A stretch of 64,000 bases of DNA from Streptantibioticus parmotrematis. Its GTDB lineage: Bacteria > Actinomycetota > Actinomycetes > Streptomycetales > Streptomycetaceae. The stretch lies in NCBI RefSeq assembly GCF_019890615.1, contig NZ_JAINVZ010000003.1, positions 310,001 to 374,000 of the forward strand, in the 5' to 3' direction. Shown here in pieces: positions 1-64,000 of this stretch. The first letter of the stretch is position 1. Each line of letters opens with the position of its first letter. Position numbers and translations under genes: made by a program. Below the pieces are notes generated by a model, which was not told the origin of the DNA, did not search any database, and worked only from the letters and a program-made list of their open reading frames with translations.

Positions 1-488
1 CCATGACCATGGACGCGGTGGCCGCGCGCAGCCGGTCGAGCAAGGCGACGCTCTACCGGCAGTGGAAGGGCAAGCCGCAACTGGTCGCGGCGGCCATGCG
101 GCACACCAAGCCGGTGCGGACCTCGTCGGTGGACACCGGGAGCCTCCGCGGCGACCTGCACGAGCTGGCCCGGCAGATCGGCGACGCGGCCGGCCGGGAC
201 ACCGCGTTCATGAACGCGGTCGGCCACGCGGTGCACCAGAACCCGGAGCTGGCGGTGGCGCTGCGGGAGATGCTGATCGAGCCGGAGCGCGCGCTGCTGG
301 ACCAGCTGGTGCGGCGCGCGGTGGACCGCGGGGAGATCCGCGCGGACGCGGCGGCGGTGGAGTTCTTCGTCCACATGCTGCTGGGCGCGCTGCCCGCGCG
401 CAAGATCGTGGAGGACCGCTTCGCGGACGCGGACTACCTGTCGCGTTACGTGGACGCGGTGATCCTGCCCGCGCTGCTCGGTTCCTGA
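1..488 (+). CDS. TetR/AcrR-family transcriptional regulator, 5' truncated by window edge
   Basis: The visible part is about 161 residues in frame 3, open to the window edge, so the true start lies upstream. It begins inside the helix-turn-helix: SSKATLYRQWKGKPQL matches the recognition helix and following turn typical of TetR proteins. The rest is a helical ligand-binding domain of the TetR_C type, with the EFFVHMLLGALPARKIV stretch near the end. It would bind DNA as a dimer and release it on binding a small ligand, which cannot be deduced. It converges on the exporter gene across a strong terminator. The exporter already has its own MarR gene, so TetR control of it is not supported. The family call is secure; the target is unknown. 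Confidence 0.85.
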   Translation, partial: MTMDAVAARSRSSKATLYRQWKGKPQLVAAAMRHTKPVRTSSVDTGSLRGDLHELARQIGDAAGRDTAFMNAVGHAVHQNPELAVALREMLIEPERALLDQLVRRAVDRGEIRADAAAVEFFVHMLLGALPARKIVEDRFADADYLSRYVDAVILPALLGS

Positions 489-518
489 CCGGGCGGCGAT
501 CGGGCACGAGCGGTACGC

Positions 519-557
519 ACGCGGGGCCCGGACCGCCGAACGGTCCGGGCCCCGCGT
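519..557. terminator. Bidirectional hairpin terminator between tetR and exporter
   Basis: A perfect 17 bp stem (519-535 with 541-557, including CGCGGGGCCCGGACCG) encloses the 5-nt loop ccgaa. It sits between two convergent genes, and neither side has a long T tract. Stem strength and position make it a likely shared terminator, as is usual in Streptomyces. Confidence 0.75.
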
Positions 558-587
558 CCGGTCGAGTCGACCGGTTCGTGCCTCGCG

Positions 588-3230
588 TCAGTTGACCGGC
601 TCGTGGCCGAGGTCGACGTCGAAGTCGTCCCGGCCCGCGCCGTCGACCCGCACCGGCGTGGCGACCGGTGCGTATCCGCTGGCGATCACGGTGTACTCGC
701 CGCCGTCGAGGTCGGTGAACCCGTAGGCGCCGTCCGCGCCGGTGGTGGCGGTGCCGATGACGTTGCCCGCGGGGTCGAGCAGGGTGACCCGGGCGTCGTC
801 CAGCGGGCTGCCCTCGGCGGTGCGCACGGTGCCGGTGATGCTGGCGCCTGGCGCGAGCCGGACCTCGTAGCGGTTGGCGCCGCCGGGGGCGACCTCGACC
901 TGGAGCGCGGTCGGGCGGTGGCCCTCGGCGCTCACCGCCAGCGTGTAGCCGCCGGGGACCAGCTCGCCGAAGGTGAAGCCACCGTCGGAGTCGGCCGCGC
1001 CGGAGGCCACGACCTCGCCGCGGAAGTCGGTGGCGACCACCAGCGCACCGGGCAGCACCTCGCCGTCCGCGTCGCGTACCGCACCGCTCAGCCCGGCCGC
1101 GCCGGACAGGGTGAGGTCGAAGTCGACCGGCGTCTCACCGACCACCACGGTGGCGGCCTGCGGCGAGCGGGCACCGGCGGAGCCGATCAGCACGTACGTG
1201 CCGCCGCCCGGGGTGCCGACCTGGTAGCGGCCGTCCGCACCGGTGACGGTGCGGTCCAGCTGGCGGCCGCTGACGTCGATCAGGGTGACCACGGCCTGCG
1301 CCACCGGGGTGCCGTCGCCGTCGCGCACCAGGCCCTGGACGGGGGCGCCCGTGGCCGGGGACTTCTCCAGCACGGCGGTCTGCACCGGCGCGGAGGCGCC
1401 CAGGGCGGCCGCCACGGGGCTCACCGCGTCGGGCGCGCCGGAGACACCGGCACCCTGCCCGTCGCCCTCGCCGGGACCGGCGACCGGGCCCGCGGCACCC
1501 GCCGCGCCGCCCTCGTCGTCGGCCGGGGCGACCGCGCCCGCGGCCTCGGCGGCCTCGGCTGCGGCGGCCTGCAGGCCGGAGACCTGCCGCAGCGGGACCT
1601 CCTTGATGAACCACATCAGCAGGAACGCGGCCACCATGACGGCGGCGCCCAGCAGGAAGACGACGTGCATCGAGTCGGCGAAGCCCTGCTTGAAGGGCTC
1701 GGCCAGCCGCGGGTCCAGCTTCTGGATGAACGAGGAGTCACTCAGCACGCTGGACGAACCGCCGCTTCCGGTGGGGTTCTTGAGCATGTCGAGCACCGGC
1801 TTGTTGGCCGGGTTGGAGACCACCGACGGGTCGTGCAGAGCGCCCTGGAACCAGCTGGTGGGCACGTCGCTCCTGAACGCCGAGGAGATCTTGTCGCCGA
1901 CCGTGCTGAACAGCACGGACAGGAAGATCGCGGTACCGGCGGTGGCACCCATCTGGCGGAAGAAGGTCGACGACGCGGTGGCGACGCCCATGTCGCGCGG
2001 CGGCACGGCGTTCTGCACGGCGAGCACGAGGGTCTGCATGCACAGACCGAGGCCGGCGCCGAAGACCAGCATGTAGAGCATGGTCTGCCACAGCGGCGTG
2101 TTCCACTGCACCTCGCGGGAGAACAGCAGCATCGCGACGACCATCAGGGCGGTGCCGATGACCGGGAAGATCTTGTAGCGGCCGGTCTTGGAGGTGATCT
2201 GGCCGGAGACGATCGAGGCGATCATCATGCCCGCCATCAGCGGCAGCATCTCCAGGCCGGACTTGGTCGGGCTGGAGCCCTTGACGATCTGCAGGTACTG
2301 CGGGATGAGCAGCAGGCCGCCGAACATGCCCATGCCGACGAGAACGGACAGCAGGCTGGTCTTGCTGAAGGTGCCGTTGCGGAACAGCCGCATCGGGATC
2401 AGCGCGTCGTCGCCGATCCAGCGCTCCACGAAGATCCACGCGATGATGCCGACGCCGCCGATCACGTAGCAGGCGAGGGACTTGGTCGAACCCCAGCCCC
2501 AGTCCTGGCCCTGCTCGGAGACGAGCAGCAGCGGGACGACGCCGATGGCGATGGTGATCGCGCCCCACCAGTCGATGCGGTGGTCGCGGCGGGTGTGCGG
2601 CAGGTTGAGCACCCTCGCGACGACGAACAGCGCGACGATGCCGATCGGCACGTTGACCAGGAAGACCCAGCGCCAGCCGGTGATGCCCAGCAGGTGCTGC
2701 TGGCCGGCCAGGGCGCCGCCGATGAGGGGGCCGGCGACGCTGGAGGTGGCGAAGGTGGCGAGCATGTAGCCCTGGTAGCGGGCGCGCTCACGGGGCGGCA
2801 CGATGTCGCCGATGATCGCCAGCGCGAGCGACATCAGGCCACCGGCGCCCAGGCCCTGGAAGGCACGGAACGCGGCCAGCTCGGTCATCGACGTCGAGAA
2901 CGTGCACATCGCCGAGCCGACGATGAAGATCGTGATCGCGGTCAGGAAGTACGGCTTGCGTCCGTGCAGGTCGGACAGCTTGCCGTAGAGCGGCGTCGCG
3001 ATCGTCGAGGTGATGAGGTACGCGGTGGTGGCCCACGCCTGCTGGCTGAGGCCGTGGAGGTCGTCGGCGATGGTCCGGATGGACGTCGAGACGATGGTCT
3101 GGTCGAGCGCGGCCAGGAACATGCCGAGCATCAGGCCGCTGAGGATGGTCAGGATCTGCCGGTGCGTAAGGCCGCCCGGCGAGGCTATCGCCTTCGCTCC
3201 CGCGGTCGGCGGGGACGCGGAGTCGCTCAT
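588..3230 (-). CDS. DHA2-type MFS drug exporter with three C-terminal CarboxypepD_reg/Cna-B-like repeats
   Basis: This is an 880-residue protein read from the ATG at 3230, which overlaps the marR stop as ATGA. The open frame continues upstream, but homology begins at MSDSASPPTAG. Residues 30-540 form a 14-TM EmrB/QacA-like proton-coupled drug exporter: LAALDQTIVSTSIRTI in TM1, LHGRKPYFL in the TM2-3 loop and a motif-C-like GPLIGGALAG in TM5. An Ala/Gly/Pro-rich linker follows, then from about residue 625 to the end three repeats of roughly 80 residues of the carboxypeptidase-regulatory or Cna-B beta-sandwich type. Their signatures are G(x)VRDxDGxP, TGADGRYxV and GGxYTVxAxG. Ordinary family members end after the TM region near 500 residues. 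The gene is translationally coupled to the MarR gene and probably shares its operator. The substrate is unknown. Confidence 0.93.
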   Translation of the reverse strand: MSDSASPPTAGAKAIASPGGLTHRQILTILSGLMLGMFLAALDQTIVSTSIRTIADDLHGLSQQAWATTAYLITSTIATPLYGKLSDLHGRKPYFLTAITIFIVGSAMCTFSTSMTELAAFRAFQGLGAGGLMSLALAIIGDIVPPRERARYQGYMLATFATSSVAGPLIGGALAGQQHLLGITGWRWVFLVNVPIGIVALFVVARVLNLPHTRRDHRIDWWGAITIAIGVVPLLLVSEQGQDWGWGSTKSLACYVIGGVGIIAWIFVERWIGDDALIPMRLFRNGTFSKTSLLSVLVGMGMFGGLLLIPQYLQIVKGSSPTKSGLEMLPLMAGMMIASIVSGQITSKTGRYKIFPVIGTALMVVAMLLFSREVQWNTPLWQTMLYMLVFGAGLGLCMQTLVLAVQNAVPPRDMGVATASSTFFRQMGATAGTAIFLSVLFSTVGDKISSAFRSDVPTSWFQGALHDPSVVSNPANKPVLDMLKNPTGSGGSSSVLSDSSFIQKLDPRLAEPFKQGFADSMHVVFLLGAAVMVAAFLLMWFIKEVPLRQVSGLQAAAAEAAEAAGAVAPADDEGGAAGAAGPVAGPGEGDGQGAGVSGAPDAVSPVAAALGASAPVQTAVLEKSPATGAPVQGLVRDGDGTPVAQAVVTLIDVSGRQLDRTVTGADGRYQVGTPGGGTYVLIGSAGARSPQAATVVVGETPVDFDLTLSGAAGLSGAVRDADGEVLPGALVVATDFRGEVVASGAADSDGGFTFGELVPGGYTLAVSAEGHRPTALQVEVAPGGANRYEVRLAPGASITGTVRTAEGSPLDDARVTLLDPAGNVIGTATTGADGAYGFTDLDGGEYTVIASGYAPVATPVRVDGAGRDDFDVDLGHEPVN

Positions 3231-3805
3231 CGTTGTGTTTCTCCCTGCTTCGCCGCGGTGCCCGTGTGTCCCCCGGGACAGTGCCGCGCGTGTTGTTGTT
3301 CCACCAAGTCGTCGTTGAGGCGCGCCAGCAGCCTGATCAGCTGGTAGCGGTCCTCGGCCGGCCACGGTTCCAGCAGCGCGGCGAGTTCCGCGTCGCGCTG
3401 CCGCCGGTAGTGCTCGAACGCCTCGCGGCCGGCCTCCGTCGCGGTCAGCAGCGACCCCCTGCGGTCCTCCGGATCCGGGTGCCGCTCCACCAGGCCGCGT
3501 TCCACCAGGGACCGCACCTGCCGGCTGACGGTCGACAGGTCGAGGAAGGCGTCCGCGGCCAGATCGGTCGCCCTCCGCTCGCCGCCCAGGACCAGTCGGG
3601 CCAGCAGGACGCGGTCGGCCGCGCCCGGCTCGTTCTTCGCCTTGTGCTTCCAGGCCGCGATGAGCCGGGTGAAGCGTACGATCTCCGAGCCCAGCCCGGA
3701 CGCCGCTTCGGCGGCGGTCGCCACCGGTGGCCCCTGCTCCGCGGTGATCGTGGCCGTACCGGGCGCTCTCGCCTGGTCCTCGCCATGGACCGTCCCCTTG
3801 CCCAT
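3227..3805 (-). CDS. MarR-family transcriptional regulator of the exporter operon
   Basis: A 192-residue winged-helix protein. The DNA-binding part is seen at LLARLVLGGERRATDLAADAFLDLSTVSRQVRSLVERGLVER with the wing residues HPDPEDRRGSLL, the classic MarR D-x-R-(G/S) wing. Helices on both sides form the dimer interface. The ATG at 3805 has GGAGG about eight bases upstream. The stop overlaps the exporter start (ATGA), so the two form one operon. A repressor with an exporter directly downstream is the standard MarR arrangement for drug-inducible efflux. An inverted repeat at the promoter (3838-3854) is the probable operator. Confidence 0.93.
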   Translation of the reverse strand: MGKGTVHGEDQARAPGTATITAEQGPPVATAAEAASGLGSEIVRFTRLIAAWKHKAKNEPGAADRVLLARLVLGGERRATDLAADAFLDLSTVSRQVRSLVERGLVERHPDPEDRRGSLLTATEAGREAFEHYRRQRDAELAALLEPWPAEDRYQLIRLLARLNDDLVEQQHARHCPGGHTGTAAKQGETQR

Positions 3806-3837
3806 CGCTCACCGCCTCCGCTACCACTGTGCCGGTA

Positions 3838-3863
3838 TTGCTTGTATCCAGCAAGTTAGTGTA
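3838..3863 (-). promoter_or_regulatory. Candidate marR-exporter promoter and MarR operator
   Basis: The inverted repeat TTGCT-N7-AGCAA (3838-3854) lies immediately downstream of a -10-like TACACT on the minus strand (3858-3863), so it would straddle the transcription start. MarR proteins often bind TTGC...GCAA palindromes in this position. Binding is inferred. The rest of the 3806-4259 gap shows only the site at 4192-4205. Confidence 0.5.
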
Positions 3864-4191
3864 GCGCGGTTCCGGCGTGTTTCGCGCCACGTATTCGCGG
3901 TATTCGCGCCGCGGGCGGTGACCGGGGGCGCGGACGGCGCCCTCCGGCCGGCCGCGCGCCGCCGCGCCCGCGACTCCGACGGCTCCCCCGCGACTCCTGC
4001 GACTCCCACGACTCCGGCGGAAGCGATCCGTGGTCGCCTCCCGGAACGATCCCGACGTCGCCGTTCCCGGCGCCACAACTGCCCCTCTTACAACGGGAGT
4101 TGACCACCGCACCACACGGCTCACCCCCGTCCGACCCCCTGCCGAAGGGGCACCCGAGGCGGGTGTAAGGTCCTCCCCCTCTCGCGCATTC

Positions 4192-4205
4192 GTGATGCGG
4201 CTCAC
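4192..4205. promoter_or_regulatory. GTGA-N6-TCAC palindrome upstream of wall-protein gene
   Basis: GTGATGCGGCTCAC has perfect GTGA/TCAC half-sites with six-base spacing, the geometry used by Crp/Fnr-family regulators. It lies 55 bases upstream of the start at 4260. No clear -35/-10 pair was found beside it. Confidence 0.35.
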
Positions 4206-4259
4206 ACGTCACGCGCGCCTCAACGGGGGTGCCGTAAGGGGTAGTCGATGGGAGAAATC

Positions 4260-4886
4260 ATGAACAGCACACGTCGCAGCAGGAAGAGAGCGGCAGCCAT
4301 AGCCGGCAGTGGTCTCGCCGCTCTCGTGGGGACCGCCGTGATGGCGTCGCCCGCGTCGGCGCACGTACCGCAGTGGACGTACACGTGCGACTCCGTCCAC
4401 GTCCACCTTCAGTCGTACGACGCACACGCCCACAACACCGTCGAGGTGACCGCGGACGGCAAGGATCTGCTGCCGGCCACCGCCTTCAAGAGCGACTTCG
4501 CCGACACGCTCACCCTCGCCGCGCACAGCAGCCCGGTCGCCCTGAAGCTCATCGTGCGCGCGAGCGACGACCCGACCGGGGCCAAGGGCTGGAGCGTCGA
4601 GAAGACCGCCACCGCGCCGGTCTGCCAGAGCGGCTCGCCGACACCGCCGCCGCCCTCGTCCTCCCCCACACCGCCGCCGAGCGCGAGCAGCACGCCCACG
4701 CCCACGCCCAGCGCCAGCACGAGCGCCCCGGTCGCCGTGCCGTCGCCGTCCAGCACCTCGCCCGGGCTGGCCGAGACCGGTGCGTCGAGCACCACGCCCG
4801 TCGTCGCGGGCATCGGCGCCGCCGTCGTGCTCGCGGGCGGCGCGCTGCTCGTCGTCGGCCGCAGGCGCCGCGCGGGGTCCCGCTGA
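4260..4886 (+). CDS. LAETG-anchored secreted cell-wall protein
   Basis: A 208-residue protein. The ATG at 4260 was chosen over one at 4248 because GGGAG sits seven bases before it. A signal peptide (KRAAAIAGSGLAALVGTAVM, cleavage near ASPASA-H) is followed by a roughly 90-residue exported domain with two cysteines (TYTCDSV and APVCQSG) that may form a disulphide. Next come a long Pro/Ser/Thr linker, then LAETG, a hydrophobic segment and a RRRR tail. LAxTG is the motif of class E sortases, which are common in high-GC actinobacteria. The exported domain has no recognised function. No sortase gene is visible here. Confidence 0.88.
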   Translation: MNSTRRSRKRAAAIAGSGLAALVGTAVMASPASAHVPQWTYTCDSVHVHLQSYDAHAHNTVEVTADGKDLLPATAFKSDFADTLTLAAHSSPVALKLIVRASDDPTGAKGWSVEKTATAPVCQSGSPTPPPPSSSPTPPPSASSTPTPTPSASTSAPVAVPSPSSTSPGLAETGASSTTPVVAGIGAAVVLAGGALLVVGRRRRAGSR

Positions 4887-4906
4887 CCCCGGCGGATGAC
4901 GCCACC

Positions 4907-4950
4907 GTGACGGGGTGGAGGTGGAGGCCGACGCGCCCCCACCTCGTCAC
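4907..4950. terminator. Bidirectional terminator overlapping the GNAT stop codon
   Basis: A 12 bp stem with a single G-T wobble (4907-4918 with 4939-4950) and a 20-nt loop. The right arm contains the stop codon of the convergent acetyltransferase gene, so one hairpin serves both genes. Confidence 0.65.
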
Positions 4951-5435
4951 AGCGGGCGCACGTACACCGTGACGGGGGCGCCGAACAGGACGTCCTCGCG
5001 GTGCGGTGCGAAGCCCAGCCGTTCCGCGACCCGCGCGGACGCCGTGTTGCCGGGGTGGATCATCGCGGTGAGGTACGGGACGTCGAGCGCGGCGGCGGCC
5101 CACTCCACGCAGGCCCGGGCCGCCTCCGTCGCGTACCCGTGGCCCCAGGCGGCGGCCCGCAGCGCCCAGCCCGCCTCCACCTCGTCGAACTGCTCCCAGT
5201 AATTGAGGCCGCAGCGGCCCAGGAACTCGCCGGTGGCCTTCAACTCCACGGCGCACAGCCCGTATCCGCGGTCGCGCCACTGCTCCTCGACGGCGGCGAG
5301 CCGCACCAGCGCGCGTTCGTGGGAGTAGGCGCCGGTGTAGCGGCTGACCCGCTCGTCGGCGTGCAGGTCCACGAGGGCCGTCGCGTCCTCGACGGTCAGC
5401 GGCCTCAGCGTCAGGCGGGGCGTGACGATCCGCAT
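4947..5435 (-). CDS. RimJ/RimL-type GNAT N-acetyltransferase
   Basis: A 162-residue GNAT protein that would transfer acetyl from acetyl-CoA to an amine, of the type that acetylates N-termini of ribosomal proteins or small molecules. Visible hallmarks are TPRLTLRPLTVEDA at the N-terminus, the beta-4/acetyl-CoA region AWGHGYATEAARA (pyrophosphate-binding Q/R-x-x-G-x-G/A) and the late motif PGNTASARVAERLGF typical of this subgroup. The ATG at 5435 is preferred over the GTG at 5444 because AAAGG stands nine bases before it. It is a stand-alone gene and its substrate is unknown. Confidence 0.9.
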   Translation of the reverse strand: MRIVTPRLTLRPLTVEDATALVDLHADERVSRYTGAYSHERALVRLAAVEEQWRDRGYGLCAVELKATGEFLGRCGLNYWEQFDEVEAGWALRAAAWGHGYATEAARACVEWAAAALDVPYLTAMIHPGNTASARVAERLGFAPHREDVLFGAPVTVYVRPL

Positions 5436-5665
5436 CACCTTCACCTTTCCGACTGTACCGGCGCGGCGGCGGGCGAAGCCCCTTGAGCGCGCGTCCGGCG
5501 TCGACCGGCTCCTCCGGTGAGCCGGGGCGTGGGGGTGAGGCGCCGCGCCCGGCCGTCCCGGAGCGCGGCACGCGGTGTCGCACCCGCGTGCGGGGTGTCG
5601 GCGGCAGGTCCTAGACTCGTCCTCCCATGCCCCCGGTGGGGGTCGTGAAGCGGGAGTTGGTGTCC

Positions 5666-6685
5666 ATGAGCGGGGAATGGACCTCGGCGGGGCTGCCGCC
5701 GGTGGCGGCGGCGCGCACCGCGGAAGCGCGGCGCAGCGGCACGTGGTCCTCCGCGCTGTCCACCGGCGAGTTCGCCGCGATCCGGTCCGTCGGCTTCGAG
5801 CCGGTGGGCCAGGTGATGGGATCGGCCGTCTACCACGTCTCCCGCAGCGGGACGTACTGGGGCTACTACGACTGCGGCCACGGCTACGCGGGGCTGATGG
5901 GCCGCTTCGACCGGGTGGCGAACGTCGCGTTGTCCGGGCAGGGCGCGGCCTCGCGGGCGCTGGTCCAGGTGCTGATGGACGCCCGCCACAAGGCGCTGGA
6001 GCGCATGGTGGCCGAGTGCGCGGCGCTGGGCGGCGACGGCGTGGTGGCGGCGAACCTGACGATGGCGCCGTTCCCCGCGCAGCCCAACTGCCTGGAGTTC
6101 CAGGTCATCGGCACGGCGGTGCGCGCGCAGGGCCCGGTGCGGCCGCGGCGGCCGTTCACCACGCACCTGGACGGCCAGGGCTTCGCCAAGCTGCTCACCT
6201 CGGGCTGGGTCCCGGTGGAGCTGCTGGTCGGCATCTCGATCGGCGTGCGCCACGACGACTGGGGCGTCTACCAGCAGCGCCGCCTGAGCGCCGGGAACCA
6301 GGAGGTCGTCGGCTGGAGCGAGCTGGTGAACGCCACCCGCCACGACGCCCGCGCCCAGCTGACCCGGCAGGCCCGGGACGCGGGCGCGCAGGGCGTGGTG
6401 CTGGGCAGCAGCGACCTGCGGGTGTGGGGCGAGCCGTGCATCCGCGCCAAGAACAACAACTCCGAGCAGGAGGACCACGTCGCCGAGGCGACGCTGGTCG
6501 GCTCGGCGATCGCCTCGTTCACCGTGACCGAGCGCCCGGCGCGCACGCTGAGCGTCATGCCGCTGGACTCCCGCCGCAAGCGGCTGCGGCAACGGATCCA
6601 ACGCGAGCTGGGCTCGTACGGCACGGATCCGTACGAGGTCCGCAGGATGATGACCGAGCTGTCCGAGCTGGACGGCACCGAGTGA
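5666..6685 (+). CDS. Double-domain YbjQ (UPF0145)-like heavy-metal-binding-domain protein, copy 1
   Basis: A 339-residue protein with two tandem YbjQ-type domains, about residues 30-150 and 170-300. Each opens with a 'TSxLSxxEFxxIRSVGFEPVGQVMGSAVYHV'-like hydrophobic strand and contains an 'ARxxALxRMxxECxxLGGDGVVxxxLT' helix-strand segment. The single-domain relative YbjQ forms pentamers; its cellular role is not known. The ATG at 5666 is chosen because GGGAG lies nine bases upstream; an earlier ATG at 5627 lacks a site. A short basic C-terminal tail follows the second domain. It heads a likely three-gene operon with the next two genes. Confidence 0.85.
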   Translation: MSGEWTSAGLPPVAAARTAEARRSGTWSSALSTGEFAAIRSVGFEPVGQVMGSAVYHVSRSGTYWGYYDCGHGYAGLMGRFDRVANVALSGQGAASRALVQVLMDARHKALERMVAECAALGGDGVVAANLTMAPFPAQPNCLEFQVIGTAVRAQGPVRPRRPFTTHLDGQGFAKLLTSGWVPVELLVGISIGVRHDDWGVYQQRRLSAGNQEVVGWSELVNATRHDARAQLTRQARDAGAQGVVLGSSDLRVWGEPCIRAKNNNSEQEDHVAEATLVGSAIASFTVTERPARTLSVMPLDSRRKRLRQRIQRELGSYGTDPYEVRRMMTELSELDGTE

Positions 6686-6809
6686 ACCGCCGAGCCGCCG
6701 CACGCCGCCCGGCCGCCGCCGACCGCGCCGGCCACGTGAAACACACGGTCCACGTAAGCCGCACCACCGCCGCGGGGCGCGCCCGCGCCGCAACGAGGGG
6801 AACCCGATC

Positions 6810-7643
6810 ATGAGCGCCACCGACCCCACCCCGCAGGGCGTGCCCGCCGACGCGATGCGCCGGCTGGCGGAGCTGCGCCCGGGCCAGCCCGGCGGGCTGT
6901 TCACCAGTGACCTGTCGGTCAACGAGTTCCTGCTGGTGCGCGAGGCCGGGTTCCGTCCGATCGGCCTGGTGCTGGGCAGCTCGATCTACCACGTCGGCAT
7001 CCAGCTGGGCCGCTGGGGCAAGAACCAGGAGCTGACCACGCTCAGCCAGGCGATGTACCACGCCCGGGAGCTGGCGATGACCCGCATGGAGGCGGAGGCC
7101 GCCCAGCTGGGCGCCGACGGCATCGTGGGCGTGCGGCTGTCGGTCGAGGCGCGGGAGTTCGGCAACGACATCGCCGAGTTCATCGCCATCGGCACCGCGG
7201 TCAAGGCGGACTCCCCCGCGCCCGGCGGCAACGGCAGCTGGCGCAACGCCAAGGGCCAGCCGTTCACCTCGGACCTGAGCGGCCAGGACTTCTGGACGCT
7301 GATCCGCGCGGGCTACGCGCCGCTGGGCATGGTGATGGGCACCTGCGTCTACCACATCGCCCACCAGAAGCTCGGCTCGGTCTTCTCCAACATCGGCAAG
7401 AACGTGGAGATCGAACCGTTCACCCAGGCCCTGTACGACGCCCGCGAACTGGCGATGGAGCGGATGCAGAACGAGGCGGAGGAGTTGCACGCGGAGGGCA
7501 TCGTCGGCGTGCAGCTCAACGCGCACAACCACCGGTGGGGCGGTCACACCACGGAGTTCTTCGCGATCGGCACGGCCGTGCGCCCGCTGCGCGACGACCA
7601 CGTCATCGAGCGTCCGACCATGACGTTGAGCCTCGACGGCTGA
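6810..7643 (+). CDS. Double-domain YbjQ (UPF0145)-like protein, copy 2
   Basis: A 277-residue paralogue of the preceding protein with two YbjQ-type domains (about 30-135 and 155-265). Both show the repeating pattern F-T-S-D-L-S, then GF/GYxPxGxVxGxxxYHI, then YxARELAMxRMxxEAxxLxADGIVGVxL. Domain 1 and domain 2 are clearly duplicates. The start follows GAGGGGAACCCGATC in the gap. Adjacent paralogues of the same double-domain design suggest a hetero-oligomeric assembly, which is inference. Function is unknown. Confidence 0.87.
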   Translation: MSATDPTPQGVPADAMRRLAELRPGQPGGLFTSDLSVNEFLLVREAGFRPIGLVLGSSIYHVGIQLGRWGKNQELTTLSQAMYHARELAMTRMEAEAAQLGADGIVGVRLSVEAREFGNDIAEFIAIGTAVKADSPAPGGNGSWRNAKGQPFTSDLSGQDFWTLIRAGYAPLGMVMGTCVYHIAHQKLGSVFSNIGKNVEIEPFTQALYDARELAMERMQNEAEELHAEGIVGVQLNAHNHRWGGHTTEFFAIGTAVRPLRDDHVIERPTMTLSLDG

Positions 7644-7749
7644 CCGCGCGACCCTGTAATCGGTGCACGCGGCGCGCCGACGTGTGCCTGACGCACCCGA
7701 CGTACCGCGTGGAATCCCCCGTGACCGCACGACCGCGAGAGGCCCGGCG

Positions 7750-8190
7750 ATGAGCGCCAACGACCCGATGCCCTACGAACCGGCCGGTGACCCGGCCTCG
7801 GTGGACCTGCTGACCGCCGCGCTCCGCCAGGACGCCGCCGACCTGGAGGTCTACGCCCAGGTGCTCACCGGGAGCCTGGCCGACGCGCTGCCGCCGGACG
7901 CGGTGACGATCGAGCGCAAGCGCGGGATGGCGGACCGGCTGGCGGGCCGCGAGGGCAGGGTGGAGCGCCTTCAGGTGGCGCTGGGCGAACAGCGGCTGGT
8001 GCTGGACCTGGCCGGTGGCCGCCCCAAGGGGGAGGTCTGCAAGGAGGTGCGCGGGGTGGTGCTCTCCCGGCGGCCGGTGGGCCTGGACGAGTGGGCGCGG
8101 GAGCTGGCCGGTGCCATCGCGGCCCGCGCCGCGTCCGACGCGCGGGCCCGGCAGGCGATGGAACGGCTGCTGGGCCTCGGCGGAGCCTGA
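7750..8190 (+). CDS. Small hypothetical protein partnered with YbjQ genes
   Basis: A 146-residue, mostly helical, charged protein with no recognised family. The ATG at 7750 has GAGAGG upstream and opens with MSANDPMPYEPAGDPAS; an in-frame ATG 29 codons earlier reads through non-coding-looking sequence. Internal features are a basic patch (IERKRGMADRLAGREGRVERL) and an RxVVLSRRPVGLDEWARELAGAI segment. No TM or signal peptide is present. It follows the two YbjQ genes on the same strand after 106 bases, so it is probably part of their operon. Confidence 0.75.
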   Translation: MSANDPMPYEPAGDPASVDLLTAALRQDAADLEVYAQVLTGSLADALPPDAVTIERKRGMADRLAGREGRVERLQVALGEQRLVLDLAGGRPKGEVCKEVRGVVLSRRPVGLDEWARELAGAIAARAASDARARQAMERLLGLGGA

Positions 8191-8222
8191 CCCCGAGGCC
8201 GTCCTCGACGTGATGTCGCCCA

Positions 8223-8240
8223 CGTGGACCGTGGTCCACG
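8223..8240. promoter_or_regulatory. Perfect 8+2+8 inverted repeat upstream of lysyltransferase gene
   Basis: CGTGGACCGTGGTCCACG is a perfect inverted repeat with a two-base centre. That is too tight a loop for a good terminator but a normal layout for a GntR/TetR-type operator. It lies 85 bases before the start at 8325. Which protein binds is unknown. Confidence 0.4.
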
Positions 8241-8324
8241 GCCCACGCGCGGTATCACCCTTTCGTGTCATTGATATCGTCGGGCGCCCTGGCAATTATG
8301 AGAAGAAGCTGAGAGGCGCCGTAG

Positions 8325-10112
8325 ATGAGCAATGCTGTCAATGTCTCGCCACGTGCCGATGCAGGCACCGGGCAGGGCGCCGGGGGGCAGCAACCACGTC
8401 GGCCGGGTGACCGGTCGACCGCTCTCACCCGCCGCACGGCCCTGGTGCCGGAGTGGTATCTGCGGGTGGTGGGTCTGCTCAATCTGCTGACCGCCGTCTC
8501 CTTCACGCTGCGCGAGCAGGTGCACTCGCACAACACCGGCGACCTCTACACGCCCTTCATGCTCTTCGCCGGGTTCACCTCGGCGGCCGCCGCGCTGTTC
8601 ATGGCGATGATGCTGGGCCGGCGCAAGCGGGTCGCGTGGATCGTGGTCACGCTGCTGTGCGGGCTGTACGCGGTGCTGTCGGTGTGGGCGCTGACCTTCG
8701 ACGACCTGCGCCGCCATCCGTTCAACTGGATCTCCACGGCCGTGACCTGCCTGGTGCTGGTCTGCACGCTGATCGGGCGCCGCGAGTTCTACGCCAAGGG
8801 CGACCGCACCAACCCGCAGCTGGCGCTGGCGGTGCTCGGCGTCGGGGCGCTGATCTCGGTGGGCGCGGGGGCGACCCTGGTGACGGCCGCCGGGCCGGAC
8901 CACGCCAGCATCGGTGACCGCGTCTGGTACGTGGCGCTGCGGCTGACCGCGCTCACCAACGACCAGGACTTCCAGGCGCTGCACGTCAACCACTGGGTGG
9001 GCGCGGGCATCAACCTCACCGGTCTGCTGCTCTTCCTCGCCGTGCTGTACGCGCTCTTCCGCTCGCCGCGCGGCCGGGAGCAGCTGGGCCGGGACGACGA
9101 GGAACAACTGCGGACGCTGCTGGCCAAGCACGGCGCCCGGGACTCGCTGGGTTACTTCGCGCTGCGCCGGGACAAGGCGGTGATCTTCTCGCCGACCGGC
9201 AAGGCGGCGGTCACCTACCGGGTGGTCGGTGGCGTGACGCTGGCCTCCGGTGACCCGATCGGCGACGTCGAGGCGTGGCCGGGCGCGATCGACGCGTGGC
9301 TGGCCGAGGCGCGCGAACACGCGTGGATCCCGGCCGTGATGGGCGCCAGCGAGGAGGGCGGCACGGTCTACGCCAGGCACGGCCTGGACGCGCTGGAGCT
9401 GGGCGACGAGGCGATCGTGGAGACCGGCGAGTTCACCTTGGACGGCCGGGCGATGCGCGGCGTGCGCCAGGCGTACAACCGCGTCAAGCGCGCCGGTTAC
9501 ACCACGCGCATCCGGCGTCACCACGACATCCCGGCCGACGAGATGGCCGAGCTGCTCGCGGCGGCCGACCGCTGGCGTGACGGCCAGACCGAGCGCGGGT
9601 TCTCGATGGCGCTGGGGCGGCTGGGCGACCCGGCCGACGGGGACTGCGTGATGATCGAGTGCCATGACGGCGAGGGCGAGTTGCGGGCCCTGCTGAGCTT
9701 CGTGCCGTGGGGACCGAAGGGGCTGTCGCTGGACCTGATGCGCCGTGACCGCTCCTCGGAGAACGGTCTGGTCGAGTTCATGGTGCTGGAGCTGATCCAG
9801 CAGGCGGACTCGGTGGACGTGCAGCGGATCTCGCTGAACTTCGCGATGTTCCGTTCGGTCTTCGAGGAGGGCGCGCGGCTGGGCGCCGGGCCGGTGCTGC
9901 GGCTGTGGCGGTCCGCGCTGATGTTCTTCTCCCGCTGGTGGCAGCTGGAGTCGCTGTACCGGGCCAACGCCAAGTACCGCCCGATCTGGGAGCCGCGCTT
10001 CCTGCTGTTCGAGAAGAGCTCGCAGCTTCCGCGCATCGGGCTGGCGAGCGCCCGCGCGGAGGGCTTCATCGTGGCCCCGGCCCCGCTGTCCCGGCTGCGC
10101 CGCGACGCGTGA
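8325..10112 (+). CDS. Lysyl-phosphatidylglycerol synthase-like protein (DUF2156, MprF C-terminal domain)
   Basis: A 595-residue protein that probably transfers an amino acid from aminoacyl-tRNA to phosphatidylglycerol, making membranes less anionic and more resistant to cationic peptides. After a basic cytoplasmic N-terminus it has about six TM segments (residues 45-250; for example WYLRVVGLLNLLTAVSF and GINLTGLLLFLAVLYALF). The soluble DUF2156 dual-GNAT domain runs from about 265 to 580: GYFALRRDKAVIFS, VGGVTLASGDPIGD, MRGVRQAYNRVKRAGY, SLDLMRRD and ISLNFAMFRSVFEEG. There is no C-terminal lysyl-tRNA synthetase domain, unlike mycobacterial LysX. It is monocistronic, ending in its own terminator. 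The exact amino acid transferred is not determined. Confidence 0.9.
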   Translation: MSNAVNVSPRADAGTGQGAGGQQPRRPGDRSTALTRRTALVPEWYLRVVGLLNLLTAVSFTLREQVHSHNTGDLYTPFMLFAGFTSAAAALFMAMMLGRRKRVAWIVVTLLCGLYAVLSVWALTFDDLRRHPFNWISTAVTCLVLVCTLIGRREFYAKGDRTNPQLALAVLGVGALISVGAGATLVTAAGPDHASIGDRVWYVALRLTALTNDQDFQALHVNHWVGAGINLTGLLLFLAVLYALFRSPRGREQLGRDDEEQLRTLLAKHGARDSLGYFALRRDKAVIFSPTGKAAVTYRVVGGVTLASGDPIGDVEAWPGAIDAWLAEAREHAWIPAVMGASEEGGTVYARHGLDALELGDEAIVETGEFTLDGRAMRGVRQAYNRVKRAGYTTRIRRHHDIPADEMAELLAAADRWRDGQTERGFSMALGRLGDPADGDCVMIECHDGEGELRALLSFVPWGPKGLSLDLMRRDRSSENGLVEFMVLELIQQADSVDVQRISLNFAMFRSVFEEGARLGAGPVLRLWRSALMFFSRWWQLESLYRANAKYRPIWEPRFLLFEKSSQLPRIGLASARAEGFIVAPAPLSRLRRDA

Positions 10113-10148
10113 ACGGCCCTGTGCCGCGACGTGTGAACGGCCCTGCGC
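10101..10148 (+). repeat. 24 bp tandem duplication across a stop codon
   Basis: Two adjacent 24 bp units (10101-10124 and 10125-10148; cores GTGAACGGCCCTGTGC and GTGAACGGCCCTGCGC) span the lysyltransferase stop. The second unit repeats the TGA in the same frame. Confidence 0.8.
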
Positions 10149-10213
10149 CGCACGCGCGTTGACGCCCCGGGGCCGTCGTCCCGGTGACGCTCCCGGCCTC
10201 CGCACGGCCCATG

Positions 10214-10245
10214 ACCCCCGTCGCCCGATCGCGGGCGGCGGGGGT
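10214..10245 (+). terminator. Rho-independent-like terminator after the lysyltransferase gene
   Basis: A 14 bp stem with one G-T wobble (10214-10227 with 10232-10245), a 4-nt loop ATCG, followed by TTCGTG. The rest of the 10113-10539 gap carries the tandem repeat just described and the leader of the inhibitor gene; no other gene is visible. Confidence 0.7.
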
Positions 10246-10539
10246 TTCGTGTGCCGCAAACCGGTGGTTTCCGGTCGAGTCGCCACGACTTGAGGGCATC
10301 GCTCGCACTCCGCCCGCATGAGCCGATACGGCGTCAATCACCGTGCCGCGAGCCCTTTTCCAGCAACGACCGGCCCAGCCCACGGGCGTCGTACCGTGCC
10401 CGTGAGGCACGGTCGCCACAATGCGCCATCGACGCGTCGCCGAGCGCGACCGGAAGTGTGCGTTCGATGTGCGTCCCGTGAACGGTTCGGCAAGACTCGC
10501 GTCCGTTATCCGCACAACCCCGACCAAGGAGTATCCGGA

Positions 10540-10974
10540 ATGCGGAACATCAAGGGAACGCTGGGCTCGCTGGGCGCCGTCGCCGCCATCGCGGCAAGCT
10601 GCCTCATGGGCGTGGGCACCACCGCCGCGCACGCCGAAGCGAACTCGGCCGACCCGACCGACCTGGTGCTGACCATCGCCCAGGGTGACAACGCCACCTC
10701 CGCGGCCGTGCAGCGCGCCGTGACCCTCACCTGTGACCCCGAGGTCGGCGGCGACCACCCGGACCCGCAGGGCGCCTGTAGCGAACTCGACGGCGTGCAC
10801 GGCGACTTCACCGCGCTCACCGGCACCAGCCCGCAGCCCATCTGCATGATGCTGTGGAGGCCCGTGGTGGTGACCGCGGAAGGGGTCTGGCAGGGCCGCC
10901 AGGTGTCGTACGCGCACACCTACCCCAACGCCTGCATGATGCAGGGCGCCAGCAAGCACGTGTTCCACTTCTGA
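10540..10974 (+). CDS. Streptomyces subtilisin inhibitor (SSI) family protein
   Basis: A 144-residue secreted serine-protease inhibitor. A signal peptide of about 29 residues ends at AHA-EAN. The mature domain keeps the SSI fold signatures ([46 protein letters not shown]) and the four cysteines that form SSI's two disulphides. Aligned to SSI, the reactive-site loop is CMM-LWRP, with P1 Met retained but the usual P2 Pro replaced by Met. The ATG at 10540 has a perfect AAGGAG eight bases before it; the frame is open further upstream, but that part is leader. SSI proteins control extracellular subtilisin-like and transglutaminase-processing proteases during development. It is followed by its own terminator. 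Confidence 0.95.
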
Positions 10975-11031
10975 GCGACCGGGTCCTTCGCCCACGACCC
11001 GATCCGGTCGTGAGCGGGCGGTCCGTCGTCG

Positions 11032-11072
11032 GACGCCGGGAGCCGCGGGAGATCCCCGTGGCTCCCGGCGTC
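11032..11072 (+). terminator. Strong hairpin terminator after the SSI gene
   Basis: A perfect 13 bp stem (11032-11044 GACGCCGGGAGCC with 11060-11072) that can extend through inner G-C pairs. It lies 58 bases past the stop codon. Confidence 0.7.
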
Positions 11073-11129
11073 GTCGCGTTCGGCCGCCTGCCGCGCCGAC
11101 CAGCGGCTTCAGTAGAGTGCGAGGACTCC

Positions 11130-11219
11130 GCGCGGCCCGTGCCGGGCCCGTTCCCGAGGACGCGGGCCGTTCCGGGTCCGTTCCGCAAGACGCGGCCTGT
11201 GCCCGGCCCGTTCCCGAAG
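11130..11219 (+). repeat. Three imperfect 30 bp tandem repeats in the cobL leader
   Basis: Units at 11130-11159, 11160-11189 and 11190-11219 share the pattern CGCGG-CC-TGCC-GGCCCGTTCCCGAGG. They end 14 bases before the chosen TTG start of cobL, so they lie in its leader. If a start further upstream were used they would encode ten-residue repeats, but no ribosome site supports that. Confidence 0.7.
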
Positions 11220-11233
11220 ACCGAGGTGTTCCG

Positions 11234-12478
11234 TTGAGTACGCTCCCCCCGGCCCCCGTTCCCGACGCGGGCGAACCGCTCACCGTGGTCGGCATCGGCG
11301 CCGACGGCTGGGCGGGGCTCGCCGAGCGGGCGCGCGAGGAGCTGCGGCGGGCCCAGGTGCTGATCGGCGCGGTGCGTCAACTCGGCCTGCTGCCGCCCGA
11401 GTGCGCGGGCGAGCGGGTCGCCTGGCCCTCGCCGCTGCGGCCCGCCGTGCCGAAGCTGCTGGCGGAGCACGCCGGGCGGCGGGTGGCGGTGCTGGCGAGC
11501 GGTGACCCGATGTTCCACGGGATCGGCCGCACCCTGGCCGAGGTGGCGGGCGCCGGGCGGCTGCGGGTCCTGCCGCACCCCTCGTCGGTCTCGTACGCCT
11601 GCGCGCGGCTGGGCTGGCCGGTGGAGCGCACCGAGGTGGTCTCGTTGGTCGGCCGCCCGACGGCGGGGCTGAACGCGGCGCTGTACGACCGGCGCCGGCT
11701 CCTGGTGCTGAGCGCGGACGCGGCCACCCCCGCCGAGGTGGCGCGGCTGCTGCGCGAGCGGGGCTTCGGGGCGAGCCGGATGCGGGTGCTGGAGCAGCTC
11801 GGCGGCGCGCGTGAACGTGTCCTGGACGGCACGGCGGCCGCCTGGCCGCACCCGCCGGGCGATCCGCTGAACGTCGTCGCGGTGGAGTGCGCGGCCGGTG
11901 CCGACGCCCGGCGGCTGTCGCTGGTGCCGGGGCTGCCGGACGAGGCGTACGAGCACGACGGGCAGCTCACCAAGCGCCACGTGCGGGCGGCCACTCTCGC
12001 CGCGCTCGCCCCGGCCCCCGGTGAACTGCTCTGGGACGTCGGCGCGGGCTCCGGCAGCATCGGCGTCGAGTGGATGCGGGCGCACGGCTCGTGCCGTGCG
12101 ATCGCCGTGGAACGCGACCCGGTCAGGGCCGAACGCGTGACCCGCAACGCCGACGCGCTGGGCGTGCCGGGACTGCGGCTGGTCACCGGTCCCGCGCCCG
12201 AGGCGCTGGCCGGGCTGCCCACGCCGGACGCGGTGTTCATCGGCGGCGGGCTGACCGCGCCGGGGCTGCTCGCGGCGTGCTGGGAGGCGTTGCCGCCGGG
12301 CGGGCGGCTGGTCGCCAACACCGTCACGCTGGAGTCGGAGGCGGTGCTCGGGCAGTGGTACGCGCGGCACGGCGGGGACCTGGTCAGGATCGCGGTGGCG
12401 CAGGCCGTCCCGGTCGGCGGGTTCACCGGCTGGCGGCAGGCGATGCCGGTCACCCAGTGGGCGGCGCGTAAGCCCTGA
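11234..12478 (+). CDS. cobL: Precorrin-6Y C5,15-methyltransferase (decarboxylating), CbiE-CbiT fusion
   Basis: A 414-residue fusion that methylates precorrin-6Y at C-5 and C-15 and decarboxylates the C-12 acetate in aerobic cobalamin synthesis. The N-terminal CbiE half (about 15-215) is a tetrapyrrole methylase: [25 protein letters not shown] and the [18 protein letters not shown] loop. The C-terminal CbiT half (about 235-410) is a Rossmann methyltransferase with the SAM loop [17 protein letters not shown] and FIGGGL. The TTG at 11234 is chosen because GAGG stands seven bases before it; a GTG at 11286 is the fallback. No other cob gene is adjacent, and no cobalamin riboswitch was recognised in the leader. 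Confidence 0.93.
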
Positions 12479-12685
12479 GCCGGGAGTACAGGCCGTACAT
12501 CCGATGATCTCACCGACGCGTTGGCCGAAAAGAAACCGCAGGTCAGAGCCGCCTTACCGGCGTCGATAACCGTTCCCAGTGCAGTCTTTGGATCTTTCGT
12601 CATTTCGCGGTTCACTGCTGAGGGCCGGACGTGACGACACGCGTCGCGGCCGGTCAACGGACGACGACGGGGCGAAGGGCTGGCG

Positions 12686-13783
12686 ATGAGCAGCGGACCG
12701 CGGCAGGACCGGAGCCACGACCACGACCACGGGGCGCTCCCGGCCTCAGGAACGGGCGACGGACACGACCACGGCGGGCACGATCACAGCGGGCACGACC
12801 ACGGCGGGCACGGGCACTCGCACGGGGTCGCCGCCGACGCCGACCGCCGCTGGCTGACCATGGCGCTGGGGCTGATCGTGGCGTTCATGGCGGTCGAGGT
12901 GGTCGTCGGCGTGATCGCCCACTCGCTGGCCCTGGTCTCGGACGCGGCGCACATGCTGACCGACGCGGCCTCCATCGTGCTGGCGCTGATCGCGATGCGC
13001 CTCGCCGCGCGGCCCGCCCGGGGCACCTTCACCTACGGGCTCAAGCGGGCCGAGATCCTCTCCGCGCAGGCCAACGGCATCACGTTGCTGCTGCTGTCGG
13101 TGTGGCTGGCGTACGAGGCGGTGCGCAGGCTGATCGCGCCGCCCGCGGTCACCGGTGGCCTGGTCCTGGTCACCGCGCTGGTCGGGGTGGTGATCAACGT
13201 GCTGGCCGCGTGGTGCATCTCGCGGGCCAACCGCACCTCGCTCAACGTCGAGGGCGCCTTCCAGCACATCCTGACCGACCTGTTCGGCTTCATCGCCACC
13301 GCGATCGCCGGGCTCGTGGTGCTGACCACCGGCTTCTCCCGAGCGGACGCGATCGCCTCGCTGGTCGTGGTGGCGCTGATGCTGCGGGCGGGCACCGGGC
13401 TGGTGCGCGAGTCGGGCCGGATCTTCCTGGAGGCCGCGCCCGCCGGGGTCGACCCGGACGCGCTCGGTGACCTGCTGGTGTCCCGTCCAGAGGTGGTGGA
13501 GGTGCACGATCTGCACGTCTGGCAGATCACTTCCGGCCAGCCGGCTCTTTCCGCGCACATCCTGGTGGAGCCGGCCGGTGACTGCCACGCGGTGCAGCGG
13601 GAGATGGTGGAGATGCTGCGCGAGGACCACGGCATCACCCACACCACCCTCCAGGTCGACCACGCGCCCGAGCAGTTGCTCGCGGTCGCGCCGAATCCGC
13701 AGACCGCGGCGGACGCCGAGCACTCCGGGCACTGCGCCGACGCCCATGGCCCGGTGCACCGCGAGGGCCCGCACCCGCACTGA
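12686..13783 (+). CDS. Zinc/cation diffusion facilitator exporter (CDF, CzcD/ZnT-like)
   Basis: A 365-residue membrane antiporter that would export Zn2+ in exchange for protons. The N-terminal 50 residues are a metal-sequestering tail rich in His/Asp (DHDHG, GHDHSGHDHGGHGHSHG). Six TM helices span about 55-265. The transport site is the HxxxD pair of TM2 (H89-D93, DAAHMLTDA) and TM5 (HILTD), which favours zinc. A cytoplasmic ferredoxin-like domain follows (EVHDLHVWQITSGQPALSAHI), and the C-terminus is again His-rich (HSGHCADAHGPVHREGPHPH). GAAGGG precedes the ATG. No ArsR or Zur gene is adjacent, and the 207-base upstream gap shows no operator I could identify. Confidence 0.95.
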   Translation: MSSGPRQDRSHDHDHGALPASGTGDGHDHGGHDHSGHDHGGHGHSHGVAADADRRWLTMALGLIVAFMAVEVVVGVIAHSLALVSDAAHMLTDAASIVLALIAMRLAARPARGTFTYGLKRAEILSAQANGITLLLLSVWLAYEAVRRLIAPPAVTGGLVLVTALVGVVINVLAAWCISRANRTSLNVEGAFQHILTDLFGFIATAIAGLVVLTTGFSRADAIASLVVVALMLRAGTGLVRESGRIFLEAAPAGVDPDALGDLLVSRPEVVEVHDLHVWQITSGQPALSAHILVEPAGDCHAVQREMVEMLREDHGITHTTLQVDHAPEQLLAVAPNPQTAADAEHSGHCADAHGPVHREGPHPH

Positions 13784-14046
13784 CGGGCGCGACGAGCGCC
13801 CTCCCCCGCCCGCGCGTCCGGGGCCGCCCGGGCACGTCCCCGCAGGCCGCGAGCGCATCAACCGCCGGTTAAGTGGCGCGGGTCGAGGCGTACCGAAACC
13901 GGCCTAGTGCGCCGCCGTGCCTCCGTGGCAGGATGCTCACCAGGGTGTGACGCGTCTTAACTGACCGTGAGACCACGCCCGTTGGAGCGCGGGGCGACGG
14001 TGCCACGGCGCGCGGGACGGCCGGGACCAGCGAGGGGTGGTGCGGC

Positions 14047-14559
14047 ATGGCGGCGGCAGACGACAGAACATCTCGGGGCGCGGACGGCGGCGCGCTCGCC
14101 ACCCGTCTCAACTACCTGTTCACGCACATGCATCCGCCCGGCGCGCCGTACACCAACGCGCACGTGGCGGCCGAGATCAGCCAGGGCGCCGAGGAGTACG
14201 GCGGGGTCCGGCTCACCGAGCAGTATCTGTCGATGCTGCGCAACGGGCGGCGCGCCAACCCCAGTCCCGACGTGCTGCGCGCGCTGGCCAAGTTCTTCGC
14301 CGTGCCGGTCGGTTACCTGCTGGGCGACCTGTCGCCGTCGCAGGCGGAGCGGGTGGAGGAGGAGGTCCGGTTCCTGGTGGCCATGCGCGACCAGCGGGTC
14401 CGGGCGATCGCGTTGCGCTCGGTGGGGCTGCCGCCGGAGGTGCAGGACAGCCTGGGCACGATCATCGCCCAGTTCCGCGCCCAGATGAACCTGCCGGCCG
14501 ACCCGCGCGACGGCACCCCCGGAGTCCCCGGCGAAGGCACCGGCGAGGGCCCCCGATGA
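14047..14559 (+). CDS. XRE-type HTH regulator, cassette 1
   Basis: A 170-residue protein. Residues about 18-100 are an XRE-like helix-turn-helix of the kind paired with ImmA/IrrE peptidases in actinobacteria: LNYLFTHMHPPGAPYTNAHVAAEI, then EQYLSMLRNGRRANPSPDVLRALAKFFAVPVGYLLGD. A helical region (EEVRFLVAMRDQRVRAIALRSVGLPPE) and a disordered Gly/Pro tail follow. GAGGGG precedes the ATG. The stop overlaps the peptidase start (ATGA), and the peptidase overlaps the 7-TM gene, so the three are one transcription unit. The homologous block in cassette 2 is residues 149-212 of the regulator at 37947. By analogy with ImmR and DdrO it is the likely repressor and protease substrate; this is inference. 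Confidence 0.9.
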   Translation: MAAADDRTSRGADGGALATRLNYLFTHMHPPGAPYTNAHVAAEISQGAEEYGGVRLTEQYLSMLRNGRRANPSPDVLRALAKFFAVPVGYLLGDLSPSQAERVEEEVRFLVAMRDQRVRAIALRSVGLPPEVQDSLGTIIAQFRAQMNLPADPRDGTPGVPGEGTGEGPR

Positions 14560-15224
14560 GCGCCGGGGCGGACGTCGACGAGCGCGAACAGCTCTTCCAC
14601 ACCTGGCAACGGACGTCGGACGAGGACGGTACGGTCATGCGCGTCGGTGTGATGCGTCGTCGCTGCAAGCGGCTCATCGACGAGCTGGGGGTCCCGGCCG
14701 CGACCGGGCTGCGCGAGTTGTGCGACGTGGTGGCCCGCCGCGTCGGCCGCCCGATCCACCTGGTGCCGATGGGCCTGGACGGGGTGGTCTCCGGCATGAC
14801 GGCGACCACCGAGGACGCGTTCTGGGTGTTCTACGAACGCGGCACCTCGCCCTGGCACCAGACGCACATCGTGCTGCACGAGATCGGTCACCTGCTGCTC
14901 GGCCACGACCAGGAGCCCAGCGTCACCGAGGAGGCGCTGAAGGTCTGGACGCCGTCCGTGGACGTGGCCACCGCGATCAAGCGGATGGGCCTGGCCATGG
15001 GCTTCGCCCGGCACAACTGCTACGACAACCTCGCCGAGCGCGAGACCGAGGTGCTGGGCACGTTGCTGATGGAACGCGTCGTGCCCTCCGCCGCCGACCG
15101 CGGTCTGCCGCTGGACGGCCCGGCCGCGCAACTCGCCGACTCCCTCGGGCCCGCCCTGCGCCACGTGCAGCGCGAGCGGGAGCGGCGCGAGGAGTCGGGC
15201 CCGGGCGGTGAGCCGGGTGTTTGA
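14556..15224 (+). CDS. ImmA/IrrE-family zinc metallopeptidase, cassette 1
   Basis: A 222-residue peptidase with the zinc motif H108-E-I-G-H112 in THIVLHEIGHLLLGHDQE. A downstream glutamate in NLAERETEVLGTLL is positioned to be the third zinc ligand, as in IrrE. The N-terminal 60 residues are helical and precede the fold (CKRLIDELGVPAATGLRELCDVVARRVGRPIHLVPMGL, where the last part is the usual start of the domain). In ICEBs1 and Deinococcus, relatives cleave the partner XRE repressor on receipt of a signal. It overlaps the regulator by 4 bases (ATGA) and the next gene by 17, indicating tight coupling. The substrate is inferred to be the upstream XRE protein. Confidence 0.92.
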   Translation: MSAGADVDEREQLFHTWQRTSDEDGTVMRVGVMRRRCKRLIDELGVPAATGLRELCDVVARRVGRPIHLVPMGLDGVVSGMTATTEDAFWVFYERGTSPWHQTHIVLHEIGHLLLGHDQEPSVTEEALKVWTPSVDVATAIKRMGLAMGFARHNCYDNLAERETEVLGTLLMERVVPSAADRGLPLDGPAAQLADSLGPALRHVQRERERREESGPGGEPGV

Positions 15225-16428
15225 CGTCGTCTACCTGTGCTTCGCCCTGGCCGCTTGGACGATCACCGGCTACAAGTGCCGTGCCTGGCTGCGTGACCGG
15301 GGCAACGCCGACCTGGGTCTGACCTGCGTGATGACGGCGGCCATCGCGACCGTCTTCCTGTTCTCCGCGCCCAGCATCTACCGCTGGTTCGACCGGCTGG
15401 CAGGTGTGGCGAACCTCGCCATGGTCTTCCTGTACTCCTCCGTCGTGCTGTTCGCGACCGGGGCGCTGGTGCTGCTGCTGCGGTGGCACGGCCGCCACAG
15501 CGAGCGGGCGCGGATCCGCGCGGCCCGCCGGGCTCGCGTCGCGGTGGCGGTGATCGCCGTCGTGTGGGCGGTCGCGATCGTGTGCTTCGCGGTCGGCCGC
15601 CCCGACGCGGTCGAGCATCCCCGGGACTTCAGCACCGCGTACGCCCACGCGCCGGGCGTGGTCGCGTTCCTGGTGCTCTACCTGGCCGTCTTCGGTTCGG
15701 CCGCGGGCGCGTTGGGTGTGCTGTGCCCGCGCTACGCGGCCCGGCTGGGGCGCACCTGGCTGGCGCGCGGGCTGCGGGTGCTGGCGGTGGGCTGCTGGGG
15801 CGGGATGTTCTACTGCCTGTGCAAGGTCGTCGGCTTCTTCTGTTCCTGGGCCGGGGCCGACCAGCGGTGGCTGTCCAACGGCGTGGCCCCGCTGAGCGCT
15901 TCGGTGGCGGCGCTGCTGGTCCTGGTCGGCTTCGCGATGCCTGCTGCCGGTCCCCGGGCGTCCGCGTGGCGCAGGCTGCGGCGGCTGCGGCCGTTGTGGC
16001 GCGCGGTGGCCGAGGAGGCGCCGGAGGTCACGATGGACGAGCCGGGCTGGTCGCGGTGGTGGCCGCTGGCCGACCTGGAGTGGCGCGCCAACCGGCAGAT
16101 GGCGGAGATCCGCGACGTGCAGCGGGCGATACGCCGCTACGTGGAGGCCGACGCGCTCGACACCGCGCGGGAGCTGGGCGCGGCGGGGGGCCTGGCGGAC
16201 CGGAGGCTGGACGCCTTCGCCGAGGCCGTCGCGCTGCGCCGGGGTCTGTGCAACCAGGCGGCGGGCCAGCTGCCGGACCCGTCCGCGGACACCCTCGTGG
16301 TCACCGTGAGCGGCGAACTGGCCGAGGAACACGAGCACTTGGCGCGGGTCGCCGACGTCTACCGGCTCCCACTGGTGGACGACGCGCTCGCGGCCCTGAG
16401 GGACCGCAGTGCCGCCAGAGGGGGCTGA
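15208..16428 (+). CDS. 7-TM MAB_1171c-type membrane protein, cassette 1
   Basis: A 406-residue protein starting at a GTG inside the end of the peptidase gene. Seven TM helices occupy about residues 1-250 (for example VVYLCFALAAWTITGY, VAVAVIAVVWAVAIVCFAV, VLAVGCWGGMFYCLCKVVGFF). A cytoplasmic helical domain of about 150 residues follows, beginning RRLRRLRPLWRAVAEE and containing MAEIRDVQRAIRRYV. The family name is a placeholder ('putative transporter'); I see no transporter motif, and the layout is equally that of a 7-TM receptor with an effector tail. The paralogue at 39458 keeps the TM count, the RRLRPLW motif and the D-x-x-R-A-I/L helix. Its place behind the regulator and peptidase suggests it senses or relays a signal to them. 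Confidence 0.85.
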   Translation: MSRVFDVVYLCFALAAWTITGYKCRAWLRDRGNADLGLTCVMTAAIATVFLFSAPSIYRWFDRLAGVANLAMVFLYSSVVLFATGALVLLLRWHGRHSERARIRAARRARVAVAVIAVVWAVAIVCFAVGRPDAVEHPRDFSTAYAHAPGVVAFLVLYLAVFGSAAGALGVLCPRYAARLGRTWLARGLRVLAVGCWGGMFYCLCKVVGFFCSWAGADQRWLSNGVAPLSASVAALLVLVGFAMPAAGPRASAWRRLRRLRPLWRAVAEEAPEVTMDEPGWSRWWPLADLEWRANRQMAEIRDVQRAIRRYVEADALDTARELGAAGGLADRRLDAFAEAVALRRGLCNQAAGQLPDPSADTLVVTVSGELAEEHEHLARVADVYRLPLVDDALAALRDRSAARGG

Positions 16429-16583
16429 CGGCGCGCGGCCGAGATCCGGGTGGCCCCGGACGGGGGTCAGGGCCACCTGCACCACAGGGGCGGCCCCGGG
16501 GAGCACCCGGCCCCGGGGACCGCGCCCTGTGCGCTCGATTTGCCGCGGGACCACGCCGCACGCGATCGGTGTGGCGCGGGACC

Positions 16584-16626
16584 GCGTCGTACGCGGCCGT
16601 CGGACCTGCGTCGTACGCGGCCGTCG
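16584..16626. repeat. 19 bp direct repeat in the gap before the P450
   Basis: GCGTCGTACGCGGCCGTCG occurs at 16584-16602 and again at 16608-16626, a 24-base period. Apart from this, the 16429-16775 gap shows no gene; the bases before 16776 (CTAGAGT) could be a -10 box for a short-leader P450 transcript. Confidence 0.6.
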
Positions 16627-16775
16627 CGTGCGGGATCGTTCGCCGGAGGCCGTTTCGCGCGGCCACGCCACGTAACGTCCGTTTCAAGCCAGTTGTGGCG
16701 GCGAAGGTGTCGCCTCCGGCCGTGTGCCGTTCGCGCGGCCGTGGGCGAGGTCGGCCGCGTCTAGAGTCGGGAGCC

Positions 16776-18011
16776 ATGCGGAACTCCACCCCGTCCGGAT
16801 GCCCGGTCACCACCGTGGACACCGAGGCGCTGATCGCCGACCCCCACTCCGTCTACGCCGGGCTGCGCGAGGCCGGGCCCGTGCATCGGGTCACCGGGCC
16901 GGACGGCAGGCCGGCCTGGCTGGTCGTCAGGTACGAGGACGTGCGGCGGGCGCTGGCCGATCCCCGGTTCTCGCTGGACAAGCGGAACGCGCTGCCGGGG
17001 AACTACGACGGCCTGCGGCTGCCGTCCGCGCTGGACGCCAACCTGCTCAACATGGACCCGCCGGACCACACCCGGGTGCGCCGCCTGGTGGCGAAGGCGT
17101 TCACGCCCGGCCGGGTGGAGCGGCTGCGCGAGCCGGTGACCCGGCTCGCCCGTGAACTGCTGGACGCCGTCGCACCGGACGGCGGAGCCGACCTGCTGGC
17201 CGCGTACGCGGGGCCGCTGCCGATCGCGGTCATCTGCGACCTGCTGGGCGTCCCGCCGCAGGCACGGGTGGACTTCAGGGCCTGGACCGACCACCTGATC
17301 ACGCCCGACCCGGCGCATCCGGAGGCGACCCGGGACGCGGTCGTCAGCATGATGCGCTTCTACGCCGAGCTCATCGCGAGCAAGCGGGAGCGGCCCGGCG
17401 ACGACCTGCTCTCCGACCTGATCGCGGTGCGCGACGACGCGTCCGAAGGGGGTGAGGACCGCTTGTCGGAGGACGAGTTGACGTCGCTGGCCTTCCTCGT
17501 CCTCTTCGCGGGCTACGAGAACACCGTGCACCTGATCGCCAACGCGGTGCTGGCCCTGCTGGACGATCCGGAACGCCTGCGCGAACTGAGCGAGCACCCG
17601 GAGCGGCTGGCCGGCGCGGCGGACGAGTTCGCGCGCTTCGACGGGCCGGGCCCGCTGGCGATCCGCCGGTTCCCGGTGACCGACGTCGAGGTGGGCGGCG
17701 TGACCGTTCCGGCGGGTGAGACCGTGCTGCTCGCGGTGGGGTCCGCCAACCGCGATCCGGAACGCTTCGCCGCGCCGGACCGCCTGGACTTCGGGCGCGA
17801 CCGGGGCGGCCACCTGGGCCTCGGGCACGGCATCCACTACTGCCTGGGGGCGGCGCTGGCCAGGATGGAGACCGAGGTGGCGCTGCGCGAACTGCTGGCC
17901 AGGTTCCCGGCGATGGAGCTGTCGGTGCCGCGTTCGGAGTTGCGTTGGCGGCCGACGATCCGAGCCCGTGGCCTGATCTCGCTGCCCGTTCGCTGGGAAG
18001 GCCGGAACTGA
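16776..18011 (+). CDS. Cytochrome P450 (CYP107/105-like), next to cassette 1
   Basis: A 411-residue soluble bacterial P450. Hallmarks in order: MDPPDHTRVRRLVAKAFTPGRV (helix B-C region), the I-helix LVLFAGYENTVHLI with E-N-T in place of the usual D/E-T-T, the K-helix ExxR (DEFAR), and the heme loop HLGLGHGIHYCLGAALARME with the cysteine ligand. The first heme-loop position is Leu where most members have Phe. Class and substrate cannot be told from sequence; it resembles enzymes that hydroxylate macrolides or terpenoids. It is on the same strand as cassette 1, 347 bases downstream, so co-regulation is possible but not shown. It is followed by an intrinsic terminator. Confidence 0.92.
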   Translation: MRNSTPSGCPVTTVDTEALIADPHSVYAGLREAGPVHRVTGPDGRPAWLVVRYEDVRRALADPRFSLDKRNALPGNYDGLRLPSALDANLLNMDPPDHTRVRRLVAKAFTPGRVERLREPVTRLARELLDAVAPDGGADLLAAYAGPLPIAVICDLLGVPPQARVDFRAWTDHLITPDPAHPEATRDAVVSMMRFYAELIASKRERPGDDLLSDLIAVRDDASEGGEDRLSEDELTSLAFLVLFAGYENTVHLIANAVLALLDDPERLRELSEHPERLAGAADEFARFDGPGPLAIRRFPVTDVEVGGVTVPAGETVLLAVGSANRDPERFAAPDRLDFGRDRGGHLGLGHGIHYCLGAALARMETEVALRELLARFPAMELSVPRSELRWRPTIRARGLISLPVRWEGRN

Positions 18012-18061
18012 GCGGTTTTTGATGCGTAACCCGTGCCCGATGCGGTAAAAAGATCCTTGAG

Positions 18062-18108
18062 CCTGCCCGGTGTGCATCCCCCGTCGCACCGGGCAGGTTC
18101 TTCGTTTT
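18062..18108. terminator. Intrinsic terminator after the P450, bidirectional
   Basis: A perfect 11 bp stem (18062-18072 CCTGCCCGGTG with 18087-18097) and a 14-nt loop, followed by TTCTTCGTTTT on the plus strand. AAAAA at 18047-18051 supplies a T run for the convergent DUF6114 transcript. Confidence 0.85.
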
Positions 18109-18138
18109 CCCAGACCCTTGGGCCGTTCCAGCGGCGCG

Positions 18139-20034
18139 CTACCCGGTGGCGGTCTGGTGCAGGCCCGGGACCGTCAGGTCGTCGGCGCTCAGGTACTGGT
18201 CGTACGTGGTGACGTCGGTGAAGAACAGCGGGATCGGCACGGTGAGCCCGGGCGGCAGCGGCGGCGGCATGTCGGGGGTGAACGTGACCGGCAGCAGCCC
18301 GAGCAGGTCGCCGCTGAGCACCCGGGTCAGCAGCACCACCGGTTCGCCGGTCGCGGTCGTGGTGCCGTCCGGGTCGCCGTCGGTCTCCGACTCCCCCTGG
18401 CAGGCCGCCCACGGCGGCGGCGCGTCCGGATCGGTCAGCCCGATGCCCGGGATCCCCATGTCCAGCAGCGGCAGCCGCAGCCCGGGCAGTCCATGGAAGT
18501 ACGGGAACCCGCCCGGCCCCGGGCCGCACTCCGGCGCGAGCAGGGCGGCGGTCTGCCGCAGGCTCGCGATGTCGACCCGGTAGGCGGTGAACGCCAGCAC
18601 GCGCTGCGGGCCGGAGGCGGTCTGCACCTCGGTGATGCCGTGATACGTGAGCCCGGTCAGCGCCAGCAGCGGCGTGCGGACCCGGAACGGCTGGGCGGCG
18701 GCGTGCACGTCGTCGTAGCGCGCGGCGCCGAGCGACAACGCGAGGGAGACCGAGTCCAGGCACCACGGGGAGTGCGGATCGGCCTCACCCAGCCGCAGTT
18801 GGAGCGGCAGCCCGGACAGCACGCCGTCCATCCCGTGGTCGGCGGGCAGCCGGGGCAGCACCAGCCGCAGCAGCGACGGCGAGACCGAGTCCCCGGTGCC
18901 CACGCCCGGCTTGCCGGAGGTCACGGGGAGCGGCACGGAGGCGGAGGTCGAAGTGTCGTATGCCGGGCGGGACTTCGACTCGGGCGCTGCGGAGTCGGGC
19001 CTGCCCGGCGCGGGGCCGGTTCCGCCGGGCTCGGGCCGGGAGGCCGAACCGCCCTCGTGCTCCGGCGGGTTGAGCCCCAGCAGCCCGGTGACGGCACCCA
19101 GCAGGCCGCCGGCGCGGGGCGGCTCAGGCGCGGCCGGGCCGGGCGTGCGCTGGCCCGGCAGGGTAGCGTGGACGGAGGCGTGCAGGCCGAGGGGTCCGTC
19201 GACGCCGAGGTGGATGCCGTGCGAGTCGCGGGAGCCGGACGGGTCGCCGGCGTGCGTGACGGACGTGACGGGGCCGCCGTCGCCCGCGATGTGCACGGTG
19301 GGGCCGGCGGCGGCCAGGAGGGCGTCGAGCAGCGAGCAGACGGTGAGCCCCCCGCCCGTTTCGTGGGAACCGCCGCCGTCCGGGGGCGCGGCCGGGGTGG
19401 CGGCGTGTTGCGCGGGATGCAGCGGGTGGACTCCACCGGCGAGCAATGCTCCCCCGGCGGGCAGCACGCCGATCGCCCTGAGGAGCTTGCCCGTTGAGCC
19501 GTGACCATAGCCAGGCCCTGAGGTGGGGCCCGAGGCGGGACCGGAACCGCCGCTCCCTGGGCCGGGGTTCGGCCCGGGGCCCGGTCCGCCGCCGTTCGCG
19601 TCGTCTCCGTCGTCCCCGTCGTGCGGCCAGTTGAGCCCGGGTTGGCGTACCGGTCGCGAGCGTGGCCGCGGCGCGTCCGGGGTCCAGCTGACCGCCATCG
19701 CGCCGCCCAGCGCGCCCAGCAGGAAGCCGATGAGGAAGCCCCCGAAGTTGGACAGGACGAGGGAGGCGACCGCGAAGACCAGGGTGGCGATGCCCGCGAA
19801 GACCCGGTGGTGCGGGGCGAGCCAGAGGGTGAGGGCGAGCACCACCAGGAAGACGCCCATCAGCATGCCGGAGACCCCGGCGACGCCTTCGTGGATCATC
19901 AACGCCAGCGGTGCCAGCGGGATGGAAAGGATCTCGATCCCGGCCAGCAGCGTCCACACCCCGGCCCAGAACGGCCTGCCGCGCCGCCAGTCGCGGAACC
20001 CGGCCCGCCTCCCGGCGGTCGCGCTCAGAAGCAC
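18139..20034 (-). CDS. DUF6114 membrane protein with a long exported C-terminal region
   Basis: A 631-residue protein. The GTG at 20034 overlaps the DUF6230 stop by ten bases (GTGCTTCTGA), indicating coupled translation. Residues about 10-110 are the DUF6114 domain with four TM segments (FWAGVWTLLAGIEILSI, GMLMGVFLVVLALTLWLAP, FAGIATLVFAVASLVL, FLIGFLLGALGGAMAVSW). A Gly/Pro/Asp-rich linker follows. From about 420 to the end there is a folded-looking domain with PLLALTGLTYHGITEV, RVLAFTAYRVDIASLRQTA and a C-terminal VPIPLFFTDVTTYDQYLSADDL. The function of DUF6114 is unknown, and the C-terminal domain is not recognised. Its constant neighbour is DUF6230, so the two probably form a cell-surface complex; that is inference from context. 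Confidence 0.82.
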   Translation of the reverse strand: MLLSATAGRRAGFRDWRRGRPFWAGVWTLLAGIEILSIPLAPLALMIHEGVAGVSGMLMGVFLVVLALTLWLAPHHRVFAGIATLVFAVASLVLSNFGGFLIGFLLGALGGAMAVSWTPDAPRPRSRPVRQPGLNWPHDGDDGDDANGGGPGPGPNPGPGSGGSGPASGPTSGPGYGHGSTGKLLRAIGVLPAGGALLAGGVHPLHPAQHAATPAAPPDGGGSHETGGGLTVCSLLDALLAAAGPTVHIAGDGGPVTSVTHAGDPSGSRDSHGIHLGVDGPLGLHASVHATLPGQRTPGPAAPEPPRAGGLLGAVTGLLGLNPPEHEGGSASRPEPGGTGPAPGRPDSAAPESKSRPAYDTSTSASVPLPVTSGKPGVGTGDSVSPSLLRLVLPRLPADHGMDGVLSGLPLQLRLGEADPHSPWCLDSVSLALSLGAARYDDVHAAAQPFRVRTPLLALTGLTYHGITEVQTASGPQRVLAFTAYRVDIASLRQTAALLAPECGPGPGGFPYFHGLPGLRLPLLDMGIPGIGLTDPDAPPPWAACQGESETDGDPDGTTTATGEPVVLLTRVLSGDLLGLLPVTFTPDMPPPLPPGLTVPIPLFFTDVTTYDQYLSADDLTVPGLHQTATG

Positions 20035-20702
20035 GAACGGTCGCCCGAGGTCACGGACAGGTGCAGCCCCGGCAGCCGGAAGGTGGCGGCGCTCACCGAA
20101 CGGGTCTGCTGGCGCAGGTGGTCGATGCGGATGGTGTCGGCCTGCTCGCCGAACCCGCCGGGCGGCCCCTGCACTCCGGGCACACCGGAGACCGTCGAGG
20201 CGTCCTGGCCGATGTTGATGTGGTGGAAGACCGCGTCGCCGCGCAGGTCGTGGGCGTCGACCACCAGCCGGTCGGCGTGCGCGGGCGGCCCGTCGGTCCC
20301 CGAGGTCAGCCGCAACGTGACCGGGCCGACGAACGGCAGGTCCTGCACGACGGACTGGCACAGGTCGTACAGGTCGGCGGAGTTGATGCCGGACAGCGCC
20401 TCCGGGTAGGAGGCGGCGCGGCCCTGGTCGACCACGCCGTACTGCACGAAGTCGGTGCCGGCGAGGGTGTCGGCGCTGATCTGGAAGCTGCGGCCGGAGA
20501 CGGTGAAGGAGTTGGCGGAGACGCCGAAGGACGCGGCGAGCGCCCCTTCGGCAGTGGCGGCGAGCAGGGCCGCGGAGACCGCCAGCACCGGCACCATCAC
20601 CAGCGCCAGCCGCCCCCACCGGGTCCGGCCCGTCGCCGCGGCGGCCGGGACGGCGCGGGGCGCGGGGCGCGCGGCCGGGGGCAGGGTGTCGTCGGGGTGC
20701 AC
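20025..20702 (-). CDS. DUF6230 secreted/surface protein, copy 1
   Basis: A 225-residue protein with an N-terminal signal anchor (LALVMVPVLAVSAALLAATAEGALA) followed by the DUF6230 domain: SFGVSANSFTVSGRSFQISADTL, GTDFVQYGVVDQG, LYDLCQSVV, VTLRLTSG, HIDHLRQQTRSVSAATFRLPGL-type ending and terminal SCF. Two conserved cysteines, one in LCQSVV and one in the terminal SCF, could form a disulphide. It is followed immediately by the coupled DUF6114 gene and preceded 106 bases upstream by a second DUF6230 copy in the same direction. Members occur in Streptomyces with DUF6114; no biochemical role is known to me. Confidence 0.88.
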   Translation of the reverse strand: MHPDDTLPPAARPAPRAVPAAAATGRTRWGRLALVMVPVLAVSAALLAATAEGALAASFGVSANSFTVSGRSFQISADTLAGTDFVQYGVVDQGRAASYPEALSGINSADLYDLCQSVVQDLPFVGPVTLRLTSGTDGPPAHADRLVVDAHDLRGDAVFHHINIGQDASTVSGVPGVQGPPGGFGEQADTIRIDHLRQQTRSVSAATFRLPGLHLSVTSGDRSCF

Positions 20703-20808
20703 GTCTTCTCAAACGCGGTACGGCCCGCCCGGTGTCGGGCCCGGCGGGCGACCACCCGATCGGCGTACGCCCGGCGCGCCCGCACGTCGTGGCGGCGGGG
20801 CGCGTCGG

Positions 20809-21426
20809 TTAGAAGCAGGGGGCGGCGTGCGGCCGTACGCTCAGGCGCAGCCCGTTGAGCCGGAAGGTGGCCGCGCTCACCGCCCGGGTGGTCTGCCGCA
20901 GGTGGTCGATGGTCACCGCCGTGGCCTGCTGGCCGACGCCGCCGGGCGGGCCGCCGATGGTGCCCGCGTCCACGCCCATGGTGACGTTGCGGAAGGTGGC
21001 GTCGCCGGACAGGTCGGCGCTGCGCACCACCAGGTCGCTGGCGTGCGCGGGGTGGCCGCCGCCGCCCGCGGTGATGCGTACGGTGACCGCGCCGAGACCG
21101 GGCACCTTGCTGACGACGGACTGGCACAGGTCGTACAGGTCCGCCGACCTGATGCCGGAGACGGCGTCGGGGAAGCGACCGCGGGCGGTGGAGTCGACCC
21201 CGGTGTACTGGGTGAAGCCGGTGCCCTGGAGGCGGTCGGCGGCGACCTGGAAGGTCTGCCCCGACAGCACCGGCGAGCGCGCGGAGATCGCCAGCGAGAC
21301 CGGCACCGCTCCGGCGCCCACCCCCGCCATCAGCACGGCGGCGGCCAGCAGCGCCAGCAGCATGACCAGGGCCAGCCGCTTCCTGCGGGTGTGGCCGTGG
21401 TGCGTCACGGGTACGGGGCTGCTCAC
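20809..21426 (-). CDS. DUF6230 secreted/surface protein, copy 2
   Basis: A 205-residue paralogue of the neighbouring gene: the same signal anchor (RLALVMLLALLAAAVLMAGV), FQVAADRLQGTGFTQYTGVD, ADLYDLCQSVVSKVPGLGAVTVRITAG, TIDHLRQTTRAVSAATFRLNGL and a terminal PCF. The GTG at 21426 is the assumed start. No good ribosome site precedes it, and another GTG 18 bases on is possible. It looks like a tandem duplicate that has kept the core and lost most of the N-terminal tail. It diverges from the CoA-transferase gene, leaving 129 bases for both promoters. Confidence 0.83.
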   Translation of the reverse strand: MSSPVPVTHHGHTRRKRLALVMLLALLAAAVLMAGVGAGAVPVSLAISARSPVLSGQTFQVAADRLQGTGFTQYTGVDSTARGRFPDAVSGIRSADLYDLCQSVVSKVPGLGAVTVRITAGGGGHPAHASDLVVRSADLSGDATFRNVTMGVDAGTIGGPPGGVGQQATAVTIDHLRQTTRAVSAATFRLNGLRLSVRPHAAPCF

Positions 21427-21555
21427 CCGACCATTGCAACCGCGCCGCCGCACCCCGGCAACCGGAACCGGCTCCCCACCGCGGGGCTCTGCGGGGTGGT
21501 TGACGGAGCGTGGTGTGGCGGCAGAATGGGCGGCCTCGCCGATCTGGAGGTGTCC

Positions 21556-22767
21556 GTGACGGTCCGTGCCGCGCTGTCCGGGGTGCTGGTGGCCGACTTC
21601 AGCCGGGTGCTGGCCGCGCCGTACGCGACCATGCTGCTGGCCGACCTCGGGGCGGACGTCGTCAAGGTCGAGCGTCCCGGGACCGGTGACGACACCCGCG
21701 CCTGGGGGCCGCCGCACGCGCACGGCGAGGCCACCTACTTCCTGTCGGTCAACCGCAACAAGCGTTCCCTCGCCGCCGATCTGGCCGATGAACGCGACCG
21801 GGCGCGCTGCGAGGAGCTGGTGCGCCGCGCCGACGTGCTGTTCGAGAACTTCCGGCCGGGCACGATGGACAAGTACGGCCTCGGGTGGGAGCGGGCGCGG
21901 GAGCTGAACCCGGGTCTGGTGTACTGCTCGGTCACCGGTTTCGGCAGCGGCGCGGGGGCGGCGCTGCCCGGCTACGACCTGCTGCTCCAGGCGCTCGGCG
22001 GGCTGATGAGCGTCACCGGGCCTGCGCCGGGCGAGCCGGTGAAGACCGGCGCCGCGCTGGTCGACGTGCTGACCGGGCTGCACGCGGCGGTCGGGGTGCT
22101 GGCGGCGCTGCGGCACCGGGACGCCACCGGGGAGGGGCAGCTGGTGGAGGTGAACCTGCTGTCCACGCTGCTGTCCAGCCTGGTCAACCAGTCCGCGGGC
22201 TACACCCTGGCCGGGGCGGTCCCGGGCATCATGGGCAACCGGCACCCGTCCATCGCGCCGTACGAGGTGTTCGAGGCGGCGGACCGGCCGATCGTGATCG
22301 CGGTGGGCAACGACCGTCAGTTCGCCGCGTTGTGCCGGGGTCTCGGCACGCCGGAGCTGGCCGCCGACCCGCGGTTCGCGACCAATCCCGACCGCGTGGC
22401 GCACGTCGGGGAGCTGGCGGCGGTGCTCGGCGCGGCATTGGGCCGCCGCACGGCGGCGGCGTGGTTCGAGTCGCTGACCCCGCTGGGCGTGCCGTGCGGT
22501 CCGGTCAACGACCTGGCCGCGGCGGTGGATCTGGCGGAACGGCTGGGGCTGCGGCCGGTGGTGCCGGTGCCCGAGGCGGACGGCGGGACGGTACCGGTGC
22601 CCGAGGCGGACGGCGAGGCGGCGCCGGGGGCGGGGGACGCCGGGGGCGGCGCGATGGATCTCGTACGCGACCCGATCGGGCTGTCCGCCACTCCGCCGCG
22701 CTACGACCGGCGTCCGCCCCGGCTGGGCGAACACACCGAGGAGATCGCCGCCTGGCTCGACTCCTGA
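21556..22767 (+). CDS. CaiB/BaiF family (class III) CoA transferase
   Basis: A 403-residue enzyme that moves CoA between carboxylic acids through an aspartyl anhydride. Visible motifs are GVLVADFSRVLAAPYATMLLADLGADVVKVERP at the N-terminus, FENFRPGTMDKYGLGW and the catalytic aspartate in GAALVDVLTGLHAAVG. C-terminal signatures are GVPCGPVNDLAAAVD and PPRLGEHTEEI. The GTG at 21556 is chosen because GGAGG lies five bases before it. Near residue 336 a 30-base unit is duplicated exactly in register (22561-22590, 22591-22620), giving VPVPEADGGT then VPVPEADGEA in a loop. Substrates are unknown; it is not in an oxalate or carnitine cluster. Confidence 0.92.
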   Translation: MTVRAALSGVLVADFSRVLAAPYATMLLADLGADVVKVERPGTGDDTRAWGPPHAHGEATYFLSVNRNKRSLAADLADERDRARCEELVRRADVLFENFRPGTMDKYGLGWERARELNPGLVYCSVTGFGSGAGAALPGYDLLLQALGGLMSVTGPAPGEPVKTGAALVDVLTGLHAAVGVLAALRHRDATGEGQLVEVNLLSTLLSSLVNQSAGYTLAGAVPGIMGNRHPSIAPYEVFEAADRPIVIAVGNDRQFAALCRGLGTPELAADPRFATNPDRVAHVGELAAVLGAALGRRTAAAWFESLTPLGVPCGPVNDLAAAVDLAERLGLRPVVPVPEADGGTVPVPEADGEAAPGAGDAGGGAMDLVRDPIGLSATPPRYDRRPPRLGEHTEEIAAWLDS

Positions 22768-22877
22768 GGCGGCCCGCGTCACGCCTGGGCGACCGCCGCC
22801 GACCGCCCGCGGCACCACGCGGCGACGGCGGCGGACAGCGGATGCGGCCCCGGCGGGTGCCGCTTACGCTCACGATC

Positions 22878-23729
22878 ATGACCATAGACCGGCGCATGGT
22901 GCTGCGCGGCCTGAGCCGGGCCGCCGCCGCGGGCCTGCTCGGCGCGGCCCTGGCGGCGGCCGAGGCGGGCCGGTCGTCCCGGAACACGTCGGCCCGGCCC
23001 GCGGGACCGTCACGTCCCGCGCGCGGCCGGGACGTGGCCGTCGCCGCCGTCCGCTGGTCCGCGGCGCGCCCCGACGTCGTGCCGCGCTCGGCCTGGCACC
23101 CCGATCCGGCGCACCGCGAGAAGCCCAGCCCCTCGGCGCCCTCGGTGAAGGCCGTCTTCGTCCACCACACCGACAGCGGCAACGACTACTCCCCCGGCGA
23201 CGTACCGGAGATGATCCAGTCGTTCTACAACGACCACATAGAAAGCCGTGATTGGGGCGACATCGGCTACAACTTCCTGGTCGACCGCACCGGTGTCATC
23301 TACGAGGGCCGGGCCGGCGGCGTGGACAACGCGGTGATCGGCGCGCACACCCTGGGCTTCAACGTGGGCACGGTCGGCATAGCGGCGATAGGCAGTTACG
23401 GCGGCGGAGAGCGGGTGCCCGACGCGATGCTGGACTCGATAGCCCGGCTGTGCGCGTGGAAGCTCGGGATGTACGGGGTGGACGCGCGCGGCAGCACCGT
23501 CCTGGTCTCCACCAACAGCGGCAGCCGTTTCGCCCGCGGCACCCGCCACGTCTTCCGCGTCATATCCGGCCACCGTGACGGCTACTGCACCGACTGCCCC
23601 GGCAACTCGCTCTACGCCCGCCTCCCCGACCTGCGCGCCCGGGCGTACGACCTCCAGGACCACAGCGCCCCCTCCGGCACCGTGCCCTCCGTGGTGCCGC
23701 CCTCCTTCGTCCGCAGGACGCTGTCGTGA
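22878..23729 (+). CDS. Exported N-acetylmuramoyl-L-alanine amidase / PGRP-domain protein
   Basis: A 283-residue protein. The N-terminus carries a twin-arginine-like signal (RRMVLRGLSRAAAAGLLGAAL), so it may be exported folded. The PGRP/Amidase_2 domain covers about 70-270: VPRSAWHPDP, KAVFVHHTDSGNDYSP, WGDIGYNFLVDRTGVIYEGRAGG, GAHTLGFNVGTVGIAAIGSY and SGHRDGYCTDCPGN. The zinc ligands of the T7-lysozyme type are present: the His of VHHT, the His of SGHRDG and the Cys of TDCPG, with the supporting Tyr of GYNF. It should therefore be a catalytic amidase cleaving peptidoglycan stem peptides. The start lacks a strong ribosome site. The gene ends in a tandem repeat that duplicates its stop codon. 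Confidence 0.9.
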   Translation: MTIDRRMVLRGLSRAAAAGLLGAALAAAEAGRSSRNTSARPAGPSRPARGRDVAVAAVRWSAARPDVVPRSAWHPDPAHREKPSPSAPSVKAVFVHHTDSGNDYSPGDVPEMIQSFYNDHIESRDWGDIGYNFLVDRTGVIYEGRAGGVDNAVIGAHTLGFNVGTVGIAAIGSYGGGERVPDAMLDSIARLCAWKLGMYGVDARGSTVLVSTNSGSRFARGTRHVFRVISGHRDGYCTDCPGNSLYARLPDLRARAYDLQDHSAPSGTVPSVVPPSFVRRTLS

Positions 23730-23766
23730 CACTGCCGGGGTCCGCCGTGACGCTCCTGGGGTCCGC
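23725..23766 (+). repeat. 21 bp tandem duplication across the amidase stop codon
   Basis: Units 23725-23745 and 23746-23766 both begin CGTGAC and end GGGGTCCGC. Each contains TGA in the amidase frame. The DUF72 GTG start follows directly at 23767. Confidence 0.8.
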
Positions 23767-24519
23767 GTGCCGGTGCTGGTAGGGACGTCGGGGTGGCAGT
23801 ACAAGGACTGGCGCGAGGTGCTCTACCCACAGGACCGGCCGCAGCGCGAGTGGCTCACCGAGTACGCGGCCCACTTCGCGACCGTGGAGAACAACAACGC
23901 CTTCTACCGGCTGCCGTCCGAGGCGACCTTCGCGGACTGGCGGCGCGCCACACCGGACGACTTCGTGATCGCGGTCAAGGCGAGCCGCTACCTCACCCAC
24001 ATGAAGCGGCTCCACGACCCCGAGGAGCCGGTGCGCCGACTGCTCGCGCACGCGGCGGGACTCGGCGCCCGGCTCGGTCCGGTGCTGCTCCAGCTGCCGC
24101 CCAACCTGCGGTCCGACACCGGGCTGCTCGACGCCTGCCTCGGCTGCTTCCCCGAACGCGTCCGGGTCGCGGTCGAGATGCGGCACGAGTCGTGGTGGAC
24201 GGACGAGGTCCGCGGTGTGCTGGAGCGGCACGGCGCCGCGCTGTGCTGGGCGGATCGCGGCTCGCGCCCGGTGACCCCGTTGTGGCGCACCGCCGAGTGG
24301 GGCTACGTGAGGTTCCACGCGGGCCTGGCCGAGCCCTGGCCGCGGTACGGGCGTCAGGCACTGGAGAGCTGGGCGGGACGGATCGCGGACGCCTGGCCGC
24401 CTCAGGCCGAGGTGTACGCGTACTTCAACAACGACCCCGGGGGCGCGGCGGTCCACGACGCGTCGGCCTTCGCCCGGGCCCTGGCCGCCTTGGGCCGGGA
24501 GCCCACCCGCACCCCGTAG
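23767..24519 (+). CDS. DUF72 (YecE-like) family protein
   Basis: A 250-residue TIM-barrel-like protein of the DUF72 family: VLVGTSGWQYKDWREVLYP, YAAHFATVENNNAFYRLPSE, FVIAVKASRYLTHMKRL, LGPVLLQLPPNL, VAVEMRHESWW and EVYAYFNNDPGG are the family's conserved blocks in order. The biochemical role is unknown. The GTG at 23767 is used because conservation starts at once; it lies immediately after the tandem repeat ending the amidase gene, with only GGGG-type purines as ribosome site. Length matches the family. Confidence 0.9.
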   Translation: MPVLVGTSGWQYKDWREVLYPQDRPQREWLTEYAAHFATVENNNAFYRLPSEATFADWRRATPDDFVIAVKASRYLTHMKRLHDPEEPVRRLLAHAAGLGARLGPVLLQLPPNLRSDTGLLDACLGCFPERVRVAVEMRHESWWTDEVRGVLERHGAALCWADRGSRPVTPLWRTAEWGYVRFHAGLAEPWPRYGRQALESWAGRIADAWPPQAEVYAYFNNDPGGAAVHDASAFARALAALGREPTRTP

Positions 24520-24642
24520 CGCCGGGAGGAACACGCGTACGACCCGGGTCGCGGAAAGGTGCGAAAATGTACTGATGCGCATCAACGTGCACTGACGGAA
24601 CAAAACCCACATACCTCGCACGGACCAGCACCGGGAGGTGCC

Positions 24643-24876
24643 ATGGACACACGGACGACGGCGTACGAACTGGCCTTCCCGCACCCCGGACAGGAAGAGC
24701 CCGACCGCGTGGTGGTGCGCCGCACGGACGCGTCAGGACCCGGCGGCAGTGCGGTGTACGCGGACGACAGCGGCATCGTCAGGGCCGAGATCAGTGACGA
24801 GGGCGAGGTACGGATGCTGCCTTCCGGAGGCCGTCAGGCGCTCACCCGGCCCACGGACGTCAAACCGCTGCCGTGA
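24643..24876 (+). CDS. Small DUF6296-like protein
   Basis: A 77-residue soluble protein starting at the ATG with GGGAGG upstream. The pattern YELAFPHPGQ, DRVVVRRTDASGPGG, YADDSGIVRAEISDEGEVRML and LTRPTDVKPLP fits the small actinobacterial DUF6296 family as I remember it. No function is known. The stop codon is the first three bases of a five-unit tandem repeat. The sequence just upstream (24535-24640) is somewhat AT-richer and may hold its promoter. Confidence 0.75.
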   Translation: MDTRTTAYELAFPHPGQEEPDRVVVRRTDASGPGGSAVYADDSGIVRAEISDEGEVRMLPSGGRQALTRPTDVKPLP

Positions 24877-25003
24877 CCCCGGTGCGCGGGCGCAGACTGT
24901 GACCCCGGTGCGCGGGCGCAGACTGTGACCCCGGTGCGCGGGCGCAGACTGTGAGCCCAGTGCGCGGGCGCGTGTCGTGACCCCGGTGCGCGCCCGCGCG
25001 CTG
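24874..25003. repeat. Five 26 bp tandem repeats, each with a short palindrome
   Basis: Units begin at 24874, 24900, 24926, 24952 and 24978. The first three are identical, and the fourth and fifth have diverged. Each starts TGA(C/G)CCC; the first TGA is the stop codon of the small protein. Units 1-3 contain TGCGC-GG-GCGCA, a 12-base inverted repeat. The array fills the gap to the convergent gene at 25024. Confidence 0.9.
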
Positions 25004-25023
25004 TCGGCCTCGCGGGGTGCAGG

Positions 25024-25323
25024 TCAGCCCTGCGGGGTGAAGTGCGCGACCCTCGGCGCCCGCAGCAGATAGCGCAGCTCCTGCTCGGCCCAGACCGGCC
25101 TGACCCGCCACATCGGGCCCGCGTAGCCGCGCAGCGCCGCCTCGTCACGCCAGCGGCTCACCAGCAGCACCCGGGGCTCCTGCGGATCGGTGGAGCACAG
25201 CAGCTCGGCGCCCAGGCACCCGTCCACCTGCCGGATCGGCGGCACGACGTCCGCGGCCATCATCGCGCAGAACTCCCCCATCAGGCCGGGGACGACCGGC
25301 GCCTCCCACACGCGGACGATCAC
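25024..25323 (-). CDS. Antibiotic biosynthesis monooxygenase (ABM/dimeric ferredoxin-like) domain protein
   Basis: A 99-residue single ABM domain: VIVRVWEAPVVPGLMGEFCAMM, then IRQVDGCLGAELLCS, VLLVSRWRDEAALRGY and a C-terminal strand. Such small dimers bind hydrophobic substrates; some are cofactor-free oxygenases and many are uncharacterised. The GTG at 25323 is chosen because AGGAGG stands six bases before it; the frame extends 12 codons further without a site. It is convergent with the DUF6296-like gene across the repeat array. Confidence 0.85.
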   Translation of the reverse strand: MIVRVWEAPVVPGLMGEFCAMMAADVVPPIRQVDGCLGAELLCSTDPQEPRVLLVSRWRDEAALRGYAGPMWRVRPVWAEQELRYLLRAPRVAHFTPQG

Positions 25324-25545
25324 TTGGGGCCTCCTGCGGTCACCGGACCGAGCGGACACGGCCCATTATCCGCTCACACCCGCCGCGCCGCCCGGCTCGA
25401 TCACCCACCCGGGAATGCGCCGGTCCGACGGCACGCGAACGGATTTACCGCACAAGAAAAGGGGATAGCGGAAAGGATTCCCGGAGCATCGGGAGAGAAA
25501 AGGCGACCGGGCGGCGTTCGCGAGGGCCGGCGCTTTCCTGAAAAA

Positions 25546-25654
25546 GTGAATGAGTCGCGCTCGGGTGCGGGATAAATCCCACCCAGAACCCGCAGGAACA
25601 AAATCCCCCGCGGACCTTGCGGGTTCAAGACCCGAGCGCGACTCGCGAGTTCAC
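25546..25654. other. Structured 109 nt element with a 15 bp perfect outer stem and two inner hairpins
   Basis: The outer arms GAGTCGCGCTCGGGT (25552-25566) and its exact complement (25630-25644) are extended by GTGAA/TTCAC (25546-25550 with 25650-25654). Inside are GGGAT-AA-ATCCC (25569-25580) and AACCCGCA...TGCGGGTT (25587-25594 with 25618-25625). The local sequence (25430-25790) is less GC-rich than neighbouring genes. It could be a structured RNA, a small mobile remnant or a leader of the quinone oxidoreductase gene; none is proven. It lies in the 661-base gap 25324-25984, which has no supported gene. Confidence 0.6.
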
Positions 25655-25689
25655 TATGTCAAAGCTCCCCCGCCACCGCAAGGCCCGAA

Positions 25690-25781
25690 CCGCTTTCTCG
25701 CCCTGCGAGAAAGCGGCGCTCCGTTATGTCCGAATGCGGCGACTTCCCGCTCGACGCGCTTTCTCGCAGGGCGAGAAACGG
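25690..25781. repeat. Two copies of one hairpin in opposite orientation
   Basis: Copy 1 (25690-25716) is CGCTTTCTCG-ccctg-CGAGAAAGCG with a perfect 11 bp stem. Copy 2 (25757-25781) is CGCTTTCTCG-caggg-CGAGAAACGG, that is, the reverse complement of copy 1 with a small change. They are 40 bases apart, upstream of the oxidoreductase gene. Confidence 0.75.
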
Positions 25782-25984
25782 TAATGCGGAACGAGGTTCC
25801 GTGGCACTCGGCGCGGCTGCGCCAGGATCGCGTACCCGGGAACGGCGAATGTCATACGCTGTCGTCGGCAGGACTCCGGCGGGTGTCCGCGGCGCCTCTC
25901 GCGGCGGGCGGACGATCCTCACGGGGACGCAGGGAATTCGGCCGGCCAGGACGGTCGAGGCAGTCAAGGCAGTCGAGGAGAAGA

Positions 25985-26932
25985 ATGCGCGCGATCACCA
26001 TGCGTGAGTTCGGCGGGCCCGAGGTGCTCGAACTCGCGGAGGTCCCCGACCCCGAGCCCCGGGGAGGCCACCTCCTGGTGAACGTGACCCGCGCCGGGGT
26101 CAACTACGCCGACGTCCACGTGCGCGGCAACACCTATCTGGCCCCGGTCGAGCTGCCGTACATCCCCGGCAACGAGATCGTCGGCACCACCGAGGACGGC
26201 CGCCGGGTCGTCGCCCTCACCCGGGGCGGCGGCTACGCGGAGAAGACCCTCGTCCACCGCAGGGTGGCGTTCGACGTGCCGGACGACATCACCGACGAGC
26301 AGGCGGTCGCGCTCGCCCTCCAGGGCAACAGCGCCTGGCACCTGCTGTTCGGCGCGGCCCAGGTGACCGCGGGGCAGACCGTGCTGATCCCGGCGGCGGG
26401 CGGGGGGCTCGGGTCGCTCGCGGTGCAGCTGGCCAAGCAGGCGGGCGCCCGGGTGGTCGCGATGGCGGGCACCGAGGCCAAGCGGCGGCTGGCGGCCGAC
26501 CTCGGCGCCGACGCGGTCGTCGACTCCTCCACGGCCGAAGGCCTGACCGAGCGCGTCCTCGACGCGGCCGGCGGTCCGGTGCCCGCGGCGCTGGAGATGA
26601 CCGGCGGCGCCACGTTCCACGCGACCCTGGCCGCGGTCGCGCCGCGCGGGCGGCTCGCGGTGTACGGCTACGCGTCCGGCGAGGCGGTGGACGTGCCCGT
26701 GCGGCTGCTGATGGAGAAGTCGGTCACCGTCAGCGGCTTCTGGCTGCCGCAGCTGTACACCGACCGCAACGCGCTGCCCACGAGCATGCGGGCGCTCATC
26801 GCGGCGGTGCGCTCCGGCGCGCTGCGCCCGGTGATCGGCGCGACCTACCCGCTGGCCGAGGCCGCGCGGGCGCACCGCGACCTGGCGGACCGCACGGGCA
26901 CGGGGAAGCTGGTGCTCACCACGGCTTCCTGA
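25985..26932 (+). CDS. Zinc-free MDR-family NADPH:quinone oxidoreductase
   Basis: A 315-residue medium-chain reductase. The N-terminal GroES-like domain (MRAITMREFGGPEVLEL, AGVNYADVHVRGNTY, LPYIPGNEIVG) lacks the zinc-binding cysteines of true alcohol dehydrogenases. The Rossmann domain has the QOR signature GQTVLIPAAGGGLGSLAVQLAKQAGARVVAMAG, with GGGLGS as NADPH loop. The ending DLADRTGTGKLVLT is typical. It should reduce quinones or enones with NADPH. GAGGAG precedes the ATG at 25985. The long structured region upstream could regulate it. Confidence 0.92.
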   Translation: MRAITMREFGGPEVLELAEVPDPEPRGGHLLVNVTRAGVNYADVHVRGNTYLAPVELPYIPGNEIVGTTEDGRRVVALTRGGGYAEKTLVHRRVAFDVPDDITDEQAVALALQGNSAWHLLFGAAQVTAGQTVLIPAAGGGLGSLAVQLAKQAGARVVAMAGTEAKRRLAADLGADAVVDSSTAEGLTERVLDAAGGPVPAALEMTGGATFHATLAAVAPRGRLAVYGYASGEAVDVPVRLLMEKSVTVSGFWLPQLYTDRNALPTSMRALIAAVRSGALRPVIGATYPLAEAARAHRDLADRTGTGKLVLTTAS

Positions 26933-26967
26933 GAGCGCGAACGCGCGGGGTGCCGGGCGCCGGGAGA

Positions 26968-27011
26968 CGAGGTACCGGGCGGTCGGTCGCGAGGTACCGG
27001 GCGGCCGGAAT
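26968..27011. repeat. 22 bp tandem duplication in the gap before the IclR gene
   Basis: CGAGGTACCGGGCGG starts at 26968 and again at 26990, a 22-base period, giving two imperfect units. No gene or promoter role is evident. Confidence 0.6.
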
Positions 27012-27132
27012 CGACCGCCCGGTGTCCGGGACGCCCCGCGCCGGGCAGCCCGAGCTTGCGTGCCGCGGTTTCCATGGAAAGCTGTCCCCCTGACCATGTC
27101 ACGTCACCCGAACGAGGGGCGGGCTCACCGCG

Positions 27133-27996
27133 ATGAGCAGGCACAGCAACTCCGGGCACTCCGTGGACACACGGCGCGACGGCCAGGCCTCGCCGGGCGG
27201 CACCAGCCACGCCGAGCGGGTCTTCCGGGTGCAGACCGCCTTCGCCGAACTCGGCGGCCTCTCACACGGCCCCGGTGAGCTGGCCAAAGTGACCGGGCTC
27301 GACGACTCGGCGGTGCACCGCATCCTCCAGTCCGGCGTCTACCAGGGCACGTTCGTGCGGGTGGGCCGGGGTCAGTACCAACTCGGGCTGGCGGCCGCCC
27401 AGTTGGGGCTGCACGCGCTGGCGCGGGGTCCGGAGGGCGACGCGGGCCACGCCGCGTTGCAGGAGCTGCGCACCGCGACCGACGGCGGACTGGCGTTCCT
27501 CTACATGCTCGCGCCCTTCGGCGGCGCGCAGCGGCAGTGCATCGACATGGCGGTCGGCGACTCCGACCTGGTGGAGCTCGGGATGACCCCGCGTGACGTG
27601 CTGTCGGTGACCCGTTCTCTTCGTACCGGTGCCTCCGGGCGAACGATTCTGGCCTATCTTCCGCGCTCCCTCCAGGACCGCGTCATCGCGGAACGCGTCC
27701 CCGAGGAGGCGGGCCCCGGCGTCTACGTGGACGACGACGCGCTGATCGCCTCGCTCGCCGACGTGCGCGACCGCGGCTACGCGCTCGGCCAGCAGGAGTG
27801 CATGGCCGGATGGAACTCCTGCGCCGCGCCCATCATGTGGGACGACTCGATCATGGGAGCCGTCCTGCTGCTCAAGCCGATGCAGGAGATGCCGGTCGCG
27901 CCGCCCGAGGTCGTCGACGCCACGAAGACGGCGGCGGCCCGGCTGAGCCGCCTGGCCAGCGGCCCGTGGCCGTCCTCCGCCGTGCAGTACGCGTAG
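27133..27996 (+). CDS. IclR-family transcriptional regulator
   Basis: A 287-residue protein. A disordered N-terminus (1-25) is followed by a winged HTH (about 28-95; AERVFRVQTAFAELGGL, LAKVTGLDDSAVHRILQSGVYQGTFVRV) and an IclR-type effector domain (about 100-285). The latter includes the conserved hydrophobic segment LRTGASGRTILAYLP, DVRDRGYALGQQECMAGWNSCAAPI and a terminal helix TKTAAARLSRLA. Relatives control catabolic or developmental genes; the ligand is unknown. The start at 27133 has GAGGGGCGGG about 12 bases upstream. It might act on the oxidoreductase gene before it, but no site was identified. Confidence 0.85.
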   Translation: MSRHSNSGHSVDTRRDGQASPGGTSHAERVFRVQTAFAELGGLSHGPGELAKVTGLDDSAVHRILQSGVYQGTFVRVGRGQYQLGLAAAQLGLHALARGPEGDAGHAALQELRTATDGGLAFLYMLAPFGGAQRQCIDMAVGDSDLVELGMTPRDVLSVTRSLRTGASGRTILAYLPRSLQDRVIAERVPEEAGPGVYVDDDALIASLADVRDRGYALGQQECMAGWNSCAAPIMWDDSIMGAVLLLKPMQEMPVAPPEVVDATKTAAARLSRLASGPWPSSAVQYA

Positions 27997-28232
27997 CGGG
28001 GCACCGCGCGCGCCCGGCCCGTCCGCCGCGCGGTCCTGTCCGGGCGTGATACGTCCCGTACCGGGCCCGTGGTCCCTTACGCACGCCCTTCACGCCATCC
28101 CCACCACCCCCGCGCCCCCTTTCACCCAGGCATCACAAAGGCGCCCCCTGCCGTGGTTCCCCCGCCGTTACATTGATCGCCACCTCGCCCGGACCGGGTG
28201 AGGGGAGAAGGACGAGGGAGTACCGGCGGGCC

Positions 28233-29090
28233 ATGGACCATTGCCCTGTCTGCGGCGCTTTCCCAGGTCAGGGACCGGGCTGCCCCGCCTGCGCGACCCA
28301 GGCGTTCCACCCGCGCCCGCAGCCCCCTCAGGCGCCGCTTCCGCGTCCGTACGCGCCGGAGCCGGTGGCCGTCGCCGCGCACGACAGCCGACTGCCCGCC
28401 GACTACACGCGGTTCGAGGCGTACGAGCCGTACGGGGCGGGTCAGGAACCCGCGGGGCCGGGCGCCGGGACGTGGGCGGGCGACGGGGACCCCGCCGTCA
28501 CGACGCTGACCGATGCGCCGAGCCCGCCCGAGCCGCTGCCCGGCGCGACGCCGGTCGATGCCGACAACGACGTGGTCGTGGAATCCGACGCCGGCACGGA
28601 CGCGCCCGGGCCGGGGCACGGGCGGACCGGCCGGGGCGGCCGCCGGGCGCGGCCCAGGCGGCGCGGCCTGAAGGTGGCGCTGGGCATGGCCACCGGATGC
28701 GTGCTCGCCGGGGCGGTGGTGACCGCGCTGCCGGGCGAGTTCGTGCCCACCGGGCAGCGGGCACCGTCCGGCACGCCCGACGCCACCGCGAGCACCGACG
28801 ACGACGGCGGCGCGAGCAGCCTGCCGGGGGCGAACGCCGCTCCGGCGGCCGCCGTCCACCTGCCCTCGACGTCGCCGTCCGGCAGCGCGTCGCCCTCCGC
28901 GAAGACGTCCGCGCCGCCGAGCGCACCGGTGAGCCGGGCGCCCGTCACCACGCCCACCGTGAGGGCGCCGGCTCCGCCGCCGGTCACCAGCGCGCCCGCG
29001 CAGAGCCCGACCGCGCCCGCGAGCACGGCTCCCGCGCCGAGTCCCTCGCAGTCCACGCCGGGTTCGTGCTTCCTGTTCTGGTGCGACTGA
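28233..29090 (+). CDS. SCO2400-like zinc-ribbon, single-TM protein with Pro/Ser/Thr-rich exported tail
   Basis: A 285-residue protein. It opens with a small C4 zinc-ribbon-like motif (CPVCGAF...GCPAC, residues 4-20), as in the Streptomyces SCO2400 family, whose members start with a very similar MDxC motif. An acidic cytoplasmic stretch follows, then a basic stop (RTGRGGRRARPRRRGLK) before one TM helix (ALGMATGCVLAGAVVTAL, about 150-167). The rest is a Pro/Ser/Thr-rich extracellular tail ending in CFLFWCD with two cysteines. Role is unknown; the design suggests a protein spanning the membrane and entering the wall. The ATG at 28233 is preferred over one 20 codons earlier because of the family start. 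Confidence 0.7.
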   Translation: MDHCPVCGAFPGQGPGCPACATQAFHPRPQPPQAPLPRPYAPEPVAVAAHDSRLPADYTRFEAYEPYGAGQEPAGPGAGTWAGDGDPAVTTLTDAPSPPEPLPGATPVDADNDVVVESDAGTDAPGPGHGRTGRGGRRARPRRRGLKVALGMATGCVLAGAVVTALPGEFVPTGQRAPSGTPDATASTDDDGGASSLPGANAAPAAAVHLPSTSPSGSASPSAKTSAPPSAPVSRAPVTTPTVRAPAPPPVTSAPAQSPTAPASTAPAPSPSQSTPGSCFLFWCD

Positions 29091-29096
29091 CGGCTT

Positions 29097-29127
29097 CCGG
29101 TGCGGCTGGCGGCCCGGAGCCGACCGG
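29097..29127. terminator. Hairpin between convergent zinc-ribbon and dodecin genes
   Basis: CCGGT-g-CGGCT (29097-29107) pairs with AGCCGACCGG (29118-29127): ten pairs with one bulged G and a ten-base loop, lying between two converging stop codons. Confidence 0.55.
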
Positions 29128-29129
29128 GT

Positions 29130-29345
29130 TCAGTCGGTGTCCTCCAGGCGGAAGCCGACCTTCAGCCCGACCTGGAAGTGCTCCACCTCGTTGTCCACGA
29201 TCTGCCCGCGTACCTGGGTGATCTCGAACCAGTCGAGGTTGCGCAGCTTGCGGCCCGCGCGCTTGATGCCGTTGCGGATCGCCGCCTCGATGCTGTCGGG
29301 CGAGGTGCCGACGATCTCGGTCACCCGGTAGGTGCGATTGGTCAT
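29130..29345 (-). CDS. Dodecin, flavin-binding dodecamer subunit
   Basis: A 71-residue protein with the complete dodecin fold: MTNRTYRVTEIVGTSPDSIEAAI, then KRAGRKLRNLDWFEITQVRGQI with the flavin-stacking Trp in LDWFE, and HFQVGLKVGFRLED. Dodecins form hollow dodecamers that store or buffer riboflavin/FMN, and in Streptomyces also bind FMN and CoA. GAAGGGA precedes the ATG at 29345. It diverges from the STAND NTPase gene. Length and motif match the family exactly. Confidence 0.95.
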   Translation of the reverse strand: MTNRTYRVTEIVGTSPDSIEAAIRNGIKRAGRKLRNLDWFEITQVRGQIVDNEVEHFQVGLKVGFRLEDTD

Positions 29346-29654
29346 GGTGGTCCCTTCGAGGTCGTCGGAGCGGACGACGTCGCGTGACGGGCCGTGTCCC
29401 ACGCGGCAGGGACGCCCGGCGTGATGACCTGCGAGTCGCCTTCCTTCTCGAGGACGTACTCGGAAAGGGCGGAAGCGGCGCGAACGGCCGCCCGCCCATG
29501 CGACGGATCCTACCGCCGCCCCTGCCCACTCGCCTGTGCGCGGACAGGGGTGCGCGAGGGCCGGGAGTGCGGCGCGTGGTGTGCGCTGCCCTTTGGCCGA
29601 TACGGGCTGGGCCGGAGGCGACCTGCCGTCATCACTCCCGTGGAAGGGAAGGAC
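29346..29654. other. Divergent promoter region, dodecin and STAND genes
   Basis: A 309-base gap between divergent starts. The plus-strand frame of the STAND protein stays open through most of it, but the encoded residues look non-coding and the best ribosome site is at 29643-29652. No clear promoter hexamers were identified. Confidence 0.4.
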
Positions 29655-31874
29655 ATGATGACTGGTGACGCGCGGCGCCGTCGCGACGCGCGAAGGGGGG
29701 CAGGCATGCACGACTCAGGCCATGACGAGGGCATGAACGGCCGGGGCGAGAGCGCGGGGGGTGTCCACAACGACCTGGGCGGCACAGTGGAGGGGACCAG
29801 CGTCCAGGTGGGCGTCGTCCACGGCGGCATTCACCTGGCCGCTTCGACGTCGCGCGCACAACAACCGTGGCAACTTCCGCCCGTGGGCGCTCTGGTGGAC
29901 CGGGTGGCGGATCTGGAGGCCCTGCAGCTGTTCCTGCGCCAGGCAGAAGACGTCGGGGGCCCGGCCTGGGTGGTGATCACCGGGCTGGGAGGTGTGGGCA
30001 AGACGGTGCTCGCCCTGTCATGGCTTCACCGTCTGCGTGGCGACTTTCCCGACGGCCAGTTGTACGTCGACCTCGGCTCGCAGAGCCCGGGCGGCCCGGT
30101 CGCGCCGGCGCAGGCCCTCGGAAGCCTGTTGCGCGGTCTCGGCGTCCCTGCCGCGTCCGTGCCGGGCAACGATGAGGAGCGGATGGCTCTGTACCGGTCG
30201 CTCACGACGCACCGGAAGTTGGTCGTGATGCTCGACGACGCGTTCAGCGCTGCTCAGGTCCGTCCGCTGCTGGCCGGAGGGCGCACGGTGACGGTCGTCA
30301 CCAGCCGCTGGCAGTTACCCGGCTTGGCACTCGACGGATGCTCGGCTCTGCGGCTGGAACCCCTCGAGGTGGGCGCGGCGGTCGCACTGCTGGCAGCCAC
30401 CGTCGGCGAGGACCGCGTCGGCGCGGAACCCGAACAGGCGCGGTGCCTGGTCGGGTTGTGTGCCCAGCTTCCGCTGGCGGTGCGGCTCGTGGGCGCCCGG
30501 CTGGCGAGTCGGCCGGACCGTTCGATCACCGCGATGGTGCGCGTACTGGGTGAGGAGCGAGGCCGTCTGGACGCCCTGGGCCTGCAAGGCGACCACACCG
30601 TCCGGGCGACACTCGATGTCTCCTACGGGGGCCTGCCCCCGCACGCCGGCCGGCTCTACCGTTTGCTCGCCCTGCAGCCCGGAACGGAGTTCGGCCTCTC
30701 CGCGATCCTGTCCGCCACAGGTGACATCGTCCGCCACGACGGACGGACGATGGAGTCGCTGGAAACCCTGCTCGACGCGAACCTGCTTTCCGAGGGAGGC
30801 GACCAGCGCTACCGGTTCCACGACCTCGTGAGGCTGCACGCCACTGTGCGGTCCCGCGAGGAGCCCGCCGGGTCGCGGAGTGCGGCCATTCGGCGGATCT
30901 TCGACTACTACCTGGCGAGTGCCACTCGTGCGGAAGAGGTTCTCGATCCGCATCACCGCTCGCTTCCTCGCGACTTCGGTCCCGGACCCACCGCTTGCGA
31001 GGAGTTCGCCGACGACAGCGCCGCACTGGACTGGCTCGAGCGCGAGTTGCCCAACATGATGGCAGTGGTCGCTCAGGCACATGGACTCGGTCTGCCAAGG
31101 GTGAGCTGGCAACTCGCTGACGCCATGTGGCCACTGTTCACTCGGCGGAAGCACTACGAGCAGTGGCGCGTCGCGCACCGCGAGGGGCTCACAGCGGCCC
31201 GGGAGAGCGGCGATCCGGCAGCCGAGTGCCGCATGCTCACCTCCGGCGGGCTGGGCGAACTCGACACGGGCGGCCATGGACAGGCCCTGGAGATGTTCTC
31301 CGACGCGGCGGAGTTGTTCCGGCGAACCGGTGATCGACTCGGCGTGGCCAGAGCGACGAACTACCGTGGGCTGGCGCTGCTCGGTCTCGGCCGACTCGAC
31401 GAGGCGGCGACAGCCTTCCGGCAGGCGGCAGCGGACTGTCCACGGTACGGCGACGCACGGGCGGGTGGGCTGGCCAGGCTCAACCTGGCCGAGGTGGCCC
31501 TCGCGACCGACGCACACACCGAGGCCGTCGCGCAGGCTTCCACGGCGTATCGGATCCTCGTGGACGAGGGCGACCCGTACAACGCCGCCCGCGCCACCAC
31601 CGTACTCGGACACGCCGCACTGGCACTGGGCCGACTGGACCAGGCCGCGCGGCATTTCACGCAAGGACTCGCCACGCTGCGCCGTGTCGGCGCCCGCTTC
31701 GAAGTGGGCCGCGTGCTCGAAGCCCTCGCGCAACTGGCCGAAGCATGCCATGAGTTGTCGCTGGCCCGGACCCGGTACGAGGAGGCCCTCGCCTGTTACG
31801 AGGAGCTCCGTGTGCCGGCCGCGGAACGGGTCCGTGCCCATCTGGTCCGGCTCGCACAGGCCGGGGACGGGTGA
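29655..31874 (+). CDS. STAND NTPase (NB-ARC) with TPR repeats and N-terminal RHIM/BASS-like motif
   Basis: A 739-residue signalling ATPase. GAAGGGAAGG precedes the ATG pair at 29655/29658; a further ATG at 29706 is possible. Residues 38-60 read HNDLGGTVEGTSVQVGVVHG, with a V-Q-V-G core (50-53) like the RHIM-related amyloid motifs reported in actinobacterial NLR-like proteins. The NB-ARC domain has Walker A GLGGVGKT (110-117), Walker B LVVMLDD (189-195), VTSR (215-218) and QLPLA (271-275). A winged-helix region follows with FHDL (388-391) at the MHD position. TPR-like helices fill about 470-739. Codon 221 is TTA (30315-30317). No catalytic effector domain is fused, so the output partner must be recruited. 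The 3' end overlaps the convergent gene by 79 bases. Confidence 0.88.
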   Translation: MMTGDARRRRDARRGAGMHDSGHDEGMNGRGESAGGVHNDLGGTVEGTSVQVGVVHGGIHLAASTSRAQQPWQLPPVGALVDRVADLEALQLFLRQAEDVGGPAWVVITGLGGVGKTVLALSWLHRLRGDFPDGQLYVDLGSQSPGGPVAPAQALGSLLRGLGVPAASVPGNDEERMALYRSLTTHRKLVVMLDDAFSAAQVRPLLAGGRTVTVVTSRWQLPGLALDGCSALRLEPLEVGAAVALLAATVGEDRVGAEPEQARCLVGLCAQLPLAVRLVGARLASRPDRSITAMVRVLGEERGRLDALGLQGDHTVRATLDVSYGGLPPHAGRLYRLLALQPGTEFGLSAILSATGDIVRHDGRTMESLETLLDANLLSEGGDQRYRFHDLVRLHATVRSREEPAGSRSAAIRRIFDYYLASATRAEEVLDPHHRSLPRDFGPGPTACEEFADDSAALDWLERELPNMMAVVAQAHGLGLPRVSWQLADAMWPLFTRRKHYEQWRVAHREGLTAARESGDPAAECRMLTSGGLGELDTGGHGQALEMFSDAAELFRRTGDRLGVARATNYRGLALLGLGRLDEAATAFRQAAADCPRYGDARAGGLARLNLAEVALATDAHTEAVAQASTAYRILVDEGDPYNAARATTVLGHAALALGRLDQAARHFTQGLATLRRVGARFEVGRVLEALAQLAEACHELSLARTRYEEALACYEELRVPAAERVRAHLVRLAQAGDG

Positions 31875-32368
31875 GGAGGTCCGGGCGGCCGAATTCGTAC
31901 TCCGGTCAGGTGGCCGGGCGGCAGGCCGGCGACGAGCCACGCGTGCAGCAGAGAGGCCCACACGTCGGCCTGCACCGGGCGAAGTCCGGGAACCGTGAAC
32001 CTGAAGGGGGCGCTCCCTCCCGCTGCCGACCCGACACGCCAACGCAGAGCCCCGGGCGTCACCGTGGCCACGACCAGGGCACCCGGCGGAGTGGCGGCGC
32101 CGGGCACCGCCACGACGACGTCGGCGACCGCCGACCACGGGGAAGCCGCAGGCAGCCGTGCCCGGACGAGTTCGTCGGTCACCGGGTGCAGCGTGTCGCA
32201 GGGCATCACGACCACAACGGTGCGAGCGACGGACGTCAGCCCGGGAGCGGCTGGGGTGGACCCGACCACCACCCCCAAGGCTGCGGGTACCCGCCGGTCC
32301 TCAGCGATCAGCCAGGCCGCCAACGGCGGCATGCCGACCGCAGGATCGTGTGAACGCCTCATACGCAC
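31796..32368 (-). CDS. Hypothetical protein upstream-coupled to a GT-B transferase gene
   Basis: About 190 residues from the GTG at 32368 (AAGGGGG nine bases upstream) or the ATG at 32362. It lies 32 bases after the transferase gene on the same strand, so it is probably co-transcribed. Recognisable features are only structural: alternating hydrophobic strands (ALGVVVGSTPA, RTVVVVMPCDTLHPV, DVVVAVPGAATPPGALVVATVTPG) and an aliphatic WASLLHAWLVAGLP segment. No family is recognised. The last 26 codons overlap the STAND gene on the other strand; the end is set only by the first in-frame stop and may be the weakest part of the model. Confidence 0.6.
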   Translation of the reverse strand: MRMRRSHDPAVGMPPLAAWLIAEDRRVPAALGVVVGSTPAAPGLTSVARTVVVVMPCDTLHPVTDELVRARLPAASPWSAVADVVVAVPGAATPPGALVVATVTPGALRWRVGSAAGGSAPFRFTVPGLRPVQADVWASLLHAWLVAGLPPGHLTGVRIRPPGPPHPSPACASRTRWARTRSAAGTRSSS

Positions 32369-32400
32369 CAGGTGCCGCCCCCTTCGCAACGATGGGGAAT

Positions 32401-33657
32401 TCACTGCGGTCCCGCCGACTCCGACCGGCATTCGCTCACCAGGACCGGCAGCCGGGCCGGGAGTGCGACCGGCCGGCACCCTTTGGCCGGCCGCAGACGC
32501 AGCTTGCGGTATAGGAGTGCGCGCATATTGCGGGCGAAGCGGCCCGGGTGGGACGTGATGCGGGCGGCCACTCGCGTGTAGGCGGCGCGCCGTTGGGCTG
32601 AACCGCTCCTGGCGAGCTGCCCGGCGACCGGACGGTCTGCACGCAACCGCGGTGCGACGGCGCCCAGTTCCGCCATGGGCGAGTCGGGGTCCAGATCGAT
32701 GTCGGGGAAGTTGGCCATCAGTACCGGGGCCCCGGCGGCGGTCCCGTACAACGCCGCGGAACCGTGGTCGCTGATCACGTGGTCGGCTGCCACCAGCACG
32801 CCACACCAGTCGGCGTCCTGGCTGACCAGCGCGACCCCGGCACGGCAGAGCGTGGCGAACCAGGCCCGTATCTGCCATTCACCGTGCGCGTTCCACACGT
32901 TGGGGTGCAGCAGCACCGCGATCCGGTACTGCTCGGCGGGCAGCTCCTCGACGAGCCTGTCCAGCAGATCCGGTGACTGCGCGAGCAGGGACCGTGGCCC
33001 CCAGGTGGAGGAGACGACGACCAGCCGCTGGTGGGAGTCGGTGCGCAGAGCCCGGCGGTAGAGCGCCCGCAGGGGCAGGGTGACGCTGATCGAGTCGTAG
33101 CAGGGATCGCCTACGACCGCGGCGGCGGGAAGCGCCTCGGGGCAGCCCCGGGCGAGACGTGCGGCCTCCTCCCGGTGGGCGAGCACGATGGTGTCGGGGA
33201 CCACGGCTCCGTCCCGGACGAGCCACTGACGGCTGAGGCCGTACACACCGCGGTCGGCCGTGGTCCTGGCCCTGCGGCCGTCCGCCACCAGCTTGTTGTG
33301 GCCCGCTCCGTGCGGTAGGACGACCACCGGCGCGTGCAGTTCGTGGATTCCCTCGTGTCCCGAGGCGAGCGCCAGGTCGAAGCGCGTCTCGACCGCTTGG
33401 CGCCACGGCACGACGACCGCCCTGAGCCGCGCCAGGAAGTCCGGGACTCCGTTGCTGAAGACGTCCGGGACCATGGTGAAGACCACCTGGACGCGCAGGT
33501 CCCCCTCCAGCAGACGGACCACGTCGAGCAGTCGCTGTCCGGTCGTGACGGTGTGCACGACCACGAGCACCTTGCGGCAGACGAGCCTGGTGGCCCACCG
33601 TGCGGCATCGAGTCGGACCGGCACCTGTCGCCAGTCTCCGTCGGGTACGAGATTCAT
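32401..33657 (-). CDS. Putative GT-B-fold glycosyl/glycerophosphotransferase-like protein
   Basis: A 418-residue cytoplasmic protein. It resembles CDP-glycerol:glycerophosphotransferase and GT-B enzymes in its second half: LVVVSSTWGPRSLLAQSPDLL, RIAVLLHPNVWNAHG, ADHVISDHGSAALYGTAAGAPVLMANFPD (donor-binding-type loop, with the D-H-G-S-A acid/His cluster). The first half has VVLPHGAGHNKLVADG and DTIVLAHREEAARLA. There is no signal peptide or TM helix. Substrates are unknown; wall teichoic-acid or exopolysaccharide decoration is the natural guess. It sits with the hypothetical gene between two STAND-type regulators and diverges from the SARP gene across a palindrome. Confidence 0.7.
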   Translation of the reverse strand: MNLVPDGDWRQVPVRLDAARWATRLVCRKVLVVVHTVTTGQRLLDVVRLLEGDLRVQVVFTMVPDVFSNGVPDFLARLRAVVVPWRQAVETRFDLALASGHEGIHELHAPVVVLPHGAGHNKLVADGRRARTTADRGVYGLSRQWLVRDGAVVPDTIVLAHREEAARLARGCPEALPAAAVVGDPCYDSISVTLPLRALYRRALRTDSHQRLVVVSSTWGPRSLLAQSPDLLDRLVEELPAEQYRIAVLLHPNVWNAHGEWQIRAWFATLCRAGVALVSQDADWCGVLVAADHVISDHGSAALYGTAAGAPVLMANFPDIDLDPDSPMAELGAVAPRLRADRPVAGQLARSGSAQRRAAYTRVAARITSHPGRFARNMRALLYRKLRLRPAKGCRPVALPARLPVLVSECRSESAGPQ

Positions 33658-33821
33658 ACGGATCCCCCCAGATCGTATGTGCCTTCAACCTTCTGAGGTG
33701 AGAGATGCCCCGGCCGTTGGACGTTCGGCTTGCAGCGTCCTTGCACGGATCCTGCGAACACGCAGCTCTCCGTCGGGCGCAGGCCTCCCGGTCGATCCGG
33801 CTGATCCCCTGCCTTGCCTTC

Positions 33822-33835
33822 GTGACACGTGTCAC
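33822..33835. promoter_or_regulatory. Perfect 14 bp palindrome between GT and SARP genes
   Basis: GTGACACGTGTCAC, fully self-complementary, reads as GTGA-N6-TCAC (Crp/Fnr geometry). BldD also uses GTGAC-like half-sites. It is 75 bases before the SARP start and could serve both divergent genes. The 33658-33909 gap holds no other feature. Confidence 0.5.
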
Positions 33836-33909
33836 ACTGAGCGGGGGCTGGTGAGTTCGTACGAGCGTTGCGGCACCTGGGAAGCTGCCGGCGCAGGGGG
33901 GAACCGCTG

Positions 33910-36900
33910 GTGGAATTAAGGGTGCTGGGCCCACTTGAGCTGTGGGTGAAAGGCCACAACGTTCGACTGGGTTCGGCCAAAGAGCGGTGTGTGCTGGCCG
34001 TTCTCGCGCTGGCCGCGGGTACGGCCGTTCCGGCCGACACCCTCATCGACCGTGTCTGGGACGCCGAGCCTCCGCCCACTGCGACCGACACCCTGCACAG
34101 CTACATCTCCAGGTTGCGGTCACGCCTGCGGGCCGCCACGGGCAGAGAAGCCCAGATCGTGTTCTCGTCGGGCACGTACACCCTGCGCGTGGATCCTGAA
34201 GCAGTCGACCTGCTGCGGTTTCGCCGTCTGCGCCACCAGGGGCAAGCCGTGGCCGAGAGCGGCGAACCCGAGCGCGCGGTGACGCTGCTGCGCGAGGCGG
34301 AGGCACTGTGGAGGCAGGAGCCTCTCGCAGGGCTGGGCGGGGAGTGGGTCTCGAGCGTCCGCAGGCGCCTGCGCGAGGAACGGCGGACGGTCCGGGACGC
34401 CCGGGTGCGACTGGAGCTGGACCTCGGGCGCCACGCGCAACTCATCGCGGAACTCAGCGAATCCGTGATGGAGCGTCCCATAGTGGAACCGGTCGTGGCC
34501 GATCTGATGATCGCCTACTACCGCAGCGGGCGGACGGCGGAGGCACTGGACGCCTACCGGACCGCTCGCACCCGATTACGTGATGAACTGGGACTGAGCC
34601 CGAGCCCGGCCCTCGACGGCCTGCACCAGCGCCTTCTGCGCCGGGACCCGGCCCTGCTGCTGCCCGAACCAGCTCCTGCCGACTGCGAGTCGGCCCCCGA
34701 CAACCTGCTGCGCGATCTGCACGACTTCACGGGCCGCACGGCGGAACTGCGCCAACTGGCCGATGTGCCTGATCGCACTGCGGACACCGCGCTGCCGGTC
34801 ATGGTCGTGCACGGCATGCCCGGCATAGGCAAGACGAGTCTGGCGATTCACGCCGCCCACCGGCTGCGTGATCACTATCCCGGCGGACGTCTGTACCTCA
34901 ACTTGCGTGCGCACAGCCACGAACCAGCGCTCGATCCGGCCGACGCGTTGACCATGCTGCTGGCCACCATCGGTGTTTCAGGATCTGGGCTGCCCGGCTC
35001 CCTCGACGAGCGTGCGGCGCTGTGGCGCGACCGCACCGCACACCGCAAGCTGCTGCTGGTGCTCGATGACGCGCGGGACGCGGCCCAGGTGCGTCCACTG
35101 CTGCCGGGCGCGGCCACCTGCCGGGTGTTCGTCACCAGTAGACGTCGTCTGACCGACCTGGAAGGCGCGAGGTCCGTCCCGCTGGAAGCGCTGGCCGTCA
35201 CGGAGGCGGCTGCCCAGTTCACCCGGGTCGCCGGCACAGCACGCACGTCCGACAGATCCGAGGTCGCCCGTGTCGTCGAACTGTGCGGGAGACATCCGCT
35301 GGCCATCTCGCTCACCGCAAGCCGGCTGCGCCACCACGACACGTGGGGGGTGAGCGATCTCGCGGACCGCCTCGCGCAAGCACCGGCCCCCCTGGACGAG
35401 ATCGACGCGCCGGCCGGAATCACCTCTGCCTTCGAGTTGTCCTACGCCGAACTCACCTCGGAGCAAAGGGACTTGTTCCGGACTCTCGCGCTCCACCCCG
35501 GGCCCGACCTGACGTGGACCGCGGCCACCGCGCTGGCCGGACGTGCCTCCGCAACCGTACGGGACGGGCTGGAGGCGCTCTTGGAGCGACACCTCATCGA
35601 GGAGACAACGCGGGAGCGCTACCGCTTCCACGACCTGGTACGCGACTTCGCGAGGCGCGTGGGGACGCGCGAGGACTGCTCGGCCGTCCGGGACCAGGCG
35701 ATCGGCCGGATCCTCGACTACTACCTCGTCGTGGCGGACAACGCGGATCGCCTGGCGTACCCACGGCGGCGCAGACTCGCGATCTCCGCACGCACTTCGG
35801 TGCGCTTCCGCCCCGTTCTTCACGACTCCGACGACGGGCAGGCATGGCTCGACGTGGAGCGTGCCAATCTCCTGGCCGCCGCCAATGCCGCCGCCACGCA
35901 TGCGACACCGCACGCCCGGCTCTTCCCCCACGTACTGGCGCAGTCGTTCCTCGCCTGGGGGACCTGGACGACGGCGGACGACCTCTACCTCTCCGCCCTG
36001 ACCTCCGCCCGCGCGGCCGACGACCCGGCCACCGCGGCGCAGTTGCTGGTGGAGCAGTCGGGCGTGCTGTGGAACCGCGGCGCCCACGACGACGCGTTAC
36101 GACGGGCCGAGGAGGCCTTCGACCTCACCGAACGGCTCGGTGACCGCTGGGGGCAGGCGGAGGCACTCGGCCACATGGGGCGCGCGCACCTGGTCTGCGG
36201 ACGTCGCGATCAGGCATTGCGCTGCTTCCGCGACGCTCTCTCGTCGCACGAGGCGGTGGGCAACCGCGACGGCACGGCCGAGACGCTCAATCTCGAAGGG
36301 ATCGCACTGGCGCAAGCGGGTCGCTTCGACGAGTCGTCCGAACGCTTCCGGGCCGCGCTGGCCATCCGGGAGGAGACGGGAGACCGCCTGGGGCAGGCCA
36401 AGGCGCTCAACAACATCGGCGAAGTCCACACCATGCTCAACCAGCATCAAGAGGCCTTGAGGTACTACGAGCGGTCCCTGGTGCTCCTGCGGAGCGCCGG
36501 TGGACGGCGCGAACTGGCCAATCTCTTCTCGAACTTCGGGAACGTCTACCGCGCCACCGGGGAGACCGAGCGCGCCCTCGACTACTACCGCAGGGCCCTC
36601 GGCAGCTATCGCGCCACCAGCGACCCGCGCTGCGAGGCGGACGCTCTCACCAACATCGGGACCACGTATCTGGCATCCCGGCGCCACCACGAGGCGCTGA
36701 TCCACTTCACGATGGCCGAGCGCATCACGAACCGTATCGGGGACCAGTACGCCCGCCAGCAGGCCCTGATCGGGATGGGCGGAGCGCAGTACGGATCGCA
36801 GCGGTTCGGCACGGCGCTGGAGACGTATCGGGAGGCGTTGCGCGTCGCGGAGGAGATCGACGCCCCTGTGGGTGTCGGCAAGGCGCTCGAGGGCATGGCG

Positions 36901-37044
36901 TCGGCGCTGAACGCCACTCAGGGCGTGGTCGCTGCACGGCCTTTGTGGGAGCGGGCCAAGCGTCTGTACGAGGAACTGGGAATGCAGGACGAGGCGAACG
37001 CGATCTCGCGCTGCCTCCACACGTTGAAGGCCACGGGCAGCTGA
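33910..37044 (+). CDS. AfsR-like SARP-STAND-TPR transcriptional activator, three TTA codons
   Basis: A 1044-residue protein close in design and size to AfsR. An OmpR-type winged HTH (1-95; VELRVLGPLELWV, LGSAKERCVLAVLALAAG, LHSYISRLRSRL) and the BTAD domain (about 100-245, ending LRDELGLSPSPALDGLHQRLLRRDP) form the SARP part. The NB-ARC part has Walker A HGMPGIGKTS (about 300-308), Walker B LLLVLDD and VTSRRR. FHDLVRDFA is at the MHD position. TPRs fill about 640-1044. The GTG at 33910 has GGGGGG eight bases before it. Codons 3, 223 and 730 are TTA (33916, 34576, 36097), so translation should need the bldA tRNA. It probably activates specialised-metabolism genes; no afsS-like gene follows. 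Confidence 0.92.
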   Translation: MELRVLGPLELWVKGHNVRLGSAKERCVLAVLALAAGTAVPADTLIDRVWDAEPPPTATDTLHSYISRLRSRLRAATGREAQIVFSSGTYTLRVDPEAVDLLRFRRLRHQGQAVAESGEPERAVTLLREAEALWRQEPLAGLGGEWVSSVRRRLREERRTVRDARVRLELDLGRHAQLIAELSESVMERPIVEPVVADLMIAYYRSGRTAEALDAYRTARTRLRDELGLSPSPALDGLHQRLLRRDPALLLPEPAPADCESAPDNLLRDLHDFTGRTAELRQLADVPDRTADTALPVMVVHGMPGIGKTSLAIHAAHRLRDHYPGGRLYLNLRAHSHEPALDPADALTMLLATIGVSGSGLPGSLDERAALWRDRTAHRKLLLVLDDARDAAQVRPLLPGAATCRVFVTSRRRLTDLEGARSVPLEALAVTEAAAQFTRVAGTARTSDRSEVARVVELCGRHPLAISLTASRLRHHDTWGVSDLADRLAQAPAPLDEIDAPAGITSAFELSYAELTSEQRDLFRTLALHPGPDLTWTAATALAGRASATVRDGLEALLERHLIEETTRERYRFHDLVRDFARRVGTREDCSAVRDQAIGRILDYYLVVADNADRLAYPRRRRLAISARTSVRFRPVLHDSDDGQAWLDVERANLLAAANAAATHATPHARLFPHVLAQSFLAWGTWTTADDLYLSALTSARAADDPATAAQLLVEQSGVLWNRGAHDDALRRAEEAFDLTERLGDRWGQAEALGHMGRAHLVCGRRDQALRCFRDALSSHEAVGNRDGTAETLNLEGIALAQAGRFDESSERFRAALAIREETGDRLGQAKALNNIGEVHTMLNQHQEALRYYERSLVLLRSAGGRRELANLFSNFGNVYRATGETERALDYYRRALGSYRATSDPRCEADALTNIGTTYLASRRHHEALIHFTMAERITNRIGDQYARQQALIGMGGAQYGSQRFGTALETYREALRVAEEIDAPVGVGKALEGMASALNATQGVVAARPLWERAKRLYEELGMQDEANAISRCLHTLKATGS

Positions 37045-37946
37045 AGTCAACCGCCCATGGCCCACCCCTGACGGGGCAATCACCACATGAAAATCCAACC
37101 CTCGCAGCCAGCCGACTCGTGATCAAGCTGTCTCGTCTGTGCGTACAACGGTGTATTTGCCTTTCGAAGTCGAAGACATCAGGACCCTGTAGTGGCCACC
37201 GCAGGTGAACTCTCGAACGTTCAGGCTGCGAGGCTACTCATGATCGAGCCGGTTCGCACGCGAAACATTGCAATTGCAGAAACGTCCTGAGCACGCGTTT
37301 TGCACAGACTTTCGATAGTGAACGCTCCGTGTCAACAAGATCGCCATGCGTGCATGCGACTGCCCCTCCTGGACCGCTCAACTCTCGGCAGCGGGGGCAG
37401 CCTTCTCCAGATGGAAGGCCTCGTCACCCAAGCTGATGCAGGCGTGGACCTCGGGGCGTTCAGCCGCCAGGACCGGGGAAGCGAGCGGAGGCCACATCGG
37501 TGTCGTCGGCACCGAGTCCGGGGCAACATCGTCGCGGACGCGGCGGGGTCCCCAGGGCGGCAGGTACGGGGCGCCGCGCGGAGGTGCGGCTAGGACAAAG
37601 GGGCGAAGTGGCCGGTGACTGAGCCGCGTTGACGAAGCGTCAGGCCTGAGCCCCGGGACTTGAGTCGCAGTTCAGGGCGTGGCCCGAAATGCCGCGCCCT
37701 GAGCTGCGACTACCCCCGTGTGGCGCCGGGCGCTCCGCCCTGGGGCGGTGGGCCGGTTCGGCGCTGTGCTCGATCCTGCGCCAGGGCGCGAGGCATTGTC
37801 AACTATACTTTCACCACCCCCCGGATCGCCGCGCCCTCGCGGGCTGCCCGTACGACCGCCGCTCTTGCAGGGCCCGGATCCGCGCTGCCACAGTAGGAGC
37901 GGTGACCGAGAGGAGTGCCTCCTTACGGAAGTGAGCGACCGCGCAG
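37045..37946. other. 902-base intergenic region, partly AT-rich, with a possible gene remnant
   Basis: 37045-37340 is clearly less GC-rich than the surroundings and shows no coding pattern. On the minus strand a 44-codon frame (37378-37512, GTG start; ends PEVHACISLGDEAFHLEK then PAAES) has Streptomyces-like codon use, and the frame stays open to about 37670. It may be the tail of a decayed gene; I do not recognise it. TATACT at 37804-37809 could be a -10 box for the regulator at 37947, but has no convincing -35. Confidence 0.45.
37664..37710. terminator. Very strong 20 bp hairpin
   Basis: Arms 37664-37683 and 37691-37710 pair over 20 bases with two G-T wobbles (GTCGCAGTTCAGGGCG against CGCCCTGAGCTGCGAC), with a 7-nt loop CCGAAAT. 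There is no T tract. It may be a terminator, or one end of a lost element. Confidence 0.55.
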
Positions 37947-38765
37947 ATGAGCAACGGCAGCAGCGCCGACCGGCCCGCACTACGGGTGGCCCGCCGACTG
38001 CGCTCGCTCTTCCGGGCCGTCCACCCGGCGGGCCGCGGCCCGTGGACGCAACGAGAGGTCGCCGAGTCCACCGGCGTCCCGGTGGAGACCATCCGGCGGT
38101 TGTGCGACGCGGAGGCGAGCGGCGCGCCCGACCCGACTGACGATCAACTCCAGGCCGTGGCACGGCACTTCAGGGTCCCGGTGACCTTCCTGACGTTGCC
38201 CGACGACGCACCGGAGGTCCGCGCCTGGACGTGCGTGTCCCGGCGGATGAACCTGCTGTTCGCCGACATCTACCCGGCCGGGCGCGGCCCGTGGACGCAC
38301 CAGGAGGTCGCCGAGTCCAGCGGTGTCCCGGTGGAGACGATCCGGCGGCTGTGCGTGGGCGCCCCGCTGAACGGCGACACCTTCGCGGTCCGGCTGGACC
38401 AGCTGTGCCAGCGCATCTCCCCGGCCACCGGCAAGCCGTACTCCAACCGCGAAGTGGGCGCCGCGGTCGGCAAGTCCGGCCAGTACATCGGCAACCTGCG
38501 CGCCGGGACCAACGAACCGGGCCTGCCGGTGGCCGCGGAACTCGCCCGCCTCTTCGGCGTCTCGCTGTCGTACTTCGTCCACGGCCCGAAGGAACTGGTC
38601 GCCCGGCACTTCCGGGTCTCCGAGGTCTACCTGACCGCGGACGACGACTCGCCGGCCGTCCGTGAGATCGAGCAGAGCCTGCGCACGCTGATCGCCCTGC
38701 GGGACGAACGGGTCCAGCGGGTCGTCGGCCGCGTCCTCAACCACACCTGGCCCGAGCGGCCCTAG
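37947..38765 (+). CDS. XRE-type regulator with duplicated HTH, cassette 2
   Basis: A 272-residue protein. Residues 14-53 and 97-136 are near-identical HTH-like blocks (core PAGRGPWTQREVAES and PAGRGPWTHQEVAES, both continuing GVPVETIRRLC), encoded by 37986-38105 and 38235-38354. A canonical XRE domain follows at 149-212 (LCQRISPATGKPYSNREVGAAVGKSGQYIGNLRAG type), homologous to the regulator of cassette 1. A second pair of blocks, VARHFRVPVTFLTLPDD (71-87) and VARHFRVSEVYLTADDD (218-234), flanks it. So the protein is one module duplicated, with the XRE core kept only in the second copy. It is the first gene of cassette 2; the peptidase follows after 175 bases. Confidence 0.88.
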   Translation: MSNGSSADRPALRVARRLRSLFRAVHPAGRGPWTQREVAESTGVPVETIRRLCDAEASGAPDPTDDQLQAVARHFRVPVTFLTLPDDAPEVRAWTCVSRRMNLLFADIYPAGRGPWTHQEVAESSGVPVETIRRLCVGAPLNGDTFAVRLDQLCQRISPATGKPYSNREVGAAVGKSGQYIGNLRAGTNEPGLPVAAELARLFGVSLSYFVHGPKELVARHFRVSEVYLTADDDSPAVREIEQSLRTLIALRDERVQRVVGRVLNHTWPERP

Positions 38766-38940
38766 ACCCCGGGCCGTCCGCGAGCCGCCGCCTCCCCGGG
38801 CCGTCCCGGCGGCATTTACCCGGCGGGCCCGGACCCGGTCCGGCCGCCGTGGTCGGAGCCGTCCCCGTCCGCGACTACGATCTGTGCTCCAGCGATCAGC
38901 CGTTCGACGCCGGCCGCACGCGCCTCCAGGAGGAAGGCAG

Positions 38941-39465
38941 ATGGGCATCAGCAGCGACAGGCGCCGCGCGCGCAGGCTCATCCGCCGGCGGCTCGCCCTC
39001 CCCCAGGGCCGCCCGCTCACCCTCCAGCACCTCGTCGACGCGGTGGCCGTGGCCCGAGGCAAGCCCGTGGAGGTGGTGCACCGGGTGCTGGCGCCGCGGG
39101 TGACCGGCTTCTGCGCGGTGCGCCCGGACCGGGACGTCGTCGTGGTCGACGCCACCGCCCCGCGGTTCCTCCAGATGGTCATCACCTGCCACGAGTTGTT
39201 CCATCTGCTGCACGACGACGCGCCCGCGCAGGACGGCCCGATCGACCCGGAGACCGCCCGCGCGCTGATGCCCGGTCTCGGTCAGGACATGGTGGAGATG
39301 GTGTTGCTCGGCCGCTGCCTCGACGGCGCGCACGACCGGGACGAGGTGGAGCACCTGGCGGAGGTCGGCGGCACCGAGCTGATGCAGATGCTCGACCTGA
39401 CCCCGGGCGCCGCGGCCACCGGCTCGTACACCTCGGCCCTGGAGAACAGGAGGCCCGGTGTCTGA
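38941..39465 (+). CDS. ImmA/IrrE-family zinc metallopeptidase, cassette 2
   Basis: A 174-residue peptidase with H84-E-L-F-H88 in VITCHELFHLLHDD, matching the HExxH motif. The N-terminal half shows the usual ImmA/IrrE start (LTLQHLVDAVAVARGKPVEVVHRVLAPRVTGFCAV). The ATG at 38941 has GGAGG seven bases before it; the frame is open upstream but non-coding in character. It overlaps the 7-TM gene by eight bases, as in cassette 1. It is shorter than the cassette 1 peptidase and lacks its C-terminal basic tail. Expected substrate: the upstream double-HTH regulator, by analogy only. Confidence 0.88.
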   Translation: MGISSDRRRARRLIRRRLALPQGRPLTLQHLVDAVAVARGKPVEVVHRVLAPRVTGFCAVRPDRDVVVVDATAPRFLQMVITCHELFHLLHDDAPAQDGPIDPETARALMPGLGQDMVEMVLLGRCLDGAHDRDEVEHLAEVGGTELMQMLDLTPGAAATGSYTSALENRRPGV

Positions 39466-40657
39466 GAGTTCGGCCAACGTCGTCTACCTGGTCGTCGTGC
39501 TCATCGGCTGCTCCAGCGCGGCGGTGAAGGTGGCGGCGCTGCGGCGCGGCTTCACGGTGTCGCTGGTGGTGATGATCTCCTGCCACGTCGCGGGGATCGG
39601 GGCCTTCGTGGGGGCGACGCCGTTCGTCTACCGGGCGATCGACTCCGCCACCGGGCGGCCCGGGTTCGCGACGCTGGTGGTGTACTCCTGCATCATCCTG
39701 TTCAGCGCGCACGCCCATCTGCTCGCCGTGCTGTGGGCCGCCGAGGTCAGGGGCGGCCCCCCACCCCGGCTGCGGGTGACGGTGCACGCCGTCTGCTACG
39801 CGGCGATCCTCGCGGCGATGGCCGTCACGTTCCTGCGCGCCCACGTCACGGGCCCGGAGCATCCGCTGACGTTCAACGTCTCGTACGCCGGCGACACGGA
39901 AGTGGTCGCGTTCCTCACGGTGTTCATGGTGGGCCTGTCGTACTCGATGCTGTCGGCGGCCTGGGAGTGCCGGCAGGGCTCGCGCACCGAGAACGAGCGG
40001 TTGCGCAAGGGCCTGCGCGACATCGGCACGGCGTCCCTGTTCATCTTCGGCTACGTGGTCTTCTCCGGGCCCTCGCTGGCGCTGGCCGCCACCGGGAACC
40101 ACGCGCTCGACCAGCTGACCCAACTCGGGGCGCTGTCCGGGACGGTGGGCGCCTTCGTTCTCAACTGGGGCTTTTCCGGGCCGGTGTTGCAGACCTGGTG
40201 GCGCGACCGGCGCGACTACCGGCGGCTGCGGCCGCTGTGGGACACCGCGGTGGAGGGCGCGGGGCGGACCGTGGCGCTGGCGCCGCCCGGGCGGATGGTG
40301 GAGCGCTGGTCGCTGCTGAGCGCGGGCGCCTGGCTGCTGGTGCGGCGGCTCGCCGACATCTGCGACGCGGAGCGGGCGTTGTCGCCGTGGATGGACCCCG
40401 GGCTCGCCGGTGAGGTCGAACGCGCGGCGGACGCGGCGCGGGCCGCACCGGAGGAGGTGCGCGCGCTGACCGCCGCCGCGATGCTGCTGGACGCGGTGGA
40501 CCGCAGGGAACGCGGCGAGCCACCGGCGTACAGCGTGCTGCCCCGGCACACCGACGTGGCGCCGCACAGCGAGCGCGCCCACCTGGTGCGGGTGGCGCGC
40601 TCGCTGGACCATCCGCTGGTGCGCGACCTCGTGGGACGGCGCACCGCGACCGCGTGA
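39458..40657 (+). CDS. 7-TM MAB_1171c-type membrane protein, cassette 2
   Basis: A 399-residue paralogue of the protein at 15208, starting at a GTG with AGGAGG four bases upstream. Seven TM helices lie within about 1-245 (NVVYLVVVLIGCSSAAVKV, FATLVVYSCIILFSAHAHLL, SLFIFGYVVFSGPSLALAAT, SGTVGAFVLNWGFSGPVL). The cytoplasmic part begins YRRLRPLWDTAVEGAG and carries RRLADICDAERALSPWM, both shared with cassette 1. The two proteins are otherwise well diverged, so the duplication is old or the copies arrived separately. It converges on the FAD monooxygenase gene, 13 bases apart. Confidence 0.85.
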   Translation: MSESSANVVYLVVVLIGCSSAAVKVAALRRGFTVSLVVMISCHVAGIGAFVGATPFVYRAIDSATGRPGFATLVVYSCIILFSAHAHLLAVLWAAEVRGGPPPRLRVTVHAVCYAAILAAMAVTFLRAHVTGPEHPLTFNVSYAGDTEVVAFLTVFMVGLSYSMLSAAWECRQGSRTENERLRKGLRDIGTASLFIFGYVVFSGPSLALAATGNHALDQLTQLGALSGTVGAFVLNWGFSGPVLQTWWRDRRDYRRLRPLWDTAVEGAGRTVALAPPGRMVERWSLLSAGAWLLVRRLADICDAERALSPWMDPGLAGEVERAADAARAAPEEVRALTAAAMLLDAVDRRERGEPPAYSVLPRHTDVAPHSERAHLVRVARSLDHPLVRDLVGRRTATA

Positions 40658-40670
40658 CGGCCTGAAGCGC

Positions 40671-42104
40671 TCAGCCTCGGTCGGCGGCCAGCAGCGCGCG
40701 GGCGACGCGCAGCGCGGTACCGGGCCGGGTCAGCAGCTCCGGGCGCTCGCGCATGTTCACCACGTCGAGGAACCGGCGGTAGACCTCCGGGTCGAGGGCG
40801 CAGGCCCGGCCGAGGCGGGCGCTGTACCACTGGGCGGCCCGGAATCCGGCCGGGTAGGGGCCGTCGACGTGCGGCTGGGCCAGGTCGCCGATGGCCGACA
40901 GCTGCCAGGCCGCGTCGACCACGACACGTTGCCGGACGAAGAAGTCCCGGGCGGGCTCGTCGACCCGGCCGCCCGAGCGCAGGTACGCCGACAGGCAGGA
41001 CGCGTGCAGGGCGGCCGACGTCATGCCCTGGCCGTAGACCGGGTTGAAGGAGGCGGCGGCGTCGCCGACCACGACCAGCCCGGCCGGGAAGCGGCTCAGC
41101 CGGGTGAACTCCCGCCGCCTGCTATCCGGCACCCGGTGGCACACGACGTCGCCGAGGATCTCGCACCCGGTCGCGATCTCGCGCACCGGCCCGGCCGGGA
41201 TCGCGGCGCAGCGCTCCACGAACTCGCGCGGGTCGCGGGTCGGACGGCGTGCGGCGTACCCGGCCAGGACCATCATCCACCGGCCGCCCTCCACCTCGGC
41301 CACGGCGGCCGAATCGGGCTGCGGTGACCCGGCGGGGGCCGGGGTGGCCATCGCGGTGGTGACGGCGACGTCGGGGAGTTCGGGGCCGCGCCGCAGCAGG
41401 GCGGTGGCGTAGCCGAGGTCGATGGCGATGCGTTCGACCGGGGGCGGCTGCCAGCCCGCCTTCTCCAGCCAGGTCCCGATCCGGGTGCCGCGGCCGGTCG
41501 CGTCCACCACGAGGTCGGCGGCGAGGCAGACCCGGCGGGTGCGCGCGGACCCGGCCGCGAAACCGTCGTCGTCGGTCGCCGGTGTGTCGGTGGGCAGGTA
41601 GAAGGCGCCGCACACCCGCTGGTCGACGGTGTTGGCGGTGAAGCGCAGGCCGTCCGCCCGGCCGCGCGCCACCTCGACGTTGGGCAGGCCGAGCACCCGG
41701 CGCCGCACCCGCTCCTCCAGGAACGGGCGGGTGGAGCTGATCAGGTCGTGCCCCGGGATGAGCGGCCGCCGGACCCCGTCGGTGTACTGGTGGACCCGCT
41801 CGCCCGCGCAGAACACCGCGCCGTCGCCGAGGAGTTCGTCCGACATGCCGGGCAGCCAGCGGTCCAGCTGGGTGCGGCCCATGGCCATCAGCACGTGCAA
41901 CTGCACCCCTTGCGGCACGCCCAGGCGGGGGCCGCTCGCGACTCCCCCGCCGCCCGGCCCCTCCGTCGTACCACCCGGTCCGGCGTGGCCGACGGCCGTG
42001 AGGTCGTCCGGTTCGACGATCACGACCCGCTCGGCGTGGTCACTCAGTACCCTGGCCGCCAGCAGCCCGGCGACGCTGGCCCCCAGCACGACAGCCGTAC
42101 GCAC
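40671..42104 (-). CDS. FAD-dependent monooxygenase / squalene-epoxidase-like oxidoreductase
   Basis: A 477-residue flavoprotein. The Rossmann start RTAVVLGASVAGLLAARVL binds the FAD ADP moiety. The second FAD motif is FPAGLVVVGDAAASFNPVYGQGMTSAALHA (G-D then the proline-rich turn), as in aromatic hydroxylases, geranylgeranyl reductases and squalene epoxidase. LVVDATGRGTRIGTWLEKAGW is the usual middle motif. The GTG at 42104 has GAGGGG five bases before it. It diverges from the squalene/phytoene synthase-like gene, and the two share a 177-base promoter region, which suggests that it oxidises that enzyme's product. This is inference; the substrate is not known. Confidence 0.87.
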   Translation of the reverse strand: MRTAVVLGASVAGLLAARVLSDHAERVVIVEPDDLTAVGHAGPGGTTEGPGGGGVASGPRLGVPQGVQLHVLMAMGRTQLDRWLPGMSDELLGDGAVFCAGERVHQYTDGVRRPLIPGHDLISSTRPFLEERVRRRVLGLPNVEVARGRADGLRFTANTVDQRVCGAFYLPTDTPATDDDGFAAGSARTRRVCLAADLVVDATGRGTRIGTWLEKAGWQPPPVERIAIDLGYATALLRRGPELPDVAVTTAMATPAPAGSPQPDSAAVAEVEGGRWMMVLAGYAARRPTRDPREFVERCAAIPAGPVREIATGCEILGDVVCHRVPDSRRREFTRLSRFPAGLVVVGDAAASFNPVYGQGMTSAALHASCLSAYLRSGGRVDEPARDFFVRQRVVVDAAWQLSAIGDLAQPHVDGPYPAGFRAAQWYSARLGRACALDPEVYRRFLDVVNMRERPELLTRPGTALRVARALLAADRG

Positions 42105-42281
42105 AACTCCCCCTCGCAATCTGCGGTGTTCCCCCACCGCACCTTAAGGGGCACGCACGGGCCGTGGGTCCCGGTCACGGCGTGCGGCGCGGCGTGATCC
42201 ACTGTCCCGGAGCGGTTCGCCGGGGTCCTGTCCCGGGCGCGGGACCGCCACCGCAACGTGGGACGAGGAAGGGCAGCCGGG

Positions 42282-43193
42282 ATGGGCGCATGGGAGAAGT
42301 CACTCGACGCGGCCGGGGTCCGCGACGCGGCACTGCGCGCCGACTACACCCGGCAGCGCGAGGTGGTCGTGCGCTTCAAGCGCGACGCCTATCTCGCGGC
42401 GCTCCTGCTGCTGCCGCGTGAGCTGTTGCCGCACGTGGTGGCGGCGACCGCGTTCATGCACACCTGCGACAACCTGCTCGACAGCGGCCCGAAGGAGGGC
42501 CGGGCGCAGGTGTGGGAGGCGTGGGAGCGCGAGGTGCGCGCCGGGCTGGCGGACGGCAGCGCCCATCCCGATCTGCGGGCCCTGCTGCACAGCGCGGCGC
42601 TGCGGCCCCGGCTGGGCGAACAGGTGGACGCCTACCTGGGCACGGCACGGGCGGACCTGGACTTCACCGGGTTCGCCACGGAAGCGGACCACCGGCGTTA
42701 TGTGGAGCGCTACTCGCTGCCCGCGTTCCTGCTCGTCGCCTGCCTGCTGGAGCCGGAAGGGGACGCCGCCCGGGCCGCCTTCCGCACCGCCTGCCGGACC
42801 TACATCGACGCGGCGCAGCGGCTCGACTTCGTCAACGACCTCGCCGAGGACCTGGCGACCGGACGGCTCACGCTGCCGCTGGAGACGCTGGAGCGCTTCG
42901 GCGTCACCCGCGACGACCTGGAGGCCGCCCGGGACACCCCGGCGACGCGCGAGCTGGTCGCGTACGTGCAGCAGCAGGTACGCGACGGGCTCGCCGCCTC
43001 CCGGCGGCTGATCGCCGACGTGCCGCCGGTGGGCCGGCCGCTGCTGCGCGCCCTGACCGGCCTGGACGCGCTCACGCTGACGGCGGCGCGGGCCGAGGGC
43101 GCGGGGCTGCTGCGTGGCCCGGCGAAGGCGTCGAAGCCGGGGACGGCGGCGGTGCTGCTGCGCGAGTGGGTCAACGCCCGTCGCGGGCGCTGA
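42282..43193 (+). CDS. Squalene/phytoene synthase-family enzyme
   Basis: A 303-residue all-helical protein. The first Asp-rich site is D63-N-L-L-D67 (MHTCDNLLDSGP) and the second is D182-FVN-D186-LAED (RLDFVNDLAEDLATGRLTLPLE), the arrangement of head-to-head prenyl synthases that join two isoprenyl diphosphates. The ATG at 42282 is chosen because GGAAGG lies nine bases upstream. The first motif is DNxxD rather than the commoner DDxxD. No phytoene desaturase or hopanoid cyclase is adjacent, so the product is open. Its stop lies inside the end of the convergent HTH gene (23-base overlap). Confidence 0.85.
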   Translation: MGAWEKSLDAAGVRDAALRADYTRQREVVVRFKRDAYLAALLLLPRELLPHVVAATAFMHTCDNLLDSGPKEGRAQVWEAWEREVRAGLADGSAHPDLRALLHSAALRPRLGEQVDAYLGTARADLDFTGFATEADHRRYVERYSLPAFLLVACLLEPEGDAARAAFRTACRTYIDAAQRLDFVNDLAEDLATGRLTLPLETLERFGVTRDDLEAARDTPATRELVAYVQQQVRDGLAASRRLIADVPPVGRPLLRALTGLDALTLTAARAEGAGLLRGPAKASKPGTAAVLLREWVNARRGR

Positions 43194-44337
43194 GTCCGGC
43201 CGGCGGCCCGGGGTCACCCGTGCCGTCCGCGTGATCGGCGTCGTCGGCGTCGTCGGCGTCGTCCCAGTTCCAGCGGATGCCGAAGCGGCACGGCCCGGCG
43301 GCCAGTGCGACGGCGTGCACGGCGCCTGCCGCGTCCAGCCTGAGCAGCCTCTCCTGCGGGCGGGAGTCGAGCCCGGCAGTGCGGAACGAGTGGCAGGTGG
43401 CGGGCAACGCGGCCGGGTCGAACCGCACCTCCAGCACGTATTCGCGCACCGGCACGTGCAGCGTGGACTCGATGCGGGTGGAGAACGGGCGCGGCGCGCG
43501 GTGTTCGAGGGTGGACTCCACGATGATCGTCTCGCCGCGGGCGAGCGGCCGGTCGAAGAGCAACTCGGCCACCAGCAGGCCGCTTTCCGGCACCTCGACC
43601 ACCCGGCCGGTGCGGCAGGGCGGGGCGGCGCGCACCAGCGGCGGCGGTCCCGGGCGCTCCAGCCGGTAGACGGTGACCCAGCGGTCGGGGCCGTCGCGGT
43701 CGGCGAGCAGCAGCTGACGGGCCCACTTGGAGCGCTCGCGGCCCCGCTCGTCGAGTTCGATCCTGACGGTGCTGCTGAGCCGGGTCAGGCTGCTGTCCCA
43801 GCGGGTGTCCACCCGGCGCAGCGCCTGGGCCACGTCGTCGAGGCCGGACCACACGTCGGCCAGCGCGGAGCGGCGGACGGCGCCCGGCACCCGTCTGCCA
43901 CGCGGCCGGGGCGGTCCGAGCAGCGCGGCCAACGCACCCTGCGGCAGCCCGAGTACGTCTTCGAGGGCGGTCAACGCCAGGAGTGAGCTGGGGCGTTCGG
44001 GGCGGTTGCGGCCGGACTGCCAGGAACTGAGAGTGGCGGCGGAGACGGTGGTGCCGCGGCGGCGCAGCCGGTCCTGCACGCGCTCCAGACTCAGGCCGCT
44101 GGCGGCGATCGCGGCACGCAGCGCCTCGGCGAACGGACCGGTCCGCAACAGCCGTGCCACCTGCGGGTGCCGGGCGCCGCACTCGGTGGCGTGCGGGGCG
44201 GGGCCCGCGCCGGGGGACAACGACGTCCGCCGTCTCGCGGCGCGGGCCTGCGCTCTGGACTCGACCTGCGTTCTGCACTCGTCCTGCGGTCTCGGCTCGA
44301 CCTGCGTTCTGGATTCGACCTGCGGTCTGGGCTCCAT
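43171..44337 (-). CDS. HTH (XRE-like) regulator with hexapeptide repeats and acidic tail
   Basis: A 388-residue protein. Residues 1-30 are five hexapeptide repeats of the form (V/M/D)E-x-R-x-Q, encoded by 18 bp DNA repeats. An XRE-type HTH follows (about 68-145: FAEALRAAIAASGLSLERVQDRLRRRGTTVSAATLSSWQSGRNRPERPSS has the helix-turn-helix and the SxWxSGRxxP signature). The C-terminal half is beta-rich (VTVYRLE, ETIIVESTLEHRAPRPFSTRIES, LEVRFDPAALPA) and ends in an acidic DDADDADDADHADG run. The frame extends to the ATG at 44337, but a start after the repeats cannot be excluded. It diverges from the G1 peptidase gene. Confidence 0.78.
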   Translation of the reverse strand: MEPRPQVESRTQVEPRPQDECRTQVESRAQARAARRRTSLSPGAGPAPHATECGARHPQVARLLRTGPFAEALRAAIAASGLSLERVQDRLRRRGTTVSAATLSSWQSGRNRPERPSSLLALTALEDVLGLPQGALAALLGPPRPRGRRVPGAVRRSALADVWSGLDDVAQALRRVDTRWDSSLTRLSSTVRIELDERGRERSKWARQLLLADRDGPDRWVTVYRLERPGPPPLVRAAPPCRTGRVVEVPESGLLVAELLFDRPLARGETIIVESTLEHRAPRPFSTRIESTLHVPVREYVLEVRFDPAALPATCHSFRTAGLDSRPQERLLRLDAAGAVHAVALAAGPCRFGIRWNWDDADDADDADHADGTGDPGPPAGLSARDGR

Positions 44338-44629
44338 GCGGACGTCCTGGCCTTTCCGGCTCCCGCGTGCTGTTGCGTACTTCCGCGTACTCCTGCGTGA
44401 TGCTGCGTGCTTCCGCGTGCCGCCGCGCCAATTCGCTCAATTCTGAACGACTTCCAGCATCTTGCCATGCACATGACGCGACGTGCAGTCTTTCGTGCGG
44501 CGCCCCCCACGACCCCCTGGTCCTCGCCCCAACGGGGACCAGGGCCGTACCGCGCACCACACGCAAGCAGCCCGCACAGCCCTGCGCAAGCACCCCCCAC
44601 AAACCCCCCACGATTCGAGGGAGTTCCCC

Positions 44630-45442
44630 ATGCCCCACAAGGGTTCCGCACGCCTCCTCACGGTCGCTGCGGGAGCCGCGGGCCTCGCGCTCGCCGTCAC
44701 CCCCGCCGCGCACGCCGCCGCACCGGCCGCCCACCACGCCCACCCGGCGCAGGTCAGCCCGTCCGTCGCCCGCCACGAGAGCCACGACCTGCGCAACGTC
44801 CGCGAGGCCGGCAAGCACGCCGGAGTGACCTCGGGCAACTGGTCCGGCTACGCCGCCACCGGCTCCAGCGGCAGCGACACCTCCGTCTCCTCCTCCTGGG
44901 TCCAGCCGTCGATCACCTGCGGCGACCAGGACACCTACTCCTCGTACTGGGTGGGCCTCGACGGCTACAACAACTCGGCGCTGGAGCAGACCGGCACGGA
45001 GGCCGACTGCATCGGCGGCCAGGCGGAGTACGGCGCGTGGTGGGAGGTGCTGCCCGCGTCCGAGAGCCCGTACTCGGTCACCGTCGCCCCCGGCGACCAG
45101 CTCACCGCGACCGTCACCGACAACGGGGACGGCACCTTCACCATGACGCTCGCCGACTCCACCCAGGGCTGGACCAAGACCACCAAGCACGCGGGCTCCT
45201 CCGGCTACCAGGACAGCTCCGCCGAGGTCGTCGCCGAGGCGACCAGCGTCGGCGGCCAGATAGCCCAGCTGTCGAACTTCGGCGAAGTCGACTTCACCGG
45301 CTCCACCGCCAACGGCCAGTCCCTGGACAGCACTTCGCCCACCGAGATCACCATGCAGAACCAGGACAGCGGCGACGTGATGGCGCAGCCCGGCTCGCTG
45401 TCCGGCGGCGACTTCTCCGACACCTGGGAGAACTACAGCTGA
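44630..45442 (+). CDS. Secreted G1-family (eqolisin-like) glutamic endopeptidase
   Basis: A 270-residue protein. The signal peptide is SARLLTVAAGAAGLALAVTP, with cleavage near AHAA-AP, and a short propeptide follows. The mature domain (about 70-270) shows the G1 features: NWSGYAATGSSG, SSWVQPSITC, YWVGLDGYNNSALEQTGTEADC with the catalytic-type Gln in LEQTG, and SAEVVAEATSVGG with the catalytic-type Glu of the S-A-E strand. Two cysteines (SITC, EADC) can pair. G1 peptidases are acid-active. GAGGGAG precedes the ATG. It is transcribed alone and closed by a long terminator. Confidence 0.88.
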   Translation: MPHKGSARLLTVAAGAAGLALAVTPAAHAAAPAAHHAHPAQVSPSVARHESHDLRNVREAGKHAGVTSGNWSGYAATGSSGSDTSVSSSWVQPSITCGDQDTYSSYWVGLDGYNNSALEQTGTEADCIGGQAEYGAWWEVLPASESPYSVTVAPGDQLTATVTDNGDGTFTMTLADSTQGWTKTTKHAGSSGYQDSSAEVVAEATSVGGQIAQLSNFGEVDFTGSTANGQSLDSTSPTEITMQNQDSGDVMAQPGSLSGGDFSDTWENYS

Positions 45443-45484
45443 CGCCCCCTCCCCCGCCGCTCCCACCGGGCGGCACCGCACACC

Positions 45485-45525
45485 CTTCGCCCCGCCGGGC
45501 CGACCCACCCCCCGGCGGGGCGAAG
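45485..45525 (+). terminator. 15 bp perfect-stem terminator after the G1 peptidase gene
   Basis: CTTCGCCCCGCCGGG (45485-45499) pairs perfectly with 45511-45525 around an 11-base loop. It is followed by TCATGTTC rather than a T tract, but stem strength is high. Confidence 0.75.
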
Positions 45526-45814
45526 TCATGTTCGGGGCAAGCCAGTTCGGGTCCGACTCCGTCGGGTGAACGAGGGCCGGGACGCGGCCTGAAGGGGGGC
45601 ACCGTACCGCAAAATCGGGACCGCCATGGGCTGCTGTCACAAGCGAGGTGATTATGCGTCAGCCACAACCGGAGGACGGCTATGCTACTTGCGGCTCAGC
45701 GTGTTGTCGCAATTACGCCTGGTCAACGCATGCCTTCTGACCTGCGAAGACCTTCCCCCTGATGCCGAATTTCGCTGGTCCGATTCCCTGTCTGTCGACG
45801 GTTTGAGGATGCTG
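45526..45814 (+). promoter_or_regulatory. Conservon leader region
   Basis: This stretch should hold the conservon promoter. From about 45650 it is noticeably less GC-rich than the coding sequence. The cvnA frame is open through it, but the residues encoded are unlike CvnA. No convincing hexamer pair was identified. Confidence 0.4.
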
Positions 45815-47449
45815 ATGGTTCGTAGAGGATCGTCAACCGGAGTCTCCCGGCCCGCCTCGGGTCTCGCCTGGTTACTGCCGGCTCTCGCGGTCGCCGTGTG
45901 CACCGCGGTCGTGGCCGCGGCGACCACTTCGGCAGCCCGCGCGCCGGTGATCTGGTGCGGTGCGGCCGCGCTGGTCGTGGTGGCCGCGGTCTCCGTCGTG
46001 GGATCGCGCCGCGGCCGGGCGCTGGCCGACCTGCGGCGCCGGTACGACCGCCAGGAGCAGTCGATCGCCCGCCGCCTCGCCCGGCACGACGAGGAGACCG
46101 CCCGCATCGCCGAGGTGCTGCTGCCCATCGGCCTGACCCGGTTGCGCAAGGGCGAGAGTCCGCTGGACGTGCTGGAGTCGATGGCCACCCAGGAGGTGGC
46201 GAGCGGCACCCCGTTCAACGCGTCGCACCGCAGGGTGCTGCGCGAGGTGCTGGAGATCGTCTCCACCGAGGAGGACCAGCGCGACTCCGCGCAGCGGGCA
46301 TTCGTCAACATCGCCCGCCGCGTCCAGGCCATCACCCACCAACAGGCGCAGGACCTGCGGGAGATGGAGGACCGGCACGGCGCCGACCCCGAGGTCTTCG
46401 GCGACCTGCTGCGCATCGACCACGGCACCGCGCTCATCGGGCGGCTCGCCGACAGCATCGCCGTCCTCGGCGGCGCCCGGCCGGGCAGGCAGTGGAGCAG
46501 GCCGGTCCCGCTGTTCAGCGTGCTGCGCGGCGCGATGTCCCGCATCCTCGACTACACCCGGGTCGAACTGCACTCGGTCACCGAGATCGCGATCGTCGGC
46601 CCCGCCGTCGAGCCGCTCATCCACGGGCTGGCCGAGCTGCTCGACAACGCCACCCGTTACTCGCCGCCGCAGACCATGGTCCATCTGACCGCGGTCGAGG
46701 TGCAGTCGGGCATCGCCGTCGAGATCGAGGACGGCGGCGTGAGCCTCAGCGAGGAGGCACGCCTGCGGGCCGAACGCCTGCTGCTCCAGGCCCAGGCGGG
46801 CATCGACCTCAACGACCTCGGCGAGACCCCGCGGCTCGGTCTCGCGGTCGTCGGCCGGCTCTGCCAGCTGTACGGGTTCCAGGTCGCCCTGCGCCCGTCG
46901 GCGTACGGCGGGGTGCGCGCGGTGCTCATCGTGCCGTCCGAGTACCTCACCACCGCCCCCGCGCCCGGCCGGGCGCACGGCATCGGCGCCGTCTCCGCGG
47001 GCACCCGCACCGAGAAGGCCCCGCCGCGCACCACCCTGCCGCGCATCAGCACCCCGCAGCGCCCGGTGCAGCACCCCGGTGTACGGTCCGGCTCGCGGGC
47101 GGCGCGCACCTCGGTGCCCAAGCCGCCTCCCCCGCCGTCGTTCGAGGACGACATCCCGATCGTCACCGAGCGCACCGCCAACGGGCTGCCGCAGCGCCGG
47201 CGCCGCCTGCCGGGTGTCATGACGCGCGGCCACGCGCGGCCCGCGACCGGCTCCGCCCCGAGCGCCCCGGCCGCCCCGCCCTCGGTGCGACCGGCCGACC
47301 CGGCGGCAGCGAAGCCGTCCGAGGATCCCGTACAGCCCGGTATGTGGCTGGCCGCCTTCACCAGTGCCGTGGCCGGCGAGAGCCCGGCTCCGGGTGAGGC
47401 GTGCGACAAGAGCGACGAGTCGTCGGACGAGCCGGACAAGGGTGAATAG
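45815..47449 (+). CDS. cvnA: CvnA-type sensor histidine-kinase-like ATPase (conservon 1)
   Basis: A 544-residue membrane sensor of a conservon, the Streptomyces four-gene G-protein-like system. Two TM segments lie near residues 16-60 (LLPALAVAVCTAVVAA and VIWCGAAALVVVAAVSVV), followed by a long helical linker and the HATPase domain: N-box HGLAELLDNATRYSPPQT, then VEIEDGGVSLSEEA and RLGLAVVGRLCQLYGFQVALRPSAYGGVRA. A disordered Pro/Ala tail closes it. No conserved phosphorylatable His box is evident, as usual for CvnA. The ATG at 45815 has GAGG six bases before it. Codon 20 is TTA (45872-45874). The three following genes overlap or nearly touch, so all four are one operon. Confidence 0.93.
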   Translation: MVRRGSSTGVSRPASGLAWLLPALAVAVCTAVVAAATTSAARAPVIWCGAAALVVVAAVSVVGSRRGRALADLRRRYDRQEQSIARRLARHDEETARIAEVLLPIGLTRLRKGESPLDVLESMATQEVASGTPFNASHRRVLREVLEIVSTEEDQRDSAQRAFVNIARRVQAITHQQAQDLREMEDRHGADPEVFGDLLRIDHGTALIGRLADSIAVLGGARPGRQWSRPVPLFSVLRGAMSRILDYTRVELHSVTEIAIVGPAVEPLIHGLAELLDNATRYSPPQTMVHLTAVEVQSGIAVEIEDGGVSLSEEARLRAERLLLQAQAGIDLNDLGETPRLGLAVVGRLCQLYGFQVALRPSAYGGVRAVLIVPSEYLTTAPAPGRAHGIGAVSAGTRTEKAPPRTTLPRISTPQRPVQHPGVRSGSRAARTSVPKPPPPPSFEDDIPIVTERTANGLPQRRRRLPGVMTRGHARPATGSAPSAPAAPPSVRPADPAAAKPSEDPVQPGMWLAAFTSAVAGESPAPGEACDKSDESSDEPDKGE

Positions 47450-47451
47450 CC

Positions 47452-47859
47452 ATGATGCAGTTGCGAGCCAACATGGACTGGATGCTCAAGGACCTCGCGC
47501 AGAGTGTCCCGCAGACCCGCCAGGTGGTGGTGCTGTCCTCAGACGGCTTGCGGATCGCCCAGTTCGGCGGCGAGCCCGACGCGGCGGACCGGCTGGCCGC
47601 GGCCTGCGCGGGGCTCCAGAGCCTGGCCGCCGCGGTGGGCGCGGAGTTCCCGCACAGCGACGGCCGGATGCGGCTGGTCGTGATCGAGATCAACGGCGGC
47701 TACTTCTACCTGATGGCGGCGGGCGTGGGCGCGTACCTCGCGGTGCTGGCCGACGAGGGCGTGGACGCCGGGCTGATGGGCCACCGGATGCGCGACCTGG
47801 TGGCCCGGATCGGCGAGCACCTGAGCAGTCCGCCGCGCCATGACGGGCAGGTCACATGA
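47452..47859 (+). CDS. cvnB: CvnB roadblock/LC7 protein (conservon 1)
   Basis: A 135-residue roadblock/LC7-fold protein: NMDWMLKDLAQSVPQTRQVVVLSSDGLRIAQ, LAAACAGLQSLAAAVG and MRLVVIEINGGYFYLMAAGVGAYLAVLAD. In bacteria such proteins act as partners or GTPase-activating factors for small GTPases (MglB-MglA type); in conservons CvnB binds the complex with CvnD. The start is 2 bases after the cvnA stop and the end overlaps cvnC (ATGA), showing tight coupling. Confidence 0.95.
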   Translation: MMQLRANMDWMLKDLAQSVPQTRQVVVLSSDGLRIAQFGGEPDAADRLAAACAGLQSLAAAVGAEFPHSDGRMRLVVIEINGGYFYLMAAGVGAYLAVLADEGVDAGLMGHRMRDLVARIGEHLSSPPRHDGQVT

Positions 47860-48215
47860 GCGAATCCGATCAGGCGTGGGAGAGCGGCGAGCCCGAACGG
47901 CCGTACGTGGTCACCCGGGGGCGCAGCGGTGCGGACGACAAGGCGCCGCTGGACCTGGTGACGCTGATCGTCTCCCGGTCGGTGCCCGCTCCGGGCATGG
48001 AGCCGGAGCAGTCCAACGTGCTGCGGCTGTGCCGCTCGCCGCTCTCCGTGGCCGAGATCTCCGCGTACTTACATCTTCCGGTCAGCATGGTCAGCGTGCT
48101 CGTCCATGACCTGCTGGCCGAAGACCGGGTGGAGGCACGCTCGCTGGTCCCGCCGGCGCAGCTCCCCGATCCGGCGATCATCGAGGCGGTGATGTATGGA
48201 CTTCAAAAGCTCTGA
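47856..48215 (+). CDS. cvnC: CvnC DUF742 protein (conservon 1)
   Basis: A 119-residue DUF742 winged-helix-like protein: RPYVVTRGRSGADDKAPLDLVTLIVSR, LCRSPLSVAEISAYLHLPVSMVSVLVHDL and a C-terminal amphipathic helix. It is a constant part of conservons and is thought to belong to the membrane complex. Codon 72 is TTA (48069-48071), the second rare leucine codon in the operon. It overlaps cvnB by 4 bases and cvnD by 20. Confidence 0.95.
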   Translation: MSESDQAWESGEPERPYVVTRGRSGADDKAPLDLVTLIVSRSVPAPGMEPEQSNVLRLCRSPLSVAEISAYLHLPVSMVSVLVHDLLAEDRVEARSLVPPAQLPDPAIIEAVMYGLQKL

Positions 48216-48834
48216 CCCGGTCGACGGAGTCGGCACGATCGTAGGGCCGCGCAGTGAGGACCTGCTGCCGTCGTCCGCCGCCGCGGCGGTGAAGATCGTG
48301 ATCGTGGGCGGCTTCGGCGTGGGCAAGACCACCCTGGTCGGTTCGGTCAGCGAGATCAGGCCGCTGACCACCGAGGAGACGATGACCCAGGCGGGTGTCG
48401 GCGTGGACGACACCGCCGGGGTCGAGCGCAAGACCGCGACCACCGTGGCGATGGACTTCGGGCGTATCAGCATCAACCGCGAGCTGGTGCTGTATCTGTT
48501 CGGCACCCCGGGCCAGCAGCGTTTCTGGTTCCTGTGGAACGGGCTGTTCGAAGGCGCGCTGGGGGCGGTGGTGCTGGTCGACACCCGTCGCATCGAGGTC
48601 AGCTTCGACGTGATCGGGCGCCTGGAGGAACGCGGGGTGCCGTTCGTGGTCGCCATGAACACCTTCCCCGACGCCCCGTCCTATCCCATCGACGAGCTGC
48701 GGGCGGCGCTGGACCTGCCGGAGCAGGTGCCGATCGTGGACTGCGACGCGCGCAAGCGGGCCTCCAGCCGCGACGTGCTGATGACGCTGATGCGGTATCT
48801 GCACGCGATGACGCTCAACCCGGCGGGAGCGTGA
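48196..48834 (+). CDS. cvnD: CvnD small GTPase (conservon 1)
   Basis: A 212-residue ATP/GTP-binding protein, the G-protein of the conservon. P-loop GGFGVGKTT (about 39-47), switch region TQAGVGVDDTAGVERKTATTVAMDFGRI, LFGTPGQQRFW in place of the DxxG motif (as in MglA/Arf-like bacterial GTPases), and VAMNTFPDAP at the N/TKxD position. It starts within the end of cvnC. A terminator hairpin follows directly, so the P450 behind it is probably expressed at a lower level or separately. Confidence 0.95.
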   Translation: MDFKSSDPVDGVGTIVGPRSEDLLPSSAAAAVKIVIVGGFGVGKTTLVGSVSEIRPLTTEETMTQAGVGVDDTAGVERKTATTVAMDFGRISINRELVLYLFGTPGQQRFWFLWNGLFEGALGAVVLVDTRRIEVSFDVIGRLEERGVPFVVAMNTFPDAPSYPIDELRAALDLPEQVPIVDCDARKRASSRDVLMTLMRYLHAMTLNPAGA

Positions 48835-48869
48835 GGGCGGCGGGGACCGTGGCGTGGTCCCCGCCGCCC
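48835..48869 (+). terminator. 14 bp hairpin between cvnD and the P450
   Basis: A perfect stem (48835-48848 with 48856-48869; GGGCGGCGGGGACC) around the 7-nt loop GTGGCGT. It begins just after the cvnD stop and lies 66 bases before the P450 start, so it may attenuate read-through. Confidence 0.6.
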
Positions 48870-48934
48870 CTTGCCTCTCCGTCCCCCGAACACCCCGCTG
48901 TCCATCCCGTGAACCCCGTCGTACCGGAGCCGTC

Positions 48935-50542
48935 GTGACCGCTTCCCATCCGGACAACTCCCGCCTCGATTCACTGCTCGGACCGCCGCCCGGCTGTCCG
49001 GCCCACGGGCTCGGCCCCGACGGGCTGCGCAGGCTCTACGGACCGGAGGCCGACGCCGACCCGCGCGGCCTGTACGCGAAACTGCGCGCCGAGTACGGCG
49101 CGGTGGCCCCCGTGCTGGTGCCGGGCGACTTCCCGGCCTGGATCGTGCTGGGCCACAGCGAGAACCTGGAGGCGATGCGCAACCCGTCCCGTTTCTCGCA
49201 CGACTCGCGCCGCTGGCGGGAGATGCGCGAGGGGCGGGTGCCGCCGGACTCCCCGCTGCTGGCGGTCGTCACCTGGCAGCCGATGTGCTCCTTCCTCGAC
49301 GGCGAGGAGCACGAGCGGCTGCGCGCGGCGGTGACCGACAGCATGGACCGCTTCGACAGCCGTGGCATGCGCCGCCATGTGACGCGTTTCGCCAACCAGT
49401 TGATCGACGATTTCGCCGGCGAGGGCCTGGTGGACATCGTGGACCGCTTCGCCCAGCACCTTCCGATGCTGACGATGACCCAACTGCTGGGGATGCCGGA
49501 GGAATACGGGCCGCGGCTGGTGGACGCCACCCGGGACATGATGCAGGCGTCCCCGACGGCGCTCGCTTCCAACGAGTACCTGGTCAAGACGCTGCGTCAG
49601 CTGGTGGACCGCAAACGGGCCGAGCCCGCCAACGACTTCGCCTCCTGGCTGCTGACCCACCCGGCAGAACTCGACGACGACGAGGCGGTCGAGCAGCTGC
49701 GGATGGTGCTGATCGCCTCATACGAGACGACGGCGAACCTGATCGCGACCACCCTGCTGATGGTGGTGACCGATCCGCGCTTCCGTTCGTCGCTGGCGGG
49801 CGGTTCCATGACGCTGCCCAACGCGGTGGAGCAAGTGCTCTGGGACACCCCACCGTTCGCGCGGGTCTACGGCCGCTGGGCCACCGGCGACACCGTCTTC
49901 GCCGGACAGCACATCAAGGCGGGCGACATGCTGGTGCTGGGGCTCGCGGCGGCCAACTGCGACCCGGTGGTGCGCCCCGACCTGAACGTGCCGATGCACG
50001 GCAACCGTTCCCATCTGGCATTCAGCGGCGGCCCGCACGAGTGCCCGGGGCAGGACATCGGCCGGGCGATCACCGAGGTCGGTATCGACGCGCTGCTGAT
50101 GCGGCTGCCGGACGCCCGGCTCGCAGTGCCGGAGGAGGAACTGCGCTGGGAGTACAACGTGCTGTCGCGGCGCCTGATGTCGCTGCCGCTGGAGTTCACG
50201 CCGCCCAGGTCGCCGTCGCATCCCGAGTCGGTGTGGCGCAACGCGACGGCCGCGCAGTCGGCGCCGGCCGACGGCGCGCTGGCCGGCGGTGTGGTGGCAG
50301 GCTTCGGCGACCCGGTGGCCTCGACGTCGATGGGCGTGGTGACGGCTGCCGTGTCCGTCCCGGCGGCGCGCGAGGAGGCCCCGGCTTCCGCGGCCGAACG
50401 GCAGGCGCCGGAACGGCTGCCCGAGGTGGCACCGGAACCGGTGCGCGGCGGATCGGACCCGGTCGAGGGTGCCCGGGGCCGTGGCGGTCCGGTGGCCCGG
50501 TGGTGGCGGGCCGTGGAGCGGTGGTGGCGCGGGGAGGTGTGA
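48935..50542 (+). CDS. cvnE: CYP157-type cytochrome P450 (CvnE) lacking the ExxR motif
   Basis: A 535-residue conservon P450. The I-helix is VLIASYETTANLIATTLL. The K-helix, where P450s have ExxR, reads E299-Q-V-L-W303; CYP157 proteins are known to carry EQSLW-type sequences here, so the Arg is missing. The heme loop HLAFSGGPHECPGQDIGRAI is intact with Cys370. Normal P450s end near 410-420; here a disordered Ala/Pro/Glu tail of about 110 residues follows, ending in VARWWRAVERWWRGEV, a Trp-rich amphipathic helix that could bind membrane or a partner. The GTG at 48935 has GGAG five bases before it. Whether the enzyme is catalytic or structural is open. It converges on the terpene synthase gene. 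Confidence 0.92.
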   Translation: MTASHPDNSRLDSLLGPPPGCPAHGLGPDGLRRLYGPEADADPRGLYAKLRAEYGAVAPVLVPGDFPAWIVLGHSENLEAMRNPSRFSHDSRRWREMREGRVPPDSPLLAVVTWQPMCSFLDGEEHERLRAAVTDSMDRFDSRGMRRHVTRFANQLIDDFAGEGLVDIVDRFAQHLPMLTMTQLLGMPEEYGPRLVDATRDMMQASPTALASNEYLVKTLRQLVDRKRAEPANDFASWLLTHPAELDDDEAVEQLRMVLIASYETTANLIATTLLMVVTDPRFRSSLAGGSMTLPNAVEQVLWDTPPFARVYGRWATGDTVFAGQHIKAGDMLVLGLAAANCDPVVRPDLNVPMHGNRSHLAFSGGPHECPGQDIGRAITEVGIDALLMRLPDARLAVPEEELRWEYNVLSRRLMSLPLEFTPPRSPSHPESVWRNATAAQSAPADGALAGGVVAGFGDPVASTSMGVVTAAVSVPAAREEAPASAAERQAPERLPEVAPEPVRGGSDPVEGARGRGGPVARWWRAVERWWRGEV

Positions 50543-50592
50543 GGCGGAGGAAGGTGTGAGGCGCGGCGGACGGGTGTCCGGGGCGGCCGCGG

Positions 50593-50617
50593 GTCCCGCC
50601 CCTGGAAAGGGCGGGAC
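50593..50617. terminator. Bidirectional hairpin between P450 and terpene synthase genes
   Basis: GTCCCGCCC (50593-50601) pairs perfectly with GGGCGGGAC (50609-50617) around CTGGAAA, between two convergent stop codons. Confidence 0.65.
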
Positions 50618-50679
50618 ATCCCGTACGGCCGGTGGCGCCTTCCGCGTCGGGGCGGCGCCTCGACGGGAAGCAGTGCTGG

Positions 50680-51825
50680 TCAGTACAGGTGCTGTTCCAC
50701 GTAGACGGGTGCCTGGCCTGCCGGGCCGAAGCCGCCGTCCTGGTAACGCGGGCTGGTGCGGTGCCAGTTGAGGCTGCCGGAGATCCAGGCGCCCAGGTCG
50801 GTGAGCGAGTCCTCGACCCGGCCCCACGCCTCGTCGTCCAGCCCGTACAGGAACCGCATGCCACGCAGGTCCTTGCAGGCCTGGAGGAAGTCGCGGGTGG
50901 ACTCGGCGATCATCCCGGCGACCCGGTCGAGGGTCTCCTGCCAGCTGTCGCCGGTGATGTCCTTCAGGACCGCGACGATGTTGTGGTCGTGATCGCCGCG
51001 GGCGAGTTCCTTGCGCACCGAGTAGATGTCGTTGGTCCAGGTGATGATGTCGTTGGCGGCCAGGCGGATCGCCCGGTAGGGGTCGCTGTCCGCCACGACG
51101 GCCGGGACCTCGGCGGCGTTGGCGACCTCGCTCAGGTCGAAGAACATCTCGCAGCCGGAGAACAGCCGCCGCCTGCGCACGAATCCGGTCAGTTCCGGTG
51201 CGGTCCCGTACGCCCCTGGCTGACGGGGTAACGGCAGCACGCTGAAGACGAGGTAGTCGCGGTAGTGCGCGGCGAACCGCTCACGCCAGGCGCGGGACAT
51301 GGGCCCGGCGGTGCGCCGCCACAGGTCGGCGATGGCGGCGACCGCGGGTCCGCCCGCCGGGACCGCCGGTCCCGTCACGGCCACCGGCCGCACCGCGGTG
51401 GCCGGTTCCGGTGTCATGAGGGGTAGCGGGGTCATGGCCGGTTCCGGGGTGGCGGCCGGTTCCGGGGTGAGCTGGGCGATCAATTCCTCGATGAACAAGG
51501 CCTGCTGGGAGGACGGGTCAGTGGCGCGGTTGTCCTCGTGACCCTCGTCGAGCTGGTCGTCGAGTATCCAGCTGTAGACCGTCCATTCGGCGACCAGCCG
51601 CAGTCGCTCGGCCCTGGGGTAGACGTCGGCGGCGAACTTTCCGAACCCGCAGTCCTTCAGGTGGCGTTCCGCCTCCGGGCTGCGGACGAGGTCGAATCTC
51701 CTTGCCCAGTCGATCAGGTGTTCCTCGATCCCGGCGGCGCGGGGATTAACCCGGGCGGGGAACGGGCACCAGAGTGTTGGGATCCCCACGGCAGGCGGTT
51801 GGGAAGGCGCCCTGCTGGCAATCAT
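50680..51825 (-). CDS. Class I terpene synthase (conservon-linked sesquiterpene-type cyclase)
   Basis: A 381-residue terpene cyclase that would ionise a prenyl diphosphate through a Mg2+ cluster. The Asp-rich motif is D89-D-Q-L-D93 (WILDDQLDEG). The NSE triad is N265-x3-S269-x3-E273 (TNDIYSVRKE), and a C-terminal RY pair (SPRYQD) is present. Residues about 120-160 are an inserted Pro/Ala/Glu low-complexity loop (PEPAATPEPAMTP) absent from typical family members. The ATG at 51825 has AAGGAG five bases before it. Codon 199 is TTA (plus-strand 51229-51231). Terpene cyclases beside CYP157 and a conservon occur in other Streptomyces. The product cannot be predicted. Confidence 0.93.
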   Translation of the reverse strand: MIASRAPSQPPAVGIPTLWCPFPARVNPRAAGIEEHLIDWARRFDLVRSPEAERHLKDCGFGKFAADVYPRAERLRLVAEWTVYSWILDDQLDEGHEDNRATDPSSQQALFIEELIAQLTPEPAATPEPAMTPLPLMTPEPATAVRPVAVTGPAVPAGGPAVAAIADLWRRTAGPMSRAWRERFAAHYRDYLVFSVLPLPRQPGAYGTAPELTGFVRRRRLFSGCEMFFDLSEVANAAEVPAVVADSDPYRAIRLAANDIITWTNDIYSVRKELARGDHDHNIVAVLKDITGDSWQETLDRVAGMIAESTRDFLQACKDLRGMRFLYGLDDEAWGRVEDSLTDLGAWISGSLNWHRTSPRYQDGGFGPAGQAPVYVEQHLY

Positions 51826-52109
51826 CACGACTCCTTGACCGGTTGTCACTGCGCTCCTGGACCACAACTGTCCCCTGAGTGCAGTGTGTTAATACGGTCA
51901 TCCCCCACCATGCCCATGAACATTCAACGTCACGGCATGGATTCGATACGGTCGAGTAGTACGGAGGGACAGGTTCCATTTTAGTCCCGAACCGACGCTG
52001 GACGATCAATAATGATCGGCGTGGCGGCGGAGCCGGATTCGGCCGTTCCGGTCCGCCTACCGTGGGCCCGCGCCCTCGACTCCCGTACCGGGCGCGGAAG
52101 GTGGTGCGT

Positions 52110-52475
52110 ATGACGCCCCGGGACACACACGGTACGAACCCCGCCGACGTCGACGTGGTGCTGGCCTGTCTTGCCGGCTACCGGGCCCAGGACCGCGCGG
52201 CGGTGGAGCGGCTGATCGCCGACGACTTCGTGTTCACCAGCCCGCAGGACGACCACATCGGCAAGGACGCGTTCTTCCGCCGCTGCTTTCCGACCGCCGA
52301 CCGGTTCGTCGAGCAACGGGTTCTGCACGCGGTGCCCGCCGGGCCCGGCACGGTGTTCCTCGCGTACGAGTACGTGCTGCGCGACGGCGAGCGGTACCGC
52401 AACGTCGAGTTGAGCACCGTGCGGGACGGCCGGATCACCGAGACGCAGGTGTACTTCGGCGGCAGGTTCTCCTAG
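52110..52475 (+). CDS. SnoaL/NTF2-like domain protein
   Basis: A 121-residue cone-shaped alpha+beta barrel: VDVVLACLAGYRAQDRAAVERLIADDFVFTSP at the N-terminus, then HIGKDAFFRRCFPTADRF, and strands FLAYEYVLRDGERYRNVELSTVRDGRITETQVYFGG. Such proteins may be small isomerases, hydrolases or binding proteins; no catalytic set is certain, though the fold is clear. GGAAGG stands eight bases before the ATG at 52110. It is transcribed alone, divergent from the terpene synthase across a 284-base gap. Confidence 0.88.
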   Translation: MTPRDTHGTNPADVDVVLACLAGYRAQDRAAVERLIADDFVFTSPQDDHIGKDAFFRRCFPTADRFVEQRVLHAVPAGPGTVFLAYEYVLRDGERYRNVELSTVRDGRITETQVYFGGRFS

Positions 52476-52499
52476 CGGGGCGGCGGGCGCGGGCCGCCG

Positions 52500-52559
52500 T
52501 GCGTCAGGTGGTCGTGCGTCAGGCCGGCATGCGTCAGGTGGTCGTGCGTCAGGCGGTCG
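52500..52559. repeat. Four 15 bp tandem repeats at the exporter stop codon
   Basis: Units 52500-52514, 52515-52529, 52530-52544 and 52545-52559. On the minus strand each reads close to TGACGCACGACCACC, and the TGA of each is in the exporter frame, giving four consecutive in-frame stops. Confidence 0.85.
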
Positions 52560-54402
52560 CGTCGGCGGTGGCCAGGGCCTCCCCGTCATCGGAGTCCGCG
52601 GCCGTCGCGTCGGTCATGCGGGCGTCGCGGCGGACCAGGGCGGCGTAACGGCCGCCGAGGGCGAGGAGTTCGTCGTGGGTGCCGCGCTCCGCGATGCGGC
52701 CGCTGTCCAGGACGACGATCTCGTCGGCGTCGCGGACGGTGGACAGGCGGTGGGCGATGGTGACGGTGGTGCGCCCGGCGGCCAGCGCGTCGATGGCGTC
52801 CTGCACCGCGAGTTCGGTACGGGTGTCCAGCGCGCTGGTGGCCTCGTCCAGGATGAGCACCGGCGGATCGCGCAGGATGGTGCGGGCGATGGCCAGCCGC
52901 TGCTTCTCGCCGCCGGAGAACCGGTAGCCGCGTTCGCCGACCACGGTGTCGTAGCCGTCGGGCAGCCCCGCGATGTGGTCGTGGATCTGGGCGGCGCGGG
53001 CGGCCTCGACGAGTTCGGCGTCGGTGGCGTCCGGCTTGGCGAAGCGCAGGTTCTCCGCGACGGAGGCGTGGAAGAGGTAGGTCTCCTGCGAGACCACGCC
53101 GACCGCCGAGGAGAGCGTGTCGAACGCCAGGTCCCGCACGTCGACGCCGTCGATGCTGACCCGTCCGCCGGTCACGTCGTAGAGCCGGGGCACCAGATAG
53201 CTCAGGGTGCTCTTGCCGGACCCGGTGGCGCCGACGACCGCGAGGCTCCCGCCGGCCGGAACGGTCAGGTCGATGCCGGTGAGCGTCGGCTCGTCGGAGG
53301 CGGGGTCGTAGGAGAAGTCGACGCCCTCGAACGCCACGTCGCCGCGGACCTTCTCCAACCGCACCGGCTCGGGGCGTTCGGTGATGTCGACGGGCAGGTC
53401 CAGGTACTCGAAGATGCGCTGGAAGAGCGCTATCGAGGTCTGCACCTGCACCCCGGTCTGCAACAGGCTGACGGTGGGCCGGAACAGGCCCTGCTGGAGC
53501 GAGACGAACGCGACCAGGGTGCCGATCGATATCGCGGCGCCGCGGACGTGCAGGGCGAGGCCCGCCGCCCAGTAGATCAGGGCGGGCATCGCGGCCATGA
53601 CGATGCTGATGGTCGACATCCGCCAGCGCCCGGCCATGTTGGAGCGCACCTCCAGGTCGACCAGCCGTTCCGACTCGCCCTCGAACGCGCTGGTGAGGGA
53701 GTCGGCGCGGCCCATCGTGCGACCCAGCAGGATGCCGCTGACCGACAGCGACTCGCTGACGATGGCCGACATCGCGGCCATCTGCCGCTGCTGCTGGGTG
53801 GTGATGCGACGGCGCTCCTGGCCCACGCGCCGGCTGATCCAGACGAAGACCGGCAGCAGCAGGAGGGAGGCGATGGTCAGCCGCCAGTCCAGGGCGACCA
53901 TGGCGACGATGGAGGCCACGACGCTGGTGAGGTTGGAGACGATGGAGGTCGCGGTCGTGGTGACGGTGGCCTGCATGCCGCCGATGTCGTTGGCGATGCG
54001 CGACTGCACCTCGCCGGTGCGCGTACGGGTGAAGAACGCGAGCGACATCCGCTGCAACCGGGCGTAGACGGCCGTGCGCAGATCGTGCATGACGCGCTGG
54101 CCGACGGTGGTCGAGATCAGCGTCTGCAGCACGCCGAACACACTGGTGACGACCGCGGTGGCGATCATGCCCAGGACGAGCACGCTCAGCAGGCCGACCC
54201 GCCCCTGCGGGATCGCGGTGTCCAGGATCGCCCGCAGCAGGAACGGCGAGGCGATCGAGACCAGCGACGAGGCGGCGACCAGCAGCAGCACGAAGGCCAG
54301 CCGGCCGCGGTACGGGCGGAAGAGACGCAGGATGCGCCGCACGTCGGCGGGCTTGCCGGGATCCTTGGGCGGCGGGGTCCAGTTGATTTCGGGGATCTTC
54401 AT
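52549..54402 (-). CDS. ABC multidrug/lipid exporter half-transporter (MsbA/MDR type)
   Basis: A 617-residue fused TM-ATPase half-transporter that would dimerise. Six TM helices fill about 30-320 (LAFVLLLVAASSLVSIASPF, LLSVLVLGMIATAVVTSVF). The ATPase has Walker A VVGATGSGKST, signature YRFSGGEKQRLAIAR, Walker B VLILDEATSALD and switch HRLSTV. The ATG at 54402 (AAGGAG close upstream) is preferred to one at 54495, because homology starts at MKIPEINW and the earlier one sits inside the operator region. Direction and substrate are unknown; the divergent MarR gene implies drug- or signal-inducible export. The 3' end lies inside a four-unit tandem repeat. Confidence 0.94.
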   Translation of the reverse strand: MKIPEINWTPPPKDPGKPADVRRILRLFRPYRGRLAFVLLLVAASSLVSIASPFLLRAILDTAIPQGRVGLLSVLVLGMIATAVVTSVFGVLQTLISTTVGQRVMHDLRTAVYARLQRMSLAFFTRTRTGEVQSRIANDIGGMQATVTTTATSIVSNLTSVVASIVAMVALDWRLTIASLLLLPVFVWISRRVGQERRRITTQQQRQMAAMSAIVSESLSVSGILLGRTMGRADSLTSAFEGESERLVDLEVRSNMAGRWRMSTISIVMAAMPALIYWAAGLALHVRGAAISIGTLVAFVSLQQGLFRPTVSLLQTGVQVQTSIALFQRIFEYLDLPVDITERPEPVRLEKVRGDVAFEGVDFSYDPASDEPTLTGIDLTVPAGGSLAVVGATGSGKSTLSYLVPRLYDVTGGRVSIDGVDVRDLAFDTLSSAVGVVSQETYLFHASVAENLRFAKPDATDAELVEAARAAQIHDHIAGLPDGYDTVVGERGYRFSGGEKQRLAIARTILRDPPVLILDEATSALDTRTELAVQDAIDALAAGRTTVTIAHRLSTVRDADEIVVLDSGRIAERGTHDELLALGGRYAALVRRDARMTDATAADSDDGEALATADATA

Positions 54403-54464
54403 GAGCTCCTTGGGCGCCCCTCGGGATCCGTCCGTGCGGACCGCGTGGACGAGCGGCGACGAAG

Positions 54465-54499
54465 CCGAGGATAGGTCATTGTTACCTAGGCTCACAATG
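54465..54499. promoter_or_regulatory. Exporter promoter with overlapping MarR operator
   Basis: On the minus strand TTGTGA (-35) and TATCCT (-10) are 18 bases apart. Overlapping the -35 and spacer is the inverted repeat CATTGT-N11-ACAATG (54477-54499) with CCTAGG at its centre, the layout of a MarR operator. It lies between the divergent exporter and marR genes, so one repressor could control both. Confidence 0.6.
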
Positions 54500-54524
54500 A
54501 GCGGTGTCCTGATAGCCTCTGACC

Positions 54525-55001
54525 ATGGCTGTCACCGACACCCCGCACGACGTGATCGAGACGACGGACCCGGCCGGGGCCCTCGCCGATCAACTGCTGC
54601 GGCTGACCCGGCGGACGCACCGCACCCAGAAGCGGCACCTGGAGCCGCTGGGGATCACCCCCGCCATGTCGCGGCTGCTGCGCGCCGCGAGCCACGGGGA
54701 GCAGCCGCAGCGCATGGTCGACCTGGCGCAGCGGCTGGACGTGGTGCCGCGCGCGGTGACCACGCTGGTCGACGGCCTGGAGGCGGCCGGTCTCGTGCGG
54801 CGGATCGCCGACCCCGCCAACCGCAGGGTGGTGCGGGTGGAGGTCACGCCGGAGGGCGAGGGCGTGCTGCGCAGGCTGCGCGAGGCGCGCCGGGCCGCCG
54901 TCGAGGAGGTACTCGCGCCGCTCGACGCCGGTCAGCGCGCGCAGCTCAGCGCCCTGCTGACCGCGCTGGACGCGGGCGCGGGGTGCCATACGGAGGGCTG
55001 A
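54525..55001 (+). CDS. MarR-family regulator divergent from the ABC exporter
   Basis: A 158-residue winged-helix repressor: LADQLLRLTRRTHRTQKRHLEPLGITPAMSRLLRAAS, recognition helix RMVDLAQRLDVVPRAVTTLVDGLEAAGLVRR, and wing DPANRRVVRVEVT. The C-terminal helices form the dimer. The ATG lies seven bases after a TAGCCT -10-like box, so the mRNA may be nearly leaderless. Divergence from an exporter gene with a shared operator is the common MarR arrangement. The stop codon is the first unit of a 19 bp repeat. Confidence 0.92.
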   Translation: MAVTDTPHDVIETTDPAGALADQLLRLTRRTHRTQKRHLEPLGITPAMSRLLRAASHGEQPQRMVDLAQRLDVVPRAVTTLVDGLEAAGLVRRIADPANRRVVRVEVTPEGEGVLRRLREARRAAVEEVLAPLDAGQRAQLSALLTALDAGAGCHTEG

Positions 55002-55055
55002 ACCCGGCGCCGCGGGCTGATCCCGGCCCCGCGAGCTGATCCCGGCCCGGAGCGC
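54999..55055. repeat. Three 19 bp repeats beginning at the marR stop codon
   Basis: Units at 54999, 55018 and 55037 each start TGA(A/T)CCCGGC. The first TGA is the marR stop; the period of 19 puts the later ones in other frames. Confidence 0.75.
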
Positions 55056-55113
55056 CGAAGCCGAAGCCGGGGCCGGGGCCGGGCCCACCGGGCGGGCCTG
55101 CGCGGTGACGCGC

Positions 55114-55914
55114 TCAGCGCAGCTTGATCAGGCCCAGCGCGTCGACGCAGCTCAGGCCGCCGATCACCATGAACATCGGCATCAGCACCTTCAGCTCCAC
55201 CGCGCTGCCCGCCCGGAACCGCATGAAGTGCGGGGTGCCCAGCGGGTACCAGCGCTTGCGCCCGATCGGTATCGGCCACAGGAACGGGCAGCCGGAGACG
55301 GTGATCGCGTCGCCGATGCAGTGCACGAGCGCGCCCAGCACCACGGGTATCCCGATCCACAGGTACTGCTGGCCCGGCTGGGTGAACAGCCACGCCTTCC
55401 CGTTGCCCGGGTCCTTCAGGACGTCGGCGAGTATCCAGGCGCCGGTCGCGGCCAGCAGCCAGACGATCAGCTGGTGACCGCCCTTGACCTGGCGCCACAG
55501 CAGCCCGTCGATGGCGAGCACCAGGTGCACGAAGAGCACGCCGAGCACGCCCCAGCGACCGCCGTAGACGCAGATCGCCGAGCTGCCCACGCCGATCAGC
55601 ACGGCCCAGGGCCAGGTGTGGGTCAGGGTGCGGTGGCCGCCGTTGCGGTGCGGGTCGCCCTTCATCCGGGTGCCGTTGTAGACGGCCTCCGCGATGTGTT
55701 CCACGATCACGCACAGGAGGCGTGAGAGCGGTCCGAAGGCCCGGGAGATCGTCGCCGGTTTGTGGTCGAGGTCGGGGGCGAGTGCCGCGCCCGCGCAGAT
55801 CAGGGCGCCGACCACGAGGGTCGGCCAGGGCATCGGGTGGCCGTATCCGGCCGCCACCGCGCCCGCGGCCAGCCAGGCCGCCGCCCCGGACAAGGAATGC
55901 GCAGGTCCCATCAT
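55114..55914 (-). CDS. DUF457/YdjM-like membrane-bound metal-dependent hydrolase
   Basis: A 266-residue multi-TM protein of the YdjM/LexA-regulated DUF457 family. It starts MMGPAHSLSGAAAWLAAG, and has the metal-site-like blocks GAALAPDLDHKPATIS, HRNGGHRTLTHTWPW and ALVHCIGDAITVSGCPFLWP, all conserved in order. Several TM helices lie between them (for example VVGALICAGAALAP, VLFVHLVLAIDGLLW). The enzymatic role is not known for most members. It is a single gene, convergent with the marR repeat tail and divergent from the helicase gene. Confidence 0.9.
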   Translation of the reverse strand: MMGPAHSLSGAAAWLAAGAVAAGYGHPMPWPTLVVGALICAGAALAPDLDHKPATISRAFGPLSRLLCVIVEHIAEAVYNGTRMKGDPHRNGGHRTLTHTWPWAVLIGVGSSAICVYGGRWGVLGVLFVHLVLAIDGLLWRQVKGGHQLIVWLLAATGAWILADVLKDPGNGKAWLFTQPGQQYLWIGIPVVLGALVHCIGDAITVSGCPFLWPIPIGRKRWYPLGTPHFMRFRAGSAVELKVLMPMFMVIGGLSCVDALGLIKLR

Positions 55915-56049
55915 GGTGTGCGCCCCGCCCCCTTCTGCCCGTCCGGGGACGGGAGTTGATGTTCTCGCGACGGCACAGCCTAGCGGTGGGTGATCTTCAC
56001 ATGAACGGCCGGTTCTCCGTGGGGGCGCCGAGCCAGGCAAGATGGGTGC

Positions 56050-58566
56050 GTGACCCTCATCGATCAGCTCCCCTCGACCCCGGACCCGGACGCCCTCTTC
56101 GAGGCCTTCTCCACCTGGGCCACCGAACGCGGCATCACCCTCTACCCGGCTCAGGAGGAGGCACTGATCGAGGTGGTCTCGGGGTCCAACGTGATCCTGT
56201 CCACCCCCACCGGTTCCGGGAAGAGCCTGGTGGCGGCGGGCGCCCACTTCGCCGCGCTGGCGAACGACCAGGTCACCTTCTACACCGCGCCGATCAAGGC
56301 CCTGGTGTCGGAGAAGTTCTTCGACCTGTGCAAGCTGTTCGGCACGGAGAACGTCGGCATGCTGACCGGTGACGCGTCGGTCAATCCGGACGCCCCGGTC
56401 ATCTGCTGCACCGCCGAGGTGCTGGCGTCCATCGCGCTGCGGGACGGGCGGGACGCGGACGTCGGCCAGGTGGTGATGGACGAGTTCCACTTCTACGCCG
56501 AGCCCGACCGCGGCTGGGCCTGGCAGATCCCGCTGCTGGAGCTGCCGCAGGCGCAGTTCCTGCTGATGTCGGCGACGCTCGGCGACGTGACGCGGTTCGA
56601 GGAGGACCTGACCCGGCGCACCGGGCGGCCGACCTCGGTGGTGCGTTCGGCGACGCGTCCGGTGCCGCTCAGCTACGAGTACGTCACCACCCCGATGACC
56701 GAGACGCTCACCGAGCTGCTGCAGACCCATCAGGCGCCGGTCTACATCGTGCACTTCACCCAGGCCGCCGCGGTCGAGCGGGCGCAGGCGCTGATGAGCA
56801 TCAACATGTGCACCCGCGAGGAGAAGGACGCCATCGCGGCGCTCATCGGCAACTTCCGTTTCACCACCGGGTTCGGCCGCAACCTGTCGCGTTTCGTGCG
56901 GCACGGCATCGGTGTGCACCACGCCGGCATGCTGCCGAAGTACCGCCGTCTGGTGGAACGGCTCGCGCAGGCCGGTCTGCTCAAGGTCATCTGCGGCACC
57001 GACACCCTCGGCGTGGGCGTCAACGTGCCCATCCGCACGGTGCTGTTCACCGCGCTGACGAAGTACGACGGGACCCGGGTACGGGTGCTGCGGGCGCGGG
57101 AGTTCCACCAGATCGCGGGCCGCGCCGGGCGCGCCGGGTTCGACACCGCCGGCCTGGTGGTGGCGCAGGCGCCGGAGCACGTCATCGAGAACGAGAAGGC
57201 GCTGGCGAAGGCGGGCGACGACCCGAAGAAGCGCCGCAAGGTGGTGCGCAAGAAGGCGCCGGAGGGCTTCGTGAACTGGTCGGATCAGACCTTCACCAAG
57301 CTGATCGCCTCCGAGCCCGAGCCGCTGACCTCGCGCTTCCGCGTCACCCACGCCATGCTGCTGGCGGTGATCGCCCGGCCCGGCAACGCGTTCGACGCGA
57401 TGCGGCGGCTGCTGGAGGACAACCATGAGCCCCGCAAGGCCCAGTTGCGCCACATCCGGCGGGCCATCGCCATCTACCGCTCGCTGCTGGACGGCGGCGT
57501 GGTCGAGCGGCTGGAGACCCCGGACGCGGAGGGCCGCATCGTCCGGCTGACCGTCGACCTCCAGTCCGACTTCGCCCTCAACCAGCCGCTGTCCACCTTC
57601 GCGCTGGCCTCCTTCGACCTGCTCGACCCGGAGTCGCCGTCGTACGCGCTGGACATGCTGACGGTCGTGGAATCCACGCTGGACGACCCGCGCCAGATCC
57701 TGGCCGCGCAGCAGAACAAGGCGCGCGGCGAGGCGGTCGCCGAGATGAAGGCGGACGGTGTGGAGTACGAGGAGCGCATGGAGCGGCTCCAGGACGTGAC
57801 GTACCCCAAGCCGCTCGAGGAGCTGCTCTTCCACGCCTACGGCGTCTACCGCAAGAGCCACCCGTGGGTCGGCGACCACCCGCTGTCCCCGAAGTCCGTG
57901 GTCCGTGACATGTACGAACGGGCCATGACGTTCACGGAGTTCACCACCTTCTACGAACTCGCCCGCGCCGAGGGCATCGTGCTGCGCTACCTGGCGAACG
58001 CCTACAAGACGCTCGATCACACGGTTCCGGAGGACCTGAAGTCCGAGGACCTCCAGGACCTGATCGCGTGGCTGGGCGAGATGGTGCGCCAGGTGGACTC
58101 CAGCCTGCTGGACGAATGGGAGCAGCTGGCGAACCCGCAGGAGGAGACGGCCGACGAGGCCGCCGACCACGCCGACCAGCAGATCAAGCCGGTCACCGCG
58201 AACGCCCGGGCCTTCCGGGTGCTGGTGCGCAACGCGATGTTCCGCCGGGTGGAGCTGGCCGCGCTGGAGAGGTACGACGAACTCGGCGAGTTGGACGGGG
58301 AGTCGGGCTGGGACGCCGACGCGTGGGCGGACGCGATGGACGGCTACTGGGACGAGTACGAGGACCTGGGCACCGGCCCCGACGCCCGCGGCCCGAAGCT
58401 GCTGCAGATCGAGGAGCAGTCGCAGCACGGGCTGTGGAAGGTCCGTCAGGTCTTCGCCGACCCCGACGGCGACCACGACTGGGGTCTGTCGGCGGAGGTC
58501 GACCTGACGGCCTCGGACGAGGAGGGCCGCGCGGTGATCCGGCTCACCGACGTGGGCCACCTGTAG
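56050..58566 (+). CDS. Ski2-like DEAD/DEAH-box RNA helicase with DUF3516 C-terminal domain
   Basis: An 838-residue superfamily 2 helicase starting at the GTG at 56050. N-terminal motor: Q-like YPAQEEALIEVV, motif I STPTGSGKSLVA, motif Ia TAPIKALVSEKF, motif II VVMDEFHF (DEFH), motif III LLMSATLGD. Second RecA domain: GVHHAGMLPKYRRLVERLAQ, CGTDTLGVGVNVPIRTV (motif V) and QIAGRAGRAGFD (motif VI). The remaining 400 residues are the DUF3516 domain found on actinobacterial members (AEMKADGVEYEERMERLQDVTYPKPLEELLF). It is expected to act in RNA turnover or ribosome-linked remodelling. It ends 56 bases before the thioesterase gene. Confidence 0.95.
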   Translation: MTLIDQLPSTPDPDALFEAFSTWATERGITLYPAQEEALIEVVSGSNVILSTPTGSGKSLVAAGAHFAALANDQVTFYTAPIKALVSEKFFDLCKLFGTENVGMLTGDASVNPDAPVICCTAEVLASIALRDGRDADVGQVVMDEFHFYAEPDRGWAWQIPLLELPQAQFLLMSATLGDVTRFEEDLTRRTGRPTSVVRSATRPVPLSYEYVTTPMTETLTELLQTHQAPVYIVHFTQAAAVERAQALMSINMCTREEKDAIAALIGNFRFTTGFGRNLSRFVRHGIGVHHAGMLPKYRRLVERLAQAGLLKVICGTDTLGVGVNVPIRTVLFTALTKYDGTRVRVLRAREFHQIAGRAGRAGFDTAGLVVAQAPEHVIENEKALAKAGDDPKKRRKVVRKKAPEGFVNWSDQTFTKLIASEPEPLTSRFRVTHAMLLAVIARPGNAFDAMRRLLEDNHEPRKAQLRHIRRAIAIYRSLLDGGVVERLETPDAEGRIVRLTVDLQSDFALNQPLSTFALASFDLLDPESPSYALDMLTVVESTLDDPRQILAAQQNKARGEAVAEMKADGVEYEERMERLQDVTYPKPLEELLFHAYGVYRKSHPWVGDHPLSPKSVVRDMYERAMTFTEFTTFYELARAEGIVLRYLANAYKTLDHTVPEDLKSEDLQDLIAWLGEMVRQVDSSLLDEWEQLANPQEETADEAADHADQQIKPVTANARAFRVLVRNAMFRRVELAALERYDELGELDGESGWDADAWADAMDGYWDEYEDLGTGPDARGPKLLQIEEQSQHGLWKVRQVFADPDGDHDWGLSAEVDLTASDEEGRAVIRLTDVGHL

Positions 58567-58621
58567 CCCGGACGGCCGCCGGTACGCTGACGCAGCCCGA
58601 GGAGCACCGGAGGAACCAGCC

Positions 58622-59503
58622 ATGGCCGACCGCGCAGAACCGAACCCCGCCGAGCGGCTGGTGGACCTGCTCGACCTGGAACGCATCGAGCAGAACATCT
58701 TCCGCGGCCGCAGCCCCCAGGAGCGTCTGCAACGGGTCTTCGGCGGGCAGGTCGCCGGGCAGGCGCTGGTGGCGGCGGGCCGCACCACGGACGGCGAACG
58801 CCCGGTGCACTCGCTGCACGCGTACTTCCTGCGCCCCGGCCACCCGGGCGTGCCGATCGTGTACCAGGTGGAACGGGTGCGCGACGGGCGCTCGTTCACC
58901 ACCCGGCGGGTGGTCGCGGTCCAGGAGGGCCGCACGATCTTCAACCTGACCGCCTCCTTCCACCTTCCCGAACCGGGCTCGGAGCAGCAGCTCCCGATGC
59001 CCGAGGTGCCCGGGCCCGAGCAACTGCCCAGGCTCGCCGACGAGTTGCGCGGCCATCTCGGCACCCTGCCGGAGGCCCTGGAGCGGATGGCGCGCCGCCA
59101 GCCGTTCGACATCCGCTACGTCGAGCGGCTGCGGTGGACCCCCGAGGAGGTCGCCGCCGCGGAGCCGCGCAGCGCCGTGTGGATGCGGGCCGTCGGGCCG
59201 CTCGGCGACGATCCTCTGGTGCACACCTGCGCCGTCACCTACGCCAGCGACATGATGCTGCTGGACGCCGTACGGGTGCCGATCGAACCGCTGTGGGGGC
59301 CACGCGGGTTCGACATGGCCTCGCTGGATCACGCCATGTGGTTCCACCGTCCCTTCCGCGCCGACGAGTGGTTCCTCTACCAGCAGGAGTCGCCGGTCCT
59401 GATCGGGGGTCGCGGCCTGGCCCGGGGCCAGATCTACGACCGCGCCGGCAGGCTGCTGGTCTCCGTCATGCAGGAGGGGCTGTTCCGCCCGCACGCTCGC
59501 TGA
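58622..59503 (+). CDS. tesB: Acyl-CoA thioesterase II (TesB)
   Basis: A 293-residue double-hotdog thioesterase that hydrolyses medium- and long-chain acyl-CoA. Markers are RLVDLLDLERIEQNIFRGRSPQERLQRVFGGQVAGQAL, VHSLHAYFLRPGHPGVPIVYQVERVRDGRSFTTRRVVAVQEGR, then SLDHAMWFHRPFRADEWFLYQQESP with the D-H-A catalytic-region motif. Length matches TesB. It is probably co-transcribed with the helicase gene; GGAGGAACCAGCC precedes the ATG. Confidence 0.95.
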   Translation: MADRAEPNPAERLVDLLDLERIEQNIFRGRSPQERLQRVFGGQVAGQALVAAGRTTDGERPVHSLHAYFLRPGHPGVPIVYQVERVRDGRSFTTRRVVAVQEGRTIFNLTASFHLPEPGSEQQLPMPEVPGPEQLPRLADELRGHLGTLPEALERMARRQPFDIRYVERLRWTPEEVAAAEPRSAVWMRAVGPLGDDPLVHTCAVTYASDMMLLDAVRVPIEPLWGPRGFDMASLDHAMWFHRPFRADEWFLYQQESPVLIGGRGLARGQIYDRAGRLLVSVMQEGLFRPHAR

Positions 59504-59594
59504 ACGCGGCGGACCGGGCGCGGACCGCCCGGCGCACCGGACCGCGACCGCGCGGTGTCCCGGCACCGGCGGCGGCACGTAGTTGACTGGCCGT

Positions 59595-60017
59595 ATGACG
59601 ACGTGCGTGTTCTGTTCCATCGTCGCCGGGGAGTCGGCGAGCCACTTGGTCCTCGACGACGACACGGTGGTCGCCTTCCTGGACCGCAGGCCGCTCTTCC
59701 CCGGCCACGTGCTGGTCGTGCCGCGCACCCACGTCGAGACACTGACCGACCTGCCCGAGGACGAGGTGGGCCCGTTCTTCGCCCGAGTACGACGGGTGGC
59801 GGGGGCCGTGGAACGCGGCATGGAGGCGGCGGGGTCGTTCGTGGCGCTGAACAACCGGGTCAGCCAGTCCGTGCCCCATCTCCACGTCCACGTCGTGCCG
59901 CGCAACCGCAAGGACGGACTGCGGGGGTTCTTCTGGCCGCGCGGCCACTACGCCGACGAGGAGCAGGCGCGGGACGTCGCCGCCCGGCTGCGGGCCGAAC
60001 TGGCCGACCGGTCGTAG
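59595..60017 (+). CDS. HIT-family nucleotide hydrolase/transferase
   Basis: A 140-residue protein with C-x-x-C near the N-terminus (CVFCSIVAGE), a FLDRRPLFPGHVLVVPRTHVETL block and the histidine triad HLHVHVVPR. Such proteins hydrolyse AMP- or nucleotide-linked substrates through a nucleotidyl-histidine intermediate. The ATG at 59595 is used because family homology begins there; a TTG four codons earlier is the alternative. No strong ribosome site is seen for either. Confidence 0.93.
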   Translation: MTTCVFCSIVAGESASHLVLDDDTVVAFLDRRPLFPGHVLVVPRTHVETLTDLPEDEVGPFFARVRRVAGAVERGMEAAGSFVALNNRVSQSVPHLHVHVVPRNRKDGLRGFFWPRGHYADEEQARDVAARLRAELADRS

Positions 60018-60036
60018 CTCGGCCGACCGGGATCCG

Positions 60037-60447
60037 CTAGCGCACGGCCAGCGCGAAGACCCGCGAGGTCAACCGCACCTTGGGGTGGGCGTCCTTGGGC
60101 GACGAGCCCTCCAGCAGCACCCCGCGCAGCGACACCACCCCCCGCCGCTCGGCCCGGGTCGATATGGTGACCGACCCACCGCCGTTGTAGCTGCCCCGCG
60201 AGCACCTCAGCGTCTTCCAGCCGGAGCCGCCGGAGCGCTCCTGCACGCAGAACTTGTTGAACGTGGCGTTGTCGTCCTCACCGTGCCCGGTGGCGTGTAT
60301 GAGGCTCCCCAGCCGCACGTTGTGCGGGCCCGCCGAGAAGTAGATGTTCGACTTGGCCGACGCGGTGCCCGCGGCGAGGCCCAGGGCGCACAGTCCCGAG
60401 GCGGCGACTACGGCGAGGCGCAGGGTACGGCGGTTGCGGTGGATCAT
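60037..60447 (-). CDS. Small secreted protein of unknown function
   Basis: A 136-residue protein with a clear Sec signal peptide (LRLAVVAASGLCALGLAAGTASA, cleavage at ASA-KS). The mature 105 residues are predicted mainly beta: NIYFSAGPHNVRLGSLIHATGHG, a cysteine pair (NKFCVQERS and KTLRCSRG) and SVTISTRAERRGVVSLRGVLLEG. It resembles small exported Streptomyces proteins of unknown role. GAAGGGGAA precedes the ATG, which overlaps the stop of the DUF6397 gene (ATGA), so the two are an operon. Confidence 0.8.
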   Translation of the reverse strand: MIHRNRRTLRLAVVAASGLCALGLAAGTASAKSNIYFSAGPHNVRLGSLIHATGHGEDDNATFNKFCVQERSGGSGWKTLRCSRGSYNGGGSVTISTRAERRGVVSLRGVLLEGSSPKDAHPKVRLTSRVFALAVR

Positions 60448-61724
60448 GGTTTCCCCTTCGGCTGGTCAGGTCGGTCGGTGTCCGGCGCGGAGCGACCGGC
60501 TCCCCCCGCGCCACCACTCGCGCCGTGGCCCGTGCCACGGGTGCCACGCGTACGGTGAGACAGACCCCGCAGCCATGACCATCGTTGCGCGCGCTTCGTC
60601 ACCGTTCGGCAACAGGCCCCGTGGGGTCCCTCACCTGGCGTACTGTGCCCACTCACCGTGGCCGCACCCGTTCCCTGTGTGTGCGTTGTGTGCCCGTTGG
60701 GTGGGGCGCACGCGTCACGAGTCGACCATGCGGCAGGAGTGATCAGTGGTGCCGGTGGGGCTGCCGGGGCCGGGCCGTGGGCGCGGGCCCTTTCCAGAGC
60801 GTGGGCGAGGCTCAGCCGGGCGAAGGCGATCTCGTCGGGATCGTCCGCGACCAGCGGGGCGGCCGTCTCGACGGCGGGACCGGGTGGGCCGCCCGGCCGG
60901 ACCGACGACAGCGACGGGACGAGTGCGGCCAGGACCCGATGCTCGTCCGCGTCGGCGATCAGGCCCGCTCGGTCGTCCGCGGTGAGCAGCGCCGCCCACG
61001 CGGCGGCCTCGTCCCAGGCGTCGGCGGCCGCGCCCACGAGCTGCTCGACCCGGCGGGCCCGCCAGCCCTGGGCGCGCAGGTCCACGCCGTCCCTGGTCTT
61101 CTCCCGCACCGCCTTCGGGAGTCTCCCGGCGAGCCAGTCCTCGTGCTCCCCGGCGAAGCCCAGCACGTCGGAGGCCGGGTAGAGCCATACGGTGGCCCGG
61201 TAGCGGTTGACGTACCAGCGGGCCGGGCGGAAGCAGCCGGCCCTGGCCAGACAGGCGAACCGGGTCCGGGTGATGCCGAGCAGCTCCGCACCGGTCACCG
61301 CGCCCACCAGGTGCAGCCGCTCACGCAGCGCGTCCGGGAAGCCCCGTTCCGCGATCAGGCGGTCGACCTCATGACGGGGCACCATGCGGCGACGCGGGGC
61401 GCTCGCGCCGACGGCCACTGTCCGCACTTCCCCCAGCTCGACGGCGAGGCCGAACTCCTTCGCGTCCAGGCGCAGTTCGGATCTCGCCGCGGGCGGATCC
61501 AGCAGCTCGTCCGGGCCGCGCCGTTCGGCCGCACGGGCAATGCCGGGCTCCGGAACGGGACTTCGGCCCCTGAGAGGACCGGTTCGACGCCGGACCGGTC
61601 CGCCTCGGTTCTCGGCCGGACTGATGGCGTCGCGGGCCGGGACCGTTGCGTCGCACGTCGGATCGGTGACGTGGTGACGGTCGTCGGAGTCCGCGCGGTT
61701 CCGTGCGTCCACTCGCGTGCTCAT
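60444..61724 (-). CDS. DUF6397 family protein
   Basis: A 426-residue protein. After a disordered start, the conserved part (about 80-300) is ELRLDAKEFGLAVELGEVRTVAVG, RRRMVPRHEVDRLIAERGFPDALRERLHLVG, AELLGITRTRFACLARAGCFRPARWYVNRYRATVWLYPASDV and LPKAVREKTRDGVDLRAQGWRARRVEQLV. The two HTH/MerR-like repeats suggest DNA or RNA binding, which fits the DUF6397 family as I remember it. The C-terminal 110 residues are Gly/Thr/His-rich and disordered. GAAGGGGAATCATC precedes the ATG. The stop overlaps the secreted-protein start. Confidence 0.75.
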   Translation of the reverse strand: MSTRVDARNRADSDDRHHVTDPTCDATVPARDAISPAENRGGPVRRRTGPLRGRSPVPEPGIARAAERRGPDELLDPPAARSELRLDAKEFGLAVELGEVRTVAVGASAPRRRMVPRHEVDRLIAERGFPDALRERLHLVGAVTGAELLGITRTRFACLARAGCFRPARWYVNRYRATVWLYPASDVLGFAGEHEDWLAGRLPKAVREKTRDGVDLRAQGWRARRVEQLVGAAADAWDEAAAWAALLTADDRAGLIADADEHRVLAALVPSLSSVRPGGPPGPAVETAAPLVADDPDEIAFARLSLAHALERARAHGPAPAAPPAPLITPAAWSTRDACAPPNGHTTHTQGTGAATVSGHSTPGEGPHGACCRTVTKRAQRWSWLRGLSHRTRGTRGTGHGASGGAGGAGRSAPDTDRPDQPKGKP

Positions 61725-62035
61725 GATGATTCCCCTTCGCTTTCAGTCGATCACTTTCAGTAACGACTGTAAGCGCGGGGACCGACATCGCGTCAGGCCT
61801 GTGGATAACTCCGGGAGCGCGGTCCTGGGCACCCCTCCGGCCCCTCGGTCACCGGGCCCTCAGGCAGCTGATGACGTGCTGGAGCGGCCTGGCGTCGGGG
61901 AGGTCCGCGCCCAAGGCGTCGCGGGCGGGTGGACCGCACCGACTGCCTGGCCCGCCGCGTCGTCGTACCACGGCGGGCCCGGACCGTCCGGCGCCCGGCC
62001 CACGTCACCGTCGCGGCTCATGTCCCCATCGCGGC
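61725..62035. other. 311-base gap downstream of conservon 2 cvnB
   Basis: A complete cvnC/cvnD continuation would be expected here on the minus strand, but no DUF742 or GTPase sequence is present. I see only the leader of the DUF6397 gene near 61725-61770 and otherwise nothing supported. Confidence 0.5.
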
Positions 62036-62584
62036 TCACGTCCCCGTCGCGGCGCCGTCCTCGGTGCGGGGTGCGACGCCGAGGTGCTCGCCCACGCGGT
62101 GGACCAGGAGGGTCATCTCGTACGCGATCTGGCCGACATCCGTACCCTCGCCGGTCAGCACCGACAAGCAGCTTCCGTCGCCCGCCGACGTGACGAAGAG
62201 GAATCCGGCGTCGAACTCGACCATCGTCTGGCGGACTTCGCCCGCGCGGAAGTGCCGCCCGGCGCCCTTGGCCAGGCTGTGGAAGCCGGACGATATCGCG
62301 GCCAGGTGTTCCGCGTCGGCGCCGCGCAGGTCGCGGCTGGCGCCGGTCACCAGGCCGTCGTTGGACAGGATCAGCGCGTGCTTGACCTGTTCGATGCGGT
62401 CCGCCATGTCGTCGAGCAGCCAGTCGAGTCCGCCGTCCTCCCCGTGGGCGCCCGGCGTGCCCGGCGTCTGCGGTCCGCGCGCCGCGCCGGAGGTGTCCGG
62501 CCGGCCCGGCTCCTCCGGACGACCGTGACTGGTCGGCCTCGTCGGCATGCCGTGCTCGCCCGGTGTGGTGGCTCCGCTGGTCAT
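62036..62584 (-). CDS. Roadblock/LC7 CvnB-like protein (partial conservon 2)
   Basis: A 182-residue protein with a disordered N-terminal third rich in Pro/Gly/Thr, then a roadblock/LC7 domain (about 50-165): LDWLLDDMADRIEQVKHALILSNDGLVTG, LAAISSGFHSLAKGAGRHF, RQTMVEFDAGFLFVTSAGDGSCLSVLT. It overlaps the upstream sensor gene (ATGA), as in conservons. No cvnC or cvnD follows. The domain is clearly CvnB-like; the tail is not. Confidence 0.9.
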   Translation of the reverse strand: MTSGATTPGEHGMPTRPTSHGRPEEPGRPDTSGAARGPQTPGTPGAHGEDGGLDWLLDDMADRIEQVKHALILSNDGLVTGASRDLRGADAEHLAAISSGFHSLAKGAGRHFRAGEVRQTMVEFDAGFLFVTSAGDGSCLSVLTGEGTDVGQIAYEMTLLVHRVGEHLGVAPRTEDGAATGT

Positions 62585-64000
62585 CGTGATCCCCCGTCTT
62601 CCTTTGCCGCGTTCCGTACCACTGCTGCTTCCGGTTCTTCCGGTCCTACTGGTCCTGACGCTTCTCGCGCCGCTTTCGGCTCCACTGCCACTCGTCGTGT
62701 CCGCCGCACCCGTTCGGCCTGGTCGGGGTCCGGGTGCGCCTCCCCTCGGGGGCCGCCGGGGAAACGCGGTACGAGTGTCCTCACGGGCTCCCGCGTCACT
62801 CCCGATCGCGCGCGTCCCCTCGCCAACCCCTGTGCGTAGGCTGCCACAGTGGAACGGGCGGACTCGGGCGAACGTTCCCCTTCGCCCTCCGGTACCGCAC
62901 CATTCGCGCCGCCCGCCGCGCCACCCGACGCCACCCCGGCCGCGCGATCCGTCTGCGCACCGGCCGCGCGATCCCTGTGCGCACCGGCCACGCGATCCGT
63001 CTGCGCACCGGCAACGGTTCCCCGGGCCATCCCGCCGCCACCGTCCGGCGCCGCCTCGCGCCTCGGCACCCGCCGGGGTAAGCCCGCCGCCGTCGTGACC
63101 ACCGCGGGCGCGCTGGGCCGCAACGCGCCGACCGCCCTCCGCGGCACCCCAGCCGCGACTGCCCCAGCCCCGGCCGCCCCAGCCATGACCGCCCCCGCGG
63201 GCATCCGCCGCCTGCGCACCGGCGCCCCCACCTCCTCTCCCTCGCCGCCCGCAGGCACGTCCTCCTCCGTACGGAGCAACAGCGCGCCGGGAAGCAGGAC
63301 TTCCGCGGTCGTGCCACCGCCGCGCGACGAGCGCAACGTCACGCGCACACCGTGCCGCGCCGCCAGCCGCCCCACGATGAACAACCCGAGGCGATCGGAC
63401 TCGGGCAGGTCGGCCCCTTCGACGACACCGTCACCGGGACGGGCCGCCGCGCCACGCAGGGCGGCGTTCGCCTCCGCGAGGCGTTCCGCGCTCATGCCCA
63501 GCCCGCGATCGGCGACGGTGACCAGGAAGGCGGCCCCGCCGCCCGAGCCGTCCCCGCCCGAGCCGTCCCCGCCCGCGTCAACGGCCCCGTCCCCGCCCCG
63601 GGCACGACCCCCGCCTCCACCCCCGCCAACCGTCCCGTCCCCGCTCTCCGCCGAGCCGCCGTTCCCGTTCCCGTCCCCGTTCCCGTCCCCGTCCCCGTCC
63701 CCGTCCCCGTCCGCCGGGCGAACCTCGACCACGACCTCGCGTTCCGGGGACGAGAAGGCCGTCGCGTTCTCCATCAACTCCGCCAGCAGGTGCAGCACAT
63801 CGGCCACCGCGCCGCCCGCCAGCGCGACACGGGGCATCCGGCGCACCACGATCCTCTGGTGGCCCTCGACCTCGCCGGCCGCGGACCCCACCACCTCCGC
63901 CATCCGCGCCGGACGGTTCCAGGCACGGCCGGGGGTGTTGCCGGAGAGGATGAGCAGGCCCTCGGCCTGGCGGCGCATCCGGTTGGTCATGTGGTCCAGC
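62581..64000 (-). CDS. CvnA-like sensor ATPase, 5' part beyond window (partial conservon 2)
   Basis: The C-terminal 473 residues of a CvnA-like protein; the start lies past base 64000. The HATPase N-box is LHLLAELMENATAFSSPER, followed by ADRGLGMSAERLAEANAALR and RLGLFIVGRLAARHGVRVTLRSSRGGGTTAEVLLPG. Between the N-box and the G1 motif an insertion of Gly/Asp/Asn repeats, encoded by a roughly 6-base microsatellite (about 63658-63712), and further Gly-rich sequence enlarges the ATP lid. The C-terminal region contains tandem AGAQTDR-type repeats. The stop overlaps the cvnB-like start (ATGA). Confidence 0.88.
   Translation of the reverse strand, partial: LDHMTNRMRRQAEGLLILSGNTPGRAWNRPARMAEVVGSAAGEVEGHQRIVVRRMPRVALAGGAVADVLHLLAELMENATAFSSPEREVVVEVRPADGDGDGDGDGNGDGNGNGGSAESGDGTVGGGGGGGRARGGDGAVDAGGDGSGGDGSGGGAAFLVTVADRGLGMSAERLAEANAALRGAAARPGDGVVEGADLPESDRLGLFIVGRLAARHGVRVTLRSSRGGGTTAEVLLPGALLLRTEEDVPAGGEGEEVGAPVRRRRMPAGAVMAGAAGAGAVAAGVPRRAVGALRPSAPAVVTTAAGLPRRVPRREAAPDGGGGMARGTVAGAQTDRVAGAHRDRAAGAQTDRAAGVASGGAAGGANGAVPEGEGERSPESARSTVAAYAQGLARGRARSGVTREPVRTLVPRFPGGPRGEAHPDPDQAERVRRTRRVAVEPKAAREASGPVGPEEPEAAVVRNAAKEDGGSR

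Follow-up and report, generated by a model that had tools for sequence, protein, structure and literature searches.

Conservon G-protein-like signalling affects development and antibiotic production in Streptomyces. To our knowledge, no function has been accepted for the CvnE P450s since conservons were described, and bacterial P450s are usually viewed as soluble enzymes. Conservons 9 to 12 contain P450 genes, and CvnA7-13 have very short outside regions (PMC8510531). According to a 2026 study, accessory genes of the CvnE and CvnF kinds accompany CvnA proteins without an outside sensor domain, CvnF8 raises the ATPase activity and autophosphorylation of CvnA8, and CvnE11 is predicted to contact both HATPase domains of CvnA11 (PMC13343842). 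CYP157 proteins are described as lacking EXXR: CYP157C1 reads EQSLW, and the S. virginiae members read EQILW and EVLW (PMC3599690). The K-helix part of our finding is therefore already known.

Here we analyse a member of this known kind, CYP157/CvnE, encoded in a 64,000-nucleotide stretch of Streptantibioticus parmotrematis DNA (the window), whose C-terminal tail is a candidate membrane anchor. The open reading frame pointed out in the earlier note is present on the forward strand (48935-50542). It encodes a 535-residue P450 with the C-terminus given there, VARWWRAVERWWRGEV, and lies directly 3' of a complete cvnABCD set, which is the gene position of CYP157/CvnE. The gap between cvnD and cvnE is 100 bases, and the K-helix sequence EQVLW conforms to the CYP157/CvnE signature, EQ(S/I/V)LW or (x)EVLW. 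The features referred to below are as follows.

45626-47449, forward: cvnA, sensor-kinase-like (coordinates taken from the first ATG in the open frame)
47452-47859, forward: cvnB, Roadblock/LC7 (PF03259, 8.8e-22)
47856-48215, forward: cvnC, DUF742 (PF05331, 6.5e-32)
48196-48834, forward: cvnD, small GTPase-like (PF03029, 1.8e-31)
48935-50542, forward: cvnE, CYP157-like cytochrome P450, 535 residues (open reading frame, family match, model and alignment)
49724-49732, forward: I-helix E264-T265-T266, oxygen-activation residues still there (alignment)
49832-49843, forward: K-helix Q300-V-L-W303, replacing EXXR (alignment)
50042-50044, forward: Cys370, haem ligand, in FSGGPHECPG (alignment)
50204-50479, forward: Pro/Ala-rich linker, residues 424-515, fast-evolving (model and codon comparison)
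50480-50539, forward: C-terminal Trp/Arg amphipathic stretch, residues 516-535, with a predicted helix at 519-531

For cvnA, comparison with relatives makes a start near 45815 more likely. The encoded protein contains two neighbouring hydrophobic segments, at 80-98 and at 108-126 in the open frame, with a short loop between them; it has a HATPase_c domain at 330-437 and no extracytoplasmic domain in its sequence. This minimal outside loop agrees with the published pairing of CvnE and CvnF with sensor-less CvnA (PMC13343842, PMC8510531). Many CvnA proteins of group 2, which lies outside the window's clade, apparently have a single N-terminal hydrophobic segment and not two (e.g. L094, L068, L105).

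The next gene 3' of cvnE lies on the opposite strand and encodes a class I terpene synthase (50680-51867, reverse). Directly 5' of cvnA is a Peptidase A4 family protein (44483-45442, forward), and farther away are a squalene/phytoene synthase family gene (42258-43193, forward) and a possible FAD-type oxidoreductase without a Pfam match (40671-42137, reverse). The nearest relative of the window P450 with a species name comes from Streptomyces sp. ICBB 8177 (L013; 95% identity in the alignment). It shares the conservon and the terpene synthase, which adjoins cvnE on the opposite strand there as well (L013:7807-8991). The named Streptomyces loci L013-L025 match the window P450 at 56-93%, none of them bearing a CYP label, and a PHROGs search gave no match. 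The genome has five CvnD-like genes, and a P450 of the CvnE kind occurs in two of its five conservons, the one in the window and G000:C11. The remaining three (L207-L209) lack a P450, and none of the ORFs found there ends in a Trp-rich stretch, which speaks against the tail being a general accessory feature of conservons.

For comparison we assembled 190 distinct, untruncated CvnE-like P450s from 200 loci, 13 of them from GTDB contigs, together with 73 EXXR-bearing P450s as controls, the two sets being split by score. One CvnE-like row, L112, was included through a lower score limit; L017, whose tail is cut by the contig end, and eight rows whose core ends were identical (272 to 264) were left out. 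Sixty regions were hand-chosen from a longer match list, to which the loci it returned were added, so the proportions below describe the sample and not the whole class.

The core of the window protein is a P450 fold. AlphaFold2, run with 100 aligned sequences, places 364 residues at a pLDDT of at least 90, and Foldseek finds its best solved match in S. coelicolor CYP154C1 (E 8e-25; TM-score by target length, 0.86). By sequence, the best matches among solved P450s are the CYP154-type hydroxylases 7cl9, 6l69 and 1gwi. The haem-ligand motif FxxGxxxCxG is intact, and its Cys is present in 190/190 CvnE-like relatives. The EXXR motif of the superfamily is absent, QVLW standing in its place. Alignment to solved P450s and a MAFFT alignment of the 190 and 73 sequences both assign residues 300 and 303 to the EXXR pair, so that the Glu is replaced by Q300 and the Arg by W303. 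The earlier note was right about EQVLW at 299-303, about the loss of the Arg, and about the precedent in CYP157 (CYP157C1, EQSLW; PMC3599690). Counting from E299-x-x-L302, it took the Arg as the sole loss, but in the alignment the Glu is gone too.

These replacements are general in the sample. At position 303, 187 of the CvnE-like P450s have Trp, 2 have Tyr and 1 has Thr; at position 300, 84 have Glu, 79 Gln, 15 Asp and 12 another residue. In the controls both Glu and Arg are invariant (73/73); a one-residue gap in tblastn had made the Arg seem missing from nine of them, a reading that the MAFFT alignment overturned. At the Arg position of CvnE, an Arg-to-Trp substitution is favoured over deletion of the Arg codon because the ungapped reading keeps the next Asp/Pro of group 2 in register. 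The third member of the E-R-R set, the meander Arg, is present in 72/73 controls and rare in CvnE by MAFFT, in a region that aligns poorly; a motif count gives 2/191 CvnE against 59/73 controls. Asn357 is kept in 179/190 CvnE. Trp94 is kept in 185/190, and it is also common in the controls (58/73).

The tail extends about 112-115 residues beyond the core end (residue 420-423), in line with the roughly 110 extra residues claimed earlier. AlphaFold2 gives most of linker residues 446-515 a pLDDT below 50 and the terminal helix block 519-531 a pLDDT of 69, which is modest confidence; in the group-2 paralogue L094 the helix is shorter (500-506) and of low confidence (pLDDT ~45). At least 35 residues follow core position 420 in 126/190 CvnE-like P450s, and fewer in 64/190; this cut-off and those of the last 18 and last 14 residues were set after the tails had been inspected. 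The linkers of the 126 tailed members contain 23% Pro and 20% Ala, have a net charge of about zero per 18 residues, and are prone to indels. Their last 18 residues, by contrast in make-up, contain 23% Arg and 12.6% Trp with a mean net charge of +4.0; a Trp occurs there in 117/126 tails and at least two in 98/126. The combination of at least two Trp and a charge of at least +2 in the last 18 residues is found in 91/190 CvnE-like P450s versus 12/817 other ORFs of the same loci, one of these 12 being a duplicate CvnE row, which puts the tail composition beyond chance. Among the 73 EXXR-bearing P450s of the same loci, none has WW within 22 residues of the end, and one has the pattern [WF]xx[LFVIMA]xx[WFL] at the end. 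The tail ends vary in their letters and keep the pattern and the charge (WWRRLL, WRRFLEWWRGY, FLGRVAGWFGMRRK, GFWASLVGLFRRRR), and in family f18 Trp is swapped for Phe or Leu while charge and helix pattern are kept. We found no report of a CvnE terminal Trp helix in the literature searched, and the main text of PMC13343842, searched by word, makes no mention of a tail or terminal anchor. Within that literature the conserved helix appears to be unreported.

Within the sample, tails are found in four bacterial families and in every main clade of a FastTree phylogeny rooted on 23 EXXR P450s, a quick tree with long branches. They are present in 76/80 members of the window's clade, 41/44 of the DEVLW clade, 5/8 of a small clade and 4/58 of the NEVLW clade, whose earliest branches are the four tailed rows; the 64/190 members without a tail belong mostly to one clade. 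This distribution needs a minimum of 5 changes on the tree. It fits one early gain of the tail with later losses, several gains being the alternative. The earlier note had offered absence of the tail from all close orthologues as grounds for giving up its proposal; the tail is instead found in the closest relative as well as in nearly all of the window's clade. A codon comparison of the window P450 with this relative, L013, counts 3 amino-acid and 38 silent differences in the core (34-423), 19 amino-acid and 15 silent differences in the linker, which also has 3 gap positions, and 3 amino-acid and 2 silent differences over the final 20 residues. That one pair, then, does not clearly show stronger conservation of the end than of the linker. 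Over 49 disjoint pairs, similarity is higher in the last 14 residues than in the linker for 38, the same for 1 and lower for 10 (Wilcoxon p 4e-6). The tail-less relatives are mostly still linked to a conservon, which indicates that the tail is dispensable in some lineages. Compensation for its absence by extra CvnA membrane segments was considered and rejected, as two segments are the usual number in CvnA of tail-less group 3 and of tailed group 1 alike.

The terminal stretch has the properties of an amphipathic helix. Its maximal hydrophobic moment over 11 residues averages 0.645, versus 0.454 when the same 18 residues are shuffled; 61/126 tails beat their own shuffles at p<0.05 and 65/126 do not. 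The HeliQuest discriminant, 0.944 × moment + 0.33 × charge, has a cut-off of 1.34. It is exceeded by 98/126 tailed members, 5/64 tail-less CvnE ends and 6/73 controls, and with the added condition of a moment above 0.4 the counts are 49/126, 0/64 and 0/73. The window tail scores 1.88 and the end of E. coli FtsA (from NC_000913) 1.91. FtsA is described as carrying a C-terminal amphipathic helix joined via a flexible linker (PMC3384640), and the window protein likewise ends in a terminal amphipathic cationic helix, as predicted, on a flexible linker. From these features we infer that the CvnE tail binds the membrane. Of the two anchoring sites suggested in the earlier note, the membrane fits well with the disordered linker, the cationic Trp helix and the exchange of Trp for Phe or Leu. 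The other, the CvnABCD complex specifically, finds no support in the linkage counts given below.

We propose, with a probability of about 0.58, that CvnE is an accessory P450 of the conservon in which the E-R pair of the K-helix has been replaced and the tail helix sits in the inner leaflet in the manner of FtsA, holding the P450 near CvnA as a haem-based signal input. The proposal starts from the operon, the replaced residues, the conservation of the tail and its amphipathic, cationic make-up, all of which are observed. The gene would be the CvnE accessory P450 of a conservon, an actinobacterial G-protein system. Its short cationic Trp helix, following a long disordered linker, would lie in the inner membrane leaflet and keep CvnE at the membrane beside CvnA, itself membrane-embedded and without an outside sensor domain, while the linker would supply the reach to the HATPase domains. 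The haem pocket might then sense a ligand, a gas or the redox state and modulate CvnA, as the literature and the genomic context suggest. The loss of residues regarded as indispensable in P450s, together with the retention across much of the family of a helix resembling a membrane tether, suggests a membrane-bound sensor or regulator and not an ordinary free enzyme. The published proposal for CvnE and CvnF would allow such a role in sensing (PMC13343842). The terminal helix and the replaced core residues thus give CvnE a testable role, membrane-held haem sensing for G-protein-like signalling.

A wider version of this proposal is more tentative, and we consider it possible without expecting it. 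Here the CvnE P450s as a class would be membrane-tethered haem receptors that gave up the E-R-R lock, gained the anchor of linker and Trp helix early, and now serve as a detachable sensor on the cytoplasmic side that replaces the outside domain of the kinase. The tether would draw the P450 towards the kinase, and through it the state of the membrane (its charge, lipid or potential) may gate the signal.

The Trp helix might instead be a docking peptide for a protein, such as the HATPase domain of CvnA, CvnB or a redox partner, and not a lipid anchor. Short Trp-rich helices on linkers are typical protein-docking motifs, and WW and RG recur strongly at the ends of the registered tails, in which positions 0, 3 and 6 are fixed by construction and only the other positions inform. 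The predicted contact of CvnE11 with both CvnA11 HATPase domains points the same way (PMC13343842). However, the motif tolerates changes of Trp to Phe, Leu or Val and shifts of register, as expected for a lipid and not for a specific groove. The linkage data also speak against a Cvn partner. Most tail-less members still have cvnD next to them (52/64, within 800 bases upstream). Conversely, ten tailed members (L056, L057, L062, L064, L065, L083, L153, L156, L185 and L190, the last with no Trp in its tail) have no CvnA-D match within at least 3.8 kb on each side. Docking to specifically Cvn proteins is therefore less favoured; docking to a partner encoded elsewhere is possible and compatible with the linkage data. 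Overall we regard protein docking as unlikely.

More doubtful still is an ordinary monooxygenase whose link to the conservon is incidental and which goes to the membrane to reach a hydrophobic substrate, for instance a terpene. The I-helix E264-T265-T266 is intact in the window protein, and a terpene synthase adjoins cvnE both here and in the closest relative, but that synthase is on the opposite strand. The first and third residues of the I-helix site (acid and Thr, ExT) are kept in 66/79 members with Gln300, compared with 8/111 others and 71/73 controls. Catalytic capacity may therefore differ by branch, being possibly kept in the Gln300 branch that includes the window and lost in the others. 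In groups 2 and 3, outside the window's clade, Trp303 and Asn357 are kept where the I-helix Glu/Asp-x-Thr is mostly lost too. Against an ordinary monooxygenase stand this loss in the other branches, the loss of the K-helix Arg in 190/190 and of the meander Arg almost always, and the position of cvnD within 800 bp upstream in 161/190 CvnE-like P450s.

Of 23 group-2 loci that have a CYP154-like P450 downstream, about 16 show an apparent start for that gene some 90 bases ahead of the CvnE stop; the Trp tail may therefore share its DNA with the partner's start in these loci. That the tail is a non-functional read-through or overlapping-gene effect, as this overlap and the variable, low-complexity linker might suggest, is nevertheless highly improbable, because GC3 stays coding-like at ~0.9 throughout the tail, the terminal 14 residues are better conserved than the linker, and the motif occurs in group 1, where 22/23 tailed loci of at least 8 kb have no downstream same-strand P450.

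The membrane-held accessory P450 that we favour can be set beside four known systems. The window protein resembles CYP157C1 of Streptomyces coelicolor in its position after cvnD, its P450 fold, its replaced EXXR (EQVLW versus EQSLW) and its retained haem Cys; the accessible parts of the CYP157 and CvnE accounts make no mention of a terminal Trp helix (PMC3599690, PMC13343842, PMC8510531). It shares its fold, at ~30% identity, with the CYP154 family, which has the nearest solved structures (1gwi, 6l69). Unlike the window P450, CYP154 combines an intact EXXR with E-T-T and has no tail, and CYP154-like, EXXR-bearing P450s sit downstream of many group-2 CvnE relatives. Like the membrane-targeting sequence of E. 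coli FtsA, the tail joins a flexible linker to a terminal amphipathic helix with Trp, Leu and Arg/Lys, and the two are nearly equal in hydrophobic moment and charge. The P450 core is unrelated to FtsA, so the likeness is one of analogy and not homology, and membrane binding of the P450 is what it leads us to infer. CvnF is likewise an accessory gene beside a sensor-less CvnA and is proposed to feed CvnA (PMC13343842); unlike CvnE, it carries a GAF domain in place of the P450.
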